A DNA stretch of 64,000 nt from Thalassotalea psychrophila (lineage in GTDB: Bacteria; Pseudomonadota; Gammaproteobacteria; Enterobacterales; Alteromonadaceae): positions 3,100,001 through 3,164,000 of the forward strand of contig NZ_CP134145.1 of NCBI RefSeq assembly GCF_031583595.1, in the 5' to 3' direction. Below the pieces are notes generated by a model, which saw only the letters and a program-made list of their open reading frames with translations, made no database searches and was not told the origin of the DNA. Below, piece after piece: positions 1 to 64,000 of the stretch; within the stretch, counting starts at the first letter, position 1; each line of letters opens with the position of its first letter. The translations under genes and the position numbers were made by a program.

Positions 1-1
1 C

Positions 2-607
2 ATTTTAAGTGTCTCTCCAGAGCGGTTCTTACAGCTTAAGCATCAAAAAGTACAATCTAAACCAATAAAAGGTACTCGACCTCGCTCAACTATTAGTGAA
101 TTTGACAGGGAACATGCAATAGATCTGCAAAACTCAGCCAAAGATCGTGCAGAAAACCTGATGATAGTAGATCTATTAAGAAATGATTTATCAAAAGTAT
201 GCCGTGCAGGTACGGTAACCGTTCCTTCGCTGTTTGCTATTGAAAGCTTTCCTGCCGTGCATCATTTAGTCAGCACTGTTGAAGGCATGTTAGCGCAAGG
301 GTTTGATGGCACCGATTTATTGCGAGGTGCGTTTCCTGGGGGTTCTATCACGGGTGCTCCTAAAATTAGAGCCATGGAAATTATTGAAGGGCTTGAACCT
401 CACCGCCGTAGTGTTTATTGTGGCTCTGTAGGTTACCTTTCTGCCTGTGGAAAAATGGATACCAGCATAACTATCAGAACATTAATATGTGAAAATGAAA
501 AAATTCATTGCTGGGCTGGAGGCGGCTTAGTCGCTGACTCAAATGTCGACAGTGAATACCAAGAAACTTTTGATAAAGTTAATAAAATACTACCTATACT
601 AAAATAA
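2..607 (+). CDS. pabB: Aminodeoxychorismate synthase component I, 3' part
   Basis: Only the last 201 codons are in the window; the reading frame is open from base 2. With a PabA-type glutaminase, PabB makes 4-amino-4-deoxychorismate from chorismate in cytosolic folate synthesis. Chorismate-binding family motifs are visible in order: SPERF near the window start, PIKGTRPR, the SAKDRAENLMIVDLLRND block, the FPAVHHLVST segment and GGSITGAPK. The closest remembered relative is enterobacterial PabB rather than TrpE or PhnA-type anthranilate synthases, mainly because of PIKGT and AENLMIVD. nudL and sdaA follow on the same strand, the same order as in E. coli. The start codon and N-terminal domain lie outside the window. 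Confidence 0.95.
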   Translation: MLSVSPERFLQLKHQKVQSKPIKGTRPRSTISEFDREHAIDLQNSAKDRAENLMIVDLLRNDLSKVCRAGTVTVPSLFAIESFPAVHHLVSTVEGMLAQGFDGTDLLRGAFPGGSITGAPKIRAMEIIEGLEPHRRSVYCGSVGYLSACGKMDTSITIRTLICENEKIHCWAGGGLVADSNVDSEYQETFDKVNKILPILK

Positions 608-660
608 CAATAAGCGGTGTAATTGATAATTATAAAGCTATACAAAAACGGATTTGGCAA

Positions 661-1230
661 ATGGATAAGCAGCAGTTTTTACAACGTTTTTCCTTCCATC
701 ACTTAGGTGATATTGAAAGTGGCTACCATCATGCAGGTAACCTTAAACATGCCAGTGTATTAATACCTTTGGTTCAAACTGAACAAGGTATAGAGGTTAT
801 ATTAACGAAAAGAGCTCAACACTTAAAACATCACCCAGGGCAAATAAGCTTTCCGGGCGGTAAAGTTGAAGCAACAGACATTGATTTAACCGATACCGCA
901 TTACGTGAAGCTGAAGAAGAGATTGGTTTAAACCGCAAAGATGTCGCTATAGTTGGCCAGCTAAAGGACTATCACACCATAACAGGGTTTAAAATTACCC
1001 CAATTATTGGTTTCATTCCAGGTGATTACCCATTTAATATTGACCCAAATGAAGTCGAAGAAGTATTTAGTGTACCTTTCCCACATTTTATTAATGAAAA
1101 AAACCACCTAACCTACCAGCTTAAACGCCAAGGAATTGAGCATAATATCTATTTTATGCCATATTTAAACTACAATATTTGGGGTGCTACGGCGGCAATT
1201 TTAAAAGATCTCGTTGGCCATCTAAAATAA
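661..1230 (+). CDS. nudL: NUDIX CoA pyrophosphatase NudL
   Basis: A 189-residue NUDIX hydrolase. The Nudix box runs over residues 66-90, starting FPGGKVE and ending LREAEEEIGL, with the catalytic REAEEE helix intact. Just upstream the LTKRAQHLKHHPGQISFPGG segment matches the CoA/acyl-CoA pyrophosphatase subgroup (NudL/YeaB, human NUDT7/8), which splits CoA into phosphopantetheine and 3',5'-ADP. The gene lies 53 bp after pabB and 97 bp before sdaA, the E. coli order, so a shared transcript with pabB is plausible. The family has a low, rather broad activity; the exact physiological substrate cannot be read from sequence. Confidence 0.9.
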   Translation: MDKQQFLQRFSFHHLGDIESGYHHAGNLKHASVLIPLVQTEQGIEVILTKRAQHLKHHPGQISFPGGKVEATDIDLTDTALREAEEEIGLNRKDVAIVGQLKDYHTITGFKITPIIGFIPGDYPFNIDPNEVEEVFSVPFPHFINEKNHLTYQLKRQGIEHNIYFMPYLNYNIWGATAAILKDLVGHLK

Positions 1231-1327
1231 TTCACTTTAAAAATTGAGATTAGTTCCACTTTTAAGTTAAAATCCGAACATAATTTCAGTTAAGCGAAAA
1301 ATATCGCTCAATAATTCAGGTTTTATT

Positions 1328-2704
1328 ATGATCAGTGTATTTGATATGTTCTCTATTGGTATCGGACCTTCTAGTTCTCATACTGTTGGACCAATGAGAG
1401 CGGCGAACCGTTTTATCGATTCATTAAAGCAAGAAAGCGTATTTAATGATGTAAATCGTATAAAAGTAGAGCTATTTGGCTCTCTTGGACAAACCGGTAT
1501 TGGCCACGGTACGGGTAAAGCCGTAATACTTGGTTTACATGGTGAAGCGCCAGAGTCTGTTGCAGTAGAAAAAATAGATAGCATACTAGAAAATACTGTT
1601 GCTACAGAGCAAATTATCTTAAACAATGAAACTAGTATTTCGTTTCCAAAAGCAGATGCTATTATTTATCATCGCCGAAAAACACTGCCAGCCCATGCTA
1701 ATGCTATGACTATTTTTGCCTTTAACGGCAATGATATTGTGTTAGAAAAAACCTATTATTCGATCGGCGGTGGCTTTATTGTTGAAGACTGTGAATTTGA
1801 ACAAGAAAAAGATAAAGCATTATCTTTACATACCAATATCGAACGTCCGTATCGTTTCAGCAGTGCCAATGAACTTTTAGAACACTGTAAAAATAGTGGG
1901 TTAAGTATCAGCTCAATTATGATGGCCAATGAAAAATGCTTAAACAGTGAAGCATTTATCAAATCTGAACTGATAAAAATTTGGAAAGCAATGCACGCTT
2001 GTGTTGATCGTGGCATTAAAACCGAAGGAATATTACCTGGTGGTTTAAAAGTGACTCGCCGAGCACCAAGCTTATTTCGCTTATTATCAGTAGAAAAAAA
2101 TGCCGACCCATTACAAGCTATGGACTGGGTTAACCTTTTCGCTTTAGCTGTAAATGAAGAAAATGCAGCTGGTTCACAAGTTGTAACCGCTCCAACTAAT
2201 GGCGCTGCAGGTATCTTACCGGCCGTACTCTGTTACTATGATAAGTTTGTTAAACCAGTATCTGATGATGATTGTATCCGCTATTTACTTACCGCTGCAG
2301 CTATTGGTATTTTGTATAAAACCAACGCTTCTATATCTGGTGCAGAAGTAGGTTGTCAAGGTGAAGTAGGTGTAGCTTGTTCAATGGCGGCAGGTGCATT
2401 AACTGAAATATTAGGTGGTGATCCTAAACAAGTGGAAAATGCAGCTGAAATTGGCATGGAACATAATTTAGGATTAACCTGTGATCCAGTTGGCGGCCTA
2501 GTACAAGTACCTTGTATTGAACGTAACGCAATGGGTTCAGTTAAAGCGATTAATGCTTCTCGTTTAGCAATGCGTGGCACAGGTACCCAAAAAGTATCAC
2601 TTGATAAGGTGATTAAAACCATGTGGGAAACCGGCAACGATATGAAGACCAAATATAAAGAAACGTCTCGCGGCGGTTTAGCGGTAAACATTATTGAATG
2701 TTAG
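1328..2704 (+). CDS. sdaA: L-serine ammonia-lyase (L-serine dehydratase), single-chain
   Basis: A 458-residue enzyme that deaminates L-serine to pyruvate and ammonia with a labile [4Fe-4S] cluster. The N-terminal beta domain begins with GPSSSHTVGP, which is nearly invariant in the family. The C-terminal alpha domain carries the cysteines expected for the cluster within EVGCQGEVGVACSM and LTCDPVGGLVQVPC. The length is that of the single-chain gammaproteobacterial enzymes (SdaA/SdaB, about 455), not the split Bacillus type. A strong hairpin terminator follows at 2772, and the convergent cysB lies beyond a heptamer repeat. I use sdaA because of the pabB-nudL-sdaA order; sdaB-type naming is equally compatible with the protein. 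Confidence 0.94.
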   Translation: MISVFDMFSIGIGPSSSHTVGPMRAANRFIDSLKQESVFNDVNRIKVELFGSLGQTGIGHGTGKAVILGLHGEAPESVAVEKIDSILENTVATEQIILNNETSISFPKADAIIYHRRKTLPAHANAMTIFAFNGNDIVLEKTYYSIGGGFIVEDCEFEQEKDKALSLHTNIERPYRFSSANELLEHCKNSGLSISSIMMANEKCLNSEAFIKSELIKIWKAMHACVDRGIKTEGILPGGLKVTRRAPSLFRLLSVEKNADPLQAMDWVNLFALAVNEENAAGSQVVTAPTNGAAGILPAVLCYYDKFVKPVSDDDCIRYLLTAAAIGILYKTNASISGAEVGCQGEVGVACSMAAGALTEILGGDPKQVENAAEIGMEHNLGLTCDPVGGLVQVPCIERNAMGSVKAINASRLAMRGTGTQKVSLDKVIKTMWETGNDMKTKYKETSRGGLAVNIIEC

Positions 2705-2771
2705 ATTAAGAAAAGTGAGACGAAGAGCTTTCAACGTCTTTTAAATAAAGAACCTGCGCAACCCATAAACG

Positions 2772-2798
2772 AAAAAAGCACCTAGCGGTGCTTTTTTT
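2772..2798 (+). terminator. Rho-independent terminator after sdaA
   Basis: An 11-bp perfect stem (A-run, GCACC / GGTGC, T-run) with a TAGC loop ends in a T tract, 68 bp after the sdaA stop. Confidence 0.85.
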
Positions 2799-2849
2799 AA
2801 TTCAAAACGTAACTTAAAAACTATCCACTAAATCGGTGTCACTTCACAG

Positions 2850-2904
2850 TTCTCGTTTCTCGTTTCTCGTTTCTCGTTTCTCGTTTCTCGTTTCTCGTTT
2901 CTCA
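2850..2904. repeat. Heptanucleotide tandem array TTCTCGT x7 plus partial
   Basis: Seven perfect head-to-tail copies of TTCTCGT (2850-2898) followed by TTCTCA. The array ends four bases before the cysB stop codon region, in the convergent gap between sdaA and cysB. The unit length of 7 cannot be in-frame neutral if transcribed into protein, but it is non-coding here. Confidence 0.95.
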
Positions 2905-2907
2905 AGC

Positions 2908-3909
<1,002 letters not shown>

Positions 3910-4050
3910 TTAGAATCAAAATATATATCAATATTCAGATATAATCTATAGCAAAGTTAATTTTTTGTTATAAAAACTAATTTTTTATTACTTTTTGTTT
4001 GATTTCGGTGTTAAAAATGGAGTGTGTCGACTTTATCGCCATCCATGGCT

Positions 4051-4076
4051 AAAAAAAAGCCGCATAAATGCGGCTT
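4051..4076 (-). terminator. Rho-independent terminator after topA
   Basis: A 9-bp perfect stem (AAGCCGCAT / ATGCGGCTT, 4057-4076) with a two-base loop. Read on the minus strand it is followed by eight T. It lies 32 bp past the topA stop. Confidence 0.88.
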
Positions 4077-4107
4077 AATATAATCAAAATTTAAACTATT
4101 GGCTGAA

Positions 4108-6813
4108 CTACTTCTTAGTAGCAGCCTTTTTAGCTTTAGCTTTAGCTGGAGCTTTTTTGGCTGCTGCCTTTTTTGGTTTAGCCGTTTTCTTAGTTTGCTC
4201 TTCAGCCCACTTACCATCAACATACTTGGCTACCCAACCAGTTGCTTTTCCCTCTATTTCGGTCATTACATACTGTTCTTTGGTTTTACGTGAATAACGC
4301 ACAATATAAGGGTTACCATCGGCATCTTTTTGAGGGGCATCAGCTAAATAATAAAATTTCTCTGAAATCCTATCTCTGAAGCGATGCAACTCAGCAACTT
4401 TAGGCGCTCTTGTTTCTCTAGATTTAGGGAATGTACTTGCCGCTAAGAAAATACCGGCAGCGCCATCTCTTAATTTAAAGAACGCTTCTGATTTTTCACA
4501 TTTTAGCTCAGGCAAATCAACAGGGTCTTCTTTAGGAGGAGCCGCTTCACCGCTTGCTAACAGCTTACGTGTGTTTTTACACTCTTCATTGGTACAATCA
4601 AAGTATTTACCAAAGCGACCATTTTTAAGTTCCATATCGAACTCACAACGATCACACTCTAAAATAGGACCGTCGTAGCCTTTAATTTTAAACTCACCTA
4701 GTTCAAGCTCGTAGCCATCACATACAGGGTTGTTACCACAAACATGAAGTTTGCGTGTTTCATCAATTAAATAGCTGTCCATCGCTGTGCCACATTTGCC
4801 ACAACGGTGCATCGCCATTAAGGCTTCAGTTTCTTGATCTTCTGATAGAACACTAACAGCTTCTTCACCAGGGGTAAGATTCATTGTTTTAGTACAACGC
4901 TCCTTAGGTGGTAAGCTATAGCCAGAACAACCAAGGAATACACCAGTAGAGGCAGTACGAATGCCCATTTTACGGCCACAAGTTGGACAGTCTATATCGG
5001 TGACAACAGGTAAATTCTGTTGCATACCGCCTTCATCCATATCTTTATCAGCTAATGCCAATTGACCGGTGAACTCAGTATAAAATTCAGTTAGTACGTC
5101 TTTCCAAAATGCTTTATCGTCAGCAATTTCATCTAAACGCATTTCCATATTTGCAGTAAAATCGTAGTTCATTAATTTTTTGAAACTACCTGATAAACTA
5201 TCAGTTACGATCTCACCCATTTTTTCAGCATAGAATCGTTTAGTTTCAAGACGCACATAACCACGATCTTGAATGGTTGAAATAATTGATGCGTAAGTTG
5301 AAGGTCTACCGATACTTCGCTTTTCTAGTTCTTTAACCAGTGAAGCCTCGCCAAAGCGGGCTATTGGTTTAGTAAAATGTTGACTTGGCTCTATGTGTTT
5401 CAAGTTTACCAATTCACCAACCGCAATATCTGGTAAATGCGTATCATTTTCGCTACCTGATTTGCCGGCACTTCTTGAGTGAACTTTAGTCCAACCATCA
5501 AAGCGCATAACTCGACCCTTCGCTCTTAAATCGAACTCTGCGGCAGTAACGGTTAATGTTGTTAAATCATAACGAGCAGCTGTCATTTGACAAGCAACAA
5601 ATTGACGCCAAATTAAATCATATAATTTACGAGCATCTGCTTCCATTTTATCTAAAAATGCGGCTTCTTTAGTTACATCAGATGGGCGAATAGCTTCATG
5701 CGCCTCTTGTGCATTCGATTTTGCTCCATACACTTTTGCTTGCTCTGGTAAATAGTTATCACCAAAGTTTTTACTAATATAATCTCGACAATTACTAACC
5801 GCTTCTTTACTTAGGTTAGTTGAGTCGGTACGCATATAGGTAATATGCCCGGCTTCATACAAACGTTGAGCAAGTCCCATTGTACGTTTAACACCGAAAC
5901 CTAAACGAGTACTTGCAGATTGCTGCAACGTTGAAGTGATAAATGGTGCCGAAGGTGTACTTTTAGATGGTTTATCTTCACGTTTAGTGACTTTGAATTC
6001 GCTTGCTTTTAATGTTGCAACTGCAGACATCGCTTGCGTTTCACTAGTTGGCTTAAACGCTTTACCGTTTTGACGGGCAACATCTAGTTTTAATTCAACA
6101 TCAGAATTGGTGGTTGTGTCAGCTTCTATTTCCCAGAATTCTTCCGGAACAAACGCTTTAATTTGACGTTCACGTTCAACTACAAGTTTAACGGCTACAG
6201 ATTGTACTCGACCGGCAGATAAACCACGCGCAACTTTCTTCCAAAGTAAAGGACTCACCATAAAGCCCACTACACGGTCTAAAAAGCGACGTGCCTGTTG
6301 GGCGTTAACGCCATTCATATTTAACTCACTAGGCTGTTTAAAAGCCTCCTGAATCGCACTTTGGGTTATTTCATTAAATACTACACGACGAAAACGTTCA
6401 TCTTCACCGCCAATAAGTTCTTTTAAATGCCAAGCAATCGCCTCTCCCTCGCGATCCAAATCGGTTGCGAGATAGACCATATCGGCCTTATCCGCTAATT
6501 TCTGTAATTCTTCAACGACTTTCTCTTTGCCGGGTAGTACCGCATAAGTAGCTTCCCAGTCTTTGTCTGGGTTAATACCCATACGATTATATAAAGCAAC
6601 TTTTTCACGTTTCGCTTTATACTTAGCTTTTACTGCAGGCGACATCGCCCGAACTTCAGCTGGAGATTTAGTTGCTGCTTTTTTACCGGTTCCACTTGTC
6701 GGTAAATCTCGTACATGACCAACACTTGATTTAACAATGAAGTCTTTGCCGAGATATTTGTTAATCGTCTTCGCCTTTGCAGGTGACTCGACAATTACCA
6801 GAGATTTTGCCAT
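4108..6813 (-). CDS. topA: DNA topoisomerase I (type IA)
   Basis: A 901-residue type IA topoisomerase that relaxes negative supercoils. The TOPRIM domain (residues 1-150) opens with [13 protein letters not shown] and holds the metal-binding [13 protein letters not shown]. The catalytic tyrosine is Y326 in [12 protein letters not shown]. Three tetracysteine zinc ribbons follow in the last third (CPTCGRKM..., CGKCGTAM..., CDRCEFDM...), then a topoisomerase C-terminal repeat region. The protein ends in a Lys/Ala-rich tail, a charged extension common in gammaproteobacterial TopA that contacts DNA or RNA polymerase. Length is close to E. coli TopA (865). It is monocistronic, with its promoter in the AT-rich 6814-7130 gap. 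Confidence 0.97.
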
Positions 6814-7130
6814 AAACGTTTACTTTCCTGTATTCAGGCCTTGATTATTCAATCTGAAATAATGTAGTGATGAGTTAAATTTAGTTTATAACTCAAAAAA
6901 ATTGTTAATTGCTATTAGGTATATATGTAAATTTTACCACTGACAAGCAATTATTTTTTTAATTTTGTTCTAGCTATTGAAGATCATTATTAAAAATAAG
7001 CAATATTAAAGGCGCCATCATAATAAAATTTAAATTAAAACATAAAGAAAAATATTCAAATTTATTAACTATTTGCACTGTTTGCTCAAATAACAATCAA
7101 CTTTTAGCCGTTATTAATTTCTATGCATAA
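6814..7130. other. Non-coding gap upstream of topA
   Basis: A strongly AT-rich spacer between the topA start and the terminator of the next gene. It must hold the topA promoter, but I could not single out a convincing -35/-10 pair. No repeat, RNA gene or gene remnant was seen. Confidence 0.5.
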
Positions 7131-7154
7131 AAAAAGCCTCTCTCGAGGCTTTTT
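7131..7154 (-). terminator. Terminator of the Ig-like repeat lipoprotein
   Basis: A perfect 10-bp stem AAAAAGCCTC / GAGGCTTTTT with a TCTC loop, 17 bp past the stop codon on the minus strand. Confidence 0.88.
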
Positions 7155-7171
7155 ATATACTTACATTTAAT

Positions 7172-10100
7172 TTAAGGTACTACTGCAACAGCAAGAATAG
7201 CAACATCAATTAATGTCTTCGTTGTTGTTGTTCCACCAGGTGTTGTAATTTGAACAATTAAACTACCTGACTTAGCCTCATCTTCACCTTTTATAGATAC
7301 ACTAAATTCTTGCCCACCATTGTGATTATCATTCGACCACGTGAAGGTATCAGGACCAACAATGGAACCAACCGTAGAGGTAAACTCGATAATGGTGCCT
7401 TTAGGCATTGGTTGGTTATGAACATCAGAAATAATTATGCTTGCATGGCCAGTATCTTCACCAACTATATTTACCGTTTTATCGTCATCATCTGCCAAGA
7501 GTGCGTTATCAGCATCTAAAGCATCAATAGTCTGACCTCGAACAGCATAAGCTCTCGGGCTCGCAACTATTAATACTAAAGAATCACGCACATTTAATGA
7601 CTGAACAGGTGAACATAAATCAGCTAGTTTTGCATCTTCGGCACAAAGGACACCGGTATACTTATTATCTCTAGAATTATAATCACCTGAAACATCAAAA
7701 TCAGCGAATTCTTCAGAATCACCACCAGCTTCTCCTCCGCCAGCTGGGTTAAATACACTATCTTCATTGTAATCAATAAATGCTTCTGGCATATCATAAT
7801 CATCACCAGATGTATCAAAGCCAGTGTCAAATAGAGGATGTTCATCAACGTCAAATAAGCCATTACCGTTAGTATCGGCAAATGATTCTTCACCAATAGC
7901 TGTCGCTAGTATGGTGATACGTCCACCATAGTTTTGCCCCATTAAATTAATAACGGATGGGAATAAAGATTCATCATCACCTTTCACCCAATTAACACTA
8001 GGTTCTTCAACAGTATTACCACTTGGAATCGGATCTTGTACGGTAAATGTCACCGAACACGCACTATCAGCAGTTTGACAATCGCCAACAATTAACCCAC
8101 CTTCCGTTGTAAAGTATACCGAAGTACCATCAGGTACTGGATTATTAAAGGCGTCAGCCATTCTTGCCGTTATTGTGGTTTGGTTACCGTAGATCCTCTC
8201 CAAATTCAGAGTTTCGGCAGAAATACTGAAGCTGTCTTGATCTGGAATTCCTGTGGATATGACTAATTTATTCGATTGTGATGAAATATTAGGAGTTGTG
8301 TTATCAACTGTCGCAGTTACACGAACTGTTGTTGATACTGTGCCTGAATTAATCACTGTTTGTGCATAACCATTGCTATTAGTTGTTGCCACATTAGGGT
8401 TTAAACTCACGCCACCAACAACTGTATTAAGCTCAAAACTTACTTGCTCACCCGAAACTGGGTTACTATTTTCATCCAACACTTGGAATATAACCGTAGA
8501 GCTTTCCTCACCACCGATCCCTTTAAGAGAAATATTTTCTGGCGTTGCACTTTCAAAAATGATACTACCAATTGCAGCCGCTTCAACATCAATTGCGGCA
8601 GTAGCTGTTAAGCTTTCTGTTCCTGCATTGGCCGTAACAGTAATAATATCATTGCCGGTACAACCTTGAGCCAAATATGAACTTACAGCTGTGCCTTGGA
8701 ACGTTGAAACTTGCTCATCGAGCTGCGCTTTACCATCTAAAGAACAACTTGAACTAAAGTTCACTAATACAGGCTCAGTATATGGTGCGTTACCATTATT
8801 AGTATCAATAATAGTGACCGATATATTGGTAGAACCACCAGCAGAAATTGGTGATAACCCTACTACTGGAGTTTGCATCTGTAAACCAGCGGCGCCAACA
8901 ACAACCAGTGCTGAACCTGTTTCTCCAGATACTAACGACGCAGTAATGGTACCAGCTCCAATGTCATTGCCAGCATAGATATCAACAATAGCTTGGTTGT
9001 TTACATCTGTTATTGCCGTTGGAATTGAAATTTCACCAATATCAGAGCTAAAGGTAACTAACACTTTTTCACCAACGCCCAAGCCATTAACAGTAGCAAT
9101 TAGCTGACCAGGGGTTGTAGTATTAATGGTATCGATAGGGTTGATCGTATCGGGTTCTACCAATATTACATCAAGATAAATGCCAAGTACTTCATCACCT
9201 GCTGTAGTGAACGTATCGTTACCTTTTGCACCATTTGATAATGTTGCGGTCACAATACCAGCCCCTTTTACAGTACCTGCTGATAATGTCACTGAAGCAA
9301 CACCATCGCCATCTGTAAGAGCAGTACCATTTCTAGGGTCTAGAAGGCCAAGTGTTGCGGCAAAGTTTACAAATTCGTTAGCAACTAAAGCCCCATTTTC
9401 GGTTACGGTAGCTTCAACAATTGATGTTGCAGTTCCTATTATATTTTTTGTTAAAACATTAACAGCAACTTCTTTACCTAATATAGCTGGCGCATCACCA
9501 TCAGTCGCAAACCCTGTTGTATCTAACTCACCGCTAGTTAAAGTAGCTGTAACAATGCCTGCGCCTTTAATATCACCCGCTGACAATTCTATAAAAGCTC
9601 TACCATCAGTATCAGTTAATGCAGTGGCTGATACTGGATCAAATACACCTAGTGAAGATGAGAAATTAACCACTTCACTTGCCGAAGGTCGTTCATTTTC
9701 AGTAACTGTTACCCACACAATTACAGGGGCTGCATTACTAATGGTACCAACGATAGCATCTAATTCAATAACCTTATCAGTTATTCCATCGCCATCACCT
9801 TTAGTAGCAAAACCACTGGTATCTGTTTCGCCTGAAGCTAAACTTGCCGTAACAATACCAGCACCTTCAATACTACCAGCTGTTAATTCAATTATTGCAT
9901 TACCTGTGGAGTTTGTTAGTGCGGTGCCAGAAAGTGGATTAAATGCGCCTAATGTTGTTGTAAAACTAATAACCTCATTGGCTACATCAACTCCATTATC
10001 TGTAACCTTAACCATAATCGTCACTGGGGCTAATTTTTCAACTAAATCTGTAATTGGGGTTACAACAATAGTTTTACCAAGTTTAGCTGATGCATCACCA

Positions 10101-11422
10101 GCAGTTTCAAATCCAACTTTAGCATTTGCACCATTATCTAAAGTGACAGATGCTACACCCGCGCCGGCATTAGTACCTGCACTAAGAGTTATTACAGCTT
10201 GTCCTGAAGCATTCGTTAAAGCGGTTCCAGAGGCAGGAGATAAGGTTCCCAAAGTAGATGAAAAATTAACAACTTCACCACCCACTGGGTTACCTGAATT
10301 TGTCACAGTAGCAGTTAACATTGATGGCGAGCCATCTGTGATGCTTGTAGTTGATATAGTTAAAGAAACTTCATTCCCTGCTACTTCAGATGCATCACCT
10401 GAAGTTGAAAAACCAAGAGAATCGAATTCGCCGGTAGCCAATGTCGCACTTACTAATCCTGCTCCCTCAACATTACCAGCAGTAAGGGTTATTGTTGCTG
10501 CACCGGTAGCATCTGTTAATGCAGTTCCTGAATAAGGGTTTAGGACACCTATAGAGCTTGAAAAATTAACAACTTCACCAGCTACAGCGCCATTTTCATC
10601 GGTAACAGTAACCATAACAGTCGCAGGGCTAGCTGACGAAACTTGGTTGTTTGAAAGACTTAATTTGACTTGCTTACCAGCAATAACACCGCCATCACCA
10701 GCATTACTAAAACTAATTGTAGCACTTTCGCCATTAGGAGCGGTTGCAGTTACAGTACCTGCACCTTCAACATTATCGGCGTTAATTATGATTGTTGCAT
10801 TACCGTTACTGTTAGTTAATGCACTGCCTGAAGAGGGTAATAAATAGCCCGACGTAGTAGAAAACGCTACAACAGTTCCTTCCACTGGACCATCAAGATC
10901 AGAAATATTTGCCGTAATTATTTGCGCGGAAAGCGCAGCTACTTGTCTAGCTGAAATGCTCATATTCACTAAGACAACATTTTCTGACTCACCTTGATTT
11001 TGACTCGCATCAGGGTCGATACCGTCACCAGCAGATTCGAAACCTATAGTTCCAATTTCACCGGACTCAATGGACGCAGTTATTGTTCCTGCTCCCTCAA
11101 TTGCTCCAGCAGTTAACCCTATAGTAGCAATACCATCAGAATTGGTTAAAGCAGTAGATGACTCAATATCAAATAACCCTACTTCAGAGCTAAAGGTGAC
11201 TACTATATTATCAACAGCAACTCCATCTGTTTGTACTTTTGCAGTTACAGTTGCAGGAGTAGCAGCATCAACATAAGTGTTATCTATGGTAAGCTCTATG
11301 GTGGTCGTTGACTCTAGTGGGTTAACTTCGTCTTTATCTTCTGCGGTAAAAGAATCTCCATCACAAGCGGTTAAAAAAACGAGTAAGAATAGGTAAAAAA
11401 AATGCTGAAATTTCTTCATCAA
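7172..11422 (-). CDS. Large lipoprotein with tandem bacterial Ig-like (Big_1) repeats
   Basis: A 1416-residue predicted lipoprotein. The signal peptide ends in the lipobox LTAC with Cys20, followed by Asp/Gly. About eight ~95-residue repeats follow over residues 35-800. Each has the pattern of invasin-type Big_1 domains: a strand start, V.VTENGA.V..E.VNFSS..G, then TALT(N/D)..G.A.I.L.AG, then GAG.VTA.L.SGE. The rest has further Ig-like modules and an acidic segment (DTNGNGLFDVDEHPLFDTG) that looks like a Ca-binding DxDxDG-type loop. Such proteins are adhesins or structural surface proteins. No beta-barrel or autotransporter domain is present, so lipid anchoring is the only attachment seen. 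No specific ligand can be inferred. It has its own terminator and stands alone. Confidence 0.85.
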   Translation of the reverse strand: MMKKFQHFFYLFLLVFLTACDGDSFTAEDKDEVNPLESTTTIELTIDNTYVDAATPATVTAKVQTDGVAVDNIVVTFSSEVGLFDIESSTALTNSDGIATIGLTAGAIEGAGTITASIESGEIGTIGFESAGDGIDPDASQNQGESENVVLVNMSISARQVAALSAQIITANISDLDGPVEGTVVAFSTTSGYLLPSSGSALTNSNGNATIIINADNVEGAGTVTATAPNGESATISFSNAGDGGVIAGKQVKLSLSNNQVSSASPATVMVTVTDENGAVAGEVVNFSSSIGVLNPYSGTALTDATGAATITLTAGNVEGAGLVSATLATGEFDSLGFSTSGDASEVAGNEVSLTISTTSITDGSPSMLTATVTNSGNPVGGEVVNFSSTLGTLSPASGTALTNASGQAVITLSAGTNAGAGVASVTLDNGANAKVGFETAGDASAKLGKTIVVTPITDLVEKLAPVTIMVKVTDNGVDVANEVISFTTTLGAFNPLSGTALTNSTGNAIIELTAGSIEGAGIVTASLASGETDTSGFATKGDGDGITDKVIELDAIVGTISNAAPVIVWVTVTENERPSASEVVNFSSSLGVFDPVSATALTDTDGRAFIELSAGDIKGAGIVTATLTSGELDTTGFATDGDAPAILGKEVAVNVLTKNIIGTATSIVEATVTENGALVANEFVNFAATLGLLDPRNGTALTDGDGVASVTLSAGTVKGAGIVTATLSNGAKGNDTFTTAGDEVLGIYLDVILVEPDTINPIDTINTTTPGQLIATVNGLGVGEKVLVTFSSDIGEISIPTAITDVNNQAIVDIYAGNDIGAGTITASLVSGETGSALVVVGAAGLQMQTPVVGLSPISAGGSTNISVTIIDTNNGNAPYTEPVLVNFSSSCSLDGKAQLDEQVSTFQGTAVSSYLAQGCTGNDIITVTANAGTESLTATAAIDVEAAAIGSIIFESATPENISLKGIGGEESSTVIFQVLDENSNPVSGEQVSFELNTVVGGVSLNPNVATTNSNGYAQTVINSGTVSTTVRVTATVDNTTPNISSQSNKLVISTGIPDQDSFSISAETLNLERIYGNQTTITARMADAFNNPVPDGTSVYFTTEGGLIVGDCQTADSACSVTFTVQDPIPSGNTVEEPSVNWVKGDDESLFPSVINLMGQNYGGRITILATAIGEESFADTNGNGLFDVDEHPLFDTGFDTSGDDYDMPEAFIDYNEDSVFNPAGGGEAGGDSEEFADFDVSGDYNSRDNKYTGVLCAEDAKLADLCSPVQSLNVRDSLVLIVASPRAYAVRGQTIDALDADNALLADDDDKTVNIVGEDTGHASIIISDVHNQPMPKGTIIEFTSTVGSIVGPDTFTWSNDNHNGGQEFSVSIKGEDEAKSGSLIVQITTPGGTTTTKTLIDVAILAVAVVP

Positions 11423-11651
11423 AGCGCTCTCCCTGACTTTATTTTTATTTTAATTATTTTTATCTTAACCGATTGGTTACAAAACTGTTACCTTTTACTA
11501 CAAAAAATTTATTGCTCAACTTAATTTAAATAGTTAACAATAAAAGTAGGCTTTAATTACAATAAATTCATTAACATACCATTAACACTATTGGTGAAAA
11601 GGTAGTAGAATTAATAAGATTAAAACAACCATAACTAGACAAGTAGGCAAT

Positions 11652-12998
11652 ATGAATAAAGAAAGTGCGAATAGTTTAACTCGCCGAATAGTAATTGGCA
11701 TGATAGCCGGTATTATTCTAGGCGGTATATTTCAAGCAATGTTACCTAAAGATGGTGACCTTCTGATCCCTCTCTACCTTTTTGATTTTTCAGTACGTGG
11801 CTTCTTCGTCGATGGTATATTCGAAATAGGCGGAAAAATATTTGTATCAAGTTTACAAATGTTAGTGGTCCCTCTGGTTTTTGTATCACTTATTTGCGGT
11901 ACATGTTCACTCAATGACACATCCAAACTTGGTCGCATTGGTGGTAGAGCTGTAGGGTTATACTTAATGACCACAGCTATTGCGATTTCAATCGCTATAT
12001 TAGCAGCCTTGTTAGTAGCGCCAGGTGAAGGTGTAAATATGACCGCTGATGTTACTTATGGTGCAAAAGAAGCGCCATCACTAGCACAAGTTATTATTGA
12101 TATGTTTCCAAGCAACCCATTTGATGCCTTTGTACAAGGTAATATGTTGCAAATTATCGTGTTTGCTTTACTGTTTGGTTTATCTGTTGCATTAGCGGGC
12201 CCGGCTGGCGAACGTGTTGCAAAACTTTTTGAAGACTTCAATGAAGTGATCATGCGCTTAGTTGTTATTTTAATGAACCTTGCCCCTTACGGCGTGTTCT
12301 GTTTAATGACGACTTTATTTGCTGAAATAGAAATGAGCACAATTATAAATTTACTGGCTTACTTCTTATTAGTATTGGGTGTTTTGATTATCCATGCATT
12401 AGTAACTTACCCGGTAATTTTAAAAGCAGTAACCGGTTTAAACCCAATTATTTTCTTGAAGAAAATGCGTACAACTGCCCTATTCGCATTTAGTACGGCA
12501 AGTAGTAACGCTACTATTCCTTCAACAATGAATACAACAACTAAAAAATTAGGTGTCGATAACTCGATTGCCTCATTTACTGTTCCTCTTGGCGCAACTA
12601 TTAACATGGATGGCACCGCAATTATGCAAGGTGTTGCCACAGTGTTTATCGCACAAGTGTTTAACATAGATTTAAGCGTTGGTGACTTCTTAATGGTTAT
12701 TGTAACCGCGACTCTTGCCTCTGTAGGTACAGCAGGTGTTCCTGGTGTTGGTTTAATAATGCTTGCCATGGTATTAGCCCAAGTAGGCTTACCTGTAGAA
12801 GGAATTGGTTTGATCATTGGTGTTGACCGTTTATTAGACATGGTGCGCACCGCAGTAAATATTACAGGTGACTCTATGGTTACAGTAATTGTTGGTAAAT
12901 CTGAAGGTCAATTTGATGAAGAAGTATTTAACTCGGTTGATGACACTAGCCGCGACCGTATTGATTTCCATCACTTGAAAGATCAAAAGCTCGATTAG
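11652..12998 (+). CDS. Dicarboxylate/amino acid:cation symporter (DAACS family)
   Basis: A 448-residue inner-membrane secondary transporter of the glutamate/aspartate/dicarboxylate:H+ or Na+ symporter family (GltP/GltT/DctA/SstT relatives). It has about eight hydrophobic helices. The family signature lies in the C-terminal half: a serine-rich hairpin (FSTASSNATIPST), then the TM7 motif GATINMDGTAIMQG and a second hairpin rich in Ala/Gly (SVGTAGVPGVG). TM8 carries DRLLDMVRTAVNITGD, where the Asp/Arg residues contact the substrate's carboxylate and amino groups. That arrangement favours an acidic amino acid over a pure C4-dicarboxylate, but this is inference. It is monocistronic, with a strong terminator at 13017. 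Confidence 0.9.
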   Translation: MNKESANSLTRRIVIGMIAGIILGGIFQAMLPKDGDLLIPLYLFDFSVRGFFVDGIFEIGGKIFVSSLQMLVVPLVFVSLICGTCSLNDTSKLGRIGGRAVGLYLMTTAIAISIAILAALLVAPGEGVNMTADVTYGAKEAPSLAQVIIDMFPSNPFDAFVQGNMLQIIVFALLFGLSVALAGPAGERVAKLFEDFNEVIMRLVVILMNLAPYGVFCLMTTLFAEIEMSTIINLLAYFLLVLGVLIIHALVTYPVILKAVTGLNPIIFLKKMRTTALFAFSTASSNATIPSTMNTTTKKLGVDNSIASFTVPLGATINMDGTAIMQGVATVFIAQVFNIDLSVGDFLMVIVTATLASVGTAGVPGVGLIMLAMVLAQVGLPVEGIGLIIGVDRLLDMVRTAVNITGDSMVTVIVGKSEGQFDEEVFNSVDDTSRDRIDFHHLKDQKLD

Positions 12999-13016
12999 TT
13001 TTCACTCTATAAACAT

Positions 13017-13046
13017 AAAAAAGGCGCTATATTTAGCGCCTTTTTT
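13017..13046 (+). terminator. Terminator between the symporter gene and tpm
   Basis: A 13-bp perfect stem around GGCGCTA / TAGCGCC with flanking A and T runs and a TATT loop. The symmetric A/T runs let it serve both convergent genes. Confidence 0.9.
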
Positions 13047-13054
13047 GTATCTTA

Positions 13055-13097
13055 TCCTAAGTCCTAAGTCCTAAGTCCTAAGTCCTAAGTCCTAAGT
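13055..13097. repeat. Heptanucleotide tandem array TCCTAAG x6
   Basis: Six perfect copies of TCCTAAG (13055-13096), directly after the symporter terminator and ahead of the tpm stop. It has the same unit length and the same kind of site as the array at 2850. Confidence 0.95.
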
Positions 13098-13105
13098 GAG
13101 AATAG

Positions 13106-13753
13106 TTAGTTTGAAATTATATAAAGCTTTTCAACTAACTTACTTACAGATAATTTTATTCGTGCAAATTTTTGGCCGGTTAAATCTCGTTCTGCTTTCT
13201 TTGTTATCTTATAACCGTCAAATAAACGCATAACTTCATCTTCACTTATTGAAAACGGCGGCCCTTTAATCTCATCTTTAGGAAATTCTAAGGTTAATAA
13301 GAACACTCGAGTATTTTCTTTGATAAAGGTTTTAATATGTTGTACATACTCAACCCGCATAACTTCAGGAAATGCTATTAAAGCAGCGCGGTCATAAATC
13401 CAGTCAAACGGTTGAAATTGTTCAGCACTCAAAGCAAAAAAGTCGCCCTGATAAAGTTCAATATTGCCTTGTTGGTATATATTAAACGACATGGTTTCTT
13501 GTACTTGTGGGGTAAGGTGATTTTCTTGAAAAAAATCTCTACAAGCAACGGCACTTAATTCATTGCCAATCACTTTAAAGCGATCAGCAAAAAATAGTAA
13601 GTCTGAGGTTTTACCGCATAACGGCACAAATACTCGACTATCATTTGGCTCAAGGAAACTTGGAAAGTATTCAACTAATAACGGCTGTAATTCATCTTGG
13701 TGAAAACCGATATGGGTATTATCCCAACAGTCATGCCAAAATTGTTGTTTCAT
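13106..13753 (-). CDS. tpm: Thiopurine S-methyltransferase family protein
   Basis: A 215-residue SAM-dependent methyltransferase. The N-terminal FWHDCWDNTHIGFHQ is the hallmark of bacterial TPMT, which methylates thiopurines and, in several bacteria, selenite and tellurite. The SAM-binding core appears as RVFVPLCGKTSDLLFFAD, with VIGNELSAVA as the second strand and WIYDRAALIAFP as the later motif. The length is the usual ~215. It is transcribed toward the symporter gene, with sohB upstream in the same direction 59 bp away. Confidence 0.94.
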   Translation of the reverse strand: MKQQFWHDCWDNTHIGFHQDELQPLLVEYFPSFLEPNDSRVFVPLCGKTSDLLFFADRFKVIGNELSAVACRDFFQENHLTPQVQETMSFNIYQQGNIELYQGDFFALSAEQFQPFDWIYDRAALIAFPEVMRVEYVQHIKTFIKENTRVFLLTLEFPKDEIKGPPFSISEDEVMRLFDGYKITKKAERDLTGQKFARIKLSVSKLVEKLYIISN

Positions 13754-13812
13754 AATTACCCTATATTACATCGTTATCCTGCATTACTATTGCAATGCAG
13801 GAAAGAAGTGTT

Positions 13813-14844
13813 TTAGCTTGGAAAAATTCGATTGTTTTGCCAAAGTTTGTTCACCACACTTTCTACCGAAACAGAAGCAGCTTTACCAAATTTTTCAGCA
13901 ATGCCTTTTTTAACTTCGTATTTAATGGCTATTACTTTACGCTCTTTGGAAGCTTGCAATAAGTAATCATCACTAGTTTGAATATCATCAACTAAGCCAA
14001 GCTCTTTCGCCTTTAATCCAAACCAATGCTCACCAGTAGCTACTTTAGCAACATCTAATGATGGACGATGCTCACTAACAAACTCTTTAAATAACACGTG
14101 TGTTTCTTCAAGTTCTTCGACAAACTTTTCACGGCCTTTATCAGTATTCTCACCAAACATGGTTACTGTGCGTTTAAATTCACCGGCAGTAAATTGTTCA
14201 AAATCAACATCATGCTTTTTCAATAATTTATTAAAATTAGGTATTTGCGCAATTACGCCAATAGAGCCAAGAATAGCAAACGGTGCAGAAATTATTTTAT
14301 CGGCAACACAGGCCATCATATAACCGCCACTTGCAGCTACTTTATCTACAGAGGCTGTTAATGGAATACCTTGTTGGCGAACTCGGTCAAGTTGCGAAGA
14401 AGCAAGACCGTAACCGTGTACCATTCCGCCGCCACTTTCTAAGCGAACAAACACTTCATCGTCTTTAGTAGCTACCGCTAAAATAGCGCTTATTTCTTCA
14501 CGAAGACTATTTACTTCACGAGCGTCAATACTGCCTTTAAAGTCAACTACGAATAAACGATGCTTGGCTTCACTCTCATTGTTTTTATCAGCTTTTTCTT
14601 GTAGCTTTTGCTGTTTTTTTAATTCTTTTTCGTGCTGCTTAAATTCTTCTTTGCTAAGCAAGTGTTCAGTCATATGATGTTCTACATCTTCAAACTGCTC
14701 AGACAAATCAGTAATGTCTAATTCGCCCTTTTTGTGTTTTTGTTTATGGGCGGCACCTGCGATTGCGGCAATAATAGCAATAACGGCGATAACAAAGGTG
14801 ATTGCTTTGGCAAAAAATAAGCCATATTCATAAAGAAATTCCAA
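13813..14844 (-). CDS. sohB: Inner-membrane peptidase SohB (S49 family)
   Basis: A 343-residue S49 serine peptidase of the signal-peptide-peptidase A clan. An N-terminal membrane helix (residues 10-30, FAKAITFVIAVIAIIAAIAG) is followed by a charged Lys/Glu-rich linker and the SohB N-terminal region. The peptidase domain starts at about residue 95 with LFVVDFKGSIDA. The nucleophile Ser is in KVAASGGYMMACVAD; the general-base Lys is expected in the AGEFKRTVTMFG segment. E. coli SohB suppresses degP loss when overproduced; its natural substrates are unknown. Length matches the family (about 345). The gene stands 126 bp from the lipase gene's stop, with that gene's terminator between. Confidence 0.93.
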   Translation of the reverse strand: MEFLYEYGLFFAKAITFVIAVIAIIAAIAGAAHKQKHKKGELDITDLSEQFEDVEHHMTEHLLSKEEFKQHEKELKKQQKLQEKADKNNESEAKHRLFVVDFKGSIDAREVNSLREEISAILAVATKDDEVFVRLESGGGMVHGYGLASSQLDRVRQQGIPLTASVDKVAASGGYMMACVADKIISAPFAILGSIGVIAQIPNFNKLLKKHDVDFEQFTAGEFKRTVTMFGENTDKGREKFVEELEETHVLFKEFVSEHRPSLDVAKVATGEHWFGLKAKELGLVDDIQTSDDYLLQASKERKVIAIKYEVKKGIAEKFGKAASVSVESVVNKLWQNNRIFPS

Positions 14845-14918
14845 GTAAGTTCTCCTAATACTTGAATGATTAAAATATATATAAATGTATTTTTACATGA
14901 TTAGCTATTCTAAGAAAC

Positions 14919-14946
14919 AAAAAAGGAGGCGAAAGCCTCCTTTTTT
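14919..14946 (-). terminator. Terminator of the VolA-like lipase gene
   Basis: A 12-bp perfect stem AAAAAAGGAGGC / GCCTCCTTTTTT with a GAAA tetraloop, 25 bp past the stop on the minus strand. Confidence 0.92.
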
Positions 14947-14970
14947 AACATGTTTTTTTGTGTCTAATTA

Positions 14971-17436
14971 TTACTTAACAACAGCTTCATCAGTGATCAC
15001 AATAGCTTTGGCTCCAGAGGCAAAGTAAGTTGCTATTTGCATTTGCATCTCTTGAGTGGCTCTTGCACTAAGCTCAGCATCCATAGACTCAGGTCTAGTG
15101 CCAGGCCAAACTAACGAATTATGGTGACCATTCAGGAATTTAACTGCACCAGATATAGTGCCTTCTTCTACCATTGTAGTTTCTGACACTGTAGATAACT
15201 TTAATAATTGATCAATTAGTGGTGTTGAACCAGCTAAAGGAGCGCTTGCTACACTAGTAACAACACCTTGATCAGATAAGTTATCCATATCATCACCAAC
15301 AATTTCGATAGTGTGTAAAGGAGTACCTGTATCTACTAATGTTTTTGCATAGTTCATCATATCAGCAGAATCAGTGATTGTTTGAGCCGCAAATACAAAT
15401 TGTTCAAATGCACCGTTCAATTCACCTAATGCAGGGTTTTCAGATGCTACGAAATCATTCCAAAACGCTTCCATTTGATCAGGTGTAGGTCCGGCTTCAC
15501 CGAAAACACCGTCAACTGCGGCTTTAAAATCAGCAGACTGGCTATAGGCTAAACTAAATTTCGCTAAAGGTCCGAATGATGGAGAGTCCATAACAACATT
15601 AGCAGCTCCACCAGTAGGTGAAACAAGTGATGCATTTTGGATTGCAAATAGAGGGTCAACCATAGGATCAAGAGGAGTATTGGTAAGCGCTAAAAAGTTA
15701 ACACCAGTCATTGCACCAAGAGAGTGACCTAAATAATGAACTTGAGTTGCATCAATAGGAGCATTACTAAAGTTTAAGCCTAAACGTAACGCTAAAGTAT
15801 CGGTAACACTTTGTTTAACATTATCTCGCATTTGTAATAATGCACCAATATTCATGTAAGCAAATGGATTTGCACCAGCTTCTATGTCCATATTGCCATC
15901 CATGTCTAAATCATAGCCACGGCTACCATGCAATGGATGATCAATTGCCACACTGGCAATACCGTTTAATGATAACGCCGCAGTGACCGGTAACATAAAC
16001 TCTTTATTACGGGTAAAACCATGGGCTAAAATAGCCACTGGCCAACCATTCTCAGGAGTTGAGATTTCTTCTAATCCCAAAACATTCACTCTGATATAGT
16101 TTACCATATCAATATCTGGCACTGTCATTTGTACATCGACAGTTTGCAGCTCTTCAGCCACTTTAGGTATTGAGTTATATTTGGTTAGATTTCGTTCTTT
16201 ATCAATGGGCGTATCTATACCATACGCAGATAAATCCCAATTACTAGTTTCCCGTAATGCACCACCACTTAATGCCATACATACGCCGTCATCTTTACTT
16301 TGTGGCTCTGCAGGTATTGCTTCTGGTATTTGACCAGAAAGACCGGCTAGTGTAACACCAGAATCACATAATGCTTTCCATGGCACATTAATTGGTGCCA
16401 TAGGATTTTCCATTGAAGGCTCAGTGAAATAATTAGGAATACTAACTTTTCCGGAATAGAGTTTAGCGGTAGAATATAAACCAAACTGATCTTCACTAAG
16501 AGGAGCAGCTCCTAATTCGGTAAGCATCATATTTAAAGCATCCGCAGCAGTTAAAGTTGTATCTTCAACAATAACTGACGGTGGCGCGAACAGAGCATTT
16601 TCAGTTAATGAAGCTGCTAATAATTGCTTAGTCACATTTAGAACATCACCTACAGACTGAGTAGTCATGGTCATGGTATAAATAATGTCTTCTTTATTAA
16701 GTCCAAAACCTTCAGCTATATTTTCATAACTGTTAGTTAGTTGCTGTAACCCAGCTTGTTGAGGATCGGAAAGTGGCGCAGTCTCAATATCTTGTTTGAT
16801 TATATTATAAGTAACCGAACCATTTATTGATTCACCATTGGTATCTTTTAATTTATTTGTTAATGCAACTATATAACTTGTTCTTGGCTTTAAAGGTTTA
16901 AGCGGAATAATTGCAAGGCTGCTGCCCATAGCTTGCACGAAGTAATCTTCAGTTAATATCAATTCTTCAACCGGTTTACAGCCAACAAGTGGCGCGACTG
17001 CAGCACAATCGGCGTCATCAATACTAGCGCCTAATACAACTTCATAAATAGCTACGGCACCAATATCAAATAATGATGCAGGATCTAATGATACACCATC
17101 AGCAAATTCAAAATTTAATACGAATGGTTGATTAGTTGACCAGCCGTCAAGTGCGTTTGCCGCAACGAATGGGTTAGAAAAGTCAGTAGGATCACCACCA
17201 TTAAGGGGAATATTTAATGTACCGTCTTGGGTATCAATAAACATTAGATCATTTGGTGGAGCAACATCTCCAGCAGCTGGATCAAAACGAACTCTCGATG
17301 CTTTACCAAAACTAGAACTTGTGCCTGTGGCACTTACTTCATTATTTTCTTTTTCTATGTCAGCTATTGTTTCATCGTCACAGCCAGATAAGCCAAGAGC
17401 ACTCGCTATTGCGAGGCCAATTAGTAGTTTTTTCAT
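14971..17436 (-). CDS. VolA/Pla-1-type surface lipoprotein lipase
   Basis: An 821-residue predicted lipoprotein. The signal peptide ends at SGC with Cys19, followed by Asp-Asp-Glu. The N-terminal 250 residues contain the VIRULENCE-factor lipase N-terminal type sequence with SFGKASRVRFDPAAGDVAPPNDLMF. An alpha/beta-hydrolase domain starts near residue 460 (ILAHGFTRNK). The nucleophile elbow is GHSLGAMTG with Ser572, and a late HHNSL near the C-terminus supplies the likely catalytic His. Vibrio cholerae VolA is a surface-exposed lysophosphatidylcholine lipase that feeds exogenous lipid into the cell; Pla-1/cef is its Aeromonas relative. Function here is by analogy. It has its own terminator and a divergent promoter region shared with yciK. 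Confidence 0.88.
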   Translation of the reverse strand: MKKLLIGLAIASALGLSGCDDETIADIEKENNEVSATGTSSSFGKASRVRFDPAAGDVAPPNDLMFIDTQDGTLNIPLNGGDPTDFSNPFVAANALDGWSTNQPFVLNFEFADGVSLDPASLFDIGAVAIYEVVLGASIDDADCAAVAPLVGCKPVEELILTEDYFVQAMGSSLAIIPLKPLKPRTSYIVALTNKLKDTNGESINGSVTYNIIKQDIETAPLSDPQQAGLQQLTNSYENIAEGFGLNKEDIIYTMTMTTQSVGDVLNVTKQLLAASLTENALFAPPSVIVEDTTLTAADALNMMLTELGAAPLSEDQFGLYSTAKLYSGKVSIPNYFTEPSMENPMAPINVPWKALCDSGVTLAGLSGQIPEAIPAEPQSKDDGVCMALSGGALRETSNWDLSAYGIDTPIDKERNLTKYNSIPKVAEELQTVDVQMTVPDIDMVNYIRVNVLGLEEISTPENGWPVAILAHGFTRNKEFMLPVTAALSLNGIASVAIDHPLHGSRGYDLDMDGNMDIEAGANPFAYMNIGALLQMRDNVKQSVTDTLALRLGLNFSNAPIDATQVHYLGHSLGAMTGVNFLALTNTPLDPMVDPLFAIQNASLVSPTGGAANVVMDSPSFGPLAKFSLAYSQSADFKAAVDGVFGEAGPTPDQMEAFWNDFVASENPALGELNGAFEQFVFAAQTITDSADMMNYAKTLVDTGTPLHTIEIVGDDMDNLSDQGVVTSVASAPLAGSTPLIDQLLKLSTVSETTMVEEGTISGAVKFLNGHHNSLVWPGTRPESMDAELSARATQEMQMQIATYFASGAKAIVITDEAVVK

Positions 17437-17695
17437 CTTTTCTCCCCAGAAGAATGTTATATCATCGCTTGCTGTTATTATTTTGTTAGCGAATAGTTAA
17501 TTTATAGTTAACTAGTACGACCAGTTGCATTTTATAAATATAACTTACCGTATCATTTATCAGTTTGCTACATTTTTTTACAACTTCCAACAAATTAAAA
17601 ACAAATCACGGAAAAATTAATTTTTAAAATATTCTCGAAAGCTGCTTTCAGTACAGGTAGAATAGCGCCAATGTAAATTTTTAGACTGATTAACT

Positions 17696-18433
17696 ATGTT
17701 CGATTATCAAGCTCAACCTAACTGCCTGCAAAATAAAACTATTTTAGTAACTGGCGCCGGATCCGGCATTGGTCGCGCCGCAGCCATTAACTACGCAAAA
17801 TTTGGTGCAACCGTGGTTTTACTCGGTAAAACTGTTAAAAAACTTGAGCAAGTTTATGATGAAATATTAAACTTGGGATATCCTGAACCGGCAATTATTC
17901 CTCTTGATATGAAAGGTGCAACTGCTCAACATTACAAAGACATGGTTTCGACGATAGTTGGACAACTTAAGCAAATTGATGGCGCTCTTTTAAATGCTTC
18001 GATATTAGGCGAATTAACACCATTCACTCAAATAAGTGCACAAATTTGGGATGATGTGATGCAGGTAAACCTAAATGCGCAAATGCAGTTGGCACAAGCA
18101 TTAATTCCGGCTATGACTCAATCTAGTTCAGCCTCACTTATTTTTACAACATCAGGTGTAGGTAATCAAGGTCGTGCATTTTGGGGGGCGTACAGCGTTT
18201 CAAAATTTGCTACCGAAGGTATGATGCAAGTTATCGCTGATGAGTATGAAGGTTCAAGCTTACGAGTAAATGCCATTAACCCTGGGGCAACTAAAACAAG
18301 TATGCGTGCTAGCGCCTTTCCAGCTGAAGATAAAAGTTTAATTGCCGAGGCTGACGATATCATGCCGCTTTATTTATACTTGATGAGTGATGATAGCAAA
18401 GCGGTAAATGGCCAACGCCTTAACGCTCAGTAA
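17696..18433 (+). CDS. yciK: YciK-type short-chain dehydrogenase
   Basis: A 245-residue SDR oxidoreductase. The Rossmann motif is TGAGSGIGR (residues 20-28), the NAG-type motif appears as LLNASILG, and the catalytic triad includes Ser in TTSGVGNQGR and YSVSK (Tyr and Lys). The sequence from WDDVMQVNLNAQMQLAQAL to FATEGMMQVIADEYEG and MRASAFPAED follows E. coli YciK closely, as does the length (252). The substrate of YciK is unknown. The gene converges on prmC across a large inverted repeat. Confidence 0.9.
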   Translation: MFDYQAQPNCLQNKTILVTGAGSGIGRAAAINYAKFGATVVLLGKTVKKLEQVYDEILNLGYPEPAIIPLDMKGATAQHYKDMVSTIVGQLKQIDGALLNASILGELTPFTQISAQIWDDVMQVNLNAQMQLAQALIPAMTQSSSASLIFTTSGVGNQGRAFWGAYSVSKFATEGMMQVIADEYEGSSLRVNAINPGATKTSMRASAFPAEDKSLIAEADDIMPLYLYLMSDDSKAVNGQRLNAQ

Positions 18434-18435
18434 CT

Positions 18436-18495
18436 TTTAAAGGGGTCAGTACCCTTTAATTGTTATTGAAATTTAAAGGGTACTGACCCCTTTAA
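18436..18495. repeat. Long inverted repeat (REP/terminator-like) between yciK and prmC
   Basis: Two arms of about 24 bp, 18436-18460 and 18471-18495, are near-perfect reverse complements separated by about 10 bases. Each arm contains AAAGGGGTCAGTACCCTTT, itself partly palindromic. It sits between convergent stops and could terminate both transcripts. GGGGTCAG...CCCTTT hairpins recur as REP-like elements in other gammaproteobacteria, from memory; copy number was not tested. Confidence 0.85.
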
Positions 18496-18501
18496 ATTCC
18501 T

Positions 18502-19383
18502 TTAAGCTTTAATTGCTTTGGTGATCCTAGGATTACCACCAAAGTCGTTAATGGTTTCAACTTCTTCATAGCCATATTCAGCAAACAATTCTTGTACTTT
18601 GTTAGCTTGTTCAAAACCATGTTCTAAATACATTTGGCCATTTTCACATAGGAAATCTCTTCCTACGTTTATGATATGTCTAATATCAGCATAGCCATCA
18701 TCTTTGGCAACCAATGCCGATTTTGGCTCATAGCGTATATCGCCTTCAACTAAGTGCTTATCGTCTTCAGCTATATAAGGTGGGTTTGAAACTATCACGT
18801 TAAAACGTTTATTTGTGTCAATAGCTTTAAACCAATCACTTTGATAAATTTCAACATGGGCCAAATTAAGTTGCTTTGCATTGGTTTGGGCAAGTAGTAC
18901 TGCATCTTGGTTATATTCAACCGCTTCAATTTGCCACTGTTTGTGCTCGCTCGCTAACGCTAAAGCGATTGCTCCCGTGCCAGTACCTAGGTCTAATAAG
19001 GCAAGTTGCTCTGTTGGGTTATTATTTAACACCTCTTCTACTAGAATTTCAGTATCTGGTCTTGGTATTAACGTACATGGAGCTACTAAAAAATCTAATG
19101 ACCAAAACTCGCGTTTACCTGTAATAAAGGCAACAGGCTCACCTTCGACTCTTCGTTTCACAAAACTATCAAATAAAGATATTTGTGTTTCAGTTAGCTG
19201 TTTTTCTGGCCAAGTAATTAAATAACTTATTGGTTTATCAAGCACGGAAGCCAATAAACTCTGACTGTCTACTTTTGCATCATAGTCATTTTCAAATACT
19301 AAAAAGCAGCGTTTCGAATAATCGAAAAGCTGCTTAATAGTAGTTAAACCCGTAATACTCGAGTCTATATTAGTTGTTGGCAA
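18502..19383 (-). CDS. prmC: Release factor glutamine methyltransferase
   Basis: A 293-residue SAM-dependent N5-glutamine methyltransferase that modifies the GGQ glutamine of release factors RF1 and RF2. The catalytic NPPY motif is present as VSNPPYIAEDD, and the SAM-binding motif I as LLDLGTGTGAIALAL. The N-terminal helical substrate-recognition domain occupies residues 1-95. The start is TTG, eight bases after the prfA stop, so the two genes are probably translated from one message. The order hemA-prfA-prmC is the standard gammaproteobacterial operon and pairs the enzyme with its substrate gene. Confidence 0.96.
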   Translation of the reverse strand: MPTTNIDSSITGLTTIKQLFDYSKRCFLVFENDYDAKVDSQSLLASVLDKPISYLITWPEKQLTETQISLFDSFVKRRVEGEPVAFITGKREFWSLDFLVAPCTLIPRPDTEILVEEVLNNNPTEQLALLDLGTGTGAIALALASEHKQWQIEAVEYNQDAVLLAQTNAKQLNLAHVEIYQSDWFKAIDTNKRFNVIVSNPPYIAEDDKHLVEGDIRYEPKSALVAKDDGYADIRHIINVGRDFLCENGQMYLEHGFEQANKVQELFAEYGYEEVETINDFGGNPRITKAIKA

Positions 19384-19391
19384 AATAGTCT

Positions 19392-20480
19392 CTAATTTTG
19401 CTCGGCAAGAGCCGCAAGTTGGTCCGCTTGGTTTTCTTGAAGAATTGGATCAAGTACAAGTTGTAAATTACCTTCAATAACTTCACCCAAGCGATACAGC
19501 GTTAAGTTAATGCGATGATCGGTCATTCGGCCTTGTGGGTAGTTATAAGTACGAATACGCTCAGAGCGATCGCCACTTGCAACTAAGTTGCGACGAGAAG
19601 ACTCTTCTTCACTTCGACGCTTTTCATCTTCAGCTGATTGTAGACGAGCTTGTAATACCGACATCGCTTGCGCGCGGTTTTTATGCTGTGAACGTTGATC
19701 CTGACACTCTACAACAACGCCAGTTGGGATATGGGTGATACGAATAGCCGAATCTGTTTTGTTAACATGCTGACCACCAGCACCTGAGGCACGGAACGTA
19801 TCAACTTTTAAATCAGCTTTATTAATTTCAATCGCTTGTGATTCAGGAATTTCCGGCATTACCACTACAGTACATGCTGAAGTATGAACGCGACCTTGCG
19901 ATTCAGTTTCAGGTACTCGCTGAACACGATGACCGCCACTTTCAAACTTCATTTGGCCATAAACACTATCACCAGCAAGTTTAACGATTATTTCTTTATA
20001 ACCGCCCTGCTCACTTTCATTCATATTCAGAATTTCAGTGCGCCAGCCTTTCTTCTCGGCATAACGAGTATACATACGGTATAAATCACCAGCAAAAATA
20101 GCCGCTTCATCGCCACCAGCACCAGCTCTGATTTCAACAAAGCAGTTATTGTCATCATTAGGATCACGTGGGATCAATAGAATTTGCAAATCGCCGGTTA
20201 ATTTTTCAATTTCAGCTTTAGCATCTTTGTATTCTTCTTGAGCCATTTCTCGCATATCAGGATCTTCATCCTTCATCATGTCTTGTGCCATGGCAAAGTT
20301 ATCTTCGGCTTGCTTATACTCACCAAAAACTCTTGTTACGTCTTCTAACTGCGAAAATTCTTGAGATAAAGCTCTAAATTTGTCTTGATTGCCAATTACT
20401 TCAGGATCAGACAGTAGTGCTTGTACTTCTTCAAAACGTTCTACTATTATTTCAAGCTTTTGATATACAGATTCATTCAT
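19392..20480 (-). CDS. prfA: Peptide chain release factor 1
   Basis: A 362-residue class I release factor that reads UAG and UAA. The peptidyl-hydrolysis GGQ motif is in [16 protein letters not shown], and the codon-recognition PxT motif reads PET within [19 protein letters not shown]2 would carry SPF here, so RF1 is certain. The alpha-helical N-terminal domain is full length. The gene lies 61 bp after hemA. Confidence 0.98.
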
Positions 20481-20541
20481 TTAATTATTATCACCAAAAT
20501 GGTTATTTTGTAAGGTTATCTTCAAACAGTTATTGTTTAAT

Positions 20542-21813
20542 TTAGTTATCTTTCTTATCTAAATCAAAAACATCGTGAAGATAAATAATTTTATCTAGTT
20601 CGCCGCCTTGTGCAGCAGACTGTAATGCGCGAGTTGGAGCGTGCATTAAGTTATTGGTTAATTTTGTTGCCAGTTCAGCAATAACAGCATCGGGGTTTTT
20701 ATTATTTTCAAGTTGTTGCTTGGCTTTTAATAATAACTCATCACGTTTACTCATACATTGATTACGATAGGCGATTACCGCATCTTGAGTATTTAATCCA
20801 CGAAGCCATGCCATAAAGTCATCGGTTTGAGTAACAACGATTTTTTCAGCTTGGTCTGCCGCTTTCCTGCGGTTTTCCATATTTTGCGCAACAATACCCT
20901 GTAAATCATCTACCGTATACAAAAATACATCTTGAAGTTCGCCAACTTGTTCTTCAATGTCTCGAGGTACGGCAATATCAACCATAAATATTGGACGATG
21001 GCGACGTTTTTGTAATGCCGTTTCTACCATGCCTTTACCAATAATAGGTAATGTAGAGCCGGTTGAGCTTATGACAATGTCCGCATCTGAAATATGTTCA
21101 GGTATTTGCGCTAAGGTTATTACTTCGGCGCCAATTTCTGTCGCCATTTTTGCAGCACGTGCGACAGTGCGATTGGCAACCGTTATTTTACCCACTTTAT
21201 TATCGTATAAATGCTTAGCAACTAATTCGATAGTTTCACCAGCGCCAATAAGCAACACTTTACTTTTTTCTAGTTTAGCAAAGATATGTTTTGCAAGACT
21301 TACTGCAGCAAAAGCAACTGAAACTGCACTTGCGCCTATTTCAGTATCTGTACGGACTTGCTTAGCAACACCAAAGGTTCGTTGAAACAATCGTTCCATG
21401 ATCATTTGCATAGAACCTGCAGCCTTAGCTTGGCTATAGGCTTGCTTCATTTGTCCAAGTACTTGTGGCTCACCCAATATTAGTGAGTCTAAACCACAAG
21501 CAACACGCATCATATGATTAACTGCTTGCTGATCATGATGCCAATACAAGGTTGGTGAAATCATACTAGCGGGTACGTTATGATAATTTTCTAACCAACC
21601 AGTAATACGCTGCTGAACCTCTGCAATAGGCTTATCTTGAACAAAGTATAATTCGGTACGATTACACGTAGATAGAATAGCGGCTTCTTTACAAGAAAGT
21701 TCTTCTATCATTTGTTGTAATGCATGAGTCAGATTATCAGGAGTGAATGCCACTTTTTCACGCACAGATACTGGCGCAGTTTTGTGATTAATTCCTACAG
21801 CAAAAATGGACAT
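20542..21813 (-). CDS. hemA: Glutamyl-tRNA reductase
   Basis: A 423-residue NADPH-dependent enzyme making glutamate-1-semialdehyde, the first committed step of C5 tetrapyrrole synthesis. The active-site cysteine is Cys50 in ILSTCNRTE. The N-terminal FAVGINHKTAPVSVREK and the NADPH-domain segment VLLIGAGETIELVAKHL are diagnostic. First gene of the hemA-prfA-prmC unit. lolB-ispE-prs is transcribed divergently from the 160-215 bp gap. Confidence 0.98.
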   Translation of the reverse strand: MSIFAVGINHKTAPVSVREKVAFTPDNLTHALQQMIEELSCKEAAILSTCNRTELYFVQDKPIAEVQQRITGWLENYHNVPASMISPTLYWHHDQQAVNHMMRVACGLDSLILGEPQVLGQMKQAYSQAKAAGSMQMIMERLFQRTFGVAKQVRTDTEIGASAVSVAFAAVSLAKHIFAKLEKSKVLLIGAGETIELVAKHLYDNKVGKITVANRTVARAAKMATEIGAEVITLAQIPEHISDADIVISSTGSTLPIIGKGMVETALQKRRHRPIFMVDIAVPRDIEEQVGELQDVFLYTVDDLQGIVAQNMENRRKAADQAEKIVVTQTDDFMAWLRGLNTQDAVIAYRNQCMSKRDELLLKAKQQLENNKNPDAVIAELATKLTNNLMHAPTRALQSAAQGGELDKIIYLHDVFDLDKKDN

Positions 21814-22028
21814 ATTAAAATATAAATAACCTGTTAATATAAAAAACCAATCTTAAGCTTATTTTTAAACTCAGATCTTCAACCGATGAAATAAGTTAGA
21901 ATTGACTAACAATAGCTAATTAAGCTAAAAAATTTTATCATAGTGGTGCTAATTTTACGAAATTACCGCGCTGATTGAAAGATGCACCACAAGATAACAA
22001 CAAAAAAACAAAGGTTTTTATCAAAAAA

Positions 22029-22661
22029 ATGTTAAAACACAGCAAAAATAGCCCTATTGCTTTGATGAATGCTTTAATTTTTATCTTAGTCACTACGTTA
22101 ACAGCTTGTAGCACAACAAAAGTTGCAACAGATCAACAATTGTTTCAAAACAAAAACCAACGCGCCAATCAGTTAAGTGAACTTACTGATTGGACAATAA
22201 AAGGGAAAATAGCTTTTATTGAAGGTGATAGTAAGCAAAGTGCAAATTTGTATTGGCATCAAACTAAAAATTCTACTAATTTAAAACTCACCACTTTTTT
22301 AGGGGTAAATGTTTTATCACTCAATTCAACTGGCGATGTTCATACTTTAAAAGCCAATGGAAAAACCTACCAAGATGATAATTTGGAAGATTTATTGAAC
22401 CAGGTTTCAGGTATTCGCTTACCTGTTAATGCATTGGTTTATTGGATAAAAGGTTTAAAAGCACAAAACGAAGATCAAATAACTTACTCCGAAACAACAA
22501 ATTTACCGGAAACCTTAAATGCTTGGGTAAATAATACTTATTGGCAGTTACACTATAAAAAATACAATTTAGTTAATAACTTACGTTTGGCAAATCAATT
22601 AACGATTAAGCATCAGCACTTAACCATAAAAATGGCCATCCATACTTGGGAACTTAATTAG
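22029..22661 (+). CDS. lolB: Outer-membrane lipoprotein receptor LolB
   Basis: LolB takes lipoproteins from LolA and inserts them in the outer membrane. I start it at the ATG at 22029 (210 residues), because this places a normal signal peptide (MLKHSKNSPIALMNALIFI) before the lipobox LTAC at Cys29. An in-frame TTG at 21975 would add 18 charged residues. The mature protein shows the LolB pattern LSELTDWTIKGKIAF..., a SANLYWHQ strand and LPVNALVYWIKGL. The stop TAG shares its last base with the GTG start of ispE, so the two are translationally coupled, as in other gammaproteobacteria. Confidence 0.92.
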   Translation: MLKHSKNSPIALMNALIFILVTTLTACSTTKVATDQQLFQNKNQRANQLSELTDWTIKGKIAFIEGDSKQSANLYWHQTKNSTNLKLTTFLGVNVLSLNSTGDVHTLKANGKTYQDDNLEDLLNQVSGIRLPVNALVYWIKGLKAQNEDQITYSETTNLPETLNAWVNNTYWQLHYKKYNLVNNLRLANQLTIKHQHLTIKMAIHTWELN

Positions 22662-23506
22662 TGAACAATTCTTTTCAACGTTTTTCTTCAGTTGCTAAAA
22701 TCAATCGATTTTTACATATCACCGGGCAACGCAGTAATGGCTATCACGAACTGCAAACCATTTTTCAATTTCTTGATTTTGGTGACGCCCTTGAATTTAA
22801 AGTTAACAGCAGTGGCGAAATAAATTTATTAACTCCTATTGAGGGAGTAAGTAACAACAGTAATTTGATTGTTAAAGCGGCTAAACTTTTACAAATAAAA
22901 GCAAACTGTTCATTAGGCGTTGAAATTAAACTTGAAAAACAATTACCTATGGGCGGTGGCTTAGGTGGTGGCTCGTCAAACGCAGCAACTACTTTGCTTG
23001 CTTTGAATAAAATTTGGCAACTTAATTTTACAACAGATCAACTTGCTGAGCTGGGAATAAGCTTAGGTGCCGATGTACCAGTATTTGTTCGAGGCTACAC
23101 CGCTTTTGCCGAAGGTATAGGTGAACACCTTACTCCTATAGACGTTGATACACCTTGGTTTTTAGTAACAATCCCTAATTGTTCAATATCGACAGCTGAT
23201 ATATTTGGCGCAAAAGATTTACCCAGAAATACTGCAAAAATAGACATTAATAATGTTGATATTGATAGATGCCATAATGATTGTGAAAAGTTAGTTATAA
23301 AACGCTTCCCGGAGGTTGCCAAATTGATGTCTTGGTTGTTAGAATACGCGCCATCAAGATTAACTGGCACCGGTGCCTGTATTTTTTCATCGTTTATTGA
23401 TAAAAAATCAGCCGTCCTAGTTCAGTCTAAGCTGCCAAATGGTGTAAGATCATTTGTAGCAAAAGGTTTAAACCATTCGCCTATTTTAGCTGAGCTAAAA
23501 TTATAA
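22661..23506 (+). CDS. ispE: 4-diphosphocytidyl-2-C-methyl-D-erythritol kinase
   Basis: A 281-residue GHMP kinase of the MEP isoprenoid pathway. The ATP-binding glycine-rich loop is LPMGGGLGGGSSNAAT near residue 105, and the N-terminal substrate motif is AKINRFLHITGQRSNGYHEL. It starts with GTG overlapping the lolB stop by one base. The usual AKINLFL reads AKINRFL here, a mild deviation. Confidence 0.96.
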   Translation: MNNSFQRFSSVAKINRFLHITGQRSNGYHELQTIFQFLDFGDALEFKVNSSGEINLLTPIEGVSNNSNLIVKAAKLLQIKANCSLGVEIKLEKQLPMGGGLGGGSSNAATTLLALNKIWQLNFTTDQLAELGISLGADVPVFVRGYTAFAEGIGEHLTPIDVDTPWFLVTIPNCSISTADIFGAKDLPRNTAKIDINNVDIDRCHNDCEKLVIKRFPEVAKLMSWLLEYAPSRLTGTGACIFSSFIDKKSAVLVQSKLPNGVRSFVAKGLNHSPILAELKL

Positions 23507-23677
23507 GCTGATGGTTTGGAGTTAAACGTTATTAACTCCTGCTAAAAAATACTTGTTATGATTTAGCTTCTGCTAACATTAAGTTAGCCCAATCGCATTG
23601 GATTTATTGTAATAACTGTTGTTATTAAGGTTTAGTGTATTATGTTTAATGATGTCGATGTTTCTGAGGAACTGACA

Positions 23678-24625
23678 GTGCCTGACATGAAAATTTTTGC
23701 GGGTAACGCCACCCCTGAACTGGCTAAGAAAATTGCAGACCGTCTTTATATTACTTTAGGTGATGCAAAAGTAGGCAGTTTTAGTGATGGTGAAATCAGC
23801 GTTGAAATTACTGAAAACGTTCGTGGTGCGGATGTTTTTATTATCCAATCTACTTGTGCCCCAACTAATAATAACCTTATGGAACTTATTGTAATGGTTG
23901 ACGCTTTACGTCGTGCTTCGGCCGGTCGTATTACTGCTGTTATTCCATACTTTGGTTATGCTCGCCAAGACCGTCGTGTACGAAGTGCGCGTGTGCCAAT
24001 TACAGCTAAAGTTGTTGCTGATTTCTTATCAAGTGTTGGTGTAGACCGTGTCCTTACTGTTGATTTACACGCCGAGCAAATTCAAGGTTTCTTCGACGTA
24101 CCAGTAGACAACGTATTTGGTACGCCAATCCTACTTGAAGATATGCTAGAGAAAAAACTGGAAAACCCGGTTGTAGTATCTCCTGATATTGGTGGTGTTG
24201 TACGTGCTCGCGCAGTAGCTAAACTATTAGACGATACTGACTTAGCTATCATTGATAAACGTCGTCCTAAAGCTAACGTTTCACAAGTAATGCATATTAT
24301 TGGCGATGTTGATGGCCGTGACTGTATTATTGTTGACGACATGATTGATACTGGTGGCACGTTATGTAAAGCAGCAGCAGCTCTTAAAGACCATGGTGCA
24401 CGTCGTGTATTTGCTTACGCAACTCACCCGGTACTATCTGGCGGCGCAGTTGAAAACATTAAAAACTCTATGATTGATGAAATGATCGTTACCGATTCAA
24501 TTCCATTAACTCCAGAGATGAAAGCATTACCAAATGTTCGTCAATTAAGCTTATCAGGTATGCTATCTGAAGCCATTCGTCGCGTAAGCAACGAAGAGTC
24601 TATTTCGGCAATGTTTGAAGCATAA
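23678..24625 (+). CDS. prs: Ribose-phosphate pyrophosphokinase
   Basis: PRPP synthetase (ribose 5-phosphate + ATP to PRPP + AMP). I choose the GTG at 23678 because GAGGA lies 7 bases upstream and it gives 315 residues beginning M(V)[14 protein letters not shown], exactly the length and N-terminus of E. coli Prs. An in-frame ATG at 23642 would add 12 residues that look non-homologous. The PRPP-binding loop is [15 protein letters not shown]; the flexible catalytic loop contains YARQDRR; the metal site [11 protein letters not shown] is present. A terminator follows at 24674. Confidence 0.96.
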
Positions 24626-24673
24626 TTGCTAAGTAAGCGTAAATATAACGCTGGCTTTACAAATAATTTCAAT

Positions 24674-24699
24674 AAAGTGCGCTTTTTAGCGCACTTTTT
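24674..24699 (+). terminator. Terminator after prs
   Basis: A 10-bp perfect stem AAAGTGCGCT / AGCGCACTTT with a TTTT loop and T tail, 49 bp past the prs stop. Confidence 0.88.
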
Positions 24700-24787
24700 G
24701 TTTGTTAACAGCTTTAAAAATGTTATCATTCGCCGCCTTTTTTAGCTCAGTGCAGGTTAATTCTTGTGTAACGCTAATACAAAGGAA

Positions 24788-24833
24788 GCCCAATTAGGGC
24801 ATTAACAATTATTCTTGGTCGCAAAGAATAATT
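24788..24833 (+). promoter_or_regulatory. Two hairpins in the rplY leader
   Basis: A small hairpin GCCC-AATTA-GGGC (24788-24800) is followed by a perfect 10-bp stem AATTATTCTT / AAGAATAATT (24807-24833) with loop GGTCGCA. The second ends 32 bases before the rplY ATG. Neither has a T tail, so they are leader structures rather than terminators. Confidence 0.5.
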
Positions 24834-24865
24834 ACAAATTTTACTATTAATATAGAGAAATCATT

Positions 24866-25501
24866 ATGGATTTATATACATTAGATGCTGAAGTTCGCAC
24901 AGATTTGGGGAAAGGTGCGAGCCGCCGCCTACGTCACGCGAACCTAGTTCCAGCAATCGTTTATGGTACAGGTCAAGAACCAGTATCTATTACTTTAGCT
25001 CACAATAAACTTTGGCGTGCACAACAAGAAGAAGGGTTTTACTCTCACATTCTTACGTTAAACATCGGCAAAAAGAAAGTTAAAGTTGTAATCAAAGATA
25101 TGCAACGTCACCCGTACAAAGAACAAGTAATGCACTTAGACTTTTTACGTGTTGATGCTAAAACTGAGTTACACACTTCAGTTCCAATTCACTTCATTAA
25201 TGAAGAAGAAGTAACTAAAGCTGGTAACATTGTTGTTCACAACTTGAATGAAATCGAAGTTGCATGTTTACCGAAGAACTTACCTGAGTTCATCGAAGTA
25301 GATGTTGCAAACTTAGAAGTTGGTCACCCATTACACTTATCTGATATCGCTCTTCCAAAAGGCGTAACATCAGTTGAGTTATCTAAAGGTGAAGACCACG
25401 ATTCAGCTGTTGTTTCAGCTAGCGTTCCTAAAGCTGCTAAATCTTCAGATGATGAAGAAGAAGCTGCTGAAGGTGATGCAGAAGTAGCAACTGAAGAATA
25501 A
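24866..25501 (+). CDS. rplY: Large ribosomal subunit protein bL25 (Ctc form)
   Basis: A 211-residue bL25 that binds 5S rRNA in the large subunit. The N-terminal L25 domain (residues 1-95, beginning [22 protein letters not shown]) is followed by a TL5/CTC C-terminal beta domain and an acidic tail rich in Asp/Glu (residues 180-211). E. coli L25 is only the N-terminal 94 residues; the long form resembles Ctc/TL5. pth follows 17 bp downstream, a frequent pairing. Confidence 0.95.
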
Positions 25502-25517
25502 TCGCTGAGGACTCTCC

Positions 25518-26108
25518 TTGACGACTAATATTCAGTTGGTTGTGGGCCTGGGTAATCCAGGCCCCGAATATACCAAAACCCGCCATAATGCAGGTGTCTG
25601 GTTCGTAGAAGAACTGGCAAGACAGTACAATATTTCCCTATCGCCCGATAAAAAATACAGCGGCTTATATGGCAAAGGCCTTATTGGCTCTGAAATTGTC
25701 CACTTACTTATCCCTACTACCTTTATGAATCGCAGTGGCAAAGCAGTTGCTCCTTTAGCGAACTTTTTCCGTATCCCGGTAGAAAACATCTTAGTTGCTC
25801 ACGACGAGCTAGACCTAGATCCAGGCGTTTGTAAAATAAAGAAAGGCGGTGGCCACGGCGGTCATAATGGCTTAAGAGATATCATCTCTTGCATGGCCAA
25901 CAACAAAGATTTTTATAGGCTTAGGATCGGCATTGGCCATCCTGGGCATAGAGACCGGGTAACCGGCTATGTGTTGGGCAAAGCCCCAGCAAATGAACAA
26001 ACATTATTAGAGCAAAGCATCGATGAAGGTGCTCGTTGTTTTGAGATCTGGGAAAAAGATGGTCTCAAAAAAGCTCAAAATAGACTTCATACTTTTAAAG
26101 CAAGCTAA
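25518..26108 (+). CDS. pth: Peptidyl-tRNA hydrolase
   Basis: A 196-residue monomeric hydrolase that releases stalled peptidyl-tRNAs. Family motifs present: [19 protein letters not shown] (catalytic His in TRHNAG), [18 protein letters not shown] and [11 protein letters not shown]. The start is TTG at 25518 with GAGG 7 bases upstream. ychF follows 18 bp after the stop, giving rplY-pth-ychF. Confidence 0.97.
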
Positions 26109-26125
26109 ACGCACAGGAACTTATC

Positions 26126-27217
26126 ATGGGATTTAAATGTGGCATTGTCGGTTTACCAAACGTTGGTAAATCAACACTATTTAACGCATTAACGAAAGCC
26201 GGTATCGAAGCCGCTAACTTTCCGTTTTGTACAATTGAGCCAAACACCGGTGTAGTACCAGTGCCAGATCCTCGTTTAGACAAATTAGCTGACATAGTTA
26301 AACCTGAGCGTGTATTACCAACAACTATGGAGTTTGTTGATATAGCAGGTCTTGTTGCTGGTGCATCTAAAGGTGAAGGCTTAGGAAACAAATTCTTAGC
26401 AAACATCCGCGAAACTGACGCTATTGGGCATGTTGTTCGTTGTTTTGACAATGAGAACATTGTTCATGTTGCTGGTGATGTAAACCCACAAGACGATATT
26501 GATGTTATTAACACTGAATTAGCCCTTGCTGACATGGATACCGCTGAACGCGCTATTTTCCGTCAAGCAAAACGCGCTAAAGGCGGTGACAAAGACGCTA
26601 AGTTTGAAGTATCGGTATTAGAAAAAATACTTAAACACGTTGAAGACGGTGAAATGATCCGCTCTTTAGACTTAACTAAAGAAGAAACAGCCGCGGTTGC
26701 TTATTTTAACTTCTTAACGTTAAAACCAACCATGTATATTGCTAACGTGAATGATGATGGTTTTGAAGATAATCCATACTTAGACCAAGTGCGCGCCATT
26801 GCCGAAAAAGAAGGTGCAGTTGTTGTTGCAGTTTGTGCTGAAATTGAAAGTGAATTATCAGAAATGGATGAAGACGACCGTGTTGAGTTTATGGAAGATT
26901 TAGGCATAACTGAACCTGGGCTAAACCGCGTAATTTATTCTGGATACAGCTTATTGCATCTACAAACTTACTTTACTGCAGGTGTAAAAGAAGTTCGCGC
27001 TTGGACGGTTAAAGTAAATGCCACCGCACCACAGGCCGCTGGTGTGATTCATACCGATTTCGAAAAAGGATTTATCCGCGCTGAAGTAATTGCTTATGAC
27101 GACTTCGTTACCAATAACGGTGAGTCTGGCGCTAAAGAAGCTGGTAAATGGCGTTTAGAAGGTAAAGAGTACAGAGTTAAAGATGGTGACGTTGTTCACT
27201 TCAGATTTAACGTATAG
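26126..27217 (+). CDS. ychF: Ribosome-associated OBG-type ATPase YchF
   Basis: A 363-residue YchF/OLA1 P-loop protein. The P-loop is GLPNVGKST at residues 8-16; switch II region reads [28 protein letters not shown] coiled-coil insert covers roughly residues 130-200, and a TGS domain occupies the C-terminal third ([25 protein letters not shown]). The protein binds ATP rather than GTP and acts on ribosomes in stress and translation-initiation control. It ends the rplY-pth-ychF group before a strong bidirectional terminator. Confidence 0.97.
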
Positions 27218-27253
27218 AACGCTTAAAGCGTATCTAAAAAGCTGAACATAGAG

Positions 27254-27290
27254 ATAACCCCTGCTAGTTAGACCAACTAGCAGGGGTTAT
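27254..27290. terminator. Bidirectional terminator between ychF and the acyl-CoA synthetase gene
   Basis: A 16-bp perfect inverted repeat (27254-27269 and 27275-27290) around CCCCTGCTAG with a 5-base loop, between two convergent stop codons. Confidence 0.85.
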
Positions 27291-27296
27291 TTGCAT

Positions 27297-28934
27297 TTAA
27301 GGCTCTACAACAATCTTATTTTTAATTACTTTCGGTAGTTTATCCGAGTAAAACTGCTCAATACTGTCGCGTTTTAATTTCAATGTTGGTGTTAATAGTT
27401 CATTTTCTATATCCCAGGCATCACTACAAACATAGATAAAGTCTAATCGTTGATGGCTTTCTAACTCACTATTTACTTCATTTAAGGTTATTAATAACTC
27501 TTGTTGTATATTACTGTCATGCCTATCTATTCCTTCGCCAAGTACCACTAGCGCAATAGGTTGTTTAAGCCCAAGTCCCATAACGCACACTTGCTCAATA
27601 ACGCTATTACGACACAACATCCCTTCTATTGGTACCGGTACGACATATTTGCCTTTTGACGTTTTAAACTGCTCTTTAATACGACCAACTATTTTATAAG
27701 CACCATCATTAGTGATTTCACCTTTATCCCCCGTGTGAAACCAATTATCAGTAAATTCTTTTTCAGTCGCTTCAGGGTTTAGATAATATTGTTTAAATAC
27801 CGCATCCCCGCTGATCAAAATCTCTTGTTGCTCTGACAATTTCATTTTTACGCAATCAACAGGGACACCTATTGTGCCAAGTCGGCTGGAAGTAAATGGA
27901 AAATTACCACATGATAAACCAGAAGTTTCGGTCATCCCCCAACCTTCGCTGATATTAACCCCTATTTTTTGATACCAAACCAATAATGACTTGGCAATAG
28001 GTGCGGAGCCGCTGGCAAACACACGAGTAGCTGACAGGCCCAATTTCAATCGAATTTTTTTCGCAACAAGCTTACCAATAATAGGTAAACTAAGTAGTAA
28101 TTTGAGTTTCTTGGCCGGCATTTTAATAAAAATTTGCGCTTGAAATTTTGCCCACAGCCTAGGCACTGATAAGAAAAATGTTGGTGAAGCATGTTGTAAA
28201 TCATCAATAAAAGAGTCTAAAGACTCAACAAAATATACTTGAATGGCAGATTCATAAGCTGCGCATTCAACAATACTGCGCTCAGTAATATGGGCAAGCG
28301 GTAAATAAGACATGAATCTATCTTGACGAGAGGCATTAACAAGTTTACAGGTACTATTAGCCGCTGACGAAATGTTTAAGTAACTGATAACGACACCTTT
28401 AGGATTACCTGTTGTGCCAGAGGTATATACTATTGACATACAATCATCAGGCGAAGGTGAATGTATTTCATCCAACGGTTTATACGTTGTTAACCAGTTT
28501 TGCCAACTACCTTTGCAAGAAGTCGTCGGGTAAGGAAAAGATATGGTAAGAAATTTATCGCTCAAGCTTTCTTCAATTGCATCATAAGAGTCAAGTTTGC
28601 CAATAAACATCGCTTTCATAGCACTATGTTCAATAACATAACGAATAGTTTTACTACCCGCTGTTGAGTAAATTGGCACACTAATCATGCCCGCCATCAT
28701 TATGGCTAAATCAACAATAAACCACTCGGCGCAATTTTTTGAAAATATGCCGATGCGATCACCCTGTTCAAAACCTTGGCTTTGTAACCCCGCCGCAATA
28801 GTTCTTGCTTGCTGTTCAACATCATTAAAAGAAAAGGTATGCCAAACACCTTCAATTGGTTGGTGCAAAAAGGCTTCGTCTTGATATTTCTTACTATTAT
28901 CTAAAAAGTTATGTAGAGCCGTTTGGTAGGTCAT
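27297..28934 (-). CDS. Long-chain acyl-CoA synthetase (AMP-binding)
   Basis: A 545-residue adenylate-forming enzyme that activates fatty acids to acyl-CoA. The P-loop-like motif is YTSGTTGNPKGVV; the A5 motif is GWGMTETSG; the A7/A8 region is WFHTGDKGEITNDGAYKIVGR followed by KEQFKTSKGKYVVP with the catalytic Lys. The hinge and the long-chain type insertion resemble the FadD15/Faa group rather than E. coli FadD. I prefer the second ATG at 28934, which has AGGA 7 bases upstream, over the ATG two codons earlier that would sit two bases from the same site. It stands alone. Confidence 0.88.
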   Translation of the reverse strand: MTYQTALHNFLDNSKKYQDEAFLHQPIEGVWHTFSFNDVEQQARTIAAGLQSQGFEQGDRIGIFSKNCAEWFIVDLAIMMAGMISVPIYSTAGSKTIRYVIEHSAMKAMFIGKLDSYDAIEESLSDKFLTISFPYPTTSCKGSWQNWLTTYKPLDEIHSPSPDDCMSIVYTSGTTGNPKGVVISYLNISSAANSTCKLVNASRQDRFMSYLPLAHITERSIVECAAYESAIQVYFVESLDSFIDDLQHASPTFFLSVPRLWAKFQAQIFIKMPAKKLKLLLSLPIIGKLVAKKIRLKLGLSATRVFASGSAPIAKSLLVWYQKIGVNISEGWGMTETSGLSCGNFPFTSSRLGTIGVPVDCVKMKLSEQQEILISGDAVFKQYYLNPEATEKEFTDNWFHTGDKGEITNDGAYKIVGRIKEQFKTSKGKYVVPVPIEGMLCRNSVIEQVCVMGLGLKQPIALVVLGEGIDRHDSNIQQELLITLNEVNSELESHQRLDFIYVCSDAWDIENELLTPTLKLKRDSIEQFYSDKLPKVIKNKIVVEP

Positions 28935-29070
28935 GTCCATATCCTATTTTTGTTATAAAAATAGTATAGGTAATTTATGATCAGGTTACAAAGGGGTCGA
29001 TATTGAATACTAGCATTCGACATTGTAAACCAAGGATATGTCATGCTTGTGTTTACATATCTATGCGCAA

Positions 29071-29099
29071 AAAAAAAGCGCACTAACTTAGTGCGCTTT
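29071..29099 (-). terminator. Terminator of the M6 protease gene
   Basis: An 11-bp stem AAAGCGCACTA / TAGTGCGCTTT with an ACT loop. On the minus strand it runs into T residues, 21 bp past the stop. Confidence 0.85.
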
Positions 29100-29119
29100 A
29101 TAGATAGAGTGAATAATAA

Positions 29120-31438
29120 TTAACGGTAAATTAAGATTTTACCAACTGAGCCATCTTTACTTTGCGAAGTAACTCTAATTTTCAATCCATAATTAGGAAC
29201 GTTTCTGCCTGCATCAGGGATATCAGCAGAAATAAACGATGTACTATCATCAAACTCTGGGTTACGTTTGGTAAAGTTATCTGTTAAAGAAATTCCATAA
29301 CTATCTTTCAAGTCCAATGTAACATTTGAGTCTTTGGTTAAAGAGAAAGTTGCGTCGTGTATTTGATAGCGAGTAGATGCAATTTCTTGATCATTCCATT
29401 TATTGCTATGTCTATCGGCATCAACTACACCTAAGAAACCGTCTCCAGGATGTTCACCTACCCAGTTGTTATCAAAGGCATTATCTACATACCATATCAA
29501 TAATCCTGGTTCGAATGGCAATAACTGCCCAGCAACATTTACGTGAGCTAAGCCAGCATCAATACCATTATGAGTTCTCCACTCTGCTAAGTAATAGTGT
29601 TCTGAAAATTTAGATCCTTTGTCAGTAGTAAAACCAAGTAGATTCATTTTCTCAGCATCCATATCGTCAGCATTCGCCGTAAATGTACTGCTATCATCAA
29701 CGATTAAATTAAGATCATCAACAAAAATACCAGGGTTAGATACGTAACCGTCTGTTTCATACGCCACGTGTACATCAATGGTTTCACCAGCAAAAGCGGA
29801 TAAATCAAATTCTGCATCAACCCAACCATTAGAGTTTCCTGTTATTGCATTACCTCTATTTTGGTCATTTGGATTTTCGTCAGTGGTTATATTTCCCTTA
29901 ACGAAAGTCACACCAGTAGAGCTTACTACATACACATAGGCATAATCCCAATCAGCTTCAATATCATACCAAGTTTTAAATGTTAACTTAGCCGAGGATG
30001 CCGAGCTTAAATCAGCTGCAAACATCATTTCGTTAAATAAGCTATTTCCAGATCCACTAAAGTATGCATAGTCGCCACTGGTTGGTTGAGTAATAAATGT
30101 TTCTTTTTGCGGTAAGTTAATTCTTATCGCATCATTATTTACGCCTTTACTCACAGCTTCATCAAGCAAGCCGGTAAGACCTTCGCCATCAATTTGATCA
30201 AATTCTACAGTTGCACCATGCAACCAGTTTCCACCCATAGAATGCTGTAAAGACTCTTTGGCCCAAGCACTAAAGCCAGTTGGTTCTGTACCGCCAATAC
30301 GGCCAGCCCAACTACCACTAGACATTATTGACCATGAAGAAACAGGTTCACCTCTACCGGTATAATTTGTGTCATATTCATCGGGTAAACCTAAATCATG
30401 TCCATATTCATGACTTACCACACCTACAGCACTATCTGCTGGTTGGATGGTATAATCATAGGCAGCCATTACACCGCCCCAGTATGGAACAGATGCATTT
30501 GTTCCATCTATTCCAAATACGCCACCCAAATTCCAGCGATGAGCCCAAATGGCATCTTCAGCCAATTGTCCACCACCAGCTTCTTCACCTACGCTTGAAT
30601 GAAAGATCATTACGTGATCCACTAAACCATCAGGCTCCCATACATTACCATCACCATCTAAATCGTAGCGATCTTCAATGTCATAATCTGCTAAATTTAC
30701 ATCAGGATCAGCTGCTGCATGCATTAAAGCTTCTCTCACTAACGAACGCGCATCGCCATCTTCATTATTACCATAAAATGCAGCATTCTTTTCTGCCATA
30801 TACCAACCAGCAACTGAACCTTCAACAGAGTAACTGCCACCAGATTGCGCTTCATAGTACATTTTCATTGAATTTGCTTTGTGCCCATTTGGAGCAAACC
30901 AACCATTAGCTCCAAATAATATATCGGCATAATGACCTGGTGTGTAATCTTCATAGTACATACCAGTACTTTCAGGAATTATGGAATTATGTGGAAAATC
31001 TGGGAACTCAATTAGTAAGGCTAAAACTTTAGCGGTTCGAACACCATCTTCATAATTTTCTAGCATTACAGGTGCTGGTGCATTTTTCTTTGTTTGGCCT
31101 AATTTGTTACCTTGCCCATTTGTTAATGAGTGAGTTAACTTATTACCGCCACTAGACTTGAACATTTTTGCAATGTCGAAATCTTGTGCTCCAGCTTTAG
31201 CCCGTTCATGCTCTTGGCGTGTTTTTAAGTAGCCATTTAATGCTGCTTCGGCATCATTTAAATTGGCATCCTTTGATATTTTTCCTGATTTCCTTAGCAT
31301 TTCAATTAACTTATGCTCATTAGCAACAGCTAAATCAAACGATCCTGTACTATGGTTCTCTGCATGTGGCGCTGCATTAGTTACACAAGATAACCCCGCT
31401 AGCACTAAAGCTAGAGATACTTTTTTTGAATTAAACAT
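29120..31438 (-). CDS. Secreted M6-family metalloprotease (immune inhibitor A-like)
   Basis: A 772-residue secreted zinc protease. I start at the ATG at 31438, which has GGGAG five bases upstream and begins a signal peptide (MFNSKKVSLALVLAGLSCVTNA). An upstream ATG at 31489 would put 17 basic residues before it. Residues 30-125 are a propeptide-like region. The M6 domain starts with VLALLIEFPDFPHN and contains the zinc motif HEYGHDLGLPDEYD (His343, Glu344, His347). After it come a carbohydrate/MAM-like beta domain near residues 460-580 and a C-terminal region seen in InhA-type enzymes. InhA family members degrade host proteins; in a marine bacterium nutrient proteolysis is as likely. Confidence 0.88.
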   Translation of the reverse strand: MFNSKKVSLALVLAGLSCVTNAAPHAENHSTGSFDLAVANEHKLIEMLRKSGKISKDANLNDAEAALNGYLKTRQEHERAKAGAQDFDIAKMFKSSGGNKLTHSLTNGQGNKLGQTKKNAPAPVMLENYEDGVRTAKVLALLIEFPDFPHNSIIPESTGMYYEDYTPGHYADILFGANGWFAPNGHKANSMKMYYEAQSGGSYSVEGSVAGWYMAEKNAAFYGNNEDGDARSLVREALMHAAADPDVNLADYDIEDRYDLDGDGNVWEPDGLVDHVMIFHSSVGEEAGGGQLAEDAIWAHRWNLGGVFGIDGTNASVPYWGGVMAAYDYTIQPADSAVGVVSHEYGHDLGLPDEYDTNYTGRGEPVSSWSIMSSGSWAGRIGGTEPTGFSAWAKESLQHSMGGNWLHGATVEFDQIDGEGLTGLLDEAVSKGVNNDAIRINLPQKETFITQPTSGDYAYFSGSGNSLFNEMMFAADLSSASSAKLTFKTWYDIEADWDYAYVYVVSSTGVTFVKGNITTDENPNDQNRGNAITGNSNGWVDAEFDLSAFAGETIDVHVAYETDGYVSNPGIFVDDLNLIVDDSSTFTANADDMDAEKMNLLGFTTDKGSKFSEHYYLAEWRTHNGIDAGLAHVNVAGQLLPFEPGLLIWYVDNAFDNNWVGEHPGDGFLGVVDADRHSNKWNDQEIASTRYQIHDATFSLTKDSNVTLDLKDSYGISLTDNFTKRNPEFDDSTSFISADIPDAGRNVPNYGLKIRVTSQSKDGSVGKILIYR

Positions 31439-32275
31439 CCAAACTCCCAAACATATTTTTAGTTTTATTTTTGTTTTAACGTGCTGCAATTTACTAAATT
31501 GTTTTTAGTAAATTAAAATTAACTACTTGAAATAGTTAACCAGCCAAACGTTAAAAATTTGTTAACAAATTAATTGTTAGCATCTGAGTGTATGAAATAA
31601 TAAAATTTTATCTAGAACAAAAAGGTATAACGAACATCTCACCCACAGGCCCTAGCAATAAAGGGATGAAACCTTATTCAGATAGCACAAAAAGACAATA
31701 AAAGGTGTTCAGGAAAGCTTGATTAAGGTAGTGGCAATTCAAAAACAAACAATATGGAGTACGTCATTATTTAGTTTAAATGGGTAATTACCCACTTTAT
31801 TGCTTATAAGCATTATTTCTAAGTATTTTAAATAACTGCAGTTAGTTGGAATAAATGTCCAACTATATTTGTTAAACTTTGAAGGATGTTTTAAAGAAAT
31901 GAATTATAAATGAGTGATTACGAATATTTGAAGGTAAAACGTCCGAGGTTTAACAGAATTATGAGGAGATTTAATGCAAAAAAAGGCAAATTTACAGTAA
32001 GCCCATAGGCACTTATTCAGCCTTAAAAAAACAAAAAAAGAGGAACTCAAGCGACATCAGGTAGCCATTGATCGTATTGTGAATATAAAGAATATCTGTT
32101 TCCAGAACTAGTATCAGGATCTATATTCAATGTGTCAAAGGTGCCAGAAGAGTCATACGCGATATTAGAAAAAGTACAACGTCATTCCAGCATGTTGTTG
32201 GCTGGAAGCTCCTCCAGTTTCAAAGTGGCTGAATCCGGTTGATTTGTGCCATTTGCTGCCATACGATTAGTTAAC
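31439..32275. other. Gene-poor stretch with a REP-like hairpin and a possible coding remnant
   Basis: Mostly AT-rich sequence. A hairpin TTCCAGC / GCTGGAA at 32185-32207 is preceded by CGTCA, the outline of a REP-type element. On the minus strand, 32047-32184 reads as about 45 codons without a start, ending YSLYSQYDQWLPDVA and a TGA; it may be a gene tail cut off by the hairpin element. The M6 promoter should be near 31480-31600. Nothing else recognisable. Confidence 0.5.
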
Positions 32276-32590
32276 TTAATTAAGCTTTGAATTATCCTTC
32301 CAGACTTTATAAGTGCACTCTGGAAGATTGTCCCTATCAACTTTATCCATTACCAAAATATTGCACCCTAGTCCTTCAGAAAAACCAGATACATCACCTC
32401 CTTCTGCACGATACCAACAATCACATTGCTGATTTTCAGTATATAAGTAATCTATTATTATGTCTGGCTCTATGATGGTTCGCTGGTCACCTGTTGTTGC
32501 TTTCGTTAAAGCAACTATAAAGATAAGCAATACGACTATCGCAGCAAAAATTACTAGAGAAAATTTAAAAATGGGTAAATTTATTTGCAT
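32276..32590 (-). CDS. Small membrane-anchored protein of unknown function
   Basis: I do not recognise this 104-residue protein. Residues 8-28 form one hydrophobic helix (FKFSLVIFAAIVVLLIFIVAL). The rest is polar with a Cys-x-Cys-Trp (CDCW) and two further Cys (LGCNILV, ECTYKVW), consistent with a periplasmic disulfide-bonded domain. A copy of the GAGCGA element ends 28 bases upstream of the start. No clear ribosome-binding site. It is the only minus-strand gene of the small-gene cluster. Confidence 0.6.
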   Translation of the reverse strand: MQINLPIFKFSLVIFAAIVVLLIFIVALTKATTGDQRTIIEPDIIIDYLYTENQQCDCWYRAEGGDVSGFSEGLGCNILVMDKVDRDNLPECTYKVWKDNSKLN

Positions 32591-32779
32591 AAAATATTGA
32601 AAGTTGATGGTCTCTTAATCGCTCAAAGCCGCCATAGAGCAGCTTTAAATATTTGTAAATATACAATACATGATGTTATTGTAAAATAACAAGTTTTTAG
32701 TAATCGTCCCCGATCACTCAGAGCGGTTAATTATCGTTGTTATTTTATAGAGTCAGAGGATATATCGAGCTTATTAAAT

Positions 32780-33181
32780 ATGAAAAATTCAGAAATTAGC
32801 CAGTTCATTCACGAATATTGTAGAGCCTTCCGTCCAGGTAATATTAATGAAATAATAAAGTATTTTCATTATCCGACGACCATGCTAGTCAACGGAATGA
32901 ACTTACATGTTGCAAGCTCTGTTGAGCTGGAACCTTTACTAAGCAGTGGGCTTTCTGATATGAAATCTAAAGGTTTTTCATATAGTAAAATTCAAGATTT
33001 ATATATCCATAGCTTGTCGGAAAAGATTGCCATTGTTAGTGCAAGTTACATACGATTCAAATCCGACGATACTGCACTCGAAGAAATTGCTGCTACGTAC
33101 ACTATTTTTAACGATTCTGAATTAGGGTGTGGGATAGTAACTATTATTGCCCATGAATTAGATAAAGTGATAGGTAAGTAA
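32780..33181 (+). CDS. NTF2-like fold protein of unknown function
   Basis: A 133-residue soluble protein without signal peptide. The pattern ISQFIHEYCRAFRPGNINEIIKYFHYPTT..., a central helix, then strands with IAIVSASYIRFKSD and TYTIFNDSELG fits the SnoaL/NTF2-like fold (DUF4440-like), seen in many small ligand-binding or catalytic proteins. The fold assignment rests on pattern only. A GAGCGG variant of the local repeat lies 53 bases upstream. Confidence 0.6.
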   Translation: MKNSEISQFIHEYCRAFRPGNINEIIKYFHYPTTMLVNGMNLHVASSVELEPLLSSGLSDMKSKGFSYSKIQDLYIHSLSEKIAIVSASYIRFKSDDTALEEIAATYTIFNDSELGCGIVTIIAHELDKVIGK

Positions 33182-33272
33182 TATAATCAAACTTTCACAG
33201 GCTGCTATGAGCGATAAGCTGCCATTGCTTGCTTAAAAATAAATACACTTGTTAGTGTCTAAGGAAAGACTT

Positions 33273-33695
33273 TTGAATATTCTTCAAAAAATACAAAACA
33301 ATAATTTTACCAACCCTATTAGTAGTATCATATTTGCATTATTTAGCATCTGGGTAGCTATACAGCTAGCAGGTTTTTTAGGCAGCATTGAAATGCCATT
33401 TAATACCTCTGGTCTTTCAATACTTGGTGTCGCGATACAAGATATTATTGTTTTGGGCACTCCGTATTTTTTATTATTTAGTGCTTTAACAATTATTGGT
33501 TTCAAGTATCTTATTAAACCTACAAAATTGTCTGTTATATTATTCTTGTTAATTGTTACGCTTCCATGCTTACTATTAATGAAAGTTTCATACAATAGTT
33601 CTAATTACTACCTCTTCGTTAATGATTCTTTACCTATCATCGGGGTGATTTTGGGGCTTTATATATTAAAAACTAAAACTTTAAAGAACTTGTAG
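33273..33695 (+). CDS. Small multi-pass membrane protein of unknown function
   Basis: A 140-residue protein with four hydrophobic segments (around residues 15-35, 45-75, 85-103 and 115-130 counted from this start). I place the start at TTG 33273, which follows AAGGA by 8 bases; an in-frame TTG at 33249 has no such site. No family recognised. The body between 33248 and 33272 is probably leader. Confidence 0.55.
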   Translation: MNILQKIQNNNFTNPISSIIFALFSIWVAIQLAGFLGSIEMPFNTSGLSILGVAIQDIIVLGTPYFLLFSALTIIGFKYLIKPTKLSVILFLLIVTLPCLLLMKVSYNSSNYYLFVNDSLPIIGVILGLYILKTKTLKNL

Positions 33696-33755
33696 TAATT
33701 GGCAGCTTTGAGCGAATAACAGCCAGTGAAGTCCACTAAAAAACAAGGATAGTCA

Positions 33756-34283
33756 GTGAATATAGAAGTAAACCTAACGGAAGAAGACTTTGTTCAATTT
33801 AATAAATATGCGTTGAAAAAAGTTCTTTCATCAAAAACCACGACAATTCTATGCTTACTTCAAAATATAGCATCGGGTGCAGTCTTTGGATTGGTCGTTA
33901 TGACTATATTTAAGATGCTTGAAGGTAAGTCGCATAGCATGTGGAATACAGCCTTATTTTCGGTGGCGACATTATTTTTTCTTTATTTAATAATAATAAA
34001 GGTTCAGCAGGCAATCTATATGAAGAAGATGCTACCTAATAAAGATGGATTGGTATTGGGAAGTAAAAAAATAGAGCTGTTAGAAAATGGAATTAAAGAA
34101 GAGTCGCAGCTTGGATATAACTTCTACAATTGGAAAGCTGTAGTATCAATTGAAGAAGACAAAAATACAGTATATGTATTCTTAGACAAAGCTATAGCTT
34201 TGATTTTTCCAAACTCTAGCTTTTCATCAGAAGAAGAAAAATTAGACTTTTTAACAACGATACAGAATTTTAGCGTTAAATAA
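33756..34283 (+). CDS. YcxB-like membrane protein
   Basis: A 175-residue protein starting at GTG with AAGGA 6 bases upstream. Two membrane helices (residues 28-52 and 65-85) are followed by a cytosolic domain with the pattern KIELLENGIKEESQLGYNFYNWKAVVSIEEDKNTVYVFLDKAIALIFP. That is the YcxB-like C-terminal domain found in many Bacillus and gammaproteobacterial proteins of unknown role. The GAGCGA element lies 40 bases upstream. Confidence 0.65.
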   Translation: MNIEVNLTEEDFVQFNKYALKKVLSSKTTTILCLLQNIASGAVFGLVVMTIFKMLEGKSHSMWNTALFSVATLFFLYLIIIKVQQAIYMKKMLPNKDGLVLGSKKIELLENGIKEESQLGYNFYNWKAVVSIEEDKNTVYVFLDKAIALIFPNSSFSSEEEKLDFLTTIQNFSVK

Positions 34284-34361
34284 TATCGCTTTATGACAGG
34301 CTCTTATGAGCGATGAACGGACACTGCCTAGTTGGTGGTTGGATTAATAAAGGGATATGTT

Positions 34362-34652
34362 ATGAGCAATGAATTAAGTAAATCAAGTACGGGAAATGAA
34401 ATAAGTAAACTTAAAATCATTCTCTCCTTTTTAATAGCATTTGGGATAGAAATTTATTTTTTTCCTCTATTTTTTATAGAAAACAACACGCCACTAATGA
34501 TGATTCCTTTCATTATACTAATGCTTTTCACTTTTCCTGTTATGTACTTAATATTCATAAAGAAAAAGGTTAAAATTGCAATAATCACCACTTTAGTAGG
34601 AGCTATTCTTGCCTATATATCGATTCATTTTTCAGTTTCTTATTATTCTTAA
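34362..34652 (+). CDS. Small membrane protein of unknown function
   Basis: A 96-residue protein with three hydrophobic segments. I use the ATG at 34362 (MSNELSKSSTGNE), preceded by AAAGGG, instead of an upstream non-ATG start that would extend it by 10 residues into the repeat-derived leader. No family recognised. Confidence 0.55.
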   Translation: MSNELSKSSTGNEISKLKIILSFLIAFGIEIYFFPLFFIENNTPLMMIPFIILMLFTFPVMYLIFIKKKVKIAIITTLVGAILAYISIHFSVSYYS

Positions 34653-34854
34653 GTAGATTTATGAAAATGAACGGCTCCGAAGAGCGAGAAGCGACCGTTT
34701 GAACACTCAAATAACTTAGAAAAAATCCACTTCCTTCATATATCTGTTATTAGATAAAAAATTAATAACAAATCAACATACATTCAATAGACTCGAAGCT
34801 AAAAGTGGTTATTCTACTAAGAGCGATTAACAGACCATCAATAAAAAGGATTTA

Positions 34855-35172
34855 ATGAATACCGAGGCTAACAAATTAATTGCAAAGCTAAAGCTTCTCT
34901 CTTCTCTTTGGATGATTGGTGGAGGCGTATTTATATTTAGAATTTTTTTCCCAGATATAGAGTATTACGGATATAGATTTTATGTGGTTCAACTAGCTAG
35001 CTTATTTTTTATAATAGGATTCGTAGGATCTTTATGGTTTATCAAGTGCCCTAAATGTAATAAAAAGCTTATTTTTGATTTAATAAACAAAGAGCATAAC
35101 TTGGAATTTCCTACTTGGGAAAATGAGATAAGAAGTCATAAATGTTTTTCAAGAAATAATGATAATTTTTAA
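34855..35172 (+). CDS. Small membrane protein with zinc-ribbon-like tail
   Basis: A 105-residue protein. Two hydrophobic helices (residues 15-33 and 42-62) are followed by CPKC and a late HKC, a possible Cys3His zinc site. AAAGGA lies 7 bases before the ATG, and the GAGCGA element 28 bases before it. Function unknown. Confidence 0.6.
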   Translation: MNTEANKLIAKLKLLSSLWMIGGGVFIFRIFFPDIEYYGYRFYVVQLASLFFIIGFVGSLWFIKCPKCNKKLIFDLINKEHNLEFPTWENEIRSHKCFSRNNDNF

Positions 35173-35238
35173 TCAAACACCTAACGCCTAATAAGAGTGA
35201 ACAGCGGATGTTAACAGTTTCTTAACTTTGGATAATTT

Positions 35239-35646
35239 ATGGCTTTATTTGAAAAAATAATAAACGCAACTTTGTGTAAACTAATTTCAATTTTCTACAT
35301 CATGCAGGCAGTAGGTCTCCTTGGTGTTTTTTACATTACATTTATTAGCTCCCTGCCAACAGAAATAACATTCATAGAAAACTTTAAAGGGATTATGGAA
35401 TATGGGGGTGGGTTACTTTACTTCAAATTCAGCTTTATTTTTCTTAACATTTTTGCAGCTATAGCATTGTTAAAAATAGAAATATTTAACAAATACTTTA
35501 TCTATTTATTGAGTTACTTGTGGTTAATTACTCTATTATATCTTACTGTCTCTGATAATTTTTTCATGTGGATTGCTCCCGCTTTAGCTAGTTTTGAGTT
35601 CTATAAACATAAAAAGTCAGACGAGTATTTAAAGCGAGACTGCTAA
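35239..35646 (+). CDS. Four-helix membrane protein of unknown function
   Basis: A 135-residue protein with four hydrophobic segments spread over its length and a short basic C-terminus (KHKKSDEYLKRDC). A GAGTGA variant of the local element lies 38 bases upstream. No family recognised. It is the last gene of the small-gene cluster. Confidence 0.55.
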   Translation: MALFEKIINATLCKLISIFYIMQAVGLLGVFYITFISSLPTEITFIENFKGIMEYGGGLLYFKFSFIFLNIFAAIALLKIEIFNKYFIYLLSYLWLITLLYLTVSDNFFMWIAPALASFEFYKHKKSDEYLKRDC

Positions 35647-36041
35647 CAATATAGCTTTGTTTTACGAAAATAATGAAGGCATTGGTACAAATAAAGCTGA
35701 TCGGTAAAAGTCTATAAAGTTCTACTTCCGCTTATGGCACAAAGCCGCGAAATAATGGATTCCCGCCTTCGCGGGAATGACGGCGTTTTCCTACTTCCGT
35801 TAATGGCACTTTGCGGACCCACAACATCACTGAAGTAGGTCCCTCATCTCGTTCCACTCGTGGGGGATGACGATACATTTTCTCTACTTCCGCTTATGGC
35901 ACTTTTCTGTTATTCAGGATTTACTTAAATTAAGTCACAGCTGTTGACGGAATAGCCTCTTCTTATCACTTTAGATTAACCCATAAATGGTAATATCATT
36001 TATGGGTTTCTTCTTTTATATGACGGTGTTTTTCAGGCATA
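35647..36041. repeat. Non-coding stretch with REP-like and GGCAC repeats
   Basis: Three direct copies of CTACTTCCGCTTATGGCAC (35722, 35791 with two changes, 35884), each able to pair weakly with a nearby GCGGA. Between them a perfect hairpin ATTCCCGC-CTTC-GCGGGAAT (35759-35778) is followed by GACGG, the REP-type outline also seen near 32185. A second inverted-style segment (ACTCGTGGGGGATGACG) ends near 35870. No gene. Confidence 0.7.
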
Positions 36042-36068
36042 AAAAAAGCCGATATAAATATCGACTTT
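36042..36068 (-). terminator. Terminator of the cold-shock gene
   Basis: A 10-bp stem (AAGTCGATAT / ATATCGGCTT on the minus strand, one U-G pair) leads into seven T, about 28 bp past the stop. Confidence 0.8.
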
Positions 36069-36095
36069 CTTGAGTAGCTTAAGCTAGAGCAAAAC

Positions 36096-36305
36096 TTATA
36101 AAGGTTTTACGTTCTCAGCTTGTGGGCCTTTTTGACCTTGAACTACTTCAAATTCAACAGGTTGACCGTCAGTTAATGTACGACGACCAGTACCTTCGAT
36201 AGCACGGAAATGAACGAAAACATCTGGACCTTCAGATTGCTCGATAAATCCGAAACCTTTCTCGTCGTTAAACCATTTTACTGTACCGCTTTTCATATCA
36301 GACAT
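36096..36305 (-). CDS. Cold-shock domain protein (CspA family)
   Basis: A 69-residue single cold-shock domain protein. Both RNA-binding motifs are intact: [12 protein letters not shown] (RNP1) and VFVHFRAI (RNP2). These act as RNA chaperones that melt structured mRNA. AGGA lies 7 bases before the first ATG. The gene has an approximately 145-base untranslated leader, typical of cspA-type cold-inducible genes. It is monocistronic. Which E. coli paralogue it matches cannot be told. Confidence 0.93.
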
Positions 36306-36484
36306 AATATCTTCCTAAATTTATAAATTAATTGTGTTACAACTCCGACATGGAGATATAGCTTTTTTCATGTATTACTTAATATGTCGAGATGTTGGAA
36401 CTTGTGGAACTTATAAATCGAGATAGAACGTATTGCATTTCAAGCTTGCGAGGAGGAGTATACCTGTTTAAAAAGTGTAAGCAA
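36306..36484 (-). promoter_or_regulatory. Promoter and long 5' leader of the cold-shock gene
   Basis: On the minus strand TTGCTT (36479-36484) and TATACT (36457-36462) are 16 bases apart. Transcription would start near 36450, leaving a ~145-base leader. Long, structured leaders mediate cold induction in E. coli cspA. I could not identify a canonical cold box. Confidence 0.6.
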
Positions 36485-36651
36485 GTTTTAAACTAGTTAT
36501 TTCCCCAAAAGTTGTAAAAATATAAACAAACACAGTAGATTAGCTGTTGTATCAAGTTTTACATTACAAAATATGACATTAAACTACCTAGCTCTACATA
36601 AGGCATAGTGCGAAAACTTCCGTTTAATTGTTTTTATTAAACATAGGACAA

Positions 36652-37464
36652 CTAATACTTATAATTCCAATTCAATTTCGAAAATACTGCCAGCCAATCT
36701 TGATCAAAGTCAGCCTTAATGCATACATCTTCAAGAGTAATTGGATGAATAAATTCCAATTTTTGTGCATGCAGCATCAACCTTTTAAAACCAAAGTGCT
36801 CACCAAAGAATGGATTTTGCTTATTATCACCATAGTTAATGTCACCAATAATAGGATGACGCAAATGAGCAAGGTGTCGCCTTATTTGATGGCGCCTGCC
36901 GGTATGAGGTTTTAATTGCACTAGAGAATAGCGAACACTTGGAAATTTACCTAAAGGAATAGGTAAAGACGCGGTAGAAATACTTTTGTAATCAGTTACC
37001 GCTTCTTGGGCGGGTTTATCTTGCGAAACATATTTATCACCAAGCTTATCGAGCTTTTCTTTTAAAGGATAATCAACTTGCCCTTCTCCCTCTAAAAAGC
37101 CTCTAGTTATTGCGTAGTAAGTTTTTTTAATGGTTTTATCAGTAAATGCTTGTCCCATTTTACGAGCCACATCTTCAGACAAACCAAATAACAATACACC
37201 AGAAGTTGGACGGTCCAATCGATGTAACGGGTAAACATACTGTCCAACCATATCTCTGACCAATTGCAGTGCAAAATATTTTTCATCACGATCCATAAAA
37301 GAGCGATGCACAAACAAGCCACTTGGTTTGTTCACTGCTACTAAATGTTCATCTTGATATATTATTGTAAGTTTTGGTGGCACATCATCAATATCATCAG
37401 TTTGTTGCTCATCCAAAGAGCTTGTAGCCAGTAGCCTTTTATCTTGCATGTTTTTAGTTTGCAT
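36652..37464 (-). CDS. truC: tRNA pseudouridine(65) synthase TruC
   Basis: A 270-residue RluA-family synthase that makes pseudouridine 65 in tRNA. The catalytic-Asp motif is HRLDRPTSGVLLFGL, and KPHTGRRHQIRRHLAHLRHPIIGD follows. Starts are possible at GTG 37488, ATG 37464 and ATG 37449; I take 37464, which has AAGGG upstream and overlaps the end of yqcC. The extension before IIYQDEHLVAVNKPSG is longer than in E. coli. The yqcC-truC order is conserved in gammaproteobacteria. Confidence 0.92.
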   Translation of the reverse strand: MQTKNMQDKRLLATSSLDEQQTDDIDDVPPKLTIIYQDEHLVAVNKPSGLFVHRSFMDRDEKYFALQLVRDMVGQYVYPLHRLDRPTSGVLLFGLSEDVARKMGQAFTDKTIKKTYYAITRGFLEGEGQVDYPLKEKLDKLGDKYVSQDKPAQEAVTDYKSISTASLPIPLGKFPSVRYSLVQLKPHTGRRHQIRRHLAHLRHPIIGDINYGDNKQNPFFGEHFGFKRLMLHAQKLEFIHPITLEDVCIKADFDQDWLAVFSKLNWNYKY

Positions 37465-37804
37465 AATTAGGTTGGCCCTTTTCGCCACTTAGTAATTCAT
37501 CGATGTCAGCTAGGGTATTAATAATATCAGTCGCGTCTTTTCCTAAATTTTTAAAGGCTTCTTCGCCCATGGGGCTAACAGAAATTTGTGTGGGTAAAGG
37601 CAAGTTTGAAATAATCATAGTGTGCAGTTTTTCTATAAATACAAATTGCAGCCATTGTTCAAACGTTAAAGTATTCAAACAAAATGGTTGTGTACTGCTT
37701 AGTGCCTGCGGTGATGGTTTAGCTACTTGCCATAACTCAACGTGCTTTAGTTGCATTGTTAAAGTTTGCAGAAAAATTTCTAGTTGTGCTGATTTTGAAG
37801 TCAT
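37454..37804 (-). CDS. yqcC: YqcC family protein
   Basis: A 116-residue all-helical protein. The central LNTLTFEQWLQFVFIEKLHTMI is characteristic of YqcC, whose function is unknown. Its 3' end overlaps the truC start region, so the two genes form one unit. The promoter is in the 37805-37918 gap, shared with the divergent DUF3549 gene. Confidence 0.9.
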   Translation of the reverse strand: MTSKSAQLEIFLQTLTMQLKHVELWQVAKPSPQALSSTQPFCLNTLTFEQWLQFVFIEKLHTMIISNLPLPTQISVSPMGEEAFKNLGKDATDIINTLADIDELLSGEKGQPNYAN

Positions 37805-37918
37805 TAATATTTATAAAACTAAATAACATGGAGTTAAGTGGTAATTATATTTATAATACCGCCATTAATCATTGTTTATCTCAATAAACTGAATTTTCGG
37901 ACATAAAATCCAAACACT

Positions 37919-38968
37919 ATGAACCAAATATCGACCATTTCAGAACTGCTTAAATTATCAGGTTCGTCTTATCGCTTGTACGATATGGGCCGCAAAGTTA
38001 CTAAAATTGCAAAACAAGACTTTGAAAAAGTTGAACAAGCAATGCAACCTTACCCTTATCCCATTCAAGGACATGCCTGTTTTGCCATTGTATTTTGGCA
38101 ACAAAACCCAGCAACACCTTATATTTGGTTTGTAAAATTCCCTATGGATGAGCGTGGTTTATTAAATCAAGGTGCCCGTAATCATTATTTAGCGATTATC
38201 CTTGAAGCCTTAGGAAGCGATCTAACTCAAGACCCAACCAAGAAGCAGGAAGAGTTATTACAAGCTAACCCTTACAATTTTACTCCTACACAATACAAAT
38301 TAGCCGCGCTAAATGCGGTAGTTAAACGTGATTTAAAACAAAAATCATCTGAATATTATGAGCACTGTCAGTTGTATTTTAGCGGGAATCTTGGATGGGA
38401 TACATGGCAAGGTGTTGGCGTGCAAGGCTTATGTGACTTTGGCGCTAGAATAAGTACTGAAGAAAATTGCCAAGTTTTATCGCAAGCATTACCACATATT
38501 CCTACTACAGTGTTCAATCCACTTTGTTCTGCATTAGAAAACCAAGTTTTACCTATCTCATTAATCGCTGAAATTATTGAGATAGCTGAAAATGAATTAA
38601 ATAAAGAAACGATAAACTTTGAATATTTAGCTAATTTAGTTAGAGCGATCTCAGGTAGTGCAGAAAACCCAATAGTGAAAGCACTAATTATCGATATCAT
38701 CAGTGCTAAACAAGTAACCGATTTAAATTTATTACTAACCATCTCAGGCAGAGCATGGTTAGCTTTAATTGATACTGATACCTTGACGTTATTCTTAGAA
38801 AAATTGGTTAGCATTGTTGCGCAAAATGTATTTATGGCGGTATTCCAAGATTTAATAGCATTGCCAGCAATAAGACCATCTTTGCTACAATGCATTCGTT
38901 CACAGCAACGAAGCGATAAATTAGCGAACGCTATTGGACAAATTTTTGCCCAAGTAAAAAATAATTAA
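37919..38968 (+). CDS. DUF3549 family protein
   Basis: A 349-residue cytosolic protein of the DUF3549 family. Recognised from the N-terminal block ISELLKLSGSSYRLYDMGRKV and the IWFVKFPMDERGLL segment. It is common near truC/yqcC/syd in marine gammaproteobacteria and has no known function. It lies 30 bp upstream of the DUF3301 gene, probably co-transcribed. Confidence 0.8.
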   Translation: MNQISTISELLKLSGSSYRLYDMGRKVTKIAKQDFEKVEQAMQPYPYPIQGHACFAIVFWQQNPATPYIWFVKFPMDERGLLNQGARNHYLAIILEALGSDLTQDPTKKQEELLQANPYNFTPTQYKLAALNAVVKRDLKQKSSEYYEHCQLYFSGNLGWDTWQGVGVQGLCDFGARISTEENCQVLSQALPHIPTTVFNPLCSALENQVLPISLIAEIIEIAENELNKETINFEYLANLVRAISGSAENPIVKALIIDIISAKQVTDLNLLLTISGRAWLALIDTDTLTLFLEKLVSIVAQNVFMAVFQDLIALPAIRPSLLQCIRSQQRSDKLANAIGQIFAQVKNN

Positions 38969-38998
38969 CTAAAACTAATAACAAGAGTTGAAATAACC

Positions 38999-39298
38999 AT
39001 GGCTGAAATATACGTATTACTTTTTGCATTCCTGATCATTTGGTACTTTGTATTTTTACGTAAAGTTGCTGAACGAGCACGTACATTAGCAGAACAACAT
39101 TGTGAACAAAATAGCTTACAATTTATTGCCATTGCTCGTTCAAAAACGGGTGTTGGCAGTTCAAAAAGGCAAGGTTTATATATTAAAAGTGTGTTCGAAT
39201 TTGAATTCAGTGGAGATGGCGAAAGTAGTTATACTGGTTTTTTAACTATGCATGGAGTGAAACCATTTAATTTCGATTTACCCGCTTATAAAGTATAA
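38999..39298 (+). CDS. DUF3301 family membrane-anchored protein
   Basis: A 99-residue protein with an N-terminal membrane helix (residues 3-20) followed by a helix (ERARTLAEQHCEQNSLQFIAI) and a small beta domain (GLYIKSVFEFEFSGDGESSYTG). This is the DUF3301 layout. It probably faces the cytosol or periplasm as a tethered domain. Function unknown. Confidence 0.8.
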   Translation: MAEIYVLLFAFLIIWYFVFLRKVAERARTLAEQHCEQNSLQFIAIARSKTGVGSSKRQGLYIKSVFEFEFSGDGESSYTGFLTMHGVKPFNFDLPAYKV

Positions 39299-39442
39299 CT
39301 CCTGCAGTAAAAATCAGTTTGTTCAACAATTACGTTCAAACTGATTAACAAAGATGAAACATTCTTGACCTTAATCAACAAAGCCTCTAATACAAAAGTG
39401 CATCCTATGTAAAACAACGCTTTCAATAATGGTGTGCATTCC

Positions 39443-40483
39443 ATGTTAATAGATTTTAATGAGATAAACTATTTACAAGACCCTGATCAATATCATTTAA
39501 AAGCTGATTATGATCAATTTCTTATGTCGATATGCGGCCCAACGGTTATCGATATCTCAGGTAAAGATCAAACTAGGACTAGGGTAATTACTACTTTAAT
39601 TCATGGCGACGAATCTTCTGGATTAATTGCTATCCATAGGTGGCTTACTGGAGTCGACTCAACTTCACGTCCCACAACTAATCTCAGGTTTATTTTTTGT
39701 TCTCCTGAATCAGCTAGTCAAAGCCCGAGGTTAAGCCACAGAACATTACCAGACGGTATGGATCTGAATAGATGTTTCGGTAAAGAAATAGACTATGGAT
39801 ACTTCAAACGAGCACAAATTATCGAACAAGCCATTTTAGATGTAAACCCTGAAGTTGTAGTTGATTTACATAACACGTCTGGTTTTAGCCCTGCTTTTTC
39901 GGTAAGCACAGCTAAGAATGAAATGGCATTATCGTTAACATCTTTATTTTGCCAATCATTAGTTTTGTCAGACATTCGCTTAGGTGCGTTAATGGAGCAA
40001 AATTTTGGCTGTGAAGCTATAACTATAGAATGCGGCAGTAGTGAAGATGCACAATCTCATGAAGTTGCTTATATGGGTATTGATAAGCTCGCACAACTTG
40101 ACGATATTAGCTGCTGTCATCATAAACTTAACGTAGATATCTATTTAAACCCACTACGATTACGATTAAAACCTGACACTGAGCTATCTTATAGCTGTAC
40201 TGATGAAGGCCGCGAAGGGGTAACTCTTTGCAATAATATCGAACAACACAACTTTGGGGTTATAAGAGCTAATCAAATGTTAGGTTGGCTTGATGATGAG
40301 GGCTTAAGTAACTTACAAATAATTGATACCGAAGGTAAAAATGTTATAAATAAATTTTTTACCTTACGTGATAATCAATTAGTGACCAAAGTTGATTTAG
40401 ATATTTTCATGGCAACTAAAAATGAAGTCATCGCTAAAACAGACTGTTTACTTTATTTAGTGCCACAAAACTTTAAACTGTAA
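39443..40483 (+). CDS. Succinylglutamate desuccinylase/aspartoacylase-type zinc hydrolase
   Basis: A 346-residue M14-like zinc amidohydrolase of the AstE/AspA group. The zinc and substrate motifs are LIHGDESSG (His and Glu) and VVDLHNTSG (third His region), with DLNRCFG as the arginine-containing loop. Unlike true AstE it is not beside other ast genes, so the acyl-amino-acid substrate is unknown. A GTG three codons upstream (39434) is an alternative start; neither has a good ribosome-binding site. It converges on the prenyltransferase gene 5 bp away. Confidence 0.85.
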   Translation: MLIDFNEINYLQDPDQYHLKADYDQFLMSICGPTVIDISGKDQTRTRVITTLIHGDESSGLIAIHRWLTGVDSTSRPTTNLRFIFCSPESASQSPRLSHRTLPDGMDLNRCFGKEIDYGYFKRAQIIEQAILDVNPEVVVDLHNTSGFSPAFSVSTAKNEMALSLTSLFCQSLVLSDIRLGALMEQNFGCEAITIECGSSEDAQSHEVAYMGIDKLAQLDDISCCHHKLNVDIYLNPLRLRLKPDTELSYSCTDEGREGVTLCNNIEQHNFGVIRANQMLGWLDDEGLSNLQIIDTEGKNVINKFFTLRDNQLVTKVDLDIFMATKNEVIAKTDCLLYLVPQNFKL

Positions 40484-40487
40484 CGCC

Positions 40488-41462
40488 CTAATTAGCCTGA
40501 TTAAATGTAGCTATCAGTATGCAAATTGCGAGTAATAATGGGGTAAAGTTAGCTGCTATAACATTTAAGCCTAAAGCTTTTTCCATTACAGGTATTGGTA
40601 TAGTTTGATCTTCCTTAAGAGCATTATTAAGCTCCCTTACCGACTCAACACTTGCCAACATTGGAATTAAGGCAAAGTAACCGAGCTTAGGCAGTACATT
40701 ATAAAACCCAGATAATACAACAACAGCTGCACTACATGTTAAAAATACCGTGTAAACGAGTAATGATTTTTTAATACCGTAAGCAATAACCAGATGCTTT
40801 CTGCCTACACTTTTATCGGCGTTAACATCTGGAATTTGATTTAACAATAAAAGGTTATTTACCAAGAATAAACATACCGCACCTGCTGCCATTGCCGCCA
40901 TAGAGAACTGACCACTAAGCACAAAGTCTGTTCCTACAACCATTAATGCACCAAAACCAACTCCGGGAGCCAATAAACACAATAAAGGTGACTTATTAAT
41001 GTAACGGGTATAGGTAATGATAATCACCATCCCTAATAAACCAAGTGGTAAAATAGCAGTACCCAATTGGTAAATAAAATACCCTCCACAAAGCACAGTT
41101 ACAGTAATAGATACGTATACCGTTTTTAACACTAACGGCGCAGCCATTGAGTTTTCAACCAAACCGCCACTGCCTCCACTGAAAGGTGTTTTCGTGGTTT
41201 TAAAATCTAAGCCAGATTGAAAGTCTTGATATTCGTTTAAGGTATTAACAGCGATATGAGCAGCTAATGCCCCGCCTAAACAGATACTAAAATTTAACCA
41301 ACTAATCACTGCGTCTGAATAAATCGCGGTAGATAAACCTAAGAATACACAAAATAATGTTAACGTTAAAAATGGCAGACGCATCGTTTTTAACAAAGTT
41401 GCAAAGTTTAATCTTTGCAGCCCTTGTGAGGTATTTTGCAGAGTATTGTTTGTATTTGCCAT
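40488..41462 (-). CDS. UbiA-family prenyltransferase
   Basis: A 324-residue integral-membrane prenyltransferase with about eight helices. The first Asp-rich site is in NTLNEYQDFQSG; the second in NQIPDVNADKSVGRK. The GGSGGLVE stretch and overall pattern are like MenA/UbiA relatives that prenylate aromatic rings (quinone synthesis). The real acceptor is unclear, since no men or ubi neighbours are present. Stop codon only 5 bp from the convergent hydrolase gene. Confidence 0.82.
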   Translation of the reverse strand: MANTNNTLQNTSQGLQRLNFATLLKTMRLPFLTLTLFCVFLGLSTAIYSDAVISWLNFSICLGGALAAHIAVNTLNEYQDFQSGLDFKTTKTPFSGGSGGLVENSMAAPLVLKTVYVSITVTVLCGGYFIYQLGTAILPLGLLGMVIIITYTRYINKSPLLCLLAPGVGFGALMVVGTDFVLSGQFSMAAMAAGAVCLFLVNNLLLLNQIPDVNADKSVGRKHLVIAYGIKKSLLVYTVFLTCSAAVVVLSGFYNVLPKLGYFALIPMLASVESVRELNNALKEDQTIPIPVMEKALGLNVIAANFTPLLLAICILIATFNQAN

Positions 41463-41710
41463 AGTGCTTATTCCAATAGAGCTTCAAAATTCAAGAGCGC
41501 AACAAGCGAAACAATTACGATATTAAATAAGGTTGATAAAAGCATTAAAGTAACATATGGATTCATTTATAAATAATATATTGGCTTGTTTACGGAGAAT
41601 ATTCAACAAAACCAGACTAGAATTAATTCAACTAAGACTAAAGTTACATAGTTGACTGCATTGCTATTTGCTACATTGAAACTACCGTTTATATTATTAA
41701 TAGAGTTGTT

Positions 41711-42718
41711 ATGAATAAGAAAAATACCTTTAAAGCGTTATTGGTTGAAGAAATTGCCGATAAACAATTCACCCAATCGATTACAGAACGCCAACTCGTC
41801 GATTTACCTGAAAATGATTTATTAATTGAAGTGCATTATTCATCGTTAAATTTTAAAGATGCGCTTTCAGCTACAGGTAATAAAGGCGTAACTAAAACTT
41901 ATCCTCACACGCCTGGTATTGATGCTGCAGGTATTGTTCTTGAAGACAAGTCTGGAACATTTACTCCCGGAGATGCTGTTCTGGTGTTTGGTTATGATTT
42001 AGGTATGAATACGTCTGGCGGTTTAGCCGAACGAATTTCAATTCCAGCCAATTGGGCTGTTAAGTGCCCTACTAGCTTATCGCTGAAAGAATCAATGATA
42101 TACGGCACAGGCGGTTTAACTGCAGCGTTATGTGTTGAAAAAATTGAACGTATGGGAGCTGCGCCTTCTGATGGTCCTGTTGCGGTAACAGGAGCCACTG
42201 GTGGTGTAGGTAGTATTAGCATCGCCTTATTAAAAAAACTTGGTTATTCGGTAATCGCATTTTCTGGTAAACCAGAGCAAAGCCAGCATTTAATCGAACT
42301 TGGCGCTGAAGAAGTTCTTCATCGCGATGTTATCAATGAGATAGGTGAACGTCCTATGGGCCGTGGTTTATGGGCACATGCTATTGATACATTAGGCGGT
42401 GAATACCTTGCTAATTTATTAAAACAAATTAAGCCTGGAGGTGGTGTTTCAAGTTGTGGCTTGGTTTCATCACCATTTTTCTCAACCAATGTCTTTCCAT
42501 TTATTACCAGAGGAGTGTCATTGTTAGGAGTTGATTCGGTGAACATTGCTTTAAAAGATAAACAGCATATTTGGCAACGTGTGGCTACCGACATGAAACT
42601 AGAAAATCTAGCCGTTCTAACTACAGAAATATCACTAGAGCAAGTGCCTGAGTGCTTAACTAAATTTATCGATGGCAGTGTAGTTGGTCGTTATGTGGTA
42701 AACATTAAAGGAAGTTAG
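41711..42718 (+). CDS. AcuI/YhdH-type NADPH-dependent acrylyl-CoA reductase
   Basis: A 335-residue zinc-independent MDR oxidoreductase. YhdH/AcuI features: LNFKDALSATG near residue 50, HTPGIDAAGIV, the Rossmann motif TGATGGVGSISIALL and ELGAEEVLHRD. AcuI in marine bacteria detoxifies acryloyl-CoA from DMSP breakdown; E. coli YhdH does the same reaction. No DMSP genes are nearby, so this is the family's role, not proof of the pathway. The TAG stop is embedded in a 7-bp tandem repeat. Confidence 0.88.
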   Translation: MNKKNTFKALLVEEIADKQFTQSITERQLVDLPENDLLIEVHYSSLNFKDALSATGNKGVTKTYPHTPGIDAAGIVLEDKSGTFTPGDAVLVFGYDLGMNTSGGLAERISIPANWAVKCPTSLSLKESMIYGTGGLTAALCVEKIERMGAAPSDGPVAVTGATGGVGSISIALLKKLGYSVIAFSGKPEQSQHLIELGAEEVLHRDVINEIGERPMGRGLWAHAIDTLGGEYLANLLKQIKPGGGVSSCGLVSSPFFSTNVFPFITRGVSLLGVDSVNIALKDKQHIWQRVATDMKLENLAVLTTEISLEQVPECLTKFIDGSVVGRYVVNIKGS

Positions 42719-42735
42719 GCGTTAGGAGTTAGGCG
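42714..42735. repeat. Heptanucleotide tandem array GTTAGG(C/A) x3
   Basis: Three head-to-tail copies GTTAGGC, GTTAGGA, GTTAGGC. The first contains the TAG stop of the acuI-like gene. Third 7-bp array in the window, again at a gene's 3' end between convergent genes. Confidence 0.8.
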
Positions 42736-42742
42736 ATATAAC

Positions 42743-42770
42743 ACGGGCCTGATTATTTAATCATGCCCGT
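42743..42770. terminator. Hairpin between convergent genes
   Basis: ACGGGC (42743-42748) pairs with GCCCGT (42765-42770) with inner GATTA / TAATC pairing. No T tract, so a weak or bidirectional terminator. Confidence 0.5.
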
Positions 42771-42799
42771 TAAAGTAGTAATCATAGGGGTTAAAGCTG

Positions 42800-43027
42800 C
42801 TATTTACCGTATAAGTTTTGAAACCCTTTCACCGTAAAACCATTTAAAAATTGATCGCCAACTTTTAATATAGGTACACCACGAAAGCCAGTTAAACTGT
42901 GTTCTTTGCGTCCCGCTGCCGTACCCACATTACAAAGACGGTATTTAATACCATTTTGATCTAAATACTTTTTAGCGGTCTCACAGTGTGGGCAACTATT
43001 TTTAGTAAACAGTACTACTCGTTTCAT
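42800..43027 (-). CDS. Glutaredoxin-like protein
   Basis: A 75-residue thioredoxin-fold protein with the active site CPHC (residues 12-15) and the cis-Pro motif RGVPILKV. It resembles NrdH/glutaredoxin-type disulfide reductases. It starts 13 bp after the stop of the DsbA-like gene, which suggests co-transcription and a shared thiol-redox task. Confidence 0.85.
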   Translation of the reverse strand: MKRVVLFTKNSCPHCETAKKYLDQNGIKYRLCNVGTAAGRKEHSLTGFRGVPILKVGDQFLNGFTVKGFQNLYGK

Positions 43028-43040
43028 TTACTTTAGCTAC

Positions 43041-43640
43041 TCATTTAAGTTCGAGGTTAACAGCTTCGACAATTTTTTCAGGTTTTGTTAAATACAAATT
43101 ATGATTTAACATTACTAATCGATCATCTACAGCTAACATTAATGCTGGAAATGCAGTCGTTTCAATAACTTCTTGTATTTCAGCAATATCCCCAAGCAAG
43201 TACTCGGCATCTTTACTTAGCTCTAATTTAAACACTTTCGCCGGAGGCGAAAATTTAAATTGTTCAATAACGGCGTCAAAATCGTCTTTATCTGTTAATG
43301 GATTATTTTCTACAAAGTGCTGATGTTGTAATGCATTTAACAATTCTAATGCTTTTTCAGGCTGTTTATTTTGCACCCATGCCATAACGTTAGCAGCCAT
43401 ATAACTATCTTTTGCATTATCGGCATCACGAATATAATCCATACCAAAATTGGCTGTACTTTGACGTGAAACAGTATCAGCTGAACTTTTACCTGGGCTA
43501 TCATTACCTTCGTAATAAGCGGTATGCCATAAATGAATCTGCATATCTGGATAGGCTTTTTGAATGCTGTTCACTAAAGCCGTAGTTGCATAACTCCACG
43601 GGCAATGAGAGTCGTAAATAAAAAATAATTCTGTAGTCAT
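43041..43640 (-). CDS. DsbA-family thioredoxin-like protein
   Basis: A 199-residue cytosolic protein of the DsbA/HCCA-isomerase thioredoxin group. The active-site region reads YDSHCPWSYA with a single Cys rather than CxxC, as in the FrnE-like and 2-hydroxychromene isomerase branches. The cis-Pro motif is TTAFPALML. No signal peptide. Substrate unknown; the glutaredoxin-like gene next to it supports a thiol-related role. Confidence 0.75.
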   Translation of the reverse strand: MTTELFFIYDSHCPWSYATTALVNSIQKAYPDMQIHLWHTAYYEGNDSPGKSSADTVSRQSTANFGMDYIRDADNAKDSYMAANVMAWVQNKQPEKALELLNALQHQHFVENNPLTDKDDFDAVIEQFKFSPPAKVFKLELSKDAEYLLGDIAEIQEVIETTAFPALMLAVDDRLVMLNHNLYLTKPEKIVEAVNLELK

Positions 43641-43887
43641 AGTCGGTGTCTTTTGCTCATTATATTTAATGCGTGGATTTTAATGATTTTTCGGTAATAT
43701 GCCAAATGTTTTTATAATACCAATTTGATTATGTATGTGATCTTCTTTTTCATGAGGCAAAACGGATAATTACAATGAATAAAGTTTTATAGGTAGTTGT
43801 TCTACCTTCAAATTTATAAAGCTGTAGTTATTCGTTTTAACCATTAAAAATGATCAGGTGTTTAACCAACTTGGTAGATTACATAAA

Positions 43888-44385
43888 TTAACGCTTCTCT
43901 AAGGTTTCAATAATTTCATTTTTCTTAGTTTGAATAGATTTTAAAATTTTTGGCAAAGCAGCTAGTACGTATTCAACACTTGCATTTTGCACTTCTAGTT
44001 TATCGCTAGTTTCACCATTTTCTCCGACCACACATTGTTTAGTACTAATGCCTACTTGTATATCTTTGTTGGTGATAAGTAGATTCTCAACTTGACGTTG
44101 AAAATTCATAAAACCTTTTTCAGCATTTTGTGCATCAGGAAGACTTTTACGCTGTAAGTATCCATACTTTTTAGTGACTTGCTCCACAGCAACATGCTGC
44201 CACTCAGATGTGAACGTAGTATGACTAGAATCTGCCCAGATAAACTGATTAATGCTATCGTTTAACTTTGAATGTGCACTGTAATCACAATCAGGAATTG
44301 GTGGTGGGCCTTCATTACTTGAACAAGCAGCTAAGGTAGTGATAAACATTATATTTATTATTTTTTTTGTGGTAAAAAATGCCAT
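43888..44385 (-). CDS. Predicted lipoprotein of unknown function
   Basis: A 165-residue lipoprotein. AAGGA precedes the ATG by about 6 bases. The signal peptide ends in the lipobox LAAC (Cys21), followed by SSNEGPPP. Two further Cys (DCDY and KQCVV) may pair. The C-terminus is helical and Lys-rich. No family recognised. It is divergent from the giant surface-protein gene. Confidence 0.65.
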   Translation of the reverse strand: MAFFTTKKIINIMFITTLAACSSNEGPPPIPDCDYSAHSKLNDSINQFIWADSSHTTFTSEWQHVAVEQVTKKYGYLQRKSLPDAQNAEKGFMNFQRQVENLLITNKDIQVGISTKQCVVGENGETSDKLEVQNASVEYVLAALPKILKSIQTKKNEIIETLEKR

Positions 44386-44741
44386 GTTGAATCCTTCAAG
44401 ATCTTAGTTTATTAAAGTATAGACCAGAAAATATAGAGCAAAAGTAATTATATTTACCTCCTCCTTCAGCAACATAAAATACCAATAAGAAGTTAATCAG
44501 ATGTAAGCTGCGCTCATTCTGGGTTATTTTACATTCAATCTGTATGTTTTTCAGGCATAAATCCAAGCGTATTATTTACAATTTCAAACAAAGCGGTTAC
44601 ATTCATAACTGAATAATAATTAAACAAATATCTAACTGAAATTCCAACTCGAAAACCCAAATGAGGTGGAAAAAACAGTATGAGTATTTATTATAAAAAC
44701 AAGTAGATATTTACCATAGAGAAAAATTTTTAGGGACAAAA
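44386..44741. other. Divergent promoter region
   Basis: AT-rich 356-bp gap between a minus-strand lipoprotein gene and the plus-strand surface-protein gene; it must hold both promoters. The downstream gene has AGGGA 6 bases before its ATG. No repeat, RNA gene or remnant stands out. Confidence 0.5.
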
Positions 44742-47700
44742 ATGAGATTCACATTATCTAGTTTATTCAAAAAGGCTAATCTAGCCTCTTTATCGTTACT
44801 GTTCATTGCGAGCACATCACAAGCACAAGATATAACTATTGATTTAGCCAGTCCATCTTCGGCTTGGAAAGAAATAATGAAGGGCTCTACCTTTGATCCC
44901 AATGGTGATACTCAAGCGGGTGCATCTGGTGTTGAATTAGTTGGCGACGATGTTCATAGCGTACTTTCAACATTGTATGATGAGCAAGCAACAGAAAACG
45001 ATGATAGCGATGATGAGATTGCATATCGTATTCGTATTGGTGACGATAAAGATACCGCTGTATATATTATTGGTATAGACGCAAATCTTGATGGGGAAAT
45101 AGATTTATTCTTAGCTGCTAACACAAAAGCCAAAGACCAAGTACTACAATTTTATAGCCCTGGTAATAAATCAAATACTTCACCAAGTACCACGAGTATA
45201 GCTCAATCAAATTATGAAATTTCCTTAGACCAAACTAATTACAATTTCAGCTCTGTAGAGAGTATCGAAACTGATTCCCCTGATGGCTTAATAATTGATA
45301 TTGGCAATAATGGACAATTAGACCATTTTGTCTCTTTTGTGCTGCCTTTCGATGATTTAAAAAATCAAATATTTAGCGCTTCAGGTATAAACATTACAAA
45401 AAATTCAGTAATGCAGTATATCCTTTTATCGCTTACTCAAACCAATGCTCTCAATGGTGACTTTGGTGGTATTGACGATAAAGTTGATGACTGGGATGCA
45501 ACATACGAAAATCTAGGTATGTTTAGTGATCCGTTAAGTTTATCTAATTTGGCGCCAAAAATTACTAATAATGCTGGCGCAGATACTTCGACAATATCAA
45601 TTTATGAAAATATAACCGCGGTAGTAGACATTGATGCAACCGATGCTGAAAACGATAGTATTGTTTATTCAATTTCAGGTGGTGCAGATGCAGCACTATT
45701 TTCAATTGACGACTCAAGCGGTGAGTTGTCTTTTAAAATAGCTCCTGATTTTGAAACACCATCTTCGTCTTTGAGTAGTAACGCTTATGTTGTACAAGTT
45801 AGCGCTTCTGACGGCGCTTTAAATGACTCTCAAACAATTACGGTTAATATACAAGACGTAAATGAAGGTGGCGGTAATTTACCACCTTCAATAAGTGGAA
45901 ATCCGTTAACCACTATTGCAGAGAACTCAGATTATAGTTTTGTTCCTAGCAGTAGCGACCCAGATCAAGACATAATATCTTTTGCCATTATAAATAAGCC
46001 TTCTTGGGCAATATTTGACGATATAACGGGTGAGTTAAATGGTACGCCAAGTTTCACAGATGCTGGTTTATACTCTGATATCGAAATTTCAGTGTCAGAT
46101 GATGATGAAACAGTAGCACTGCCAGCTTTTAGTATTACCGTAACCGAAACAAACCAAGCGCCAACGATTTCAGGCACACCTGTTACTGTAATAGCAGAAA
46201 ATGATGATTACTATTTCAAGCCAAACAGTGATGATTTAGACAATGACACCTTAACCTTCAACATTATCAATATGCCTTCTTGGGCAACATTTGATGAAAC
46301 AACAGGAGAGTTAATTGGAACACCAAATTTCACCCATGCGGGTTTATACTCTGATATTGAAATTTCAGTGTCAGATAATAGCTCTACTGCTAACTTAACT
46401 ACATTTGATATTACCGTAATAAATACCAATCAGCCTCCAACCATTTCAGGCATAGCAGTTTCCGCTGTTGCCGAAAATAGTTATTACAGCTTCACTCCGA
46501 CGAGTGATGATTTAGATAATGATCCTTTAAGCTTCGCCATCATAAATAAACCCGACTGGGCCACTTTTGAAACCTCAACGGGTAAAATATCTGGTACCCC
46601 TAGCTTTACCGATGCGGGTACGTATTCAGGGATTATTATATCAGTAGATGATGATAGTGAAATTGTATCGCTGCCGGCTTTTAGCATAGAAGTAACGAAT
46701 ACCAACAGAGCACCAATTGCAAATAGCCAATCTATTGACGTGGTTGAAAATATAGCTAAGTTTGTTACGTTATCAGGCATTGATGATGATTCTGATACTT
46801 TATCATATCTAGTAATAACTCAACCAGATAGCGGAAGCTTATTTGGCAATATACCTAACTTAACCTACACCCCAGATACTGACTTTACCGGTACAGATAG
46901 TTTCTCTTTTAAAGTGAATGACGGAAGTGCTGACTCTCCAACAGTAACAATCACAATCAATGTACTTGCTGATTTAGATGGCGACGGCATACCAGACGTA
47001 ACAGACAACGATACAGATGGTGATGGTATTGATAACGCTACCGAAGGTAATGGCGATACCGATGGCGATAGCATACCTGATTACCTTGATGAAGATGCCG
47101 ATAATGACGGTATTCCAGATAGTGAAGAAGGCATTAACGATACTGACCAAGATGGCACGCCAGATTATTTAGACAGCAGTATTGATGAAGATGATGACGG
47201 TATTCCAGATATCATTGAAGGCATTAATGATAGTGATAACGATGCTATTCCTGATTACCTAGATGCTGATAGCGATAACGATGGCATTACCGACACTGCA
47301 GAGTCTAATGCAACCGGAATGGATAGCGATAATGATGGTATAGATGATGTGTTCGATGTTGATCAAACCAACGGCGTTGACAGCAATGGCGATGGTATAG
47401 ACGATGACATTATCAGCCAAGATTCAGATGATGATGGCTTGGCCGACAGAATCGATACTGACAGTGACAATGACGGTATTCCAGACGTTGTTGAAGCACA
47501 CTTACGCATTGTTGATACCGACAACGACGGCATTCCAAATGATATCGATGTAGATCAAACGGGTGGCACTGATGATGACAATGACGGAATAGATGATAAT
47601 TTCGATGTTACCTACACTGCTGGCATCGATGCCGACAATGATGGTATAGACGATACGTTAAAACCGAAGAGTGATCGCGACAATGATGGTATTGCTGATT

Positions 47701-50303
47701 ATTTAGACTTAGACAGTGATAATGACGGTATTAGCGATACCGCAGAAGCCGGTATTAGCGGTGAAGATTACGATGGCGATGGCGTAGATGATAGCTTTGA
47801 CGTTGATGCAACTAATGGTACTGATTCGAATAATGACGGTATTGATGACAATGCAACAGTTGTTGACACAGATCTTGACGGTGTTCCAGATTTGCACGAC
47901 TTAGATAGTGACAATGATAGTTTATTTGATATCACCGAAGCGGGTATTGCAGATACGGATAACAATGCACTAATAGATGTTGAAACTGCTTTAGTTGAAG
48001 AGCCTATTGATAGTGATGAAGACGGCATTGCTGATTTCAGAGATATTGACAGTGATAATGACGGTGTAAACGATATCAATACATCCACTTCAGTAGCTTT
48101 AGATGTCGATAACAACGGGATCATTGATAATACAATTGATAACGATGCTGACGGTATCGATGATGCCCAAGACAATTTACCCAATCAGCACGGCACCAGT
48201 TTTGTTGAAAATGATCAGGATAACGACGGCATACCTGATAGTGAAGAAGGCATCGTTGATACTGATCAAGATGGTACTCCAAATTACCTAGACGAAGACT
48301 CAGATAATGACGGTATTCCTGATAGTGAAGAAGGTAGTGTTGATACCGATGAAGATGGTATCCCTGATTACTTAGATGAAGATTCAGACAATGATGGTAT
48401 TCCGGATGCTGATGAAGGCACTGTTGATACCGACGAAGATGGTATCCCTGATTATCAAGACCAAGATTCAGACAATGATGGCATTCCTGATGTCGATGAA
48501 GGCACTGTAGATACTGATGAAGACGGTATCCCTGATTACTTAGATGAAGATTCAGATAACGACAGTATTCCTGATGTTGACGAAGGCACGGTAGATACCG
48601 ATGAAGATGGTATCCCTGATTATCAAGACCAAGATTCAGATAATGACGGTATACCTGATGTAGACGAAGGCATTGTCGATACCGACGAAGATGGCACGCC
48701 TGATTATCAAGACCAAGATTCAGACAACGATAGTATCCCTGATGTTGACGAAGGCTCTGTTGATACCGACGAAGATGGTATTCCTAATTACCAAGATGAA
48801 GACTCTGACAATGACGGTACGCCTGATGCTGATGAAGGAACAACGGATACTGATGAAGATGGTATTCCTGATTATATAGATGAATCTGACACTGAAATCA
48901 TTGCTAATAATACTGAACTTGACAGCGATAATGATGGTATTAGTGATATCGAAGAAGGTAACGAAGACTTAGACAATGATGGTATTCCTAATCATTTAGA
49001 TACTGATTCTGATGGCGATGGCATTTTAGACGCTGATGAAAATGGCGACTTTAATAACGACGGTATCAATGACAGGTTACAAGCATCAGGAAAAGTTGAA
49101 ACAGGTGTGAAAGGCGCTGGTTCAACGGGTGTATTTATAACTTTACTATTAATGTTTGCAGTAATGTTACGTCAGAGCAAAAAACGAATATTAATATTGT
49201 TAGCAATGCCTTTATTGGTAACAACTAATGCTCAAGCCAGTGACGAGTGTAAATTAGGTCAATCCTTTGCCAATATAGATTGTTGGTACATTGGCGCAGG
49301 TTTAGGTTACGCAACGTTAGATCCTAAACACAAAAACACCAGTTGGAGAATTGCAGAAGACAATGACACTGCGGTTAAGGTTTTTGCGGGTTTAGCATTA
49401 TCTGAACTCTTATTTACCGAACTAAGTTATGAAGATATGGGCACAGCAGAATTACACAACTTAAATCCTAGTATTACAGAAAACTTAAACATCGATTACT
49501 CAGCCTTCGGTGCGAACCTAGGTTTTTTGCTTAATGAACGACAGTCAACATGGAATGTGTACGCAAAGGCAGGTGTATCGTTTTTAGACACGGATACGGG
49601 AGTGCACGTAGAACAAGATCATGGCACGCAATTAACATTTGGACTGGGTGCACAATGGAATTTTAGTGAAAAATGGTTTGCTCGAATTGATTTAACGGCT
49701 TATGACGAAGATGCAAATGTGATCGGTTTAAGCATAGCTCGGTATTTTGGCTCATCAGCAAAAGCCTCGCCTAAAAAGAAAGCGGTTAAGAAAGCCCCTA
49801 TTCGTAAACCAACTCCTACGCCAGCACCAATTACGAAAAAGGTGGAAAAAGTGGTAGCTATCAATCCAGACTTAGATGGCGATGGTGTGTTAAATGATGC
49901 TGATAAATGCCCTGAAACATTGGCCAACACAAAGGTTAATACTAAAGGTTGTGCGTTAATGGCATCCATCACTCTTAACATTCAATTTGATAGTTGGAAA
50001 TCGAATGTAAAAGAACAATACTTAGCTGAAATAGATCGTGTCGCAAAAATTATTGATGAACATGAAGATATCGATGTGGTAGTTGAAGGCCATACTGATT
50101 GGCAAGGTAAGCAAGATAAAAATCAGGTTTTATCAGAAGCTAGAGCCAAAGCTGTAGCTACTCTTTTAGAAGAAAAAACGCCGCATAGTGATAAAACCTA
50201 TACAACTATTGGCTTTGGTGAATTGAAGCCAATTGCTGATAATAGAACGGAAGAAGGTCGCCGTTTAAATAGACGTGTTGTTGTGGTAATTTCTGAAAAA
50301 TAA
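44742..50303 (+). CDS. Giant surface protein: cadherin/Ig-like, thrombospondin type 3 repeats, OmpA barrel and OmpA C-terminal domain
   Basis: A 1853-residue protein. Order: signal peptide (residues 1-29, ending SQA); a unique domain to ~280; a cadherin-like domain (~285-375); three ~95-residue putative-Ig repeats (each with PSWA.FD..TGEL.GTP.FT.AG.YS.I.ISV); a further cadherin-like domain; thrombospondin type 3 Ca-binding repeats (~745-1440, DxDxDGIPD). At residues 1457-1482 there is a GAGST-hydrophobic-RQSKKR segment like a C-terminal surface-sorting signal. It is followed at once by a second signal-peptide-like stretch ending TNAQA (to ~1501). Then an eight-strand OmpA-like barrel, a Lys/Pro linker with one more type 3 repeat, and an OmpA peptidoglycan-binding domain (from ~1743, [21 protein letters not shown]). 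It looks like two proteins fused in frame. Confidence 0.88.
48213..48884 (+). repeat. Eight tandem 84-bp repeats inside the giant surface-protein gene
   Basis: Exactly 8 x 84 bp, each encoding 28 residues of the form [19 protein letters not shown] plus DGIPDYLDE. They cover residues 1158-1381. Copies differ at a few codons (YLDE versus YQDQ, S/V/A before DEG), alternating in a way that suggests duplication of pairs. The length is in frame, so copy-number change would keep the protein open. Confidence 0.92.
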
Positions 50304-50336
50304 ATTATAAAAATCATTCTGATTTATGCCTTAATC

Positions 50337-50366
50337 AAAGCTCTAGCAGGATAGCTAGAGCTTTTT
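50337..50366 (+). terminator. Terminator after the giant surface-protein gene
   Basis: An 11-bp perfect stem AAAGCTCTAGC / GCTAGAGCTTT with a 6-base loop and T tail, 33 bp past the stop. Confidence 0.88.
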
Positions 50367-50425
50367 CATATTATTTATTTGCTTTTAGTATTTTAATTCC
50401 CCTCTAACTACGGTATAACGGCGTT

Positions 50426-51292
50426 ATGAAAATACCCAAACGAATACAGCCCCTAGTTGATGATGGTTTAGTTGACGAAGTTATTTGTCAATTAATGAGT
50501 GGCAAAGAAGCCACAGTTTATATGGTGCGCTGCGGCGAAGAAATTGTTTGTGCAAAAGTGTACAAAGAAGCCAATAAGCGTAGCTTTAAAAAAGCAGCCC
50601 AATATCAAGAAGGTCGTAAAAGTAGAAATAGCCGCCGCGCTAGAGCCATGGAAAAAGGCTCTAAATTTGGTCGAGCCCAACAAGAAGAAGCTTGGCAAAA
50701 TGCTGAAGTAGATGCTTTGTACCTTTTGGCTGAAGCAGGTGTGCGTGTACCTCAACCATATGGTTGTTACGACGGGGTGTTATTAATGGAGTTAATCACC
50801 GATGATGACGGTGATGTTGCGCCACGATTAAATGATGTAAGCATGTCAGCAGAACAAGCCAGAGAAGATCATGAAGACGTAATGATTTACGTACTACGTA
50901 TGCTTTGTGCTGGTGTGGTGCATGGTGATTTATCAGAATTTAATGTATTAGTTGATGCCTATGGCCCTGTGATAATTGATTTACCGCAAGCTGTTGATGC
51001 TGCAGCCAACAACAATGCTAAAGCTATGCTAATTCGTGATGTAGAAAACATGACTAATTATTACGGCCAGTTTGCTCCAGATTTACTCGGCAGCAAATAC
51101 GCAGATGAAATGTGGGCATTATATGAAAAAAGCGAACTTACGCCAGAAAGTGAATTAACCGGTTATTTCGCAGAAGCTACAGATGATGCCGATGTAGACA
51201 GCGTATTAGAAGAAATTAAAGCCGCCTTCGCTGAAGAAGAAGCTCGTTTAGAGCGTATTAGAGAAGCAAATGAGGTAGAACAACCTCAGTAA
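50426..51292 (+). CDS. RIO-type serine protein kinase
   Basis: A 288-residue RIO1-like kinase. ATP-site Lys lies in VCAKVYKE, preceded by the glycine-poor SGKEATVYMV loop of RIO kinases. The catalytic loop is VHGDLSEFNVLV (Asp and Asn) and the metal-binding Asp is in VIIDLPQAVD. The segment after the ATP Lys (SFKKAAQYQEGRKSRNSRRARAMEKGSKFGR) is highly basic. Bacterial RIO kinases are cytosolic and of uncertain role; archaeal/eukaryotic ones act in ribosome maturation. It stands alone. Confidence 0.9.
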   Translation: MKIPKRIQPLVDDGLVDEVICQLMSGKEATVYMVRCGEEIVCAKVYKEANKRSFKKAAQYQEGRKSRNSRRARAMEKGSKFGRAQQEEAWQNAEVDALYLLAEAGVRVPQPYGCYDGVLLMELITDDDGDVAPRLNDVSMSAEQAREDHEDVMIYVLRMLCAGVVHGDLSEFNVLVDAYGPVIIDLPQAVDAAANNNAKAMLIRDVENMTNYYGQFAPDLLGSKYADEMWALYEKSELTPESELTGYFAEATDDADVDSVLEEIKAAFAEEEARLERIREANEVEQPQ

Positions 51293-51320
51293 GTTAAAAC
51301 GACGCTTCCTTTTTATAACA

Positions 51321-51348
51321 AACGTCCCCTATTTCTGGGGCGCTTTTT
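51321..51348 (+). terminator. Possible terminator after the RIO kinase gene
   Basis: CGTCCCC pairs with GGGGCG across a 7-base loop with one bulged T, followed by five T. Weaker than the other terminators listed. Confidence 0.45.
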
Positions 51349-51544
51349 ATCTGTCATATTTTCACGTAGTCCTATGCAACGCTACATTCACGTTTATTAA
51401 TAACAATTCATATTCTATTAAATTATGTCTATTTACTTAATTTTAATAGAATATGCATGCTCAACGCCCTTATTTAACATGTTTAAAATACATGGCTACA
51501 GTATCATTGTTAGCAATATTAATTTGTAAAAGTACAATACCTCT

Positions 51545-52357
51545 ATGTTCATTTTGGGTTACTTAGCAGCCATTCTTATGGGAGTGGTTTTAGGTGTTAT
51601 TGGCGGCGGTGGCTCTATATTAACCGTACCAATTCTTGTATACCTCATGGGCGTAGCTCCTGACACCGCCACAGGTTATTCTTTACTTATTGTTGGTGCT
51701 ACGGCAGCATTTGGTGCTATTCGCTATTTCAGACAAGGTCTGATTGATGTCAGCTCATCTTTAGCATTCGCTATTCCATCTATCATTGCCGTATATTTAT
51801 CGCGCGCATATTTAATGCCAGCTATTCCAGAGCAAATTATTACTTCCCCTTTTGCAGTTTCAAAAAATATGGCCATTATGGTGTTGTTTGCATTTTTAAT
51901 GTTAGCGGCAGCAACTTTAATGTTGAGAAAGGCATACAAAAAAGAAGCCAAGCCAGCAGCAATAGATCAAAATGCCAATAAACCGAAATCTCCTAACCGG
52001 GCATTGATAATGGTAGAAGGTGCAATTGTTGGCATAGTTACCGGTATTCTTGGCGCTGGAGGAGGCTTTTTGATCATCCCTGCACTAGTCCTATTTTTAG
52101 GCATGCCAATGTTAAATGCTGTCGGTGCGTCATTATTTATCATCGCATTAAAATCACTATTGGGCTTTATTGGCGACCTGCAATCAGGCATTGAATTACA
52201 ATTACCACTGCTGCCATATATGTTAATTGCCACAATGATAGGGATGAGCCTTTCAACAAAAATTGCCGGAAAGCTCGATGGTAAAACCCTACAAAAAATA
52301 TTTGCATTTTTTACCCTGATTATTGCCGTAGTTATCATCTTGAAAGAATTGTTTTAG
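51545..52357 (+). CDS. TauE/SafE family permease
   Basis: A 270-residue inner-membrane protein with about eight helices in two related halves. Each half starts with a Gly-rich motif (GVIGGGGSILTVP near residue 18, GILGAGGGFLIIPAL near residue 165), the signature of TauE/SafE (sulfite/organosulfonate or sulfoacetate export). Substrate cannot be read from sequence. No sulfur-metabolism genes adjoin it. Confidence 0.88.
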   Translation: MFILGYLAAILMGVVLGVIGGGGSILTVPILVYLMGVAPDTATGYSLLIVGATAAFGAIRYFRQGLIDVSSSLAFAIPSIIAVYLSRAYLMPAIPEQIITSPFAVSKNMAIMVLFAFLMLAAATLMLRKAYKKEAKPAAIDQNANKPKSPNRALIMVEGAIVGIVTGILGAGGGFLIIPALVLFLGMPMLNAVGASLFIIALKSLLGFIGDLQSGIELQLPLLPYMLIATMIGMSLSTKIAGKLDGKTLQKIFAFFTLIIAVVIILKELF

Positions 52358-52508
52358 TAAAATCATTAATCGGTTAGAAACCGACTCCTTCTAATTTGGG
52401 TTCTTTGTTCGCCGAAAAAATCCCATTCATTAGCTCGGAGTTAGAATTACAGTAATGGTCTACACTTATCAAATAGTAACTCTTAGCTCTTTAAAGATGG
52501 AGATATCA

Positions 52509-53372
52509 ATGGCTAATGATGTAGTGATAGAGGCATGGAATACCGTTTTATTTAAAAAATTCAGTCGCTTTAAATTTCTCTTTGTTGAAGGTTATGCGGC
52601 AATTAGTGAACAAGTATTCATAAGACACCCACCGCCTAAAGCGGCAAAAATGTTAGACGTTGGCTGCGGCTTTGGTGACTGTACCATTCGTATTGCTAAG
52701 TTAATTGGCGATAACGGTTTATCTTACGGTGTAGATTGTGCAAGCAATTTTATTAATGAATGCCATATTGCTGCCGAACAAGAGAAGCTTAACAACACTC
52801 GTTTTTTTGTTGCCGATGTAGAAGTCGACGACCTTGGCGGGCCCTATGATTTAGCCTTTGCTCGCTTTGGTACTATGTTTTTTAACATGCCAAGTTTGGC
52901 GATGAAAAATATTCGTTCAGCTCTCAAACCAGGAGGTAAATTTACCCAAGTAGTATGGCGAAAAAGAGAAGATAACCCTTGGTTACACGACGCAGAGCTT
53001 TGTGTCAGAAATATTGTGCCAGTAGTTTCTCATGAAGAGACCGATGCAGTGCATTGCGGTCCTGGTCCTTTTTCAATGGCAGGGCCCGATATGGTCAGTG
53101 ATATGCTGCAAGCAGTAGGTTTTGAACGGATACAGTTTGAACGCTTTGATTCAGAAATTTGTATCGGACGAAATTTGCAAGAAGCCATACAGTTTGCTCT
53201 AGAAATTGGACCTTCAGGTGAAATAATTAGACTTGCCGGTGATGAAGGGCAGCGCCTTAAAGGTGAAGTAGAGATTGCTTTGGCTGAAGTTATTGGAAAA
53301 TTTGAGCGCCAAGATGGCAGCATTTGGGCGCCATCAAGTGCATGGTTTATATCGGCGTATAACCCCTGTTAA
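52509..53372 (+). CDS. SAM-dependent class I methyltransferase
   Basis: A 287-residue methyltransferase. The ATG at 52509 has GGAG 6 bases upstream; an in-frame ATG at 52455 would add an unrelated-looking 18 residues. SAM motif I is MLDVGCGFGDCTIRIA; the acidic second motif is YGVDCAS; the post-motif LKPGGKFTQVVWR is as in UbiE/Coq5-like enzymes. Substrate unknown. It sits upstream of a BKACE remnant and a thioesterase gene. Confidence 0.8.
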   Translation: MANDVVIEAWNTVLFKKFSRFKFLFVEGYAAISEQVFIRHPPPKAAKMLDVGCGFGDCTIRIAKLIGDNGLSYGVDCASNFINECHIAAEQEKLNNTRFFVADVEVDDLGGPYDLAFARFGTMFFNMPSLAMKNIRSALKPGGKFTQVVWRKREDNPWLHDAELCVRNIVPVVSHEETDAVHCGPGPFSMAGPDMVSDMLQAVGFERIQFERFDSEICIGRNLQEAIQFALEIGPSGEIIRLAGDEGQRLKGEVEIALAEVIGKFERQDGSIWAPSSAWFISAYNPC

Positions 53373-53412
53373 ATATCAAATCATCCTTGATTAACAACAT
53401 GATATTAATTGA

Positions 53413-53604
53413 ATGTTGTCCCTCAGCTTTGTTAGGTGGTAACGTTAGGGTTAGCTTGGAGACAACATATTCCTAGAAAAGGGAGTGTTAGCAACTAACG
53501 CCGAATTGGTAGATCGTGCTAGAACTATTCTTAACCTAATGGGGACTAGCTTACAAACGCCAGCCGAGGCCCGTGAAACTCTACAACTTAAAAATCAGCG
53601 GTAA
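53413..53604 (+). pseudogene. Remnant of a BKACE (DUF849) beta-keto acid cleavage enzyme
   Basis: Two overlapping frames spell the end of a BKACE protein: SALLGGNVRVSLE (to about 53461), then, after a one-base shift, LGDNIFLEKGVLATNAEL and LQTPAEARETLQL before a TAA at 53604. The family C-terminus typically reads GGHVRVGLEDN...NAELV...ATPAEAREIL. The rest of the gene is gone. The adjacent 4HBT thioesterase fits the carnitine-catabolism gene order (dehydrocarnitine cleavage enzyme next to betainyl-CoA thioesterase), so this may be the ruin of such an operon. Confidence 0.75.
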
Positions 53605-53610
53605 CTTAAA

Positions 53611-54033
53611 ATGAATAATAACAGCCTACTAGTCTACAAAGGTGTTGTACATCCAGAGCTTTGTGATGTGATGGGACATATGACAACGCGTCACTACGTT
53701 GCCATGTTTGATGACGCCTCTTATCACTTTTTATTTAGCATATTTGGCTGGAGTGGTGAGCATGCTAAAACACTTAATCGTGGTTGGGCTGATGTTAAGC
53801 ATGTGATTGAATACCAAGATGAAGTTGCCACTGGTGACTTGTTAGAAATACAAGCCAATTTAACCAAGCTGGGTACCAAATCAATTACCGTTACTTATAC
53901 TATGTTTAATGTCGGTAAGAATAAAGCGCAGGTAGCTACTTTAGAAAGTACCAGCGTATATTTTGATACTCTCAATCGCAAAGCGATCCCTCTAACGAGT
54001 GAAATGAAAACAGCTGCAAACCCATATATTTAA
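53611..54033 (+). CDS. 4HBT-type acyl-CoA thioesterase (possible betainyl-CoA thioesterase)
   Basis: A 140-residue hotdog-fold thioesterase. The 4HBT pattern is HPELCDVMGHMTTRHYVAMFDDA (catalytic Asp region), followed by VIEYQDEVATGDLLEI. Neighbouring the BKACE remnant 7 bp upstream, it resembles the CdhB-like thioesterase of bacterial carnitine degradation. With the partner enzyme broken, its present role is uncertain. A hairpin terminator lies 13 bp past the stop. Confidence 0.8.
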   Translation: MNNNSLLVYKGVVHPELCDVMGHMTTRHYVAMFDDASYHFLFSIFGWSGEHAKTLNRGWADVKHVIEYQDEVATGDLLEIQANLTKLGTKSITVTYTMFNVGKNKAQVATLESTSVYFDTLNRKAIPLTSEMKTAANPYI

Positions 54034-54043
54034 AACTTTGAGT

Positions 54044-54423
54044 ATAAAAAAACGCCTTACTCTGCGAGTAAAGCGTTTTTTTATATATGGCGGTTTTTAG
54101 CATGGATGCTATATATGCCGCCATTGCACGGATGCTAATAATGGCGGTTTTTGGCATGGATGCCATATATTTCCGCCATCACATGGATGTAATAAAAACC
54201 TGGAGTATGAGATGTAGAAAATACATCCATATATTTTCCCCTTCGGGCGCGCCAGCGCGTGAAAATTTGTTCCAGACAAATTTTTCGAACTCATACGTTC
54301 TCATCTCATACTCACCCCATAAAAAAACGCCTTACTCTGCGAGTAAAGCGTTTTTTTATATATGGCGGTTTTTAGCATGGATGCTATATATGCCGCCATT
54401 GCACGGATGCAAATAATGGCGGT
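54044..54423. repeat. Duplicated 105-bp segment and 54-bp hairpin units at the island's left edge
   Basis: 54044-54148 recurs at 54319-54423 with one mismatch. Inside, a 54-bp unit starting ATGGCGGTTTTT occurs at 54087, 54141 (variant) and 54362; each can fold through GGCGG / CCGCC around GCATGGATGC. The third unit ends exactly where the tRNA-end sequence ATGGCGGTGAGTATGA begins (54416). Between the copies, ATCTCATACTCACC (54303-54316) is an inverted fragment of the same tRNA-Ser end. Confidence 0.85.
54046..54082 (+). terminator. Terminator after the thioesterase gene (first copy)
   Basis: Stem AAACGC-TTACTC / GAGTAA-GCGTTT with one C/A mismatch and a TGC loop, flanked by A and T runs. An identical copy lies 275 bp downstream. 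Confidence 0.85.
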
Positions 54424-54431
54424 GAGTATGA
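54416..54431. other. Left attachment core of the island
   Basis: 16 bp identical to the 3' end of tRNA-Ser at 62642-62657. Sequence diverges on both sides (AACG here, GATT at the other border). Confidence 0.85.
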
Positions 54432-54547
54432 ACGTCACATAGTAGTTCTTAGCATATTATACAGCCCACACACACAACCTAACCCATTGAAATATATAAA
54501 ATAACCTTCCACACCGATCTTTTACGTATTATACTAACAACTGAAAA

Positions 54548-54569
54548 TGACGGTCTTTTTGACGGTCTT
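54548..54569 (+). promoter_or_regulatory. Left arm-type sites of the integrase
   Basis: Two direct copies of TGACGGTCTT, 12 bp start to start, about 120 bp inside the left core and 44 bp before the integrase start. The pair recurs at the right border. Confidence 0.7.
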
Positions 54570-54612
54570 TTAAATAAGCCACACTCACATTATTAAAATA
54601 TAGGTGAATAAT

Positions 54613-55860
54613 ATGTCACTAACAGATGCCGCAGTTAAAAATGCTAAACCAGAAGATAAAGCACGAAAATTATCAGATGGTGGTGGCCTATACCTTCTAA
54701 TCAAACCTACAGGTTATAAGAGCTGGAAGTATGACTTCAGGCTCGATAACACCAGAGGTAGTTATACGATTGGTAACTACCCTGATATTGGCTTAAAAAA
54801 AGCAAGACAAGAGCACAGAGAAGCTAGAGAACTTGTAGCATTAGGAACTAACCCGAAGCAAATTAAAGTACAGCGTAAAGTTAAAGATGAACTTAAAAAT
54901 AAACGCTTCAGCTTCTATATAAACCAATGGCTTGATAAGCAGGTATTAGCTACATCAACATACTCAGACTTAAAGCAGCGCATTGATAAGAACATAGCCC
55001 CTTACTTAGATAGTAAATACATCAATGAATATACAACAGCAGATTTACTCGCTGTTATGTTACGCATGAGTAATAGAGGAGCTAAGGAAACAGCAATACG
55101 CTTAGCTAACATTTTAAGACGAGTATTTAATGAAGTTTTAATTTTAGGCATTATTGATACTAACCCTGCACAAGGCTTAGCTGAATTATTACCTAAACCA
55201 GATAAACGGATAGACAAAAACTTCGGGCACGTAACATCAACACAAGATTTAAGAATATTACTACAACAGATTGATTGCCCTACTGCTAATCAAGATATTG
55301 CAGTAACACAAGCATTAAAACTGATGCCACTTGTTTTTTTAAGACCATATAACATTAGGTTTTTAAAATGGGAGTACATAAATTTCAATGAACGTATCAT
55401 TAACATTCCTGCAGAGGAACTCAAAAACAACAAGTATCTAGATGTACCATTATCTAATCAGGCGTTCTCAATATTAAAAGATATGCTACCAGTGACCGGT
55501 GATAAAGAATACGTGTTTGTTACTAGCAGAGGTAAAGATACACCACTTAGCGAGAATACAACTACACAGGCTTTAAAGCGCTTCATAAACCCAGTAACTA
55601 ATGAACCATATGGTTCAGGTTTTATGACTTCTCATGGCTTTAGGCATACAGCTAGTACAATGCTAAATGAGCTAGGCTTCAACCCAGATATTATTGAACT
55701 TCAGTTAGCCCATACGAATAAAGACCGTATCAGAGCTACGTACAACAAAGCTCAATGGATGGAAAAGCGTATTATGATGATGCAAGCTTGGGCTGATTAT
55801 CTTGATGGATTAAAAAACCAAGGGAATGTTACACCTATTAATAAAAGGACTTCTGCTTAA
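54613..55860 (+). CDS. Tyrosine integrase with DUF4102 N-terminus
   Basis: A 415-residue phage/island integrase. Start at ATG 54613, with AGGTG 6 bases upstream; a GTG three codons earlier is the alternative. The N-terminal DUF4102 domain (LTDAAVKNAKPEDKARKLSDGGGLYL) is typical of integrases that target tRNA ends. A SAM-like core-binding domain follows (residues ~100-195). Catalytic residues: Arg244 in FLRPYN, His341 and Arg344 in HGFRH, His367, and Tyr377 in RATYNK. FLRPYN deviates from the usual FLRPGE. The gene lies just inside the left att core, as expected. The next gene overlaps its stop by one base. Confidence 0.93.
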   Translation: MSLTDAAVKNAKPEDKARKLSDGGGLYLLIKPTGYKSWKYDFRLDNTRGSYTIGNYPDIGLKKARQEHREARELVALGTNPKQIKVQRKVKDELKNKRFSFYINQWLDKQVLATSTYSDLKQRIDKNIAPYLDSKYINEYTTADLLAVMLRMSNRGAKETAIRLANILRRVFNEVLILGIIDTNPAQGLAELLPKPDKRIDKNFGHVTSTQDLRILLQQIDCPTANQDIAVTQALKLMPLVFLRPYNIRFLKWEYINFNERIINIPAEELKNNKYLDVPLSNQAFSILKDMLPVTGDKEYVFVTSRGKDTPLSENTTTQALKRFINPVTNEPYGSGFMTSHGFRHTASTMLNELGFNPDIIELQLAHTNKDRIRATYNKAQWMEKRIMMMQAWADYLDGLKNQGNVTPINKRTSA

Positions 55861-56639
55861 TGAATAATCAAAGAGTTATACCTGAAAAAATAAAAATTAA
55901 TTTACTCTATGATTACTTAGAACTCTCTGCCATGAATCAAGCTGCAAAACTTGAGGCGTTAATAAGTCATTCTCAAGATGGTGGTTTATTATTTACTTTT
56001 AATCACCCTGTAAGGGCAATTCCGGTTGAAATACCAATAGGCGACTATGACGAAACAGGTGAGTATATACCAACGAGAAATGAAGATATTCAATGCATAT
56101 TTAAACCTAAAAGCTTCACATTAAACAACTATTCCATAGATGAAGAATGTACTCGCATAGGGCAATTTGAAGTAAATGGAGTAGCATTTAATATAATCAA
56201 TAAAGATAAGACTGATTATGGTTTTTATGATGTCGATTTAGCTGATGTTTATGTCAAAAAGTCAGATTTTATTAAATTCGATGGTAAATCAGGTGATAAT
56301 GTACTTTCAGACCTTCCTGTTGATCTTCAACCAACAAGAACTAATAAAGCATGCAAATTAGCACCACGACAAGAGGTGTTAAAACCTTCCTCTCGTGATC
56401 AACGATACGAGTTTCTAAAAGAATGGACTCAGAGAACCTTACCAGGTGTTCCATTTGATAAATTTATAGCTGCCTATGATATAGAGCTGACAAAGGAAAC
56501 ATTTTACAAGCTACTAAGTAATGAATATAAAAAAAATCACCCTAATGATTCGAATATTTTCATCAAAGGAGCTGATGACTTTTACAAAGACAAACGTTTT
56601 ACATTGAAGTTTAAAGAAGGAAGACGTAAAAACAGTTAA
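55860..56639 (+). CDS. Unknown protein translationally coupled to the integrase
   Basis: I do not recognise this 259-residue soluble protein. Its ATG uses the last base of the integrase TAA. The N-terminal half is a beta-rich region (VRAIPVEIPIGDYDETGEYIP, KPKSFTLNNYSIDEECTRIG). The last 75 residues are helical and basic (SRDQRYEFLKEWTQRTLPGVPFDKF..., FTLKFKEGRRKNS), which suggests nucleic-acid or partner binding. Coupling to the integrase suggests a role in recombination control, but this is inference from position. Two operator-like repeats follow it. Confidence 0.65.
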   Translation: MNNQRVIPEKIKINLLYDYLELSAMNQAAKLEALISHSQDGGLLFTFNHPVRAIPVEIPIGDYDETGEYIPTRNEDIQCIFKPKSFTLNNYSIDEECTRIGQFEVNGVAFNIINKDKTDYGFYDVDLADVYVKKSDFIKFDGKSGDNVLSDLPVDLQPTRTNKACKLAPRQEVLKPSSRDQRYEFLKEWTQRTLPGVPFDKFIAAYDIELTKETFYKLLSNEYKKNHPNDSNIFIKGADDFYKDKRFTLKFKEGRRKNS

Positions 56640-56642
56640 TAA

Positions 56643-56725
56643 ATAGTGGTAACAAAAATACCACTATAAAATAAATCCCTAGTAAACATCTAACCATAAA
56701 TAGTGGTATTTCACTTTACCACTAT
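56643..56725 (+). promoter_or_regulatory. Twin operator: two copies of ATAGTGGTA-N7/8-TACCACTAT
   Basis: Perfect 9-bp inverted repeats at 56643-56667 (7-bp spacer) and 56700-56725 (8-bp spacer), with identical arms, about 57 bp apart. They lie 91-173 bp before the AlpA-type gene. Dimeric-regulator sites in a promoter are the simplest reading. Confidence 0.75.
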
Positions 56726-56815
56726 ACCCACATTTTTTTATTCACAAAGTCCCTTTAATATTACTTCAGCTACTGAGTACATAGGTGTTCAGAGTCTATT
56801 TATTAAGGTATTAAA

Positions 56816-57010
56816 ATGAATAAAATCATCCGAATTAAAGAAGTAACTTCACGTACAGGCTTATCAAAATCGTATATTTACGCCTTAGCAAAGGAAGATA
56901 AATTCCCCAAGAGCATCAGGCTAATTAAAGGCGGAGCAGCTGTTGGTTGGCTAGAATCAAGCATAAATGATTGGATTTCTGACTGTATAGCTAATCAAGA
57001 AAATGCTTAA
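56816..57010 (+). CDS. AlpA-family DNA-binding regulator/excisionase
   Basis: A 64-residue winged-HTH protein: IRIKEVTSRTGLSKSYIYALAKEDKFPKSIRL then GWLESSINDWI is the AlpA pattern (MerR-like fold). AlpA proteins activate integrase genes or act as excisionases in P4-like elements and islands. AAGG lies 8 bases before the ATG. Confidence 0.88.
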   Translation: MNKIIRIKEVTSRTGLSKSYIYALAKEDKFPKSIRLIKGGAAVGWLESSINDWISDCIANQENA

Positions 57011-57306
57011 CAATGATGCATTACCAGTAGCTTAACTACGTGTACAGGTGAAGTCATACTTGTACTAGAAGTTACTGCCAGATGTACCCGTAGTTGTCGG
57101 TCTGGCAGTCAATACTGTCGTTCAATTTTCGAACAAAGGAGTGCATAACACAACTAGGTAATATTAATAGTAGTGTTATGCACCTTGAAGTAGTGCATTT
57201 ATGCACTCTAAAAACCGTAAATGTACTACTTACGCACTGAACCATTAAACTTTAGTGCATTAGTAGCGCATAACATTAACCAATTCAATAAGATAAGAGA
57301 ATAAAC
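57011..57306 (+). promoter_or_regulatory. Palindrome-rich leader of the ParB-like gene
   Basis: Three kinds of structure. A hairpin CTGCCAGA / TCTGGCAG (57075-57108) holds TACCCGTAGTT in its loop. GTGCATAACAC (57141-57151) faces its reverse complement GTGTTATGCAC (57173-57183). AGTGCAT-TT-ATGCACT (57192-57207) is a compact palindrome, with further GTGCAT (57255) and GCGCATAAC (57267). Six GTGCAT half-sites in ~130 bp suggest an operator or iteron cluster for an island-encoded protein. Confidence 0.65.
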
Positions 57307-58029
57307 ATGAGAGAAATAAAAGAACTGAAAATTGGTGAAGTTTTTCCAATCAATGAGAAGCTTGCAGGGATTGTCCCAATGGCTATTCCTGTAGAACAGG
57401 AAGCTTTAACAATTAATATAAAAGAGAATGGTTTAAGAGAGTCTGTAGTACTGTGGAGAGGAGATATTGTAGATGGGCGATGCAGACAAAAAGCCTGTAC
57501 ATTAGCACGTGTTGCTGTAAGAGCTAAATACCTAGATGACGATCTTACTGAAGAAGATGTGTCTACATTCGTCAAATCTGTAAACACAAGAAGAAATCTT
57601 ACAACAGCTCAAAAGATAATGGTGGCGAGTAAAGAATCATTTAGAGAAGGTTCTAAGTCTTTAACCGATATAGCTAAATCATGGGCTATAGGTAGAAGGA
57701 CACTTACTATGGCTAACTACATGTCCAAAGCTAGACCTGAATTTATAGAACCGTTGTTGAATGGCTTAACAGTTCATATTGTTGATGCTAAAGGTAACCA
57801 AGCACAGACTAATAAAATTTCAGCTATTTACGCTCACATCAAACGAGAAGAAGAGGATGTTACAGAAGTACCAAGTCATGAGTGGAGTGCTAATGAAAAT
57901 ATCCATACACAAGCTGGACGTGACTGGTTTTATGAGTTTATTAAAGAGACTGGTACAACTAATGTAAAAGTAATGATGGAGTTAGTCGTTAGAGCAAATG
58001 ACAAGTTCAAAGATGACAACACACAGTAA
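57307..58029 (+). CDS. ParB/sulfiredoxin-like domain protein
   Basis: A 240-residue protein. The N-terminal ParB-like domain is visible as LTINIKENGLRESVVLWRGDIVDGRCRQKA (residues 38-67). The middle part reads like the ParB HTH linker (LTTAQKIMVASKESF, SLTDIAKSWAIGRRTLTMANYM, a helix-turn-helix). The C-terminus is acidic and unrecognised. Free-standing ParB-like proteins of islands act as regulators, nucleases or partition-type DNA binders. No ParA partner is present, so partition is unlikely. Confidence 0.8.
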   Translation: MREIKELKIGEVFPINEKLAGIVPMAIPVEQEALTINIKENGLRESVVLWRGDIVDGRCRQKACTLARVAVRAKYLDDDLTEEDVSTFVKSVNTRRNLTTAQKIMVASKESFREGSKSLTDIAKSWAIGRRTLTMANYMSKARPEFIEPLLNGLTVHIVDAKGNQAQTNKISAIYAHIKREEEDVTEVPSHEWSANENIHTQAGRDWFYEFIKETGTTNVKVMMELVVRANDKFKDDNTQ

Positions 58030-58667
58030 TACCTCACTTACCCGTAGTTAAGCTGGTACACGCTTAGCGGTAATTATAGCTACGGGCACTATTGGTTATT
58101 GTTTGATTTATTGAAGATGTTCATAGTCCAAATGATTTTGAGCTAGCAAGTAAAGAATTAAAATGGTTGCTTAACTAAGGGTGCTGAATTTAGTTGAACA
58201 GATCATTCTGCTACTTAGTAGTTATGTGTGTAAGTCAGTGTAGGTAAAATATCTACGCTAAATCCCCTTTACTTGTACTTAATGCCTATTTCATTCGGCC
58301 TTCATTACAACTAGGGGGGGATGGTCAATACCCCTATAGGGCGTAAAGGAAGTACCTCAGTAAGAGTAAATGAAGCCATATTTCAACATGGCGGTTTGTG
58401 TACTTTTATGTACGTTTTGGTTTAAGTGTACTTTGACGTTATTAGTTCACTTATAAAGGCCTTGAAGATTCGGCTAGTAGCCACCTAACCCGTAACCCCT
58501 TAACACTACCTGTCGTACCATGAGCAGAAATTGAGCAAACTAACCTACGAATGAATGAGCTTGCGAAGCAAGTGAATGAAATGAGTAGTTAGTGAAGCGA
58601 AATGTTCTGTGAAATGGTAAGTAAAGGAAGTGTTTAAAAGCCAAATGCTAATGAAAAAAATAAATAT
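58030..58667. other. Non-coding stretch of the island with a CCCGTAG hairpin
   Basis: CCCGTAG (58041-58047) pairs with CTACGGG (58080-58086) across a 32-bp loop with TTAAGCT and TTAGCGG. 58111-58178 reads 22 codons ending ELKWLLN and TAA without a start, perhaps a gene tail. Further right are GC-rich runs near 58314 and short direct repeats (GAATGA). The inverted repeat at 58668 ends the stretch. Confidence 0.55.
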
Positions 58668-58692
58668 TTGGCTCTATTAGCGTTAATTGTTG
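58668..58692. repeat. Left copy of the 25/26-bp inverted repeat
   Basis: Contains GGCTCTATTAGCGTTAATTG; its reverse complement, with one extra A, lies at 60629-60654. An overlapping hairpin AGCCAAAT / ATTTGGCT ends inside it. Confidence 0.85.
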
Positions 58693-58853
58693 ATCTATAA
58701 ATCCAGCAGTCAAACACCCTGCTATTGTTAATTGACAAAGTGAGGAATATCAGTAGGATAAACTTAAGTCAGCGGACGGTTAACTTCCGCTTTGAGCGAA
58801 CAGCAGTCGTAGACAACTCTGAAATATTAAAAAAATATGGATATACCTTGGCA

Positions 58854-59144
58854 ATGAAAAAATCAGTTTGGATTAAAAGGTTTATTGCTATATTGGTTTT
58901 ATCAATAGTAGGTTATTTTCTATTTCTACATGCAGCAATGAGTTCTGATATGGCACCAGAGTTAGCATGGTATTATCAACTAGAAATGTTTGTAGCTGGT
59001 CTGTTTTGGTGGCCTGCCTCTATATACCTTGGCTTAAGAAAACTTATTGACCCAAGTTATGGTATGTTGGGATTTGAATTATGGTTGTTCCAATTTTTAG
59101 GGTACTTCGCAATGTTCAAACTATACGATAAATATAAAAATTAA
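58854..59144 (+). CDS. Small membrane protein of unknown function (island)
   Basis: A 97-residue protein with three hydrophobic segments (FIAILVLSIVGYFLF, LFWWPASIYLGL, LFQFLGYFAMF). I start at the ATG at 58854; the frame is open to 58725, but that part covers the GAGCGA repeat. No family recognised. Confidence 0.55.
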   Translation: MKKSVWIKRFIAILVLSIVGYFLFLHAAMSSDMAPELAWYYQLEMFVAGLFWWPASIYLGLRKLIDPSYGMLGFELWLFQFLGYFAMFKLYDKYKN

Positions 59145-59193
59145 CTCGGTCTCTTATGAGCGAGCAGCGGTCGTTGGCAACATTAGTAAATAT

Positions 59194-59469
59194 ATGAATA
59201 AGCAAGAATCAAAACTAACTCAGTGGGCTATTGAATTTTTGTGGCTAGCTATTCCGTTTGGAGTATATATTGAGTCTAAAAGCTATATTTACCTTTTCAT
59301 GCTGCCTTTATGTTTGTCATGTGTGATTTTTGGTAGGCTAAAAATTAGAGCTAAATCCGATGCAATTATTGAGCATGAAAAAATAATTAAATACTCGAAG
59401 TATGAATGGCAGTCTGGTTTTATGGTTTTTGTACTGACTGCTGGGATTTATATCTTTAATATGATTTAA
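59194..59469 (+). CDS. Small membrane protein of unknown function (island)
   Basis: A 91-residue protein with three hydrophobic segments separated by a basic loop (GRLKIRAKSDAIIEHEKIIKY). No strong ribosome-binding site. A GAGCGA element ends about 30 bases upstream. It is followed 86 bp later by the Rieske-like gene. Confidence 0.5.
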   Translation: MNKQESKLTQWAIEFLWLAIPFGVYIESKSYIYLFMLPLCLSCVIFGRLKIRAKSDAIIEHEKIIKYSKYEWQSGFMVFVLTAGIYIFNMI

Positions 59470-59554
59470 GATGTTGACCTTAGTATTTCTAATATCAAGG
59501 TCGGCAAAGAGCGATATATAGTCATTCACAATGATTAAAATACATAAAGGATTT

Positions 59555-60532
59555 ATGAAATATTTAACCTATATTTGTTTGATTTTCTGTTTGGCAGTTA
59601 ATGCAAATGAGAAAAGCGATTTAGAAATAAATTTAGCAAAATTAACTGAAGGAAGTCATTTAAGGGTTGAGTGGTATGGGTTACCTGTTCTTATTCTTAA
59701 GCCTAGCAAAATTCAACTAAATTCAATAAATGACAATGAAATTAATCTATCAACGAGCCAACTAGATACCGCTTTTCAATATTTTGCCAAGACCAGCGGC
59801 AATATAAAAGCTAGCATATTGTATGACTCTACGATTTCGGCATACGAAGAAGAGTTGGCAGTAAATCCTTATCCATTGATAGTGCTACTTGGCATTAACC
59901 CTATTGGAGGGTGCGCTATTAGCGCAAGTAATCAAAGAAATTATTTGAAAGATCCATGTAGGCAGTCTACTTATTCGCTAGATGGGAGAATGAGCGATTC
60001 AAATGGCTCGCTTCCTGCGAATCTCTTTATACCGCCTTTTTCAGTGGTTGATGATACTTTAATAATTAAAGCTCCAGAGTTAGTTAACTTTAAAGATTTT
60101 TCTCCTGATATAATGGCAATGAATGTGCCAAATAAAACTAAATTTTGGGATTCTATTTCTTGGGATAAGTTAGATGTTCTAAAGGAGTTAGTTAGTAAAG
60201 ATGCTGCATTACTAACTGCTAAAACGAGTGTAAATTGCAATGCTTTACATGTCGCTTCAGGAAAGTCACCTGAGCTACTTAGCTATTTAATTAGTAAAGG
60301 GGTTTCCACTACTCACATTTGTGATAACGGGTACACTTCTCTAATGATTTCTCTCATGACTAGGGATATTCAAAATGCAAAGATATTACTGGCACATGGT
60401 GCGAAAATAGACGCTTATTGCGAGAATGATAACTGTGCTAAATCGCTCAAAGATTACTTATATTCAGATCTTAGGTATACGGCAGAATATACGGAAAAGT
60501 TAATTGAATCCCTAAAAAAAGAAAACAACTGA
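59555..60532 (+). CDS. Exported protein: Rieske-like domain without Fe-S ligands, plus ankyrin repeats
   Basis: A 325-residue protein starting at ATG 59555 (AAAGG five bases upstream). Residues 1-20 are a Sec signal ending VNA. Residues 25-170 follow the bc1 Rieske subunit: GSHLRVEWYGLPVLILK matches the VkWrGkPV strand, NPYPLIVLLGIN the strand before the first ligand loop, and YSLDGRM...LPANLFIPPFSVVDDTLIIK the CPCHGSxYD...NLxVPPY end. The ligand loops read N115-P-I-G-G-C120 for CTHLGC, and D133-P-C135-R136 for CPCH. So all four Fe-S ligands are replaced, while the two disulfide Cys remain. Residues 190-300 form about three ankyrin repeats (NALHVASGKSPELLSYLISKG, TSLMISLMTRDIQNAKILLAHGA). Confidence 0.7.
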   Translation: MKYLTYICLIFCLAVNANEKSDLEINLAKLTEGSHLRVEWYGLPVLILKPSKIQLNSINDNEINLSTSQLDTAFQYFAKTSGNIKASILYDSTISAYEEELAVNPYPLIVLLGINPIGGCAISASNQRNYLKDPCRQSTYSLDGRMSDSNGSLPANLFIPPFSVVDDTLIIKAPELVNFKDFSPDIMAMNVPNKTKFWDSISWDKLDVLKELVSKDAALLTAKTSVNCNALHVASGKSPELLSYLISKGVSTTHICDNGYTSLMISLMTRDIQNAKILLAHGAKIDAYCENDNCAKSLKDYLYSDLRYTAEYTEKLIESLKKENN

Positions 60533-60628
60533 CCGACAGCTAATGGCACTTAAGAGACGGATGAGGATCAACGGGTTTACTACCAAGAAAAGTCATTTTT
60601 ACATCATGGCGACTATATAGTCAGTCAC

Positions 60629-60654
60629 CAACAATTAACGCTAATTAGAGCCAA
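60629..60654. repeat. Right copy of the 25/26-bp inverted repeat
   Basis: CAACAATTAACGCTAATTAG followed by AGCCAA; the reverse complement of 58668-58692 with one extra base. Together the copies bracket a 1.96-kb block with three genes. Confidence 0.85.
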
Positions 60655-60689
60655 AAAATTTATACTTACTACTTTGTATATCAGCTGTT

Positions 60690-60813
60690 AACGGTAAGTA
60701 TAACTACGGGTATATGTGCGGTATGTCTTACAGTATGAGTGGCTACCTTCTAGACCGTAGTTAAGCTAGTTGTCAGAAGCTGATACTAGCTGCTAGCGGA
60801 ACTCATAACTACG
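60690..60813. other. Nested CCGTAGTT hairpin in the island
   Basis: CGTAGTTA (60756-60763) pairs with TAACTACG (60806-60813). Just inside, AGCTAGT (60764-60770) pairs with ACTAGCT (60785-60791). Another AACTACGGG lies near 60700. Same motif family as the hairpins at 57085 and 58041. Confidence 0.7.
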
Positions 60814-60846
60814 TACAATATGCGCCCTCTTGTACCGACCATAAAC

Positions 60847-60957
60847 AACTAACGCCCTGTTAAGGGACAAATTGTAGTTGGCTAAAATTGTGAACGGAGT
60901 GAAACAGCCAACTGTTTTTTGTCCTTGTTTAATTTCTTGTTTAATTTCTTGTTAGGT
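60847..60957 (-). other. attC site 1 (integron-type cassette recombination site)
   Basis: Read on the minus strand it starts ACCTAAC (60957-60951) and ends GTTAGTT (60853-60847). Internal complementary arms are AGTTGGCT / AGCCAACT and GGACAAA / TTTGTCC. The stop codon of the cassette gene overlaps the first box. Size 111 bp. Layout and sequence match chromosomal-integron attC sites. Confidence 0.85.
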
Positions 60958-61659
60958 CTCTTTACTCTTAAGTAAATAAGAAAACAGACCTTCTATACTT
61001 CCTGCCTGCAATAGTATTTTTGGAAATACTTGCATAAAAACCCCAGAGGATTCATAAAAATCAGTAACAATATTAAATACCACTTTTGCATTTAAATACT
61101 GGATTGTATTTAGCTGTAGTAAAGCATCTGAATTACGATGAGCTATAATATTATTTCTTTCAAAGCGGAGTTGTTTAGCCGCCTTTTCTCTAGATTTACG
61201 CAACAACTTTAACGAGTTAAATAATTCTTTCTGTAGCTTTTCTTCTACGGAAGACTGAATAAGTAGCTCCTTCAAATTTTTACTATTCGCCTTACTCATA
61301 TCCCATTCATAGATAGTGAGTAAAATAATCCTTAAGGAAAGTAACCTTTTCCATTCGTCATGGTGTGTAAGAGCATCAATTTTAACAGTTTGGATGTCTT
61401 TTTCAGCAATGAGAAAGAACAAGCCTAAATTCATTAAGATTTGTACGCACTCATTTTCACTATTTCGTGCTCTGACTATTTCTTTTTTAAACGTCTTCAA
61501 AGTATCAGTTAAAACACGATTTTTCTTCCTTTCCTTGATAGACAGCGACACTCTAGAATAAAAACGAGTAACACTCATAAAGTACTTACTGTACTTTATT
61601 TGAAAATATCTTGTTCTCACCGAAAGAGGTGCTTCTGCGATACTTTCATATTTAGGCAT
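60952..61659 (-). CDS. Cassette-encoded helical protein with HEPN-like motif
   Basis: A 235-residue mostly helical protein. I start at ATG 61659 (AAAGGA 9 bases upstream), since an upstream ATG at 61701 lies inside attC2. No membrane helix or signal. Near the C-terminus R168-N-N-I-I-A-H174 followed by RNSDALL has the R-x4-6-H form of HEPN ribonucleases and resembles AbiU2-type 'RNxxxAHR' segments. Cassette-borne HEPN proteins often act in toxin-antitoxin or phage defence. This is motif-level evidence only. The gene occupies nearly all of its cassette and ends within attC1. Confidence 0.6.
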   Translation of the reverse strand: MPKYESIAEAPLSVRTRYFQIKYSKYFMSVTRFYSRVSLSIKERKKNRVLTDTLKTFKKEIVRARNSENECVQILMNLGLFFLIAEKDIQTVKIDALTHHDEWKRLLSLRIILLTIYEWDMSKANSKNLKELLIQSSVEEKLQKELFNSLKLLRKSREKAAKQLRFERNNIIAHRNSDALLQLNTIQYLNAKVVFNIVTDFYESSGVFMQVFPKILLQAGSIEGLFSYLLKSKET

Positions 61660-61677
61660 AGAGAAGATTCCTTTGAG

Positions 61678-61780
61678 ACCTAACGCCCACTTAAGGGGCA
61701 AAATAGAGTTGGCTTAAATAAGTGAACGTAGTGAGCAAAAAGCCAACTGTTTTTTGTCCTTATTAATTAGCTTGTTAGGC
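61678..61780 (-). other. attC site 2
   Basis: 103 bp. On the minus strand it runs from GCCTAAC (61780-61774) to GTTAGGT (61684-61678). It shares AAGGACAAAAAACAGTTGGC with attC1 and has the same complementary arms (AGTTGGCT / AGCCAACT). The stop of the next gene overlaps its first box. Confidence 0.87.
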
Positions 61781-62131
61781 TTTAATTTTCACCCTATAGG
61801 TAAAAGTATGTGCTGCCATTCCAAGTGTGTTATTTGGGAATTTTTCACAGTATGTTTTGATAAAACCTAAATATTCACTTTCTTCTATATCTCGAACTGC
61901 CCAATCGCTGTACATTGCAAAAGAGCCTACCCATCCTTTTAGCCAACGTTTATAGATTTCATTCATCAGTACAGTTTGTTCTGCTGTTTGATCTAATTTG
62001 TTATAAAAATCACAGGAAGTAGTTGCAACACCTGAAGGTAAATTCATTGACTTGTTCTGACTCCAATAATCTGTTCCATCGGCGAAAACAGAGAATGAAA
62101 AGAGGGATAGTACGAATAATAGTGATTTCAA
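61775..62131 (-). CDS. Cassette-encoded small exported protein
   Basis: A 118-residue protein with TTG start (AAGGA upstream). Residues 1-17 are a signal peptide ending VFA. The mature part has two Cys (TTSCDFYNKL and KTYCEKFPNN) that probably form a disulfide, with helices between. The pattern YC...P...L..AA recalls HdeA/Rap1a-like small periplasmic proteins, but I cannot assign it. It ends within attC2. Confidence 0.6.
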   Translation of the reverse strand: MKSLLFVLSLFSFSVFADGTDYWSQNKSMNLPSGVATTSCDFYNKLDQTAEQTVLMNEIYKRWLKGWVGSFAMYSDWAVRDIEESEYLGFIKTYCEKFPNNTLGMAAHTFTYRVKIKA

Positions 62132-62149
62132 AGTTCATCCTTTTTTAAA

Positions 62150-62225
62150 GCCTAACAGCTTATTAGACGGGAAAAAATCCTTTTAAATACAATTCATATA
62201 CCGTCTGATTTTTATCAGATATAAA
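62150..62225 (-). other. Degenerate attC or attI-like boundary
   Basis: On the minus strand the R' box GTTAGGC (62156-62150) precedes the second cassette gene. CAGACGG / CCGTCTA arms lie beside it, but no clear opposite box was found. Confidence 0.4.
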
Positions 62226-62566
62226 TAAAATTAACTAAATAACATAAGTATATCAAGTGTTTATTGATTTAGTTTGATAGGCCTTCGGGAAAAGCGTGTT
62301 TTAAACTCGTTTTCTCTGGTGAAAGCGTGCAAATACATAGTATTGAAAAATTTTGCTTATACAATGCCAAATAATCATTAGAAAATATATGGGTAAAATT
62401 ATTAGGCTAATGTATGGAAAGCGCACCAAGGGAACATATATATTAGTGGCACAACTAATGTAGTTGTCCACTCACCTGTAACCTTAAATAAAATTATGGG
62501 GTTCTGATCTTTGATCAGGTTCGATTAATTTTATATGAGGTAGATTTTTATAGTAACGTGAATATT
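62226..62566. other. AT-rich right end of the island
   Basis: No gene seen. A short inverted repeat TGATC-TT-TGATCA occurs near 62509. Possibly remains of further cassettes or integrase-binding sequence. Confidence 0.4.
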
Positions 62567-62586
62567 TGACGGTCTTCTTGACGGTT
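62567..62586 (+). promoter_or_regulatory. Right arm-type sites of the integrase
   Basis: TGACGGTCTT (62567-62576) and TGACGGTT (62579-62586), spaced 12 bp start to start as at the left border and in the same orientation, about 56 bp from the right core. Confidence 0.7.
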
Positions 62587-62603
62587 CAGAAAGTATCAGG
62601 CAT

Positions 62604-62630
62604 AAAAAAACCCCTTAAAAACAGAGGTTT
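62604..62630 (-). terminator. Terminator of tRNA-Ser, carried by the island
   Basis: On the minus strand AAACCTCT pairs with AGGGGTTT (one U-G pair), followed by T residues, 13 bp past the tRNA 3' end. It lies inside the island border, so the island supplies the tRNA's terminator. Confidence 0.75.
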
Positions 62631-62642
62631 ATCTATAATATA

Positions 62643-62732
62643 TGGCGGTGAGTATGAGATTCGAACTCATGTTAGGGATAAACCTAAACTCGCTTTCCAA
62701 GCGAGCGCCTTCAGCCGCTCAGCCAACTCACC
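62643..62732 (-). tRNA. tRNA-Ser (anticodon GGA)
   Basis: 90 nt with encoded CCA. The acceptor stem GGTGAGT pairs with ACTCACC followed by GCCA. The anticodon loop TTGGAAA sits on a GCTCGC / GCGAGT stem, reading UCC/UCU codons. There is a long variable arm, as in all tRNA-Ser, and TTCGAAT in the T loop. Its last 15 bases form the island attachment core. Confidence 0.95.
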
Positions 62733-62889
62733 TAATTTTTTAATTGATCCTGAAACAAGTTCAGGAAATCGAAATATACCAAAGGAAATATCTCGATAAG
62801 CCGCGTATGTTAGGGAATTATTTACACATACGCAAGCACAAATAGTTGTTTGTTTTACTATTTGTACTTTTTATCAACAATCTAAATGT

Positions 62890-63948
62890 TTAAGTATTGT
62901 TTGTTTGCGCAAGTTTTAAACTAGCTGAGAAATCAAGCATACGGCCAAGTGACTTTAATGCACCTTCTCGTAGCTCATTATCAACAAAGATCTCTCTTCC
63001 TTCACCATCAATTAATGAGTCGTGAATTGCTTTTAAGCCGTTCATAGCCATCCAAGGACAGTGTGCACAGCTTCTACAGGTTGCGCCTTCGCCAGCCGTT
63101 GGAGCTTCGAAGAATTCTTTGTCTGGACAAAGCTGTTGCATCTTGTAGAAAATACCGCGATCGGTGGCCACGATAAATTTTTGGTTGGGCATATCTTGCG
63201 CAGCTTTAATTAACTGACTCGTTGAGCCTACAGCATCAGCAAGGGCTACAACATCTAATGGTGATTCAGGATGAACTAATACCGCAGCATCAGGGTGTAA
63301 TGCTTTCATGTCGTTAAGCGCTTTGGTTTTAAATTCATCATGAACAATACAAGCGCCATCCCACATGATCATGTCTGCATCAGTTTGCTTTTCGATATAT
63401 GCGCCAAGATGCTTATCTGGGCCCCACAAGATTGTTTCGCCCTGCTCGTCTAAGTGCTCAACAATTTCTAAAGCACAAGATGATGTTACTATCCAATCAG
63501 CTCGCGCTTTAACCGCTGTTGATGTATTAGCGTATACAACTACAGTGCGCTCTGGATGCTGATCACAGAAGTTATTAAACTCTTCAATAGGACAACCTAA
63601 ATCTAAAGAGCATGTTGCTTCTAAAGTAGGCATTAATACGGTTTTATGTGGGGTTAGAACTTTTGCCGTTTCGCCCATAAACTTAACACCAGCAACGATT
63701 AAAGTTGTTGCGGGGTGCTCTTTACCAAATCGAGCCATTTCTAGAGAGTCAGCAACACAACCGCCAGTTTCTTCAGCTAATGCTTGAATTTCTGGATCGG
63801 TGTAGTAATGGGCAACTAGTACCGCATTTTTGTCGATTAATAGCTGCTTAATTTTCGCTTTATAATCGGCTTTATCAGCCTCAGTTAATGGCGCTGGTTT
63901 GGCTGGAAAAGTATAATCAAAATCGACAGCTAAGGTTGTTTCTAACAT
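62890..63948 (-). CDS. nadA: Quinolinate synthase A
   Basis: A 352-residue [4Fe-4S] enzyme that condenses iminoaspartate (from NadB) with dihydroxyacetone phosphate to quinolinate in NAD synthesis. Three repeated domains, with cluster Cys in [14 protein letters not shown] or the [10 protein letters not shown] region, [13 protein letters not shown], and [15 protein letters not shown]. The [16 protein letters not shown] segment is the substrate-binding part of domain 1. Length matches E. coli NadA (347). Only 52 bp upstream are in the window. Confidence 0.96.
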
Positions 63949-64000
63949 CTCTCTAGAACTCAGTAAAATTTATACATTTAAAAGTGACGGACATTATAAG

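Follow-up and report, generated by a model that had tools for sequence, protein, structure and literature searches.

Repeats bordering small genes in Thalassotalea psychrophila are likely recombination sites of a gene-cassette system with two site types

Introduction

In two separate clusters on the chromosome of Thalassotalea psychrophila, unrelated small genes are each preceded by a copy of the same short repeat centred on GAGCGA, which raises the question of whether the repeat marks the boundary of a mobile gene unit or serves as a leader common to the genes. An initial annotation of this DNA had left both readings open. Here, we analysed the two clusters (arrays 1 and 2) within a 64,000-nucleotide stretch of DNA, hereafter the window, together with related sites in other bacteria, plasmids and phages. 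On the basis of these comparisons, we consider it highly likely that the repeats serve as recombination sites in a gene-cassette system with two types of site. Exchange would occur between like cores (A × A and B × B), and a tyrosine recombinase of approximately 200 amino acids would act as the enzyme.

Results

Two site types border the genes

Every repeat copy named in the initial annotation was found in the window, and the minus-strand gene indeed carries its copy in minus orientation (Table 1). The inventory was accurate for the GAGCGA copies but overlooked a second, inverted element with the core GTGCCA at 3′ ends; likewise, the rule of one element per gene, always 5′, held insofar as every small gene has such a copy, but failed for the copy at 34673-34696, which is followed by another site without an intervening gene. 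Both site types consist of inverted arms (GNCNGCTNN) flanking a 6-bp core. Type A (core GAGCGA) is located 5′ of genes; type B (core GTGCCA) has the inverse orientation and is found where a gene or array ends on its 3′ side. Array sites are 24-30 bp long. The best-conserved stretch of the A site in related loci comprised 24 bases, G.C.GCTTT-GAGCGA-NNAGC.G.C (67 copies), with an A three bases before it in 79% of the copies and a T three bases after it in 71%, and the A core is asymmetric between its inverted arms. The simplest unit consists of the B site at 32237, the minus-strand gene and the A site at 32610.

Table 1 Sites and cargo genes of array 1 (32237-35911) and array 2 (58785-60558), in window coordinates.
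Array	Feature	Position	Strand	Core position	Basis and remarks
1	B site, core GTGCCA, at 3′ end of minus-strand gene	32237-32260	+		Scan; L078 shares core, right arm and gene, but left side differs
1	Cargo gene, 104 aa, no Pfam family	32276-32590	-		Pfam search
1	A site, core GAGCGA	32610-32633	-	32619-32624	Scan; block boundary
1	Connector between divergent A sites, related to A-adjoining stretches in L067, L079 and L080	32634-32711			Sequence comparison
1	Decayed A site, core GAGCGG, before the gene at 32780; connector homology stops at about 32725	32712-32735	+	32721	By eye; missed by scan
1	Cargo gene, NTF2-like DUF6841	32780-33181	+		Pfam
1	A site	33200-33223	+	33209	Scan, model, block boundary
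1	Cargo gene, 148 aa, no Pfam family	33249-33695	+		Pfam search
1	A site	33701-33724	+	33710	Scan, model
1	Cargo gene, YcxB-like	33756-34283	+		Pfam
1	A site	34299-34322	+	34308	Scan
1	Cargo gene, likely ATG 34362, no Pfam family	34332-34652	+		Pfam search
1	A site, diverged; next site follows without a gene	34673-34696	+	34682	Scan
1	A site, diverged	34812-34835	+	34821	Scan
1	Cargo gene, 105 aa, no Pfam family	34855-35172	+		Pfam search
1	A site, core variant GAGTGA	35186-35209	+	35195	Scan
1	Cargo gene, 135 aa, no Pfam family	35239-35646	+		Pfam search
1	B site closing array 1	35726-35749	-		Scan, B model
1	Further B site, diverged, five mismatches	35795-35818	-		Scan
1	Possible third B site, half only	35888-35911 (approximate)	-		Sequence inspection
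2	A site	58785-58808	+	58794	Scan, model
2	Cargo gene, ORF 58725-59144, likely ATG 58837	58837-59144	+		ORF list, Pfam search
2	A site	59149-59172	+	59158	Scan, model
2	Cargo gene, 91 aa, no Pfam family	59194-59469	+		Pfam search
2	A site, arms diverged	59500-59523	+	59509	Sequence inspection
2	Cargo gene, ankyrin repeats	59531-60532	+		Pfam
2	B site closing array 2, four mismatches	60535-60558	-		Scan

Homology blocks end at the site cores

To compare the surroundings of the sites, 20 site-bearing regions from seven relatives and the T. psychrophila genome, together with the two window arrays, were compared by blastn. Among 236 alignments, which include related copies and hence are not independent, 152 of 471 internal ends lay, in both partners, no more than 15 nt from a site centre, against a random expectation of 2.2% per partner. 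Two segments of the window recur on the same chromosome: positions 32619-33214, carrying the NTF2-like gene, at 3.90 Mb (596 bp, 97.65% identity, each end no more than 2 nt from a site centre), and positions 32237-32624 at 3.718 Mb (388 bp, 99.5%). A base-by-base reading showed that the copies agree as far as the cores and across them, TCGCTC for A (reverse) and TTTGTGCCA for B, and diverge further out; it also revealed the A site of the L078 copy, missed by the scan. The suggestion that the repeat is a cassette boundary is supported by the divergence of these 596-bp and 388-bp blocks at site cores, and the two recurring blocks contradict the opposite case, in which genes would never move as element-plus-gene units.

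The arms behaved accordingly. Site pairs with only the upstream flank in common (n = 89) had a left arm identity of 0.79 and a right arm identity of 0.56, compared with 0.59 for either arm in unrelated pairs (n = 2580), whereas pairs with only the downstream flank in common (n = 7) averaged 87% in the right arm and 73% in the left, the right arms being 89-100% alike in five pairs and 67% in two; the site pairs in this comparison are not independent. In the regions aligned, these comparisons show that blocks end at the cores, that the arms go with their own flanks and that the two core types occupy opposite ends.

Sites are frequent in the genus and recur across Pseudomonadota

The hexamer GAGCGA by itself was weakly enriched in the window (20 occurrences against 12.75 expected, with 20 reached by 4 of 100 shuffles). 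The whole element, GNCNGCTTTGAGCGANNAGCNGNC, with up to two mismatches, matched 13 times in the 4.8-Mb T. psychrophila genome against 0 for the reversed control; the same pattern occurred at least once in each of the 15 genus genomes, was rarer across the family, and gave five matches against five for the control in 24 other-family genomes. We trained a sequence model on 54 A sites (14 from the T. psychrophila genome) and scored 150 candidates per genome; it yielded 28 matches in the T. psychrophila genome at E up to 0.5, 8-46 matches in each of 11 genus genomes (some being the model's own training sites) and 0-2 in each of seven other-family genomes. The corresponding B model (24 sites, seven from the T. 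psychrophila genome) gave 14 matches there at E < 0.05.

When the core was left free, an arms-only pattern run over 84,980 species genomes detected at least 120 loci, with about four estimated by chance. We then scanned 163 loci, each chosen for one site (120 species-genome loci among the matches listed and 43 viral), under relaxed settings and obtained 462 sites, compared with 13 after base shuffling; at least two sites were present in 114 of the 163. Core types among the matches listed were TGGCAC (33), GGGTCG (28), TGACCC (18), TGGCCG (16), GAGCGA (15), GGGTGG (11) and others. Adjacent sites in the 163 loci often formed unlike core pairs recurring by lineage, such as GAGCGA with GTGCCA, CGACCC with CGGCCA, and TGACCC with several partners, and like pairs were also present. 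As far as these sequences indicate, the arms are conserved and the cores lineage-specific across many Pseudomonadota. Short junction spacings lay near 35, 40, 46, 59, 82 and 93 bp; because the spacings follow lineages, we claim nothing from them. Loose blastn searches, at E up to 10 and with chance matches included, matched a 30-base site in 1261 of 72,556 plasmid records and an A site in 353 of 5426 E. coli genomes.

The P2 fun(Z) locus carries both site types

In phage P2 (NC_001895), fun(Z) is bracketed by an A site with three mismatches and an inverted B site with two, both of the core types seen in the window. Inverted repeats around fun are credited to Nilsson et al. 2004 by the part of a review available to us (PMC8987985), so this instance was already known. 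The conjecture that the element is undescribed therefore does not extend to P2 fun, although the system as a whole was not recognised as described in the literature searched, which took in few subscription papers and some sources only in part. Relative to the P2 repeats as covered in that part of the review, which share the plan of A and inverted B around cargo, the present analysis adds many-cassette arrays, lineage-specific core pairs and a linked recombinase.

Two E. coli records likewise had an A site in a P2-like prophage, flanked by the genes for the tail sheath and for tail-fibre assembly; in the second record the core was GAGCCA. A 701-base query across the A site matched 1670 of 5426 E. 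coli genomes, only six of them over 80% of the query length; among 60 matches listed evenly, 33 ended at q295-308 (site q282-305), 17 at q180 and nine elsewhere, and one was the query itself. The mirror query across B matched 1256 genomes, and of 60 matches listed evenly, 34 started at q325-346 (site q331-354) and 25 further in, with one again being the query. No break at the site was thus seen in 26 of the 60 A-query and 25 of the 60 B-query matches listed. Direct comparison of 11 prophage loci identified the left half-site in ten (exact core GAGCGA in six) and the right in eight (exact core TGGCAC in five). Many E. coli prophages have variable cargo at this locus, bordered by the same pair of sites as fun(Z). 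Cargo annotations in the loci compared comprised DUF3800, Shedu, S1 peptidase, SIR2, protein kinase and hypothetical proteins, and cargo at this locus and on plasmids read in either direction. For cos-adjacent loci, the part consulted of a 2022 hotspot paper speculates on cos ends. A 'recombinase family protein' encoded after the E. coli tail sheath, present in 16 of the 17 matches listed as ending at q180, was rejected as a candidate: the one opened resembles the invertase region of a tail fibre and has neither an A nor a B site.

A short tyrosine recombinase is the best candidate enzyme

Among recurrent gene families in the 163 site-bearing loci, no recombinase family occurred in more than five, and those five were viral. 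In a Sphingomonas locus, a short tyrosine recombinase adjoins a site. Its relatives are approximately 200 aa long, with PF00589 (detected in all four candidates scanned) extending from about residue 20-48 to 182-197, which leaves nearly the catalytic domain alone. R49, K77, H146, R149, H172 and Y181, which we take to be the R-K-H-R-H-Y catalytic set of tyrosine recombinases, did not vary among the 16 sequences chosen, of which six are near-identical. The 30 homolog loci contained 25 sites of score at least 14, distributed over 14 loci, compared with four in shuffled sequence; control loci held one site in 37 for other tyrosine recombinases, one in ten for T. psychrophila integrases and three in eight for serine recombinases (one shuffled). 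Within 100 nt 3′ of the stop codon, a site of score at least 14 was present in 8 of the 30 loci against 0.07 expected, the other 22 being without one, and a site of score at least 12 in 17 against 2.9 expected.

A recurrent arrangement was observed in enterobacteria, namely inverted A, 39 nt, recombinase, 18 nt and B. It is present in locus L354, in E. coli A1_181 and on Pantoea, Lelliottia, E. coli and Kosakonia plasmids. The B site lay 18 nt 3′ of the recombinase in all seven enterobacterial records opened and the A site 39 nt 5′ in six; in the seventh, E. coli Nissle, B was at 18 nt and the A core was accompanied by an inner arm one base shorter. Five recombinase modules placed side by side had nearly identical inner arms and flanks and diverged after each core. 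The module was matched in 881 of 5426 E. coli genomes, in 714 over 80% of the query, and among 30 matches listed evenly, 24 started at q76-78 (A core from q77) and 27 ended at q766-778 (B core to q766). Given this core-bounded homology, the recombinase gene seems to be a module in its own right. Connectors alternate with cargo along most of the stretch on the Pantoea plasmid L383.

In G016, an A and a B site also enclose the gene, but further away from it. Within the genus, two intact copies were found, both in G012, one between two A sites (L379) and one with neither A nor B beside it by scan (L371); copies were broken or partial in G003, G006, G010 and G011, and absent or broken in most genomes. 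The candidate was not detected in the T. psychrophila genome, where the best match was a phage-type integrase (E 3.9e-7), so the window arrays look orphan and are probably orphan cassettes, comparable to attC clusters without an integrase. A 188-aa tyrosine recombinase of T. psychrophila (L085) was set aside, having no strong match elsewhere among 39 genomes and no adjoining A or B. Judged by linkage and the conserved presumed catalytic residues, the nearly catalytic-domain-only recombinase of about 200 aa is the best candidate for the site enzyme; such a group was not seen in the part consulted of a survey of tyrosine recombinases (PMC8138268).

In the mechanism that we propose, cargo would be enclosed by an A site and an inverted B site or by two A sites in succession, and A × A and B × B recombination inside the core would swap cargo between connectors or gain and lose single A-gene units. 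The short tyrosine recombinase would act as the enzyme, its own gene forming a connector between A and B in other bacteria, and the T. psychrophila arrays would be served in trans or have been served in the past. Both the crossover chemistry and the identity of the enzyme are what we infer here.

Other enzymes and a leader function explain the sites less well

We regard it as improbable that the units are moved by a small serine recombinase related to resolvases and invertases. Of the 13 small serine genes examined in the genus, four have a site no more than 250 nt away (five with a weak match in L326), and the three sites in the serine control loci point the same way, but PF00239 was not found in G003, G004, G007 or G008, although G004 has 46 A matches. 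Moreover, array-side serine genes formed no separate group by phmmer scores, and serine seeds matched no ORF in the 120 non-viral loci among the matches listed. The overlap of serine recombinases is 2 bp, and the cores are conserved over 6 bp, beyond the need of such an overlap.

Slightly less probable still is that host XerC/XerD moves the units as dif-module-like cassettes. XerD cut-off scores were exceeded in 0 of 15 genus genomes against 12 of 14 other genomes searched, and the best XerD-profile match in the T. psychrophila genome (88.7 bits) is the integron integrase. Matches below the cut-off reached 229 bits in G013, 228 in G002, 195 in G012 and 177 in G011, so a diverged Xer protein may exist in those genomes. 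The plan is nevertheless shared: according to the available part of PMC13141974, dif sites have inverted arms and a 6-bp spacer, and modules bounded by inversely oriented sites are exchanged if their spacers agree, and inverse orientation with matching 6-bp spacers was likewise found in the A/B sites. By eye, however, the arms GNCNGCTNN are unlike the pdif arms printed in that part.

That the element is an RNA leader or another post-transcriptional signal common to unrelated small genes, the second reading of the initial annotation, seems very remote as its main function. The element does lie shortly 5′ of start codons as an imperfect hairpin. Watson-Crick pairing between arms showed no excess, at 344 of 603 in A sites against 346.1 (sd 8.8) for arms dealt at random and 140 of 279 in B sites against 144.5 (sd 5.5), and a slight excess emerged once G-U pairs and extra outer positions were counted (22 of 500 shuffles as high). 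Since the arms are associated with their flanks and Watson-Crick pairing is not in excess, crossover within the core fits, and selection for an RNA hairpin is unnecessary. DNA blocks that stop at the core, the inverted second site type, the either-way orientation of P2-locus and plasmid cargo, and an Rfam scan of the window at gathering thresholds, which returned one tRNA and nothing else, further argue against this reading; a leader role in addition to recombination may exist, and the core-to-core blocks argue against it as the sole function.

Equally remote is use of the elements as secondary sites by the T. psychrophila integron integrase IntI, which is present in the genome (TIGR02249, 458.7 bits) and accompanied by attC-like sequences outside the arrays, beside array 2 near 60849 and 61681 (by eye), since attC-like boxes are absent at the crossover (by eye), sites are common in some groups where integrons are rare and also occur in phage P2, and a different recombinase is linked to them. 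The earlier remark that the element is not an attC by sequence agrees with our inspection by eye, which found no attC at the 3′ end of the array genes.

Discussion

With recombination at A and B sites as the favoured explanation, the system can be set beside those already known. Integrons and orphan attC clusters similarly present arrays of mostly unrelated small genes, sometimes with an adjoining recombinase and sometimes as orphan arrays without one; in the A/B system, by contrast, the sites are short, have inverted arms, come in two types and occur at both cargo ends, and the recombinase is nearly catalytic-domain-only. The dif (pdif) modules of Acinetobacter plasmids, as presented in the available part of PMC13141974, share inversely oriented sites around cargo, the 6-bp spacer rule and two alternating module kinds, whereas the A/B system has different arms, a pair of core types that recurs within each lineage, linkage to a recombinase of another kind and no genus XerD over the cut-off. 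In the partial source consulted on shufflon repeats (Rci) of IncI2 plasmids, the conserved repeat starts with GTGCCAAT, resembling the B core and the bases next to it, perhaps by chance; the shufflon repeat differs from the B site in its remainder and sorts pilV ends. A lead to a TnpI 12-mer was dropped, as it was not found in the literature searched.

We lean towards viewing the A/B sites as a gene-cassette system of a third kind, alongside integrons and dif modules, in which left and right cores would be keyed, cargo interchangeable and the dedicated recombinase itself a module, shuffling small orphan and defence genes among Pseudomonadota chromosomes, plasmids and temperate phages, with the P2-like fun(Z) locus as one station. 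If this is right, a widespread route of single-gene exchange would gain a mechanism and a scannable marker sequence, the unrelated cargo found at one spot between P2-like phage tail genes would be accounted for, and an abundant protein annotated merely as 'site-specific integrase' would have a likely job.

Spacing of sites and recombinase genes

Neighbouring sites lying less than 100 bp apart fell into narrow spacing classes of approximately 35, 40, 46, 59, 82 and 93 bp across the 163 site-bearing loci (L091-L253), each of which had been chosen for one site. No match reached the XerD family cut-off in any of the 15 genomes of the genus (G000-G014), and the top match of this search in the genome carrying the window (G000) was an integron integrase, itself below that cut-off. 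A site was located within 250 nt of a small serine recombinase gene in 4 of 13 cases within the genus (loci L318, L322, L323 and L324); these genes may be helpers, cargo or simply neighbours. The chromosome (C1) of G000 also carries, near position 2572952 (L090), the gamma-mobile-trio integrase GmtZ (709 bits).

Surroundings of the second array

Two attC-like sequences adjoin the second array; their ends read TAACGCCC..TTAAGGG and each contains a long inverted repeat, and the integron integrase named above is also encoded in the same genome (G000:C1 4773225). A perfect 17-bp inverted repeat brackets the array, and the sequences beyond it are likewise related between both sides. The phage-type integrase and its neighbours, shortly 5′ of the array, perhaps constitute another mobile element.

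Features around the second array (window coordinates)
Feature	Position	Strand
Phage-type integrase and neighbours	54604-58029	
17-bp inverted repeat, copy 1	58676-58692	
17-bp inverted repeat, copy 2	60629-60645	
attC-like sequence 1	60849-60965	minus
attC-like sequence 2	61681-61780	minus
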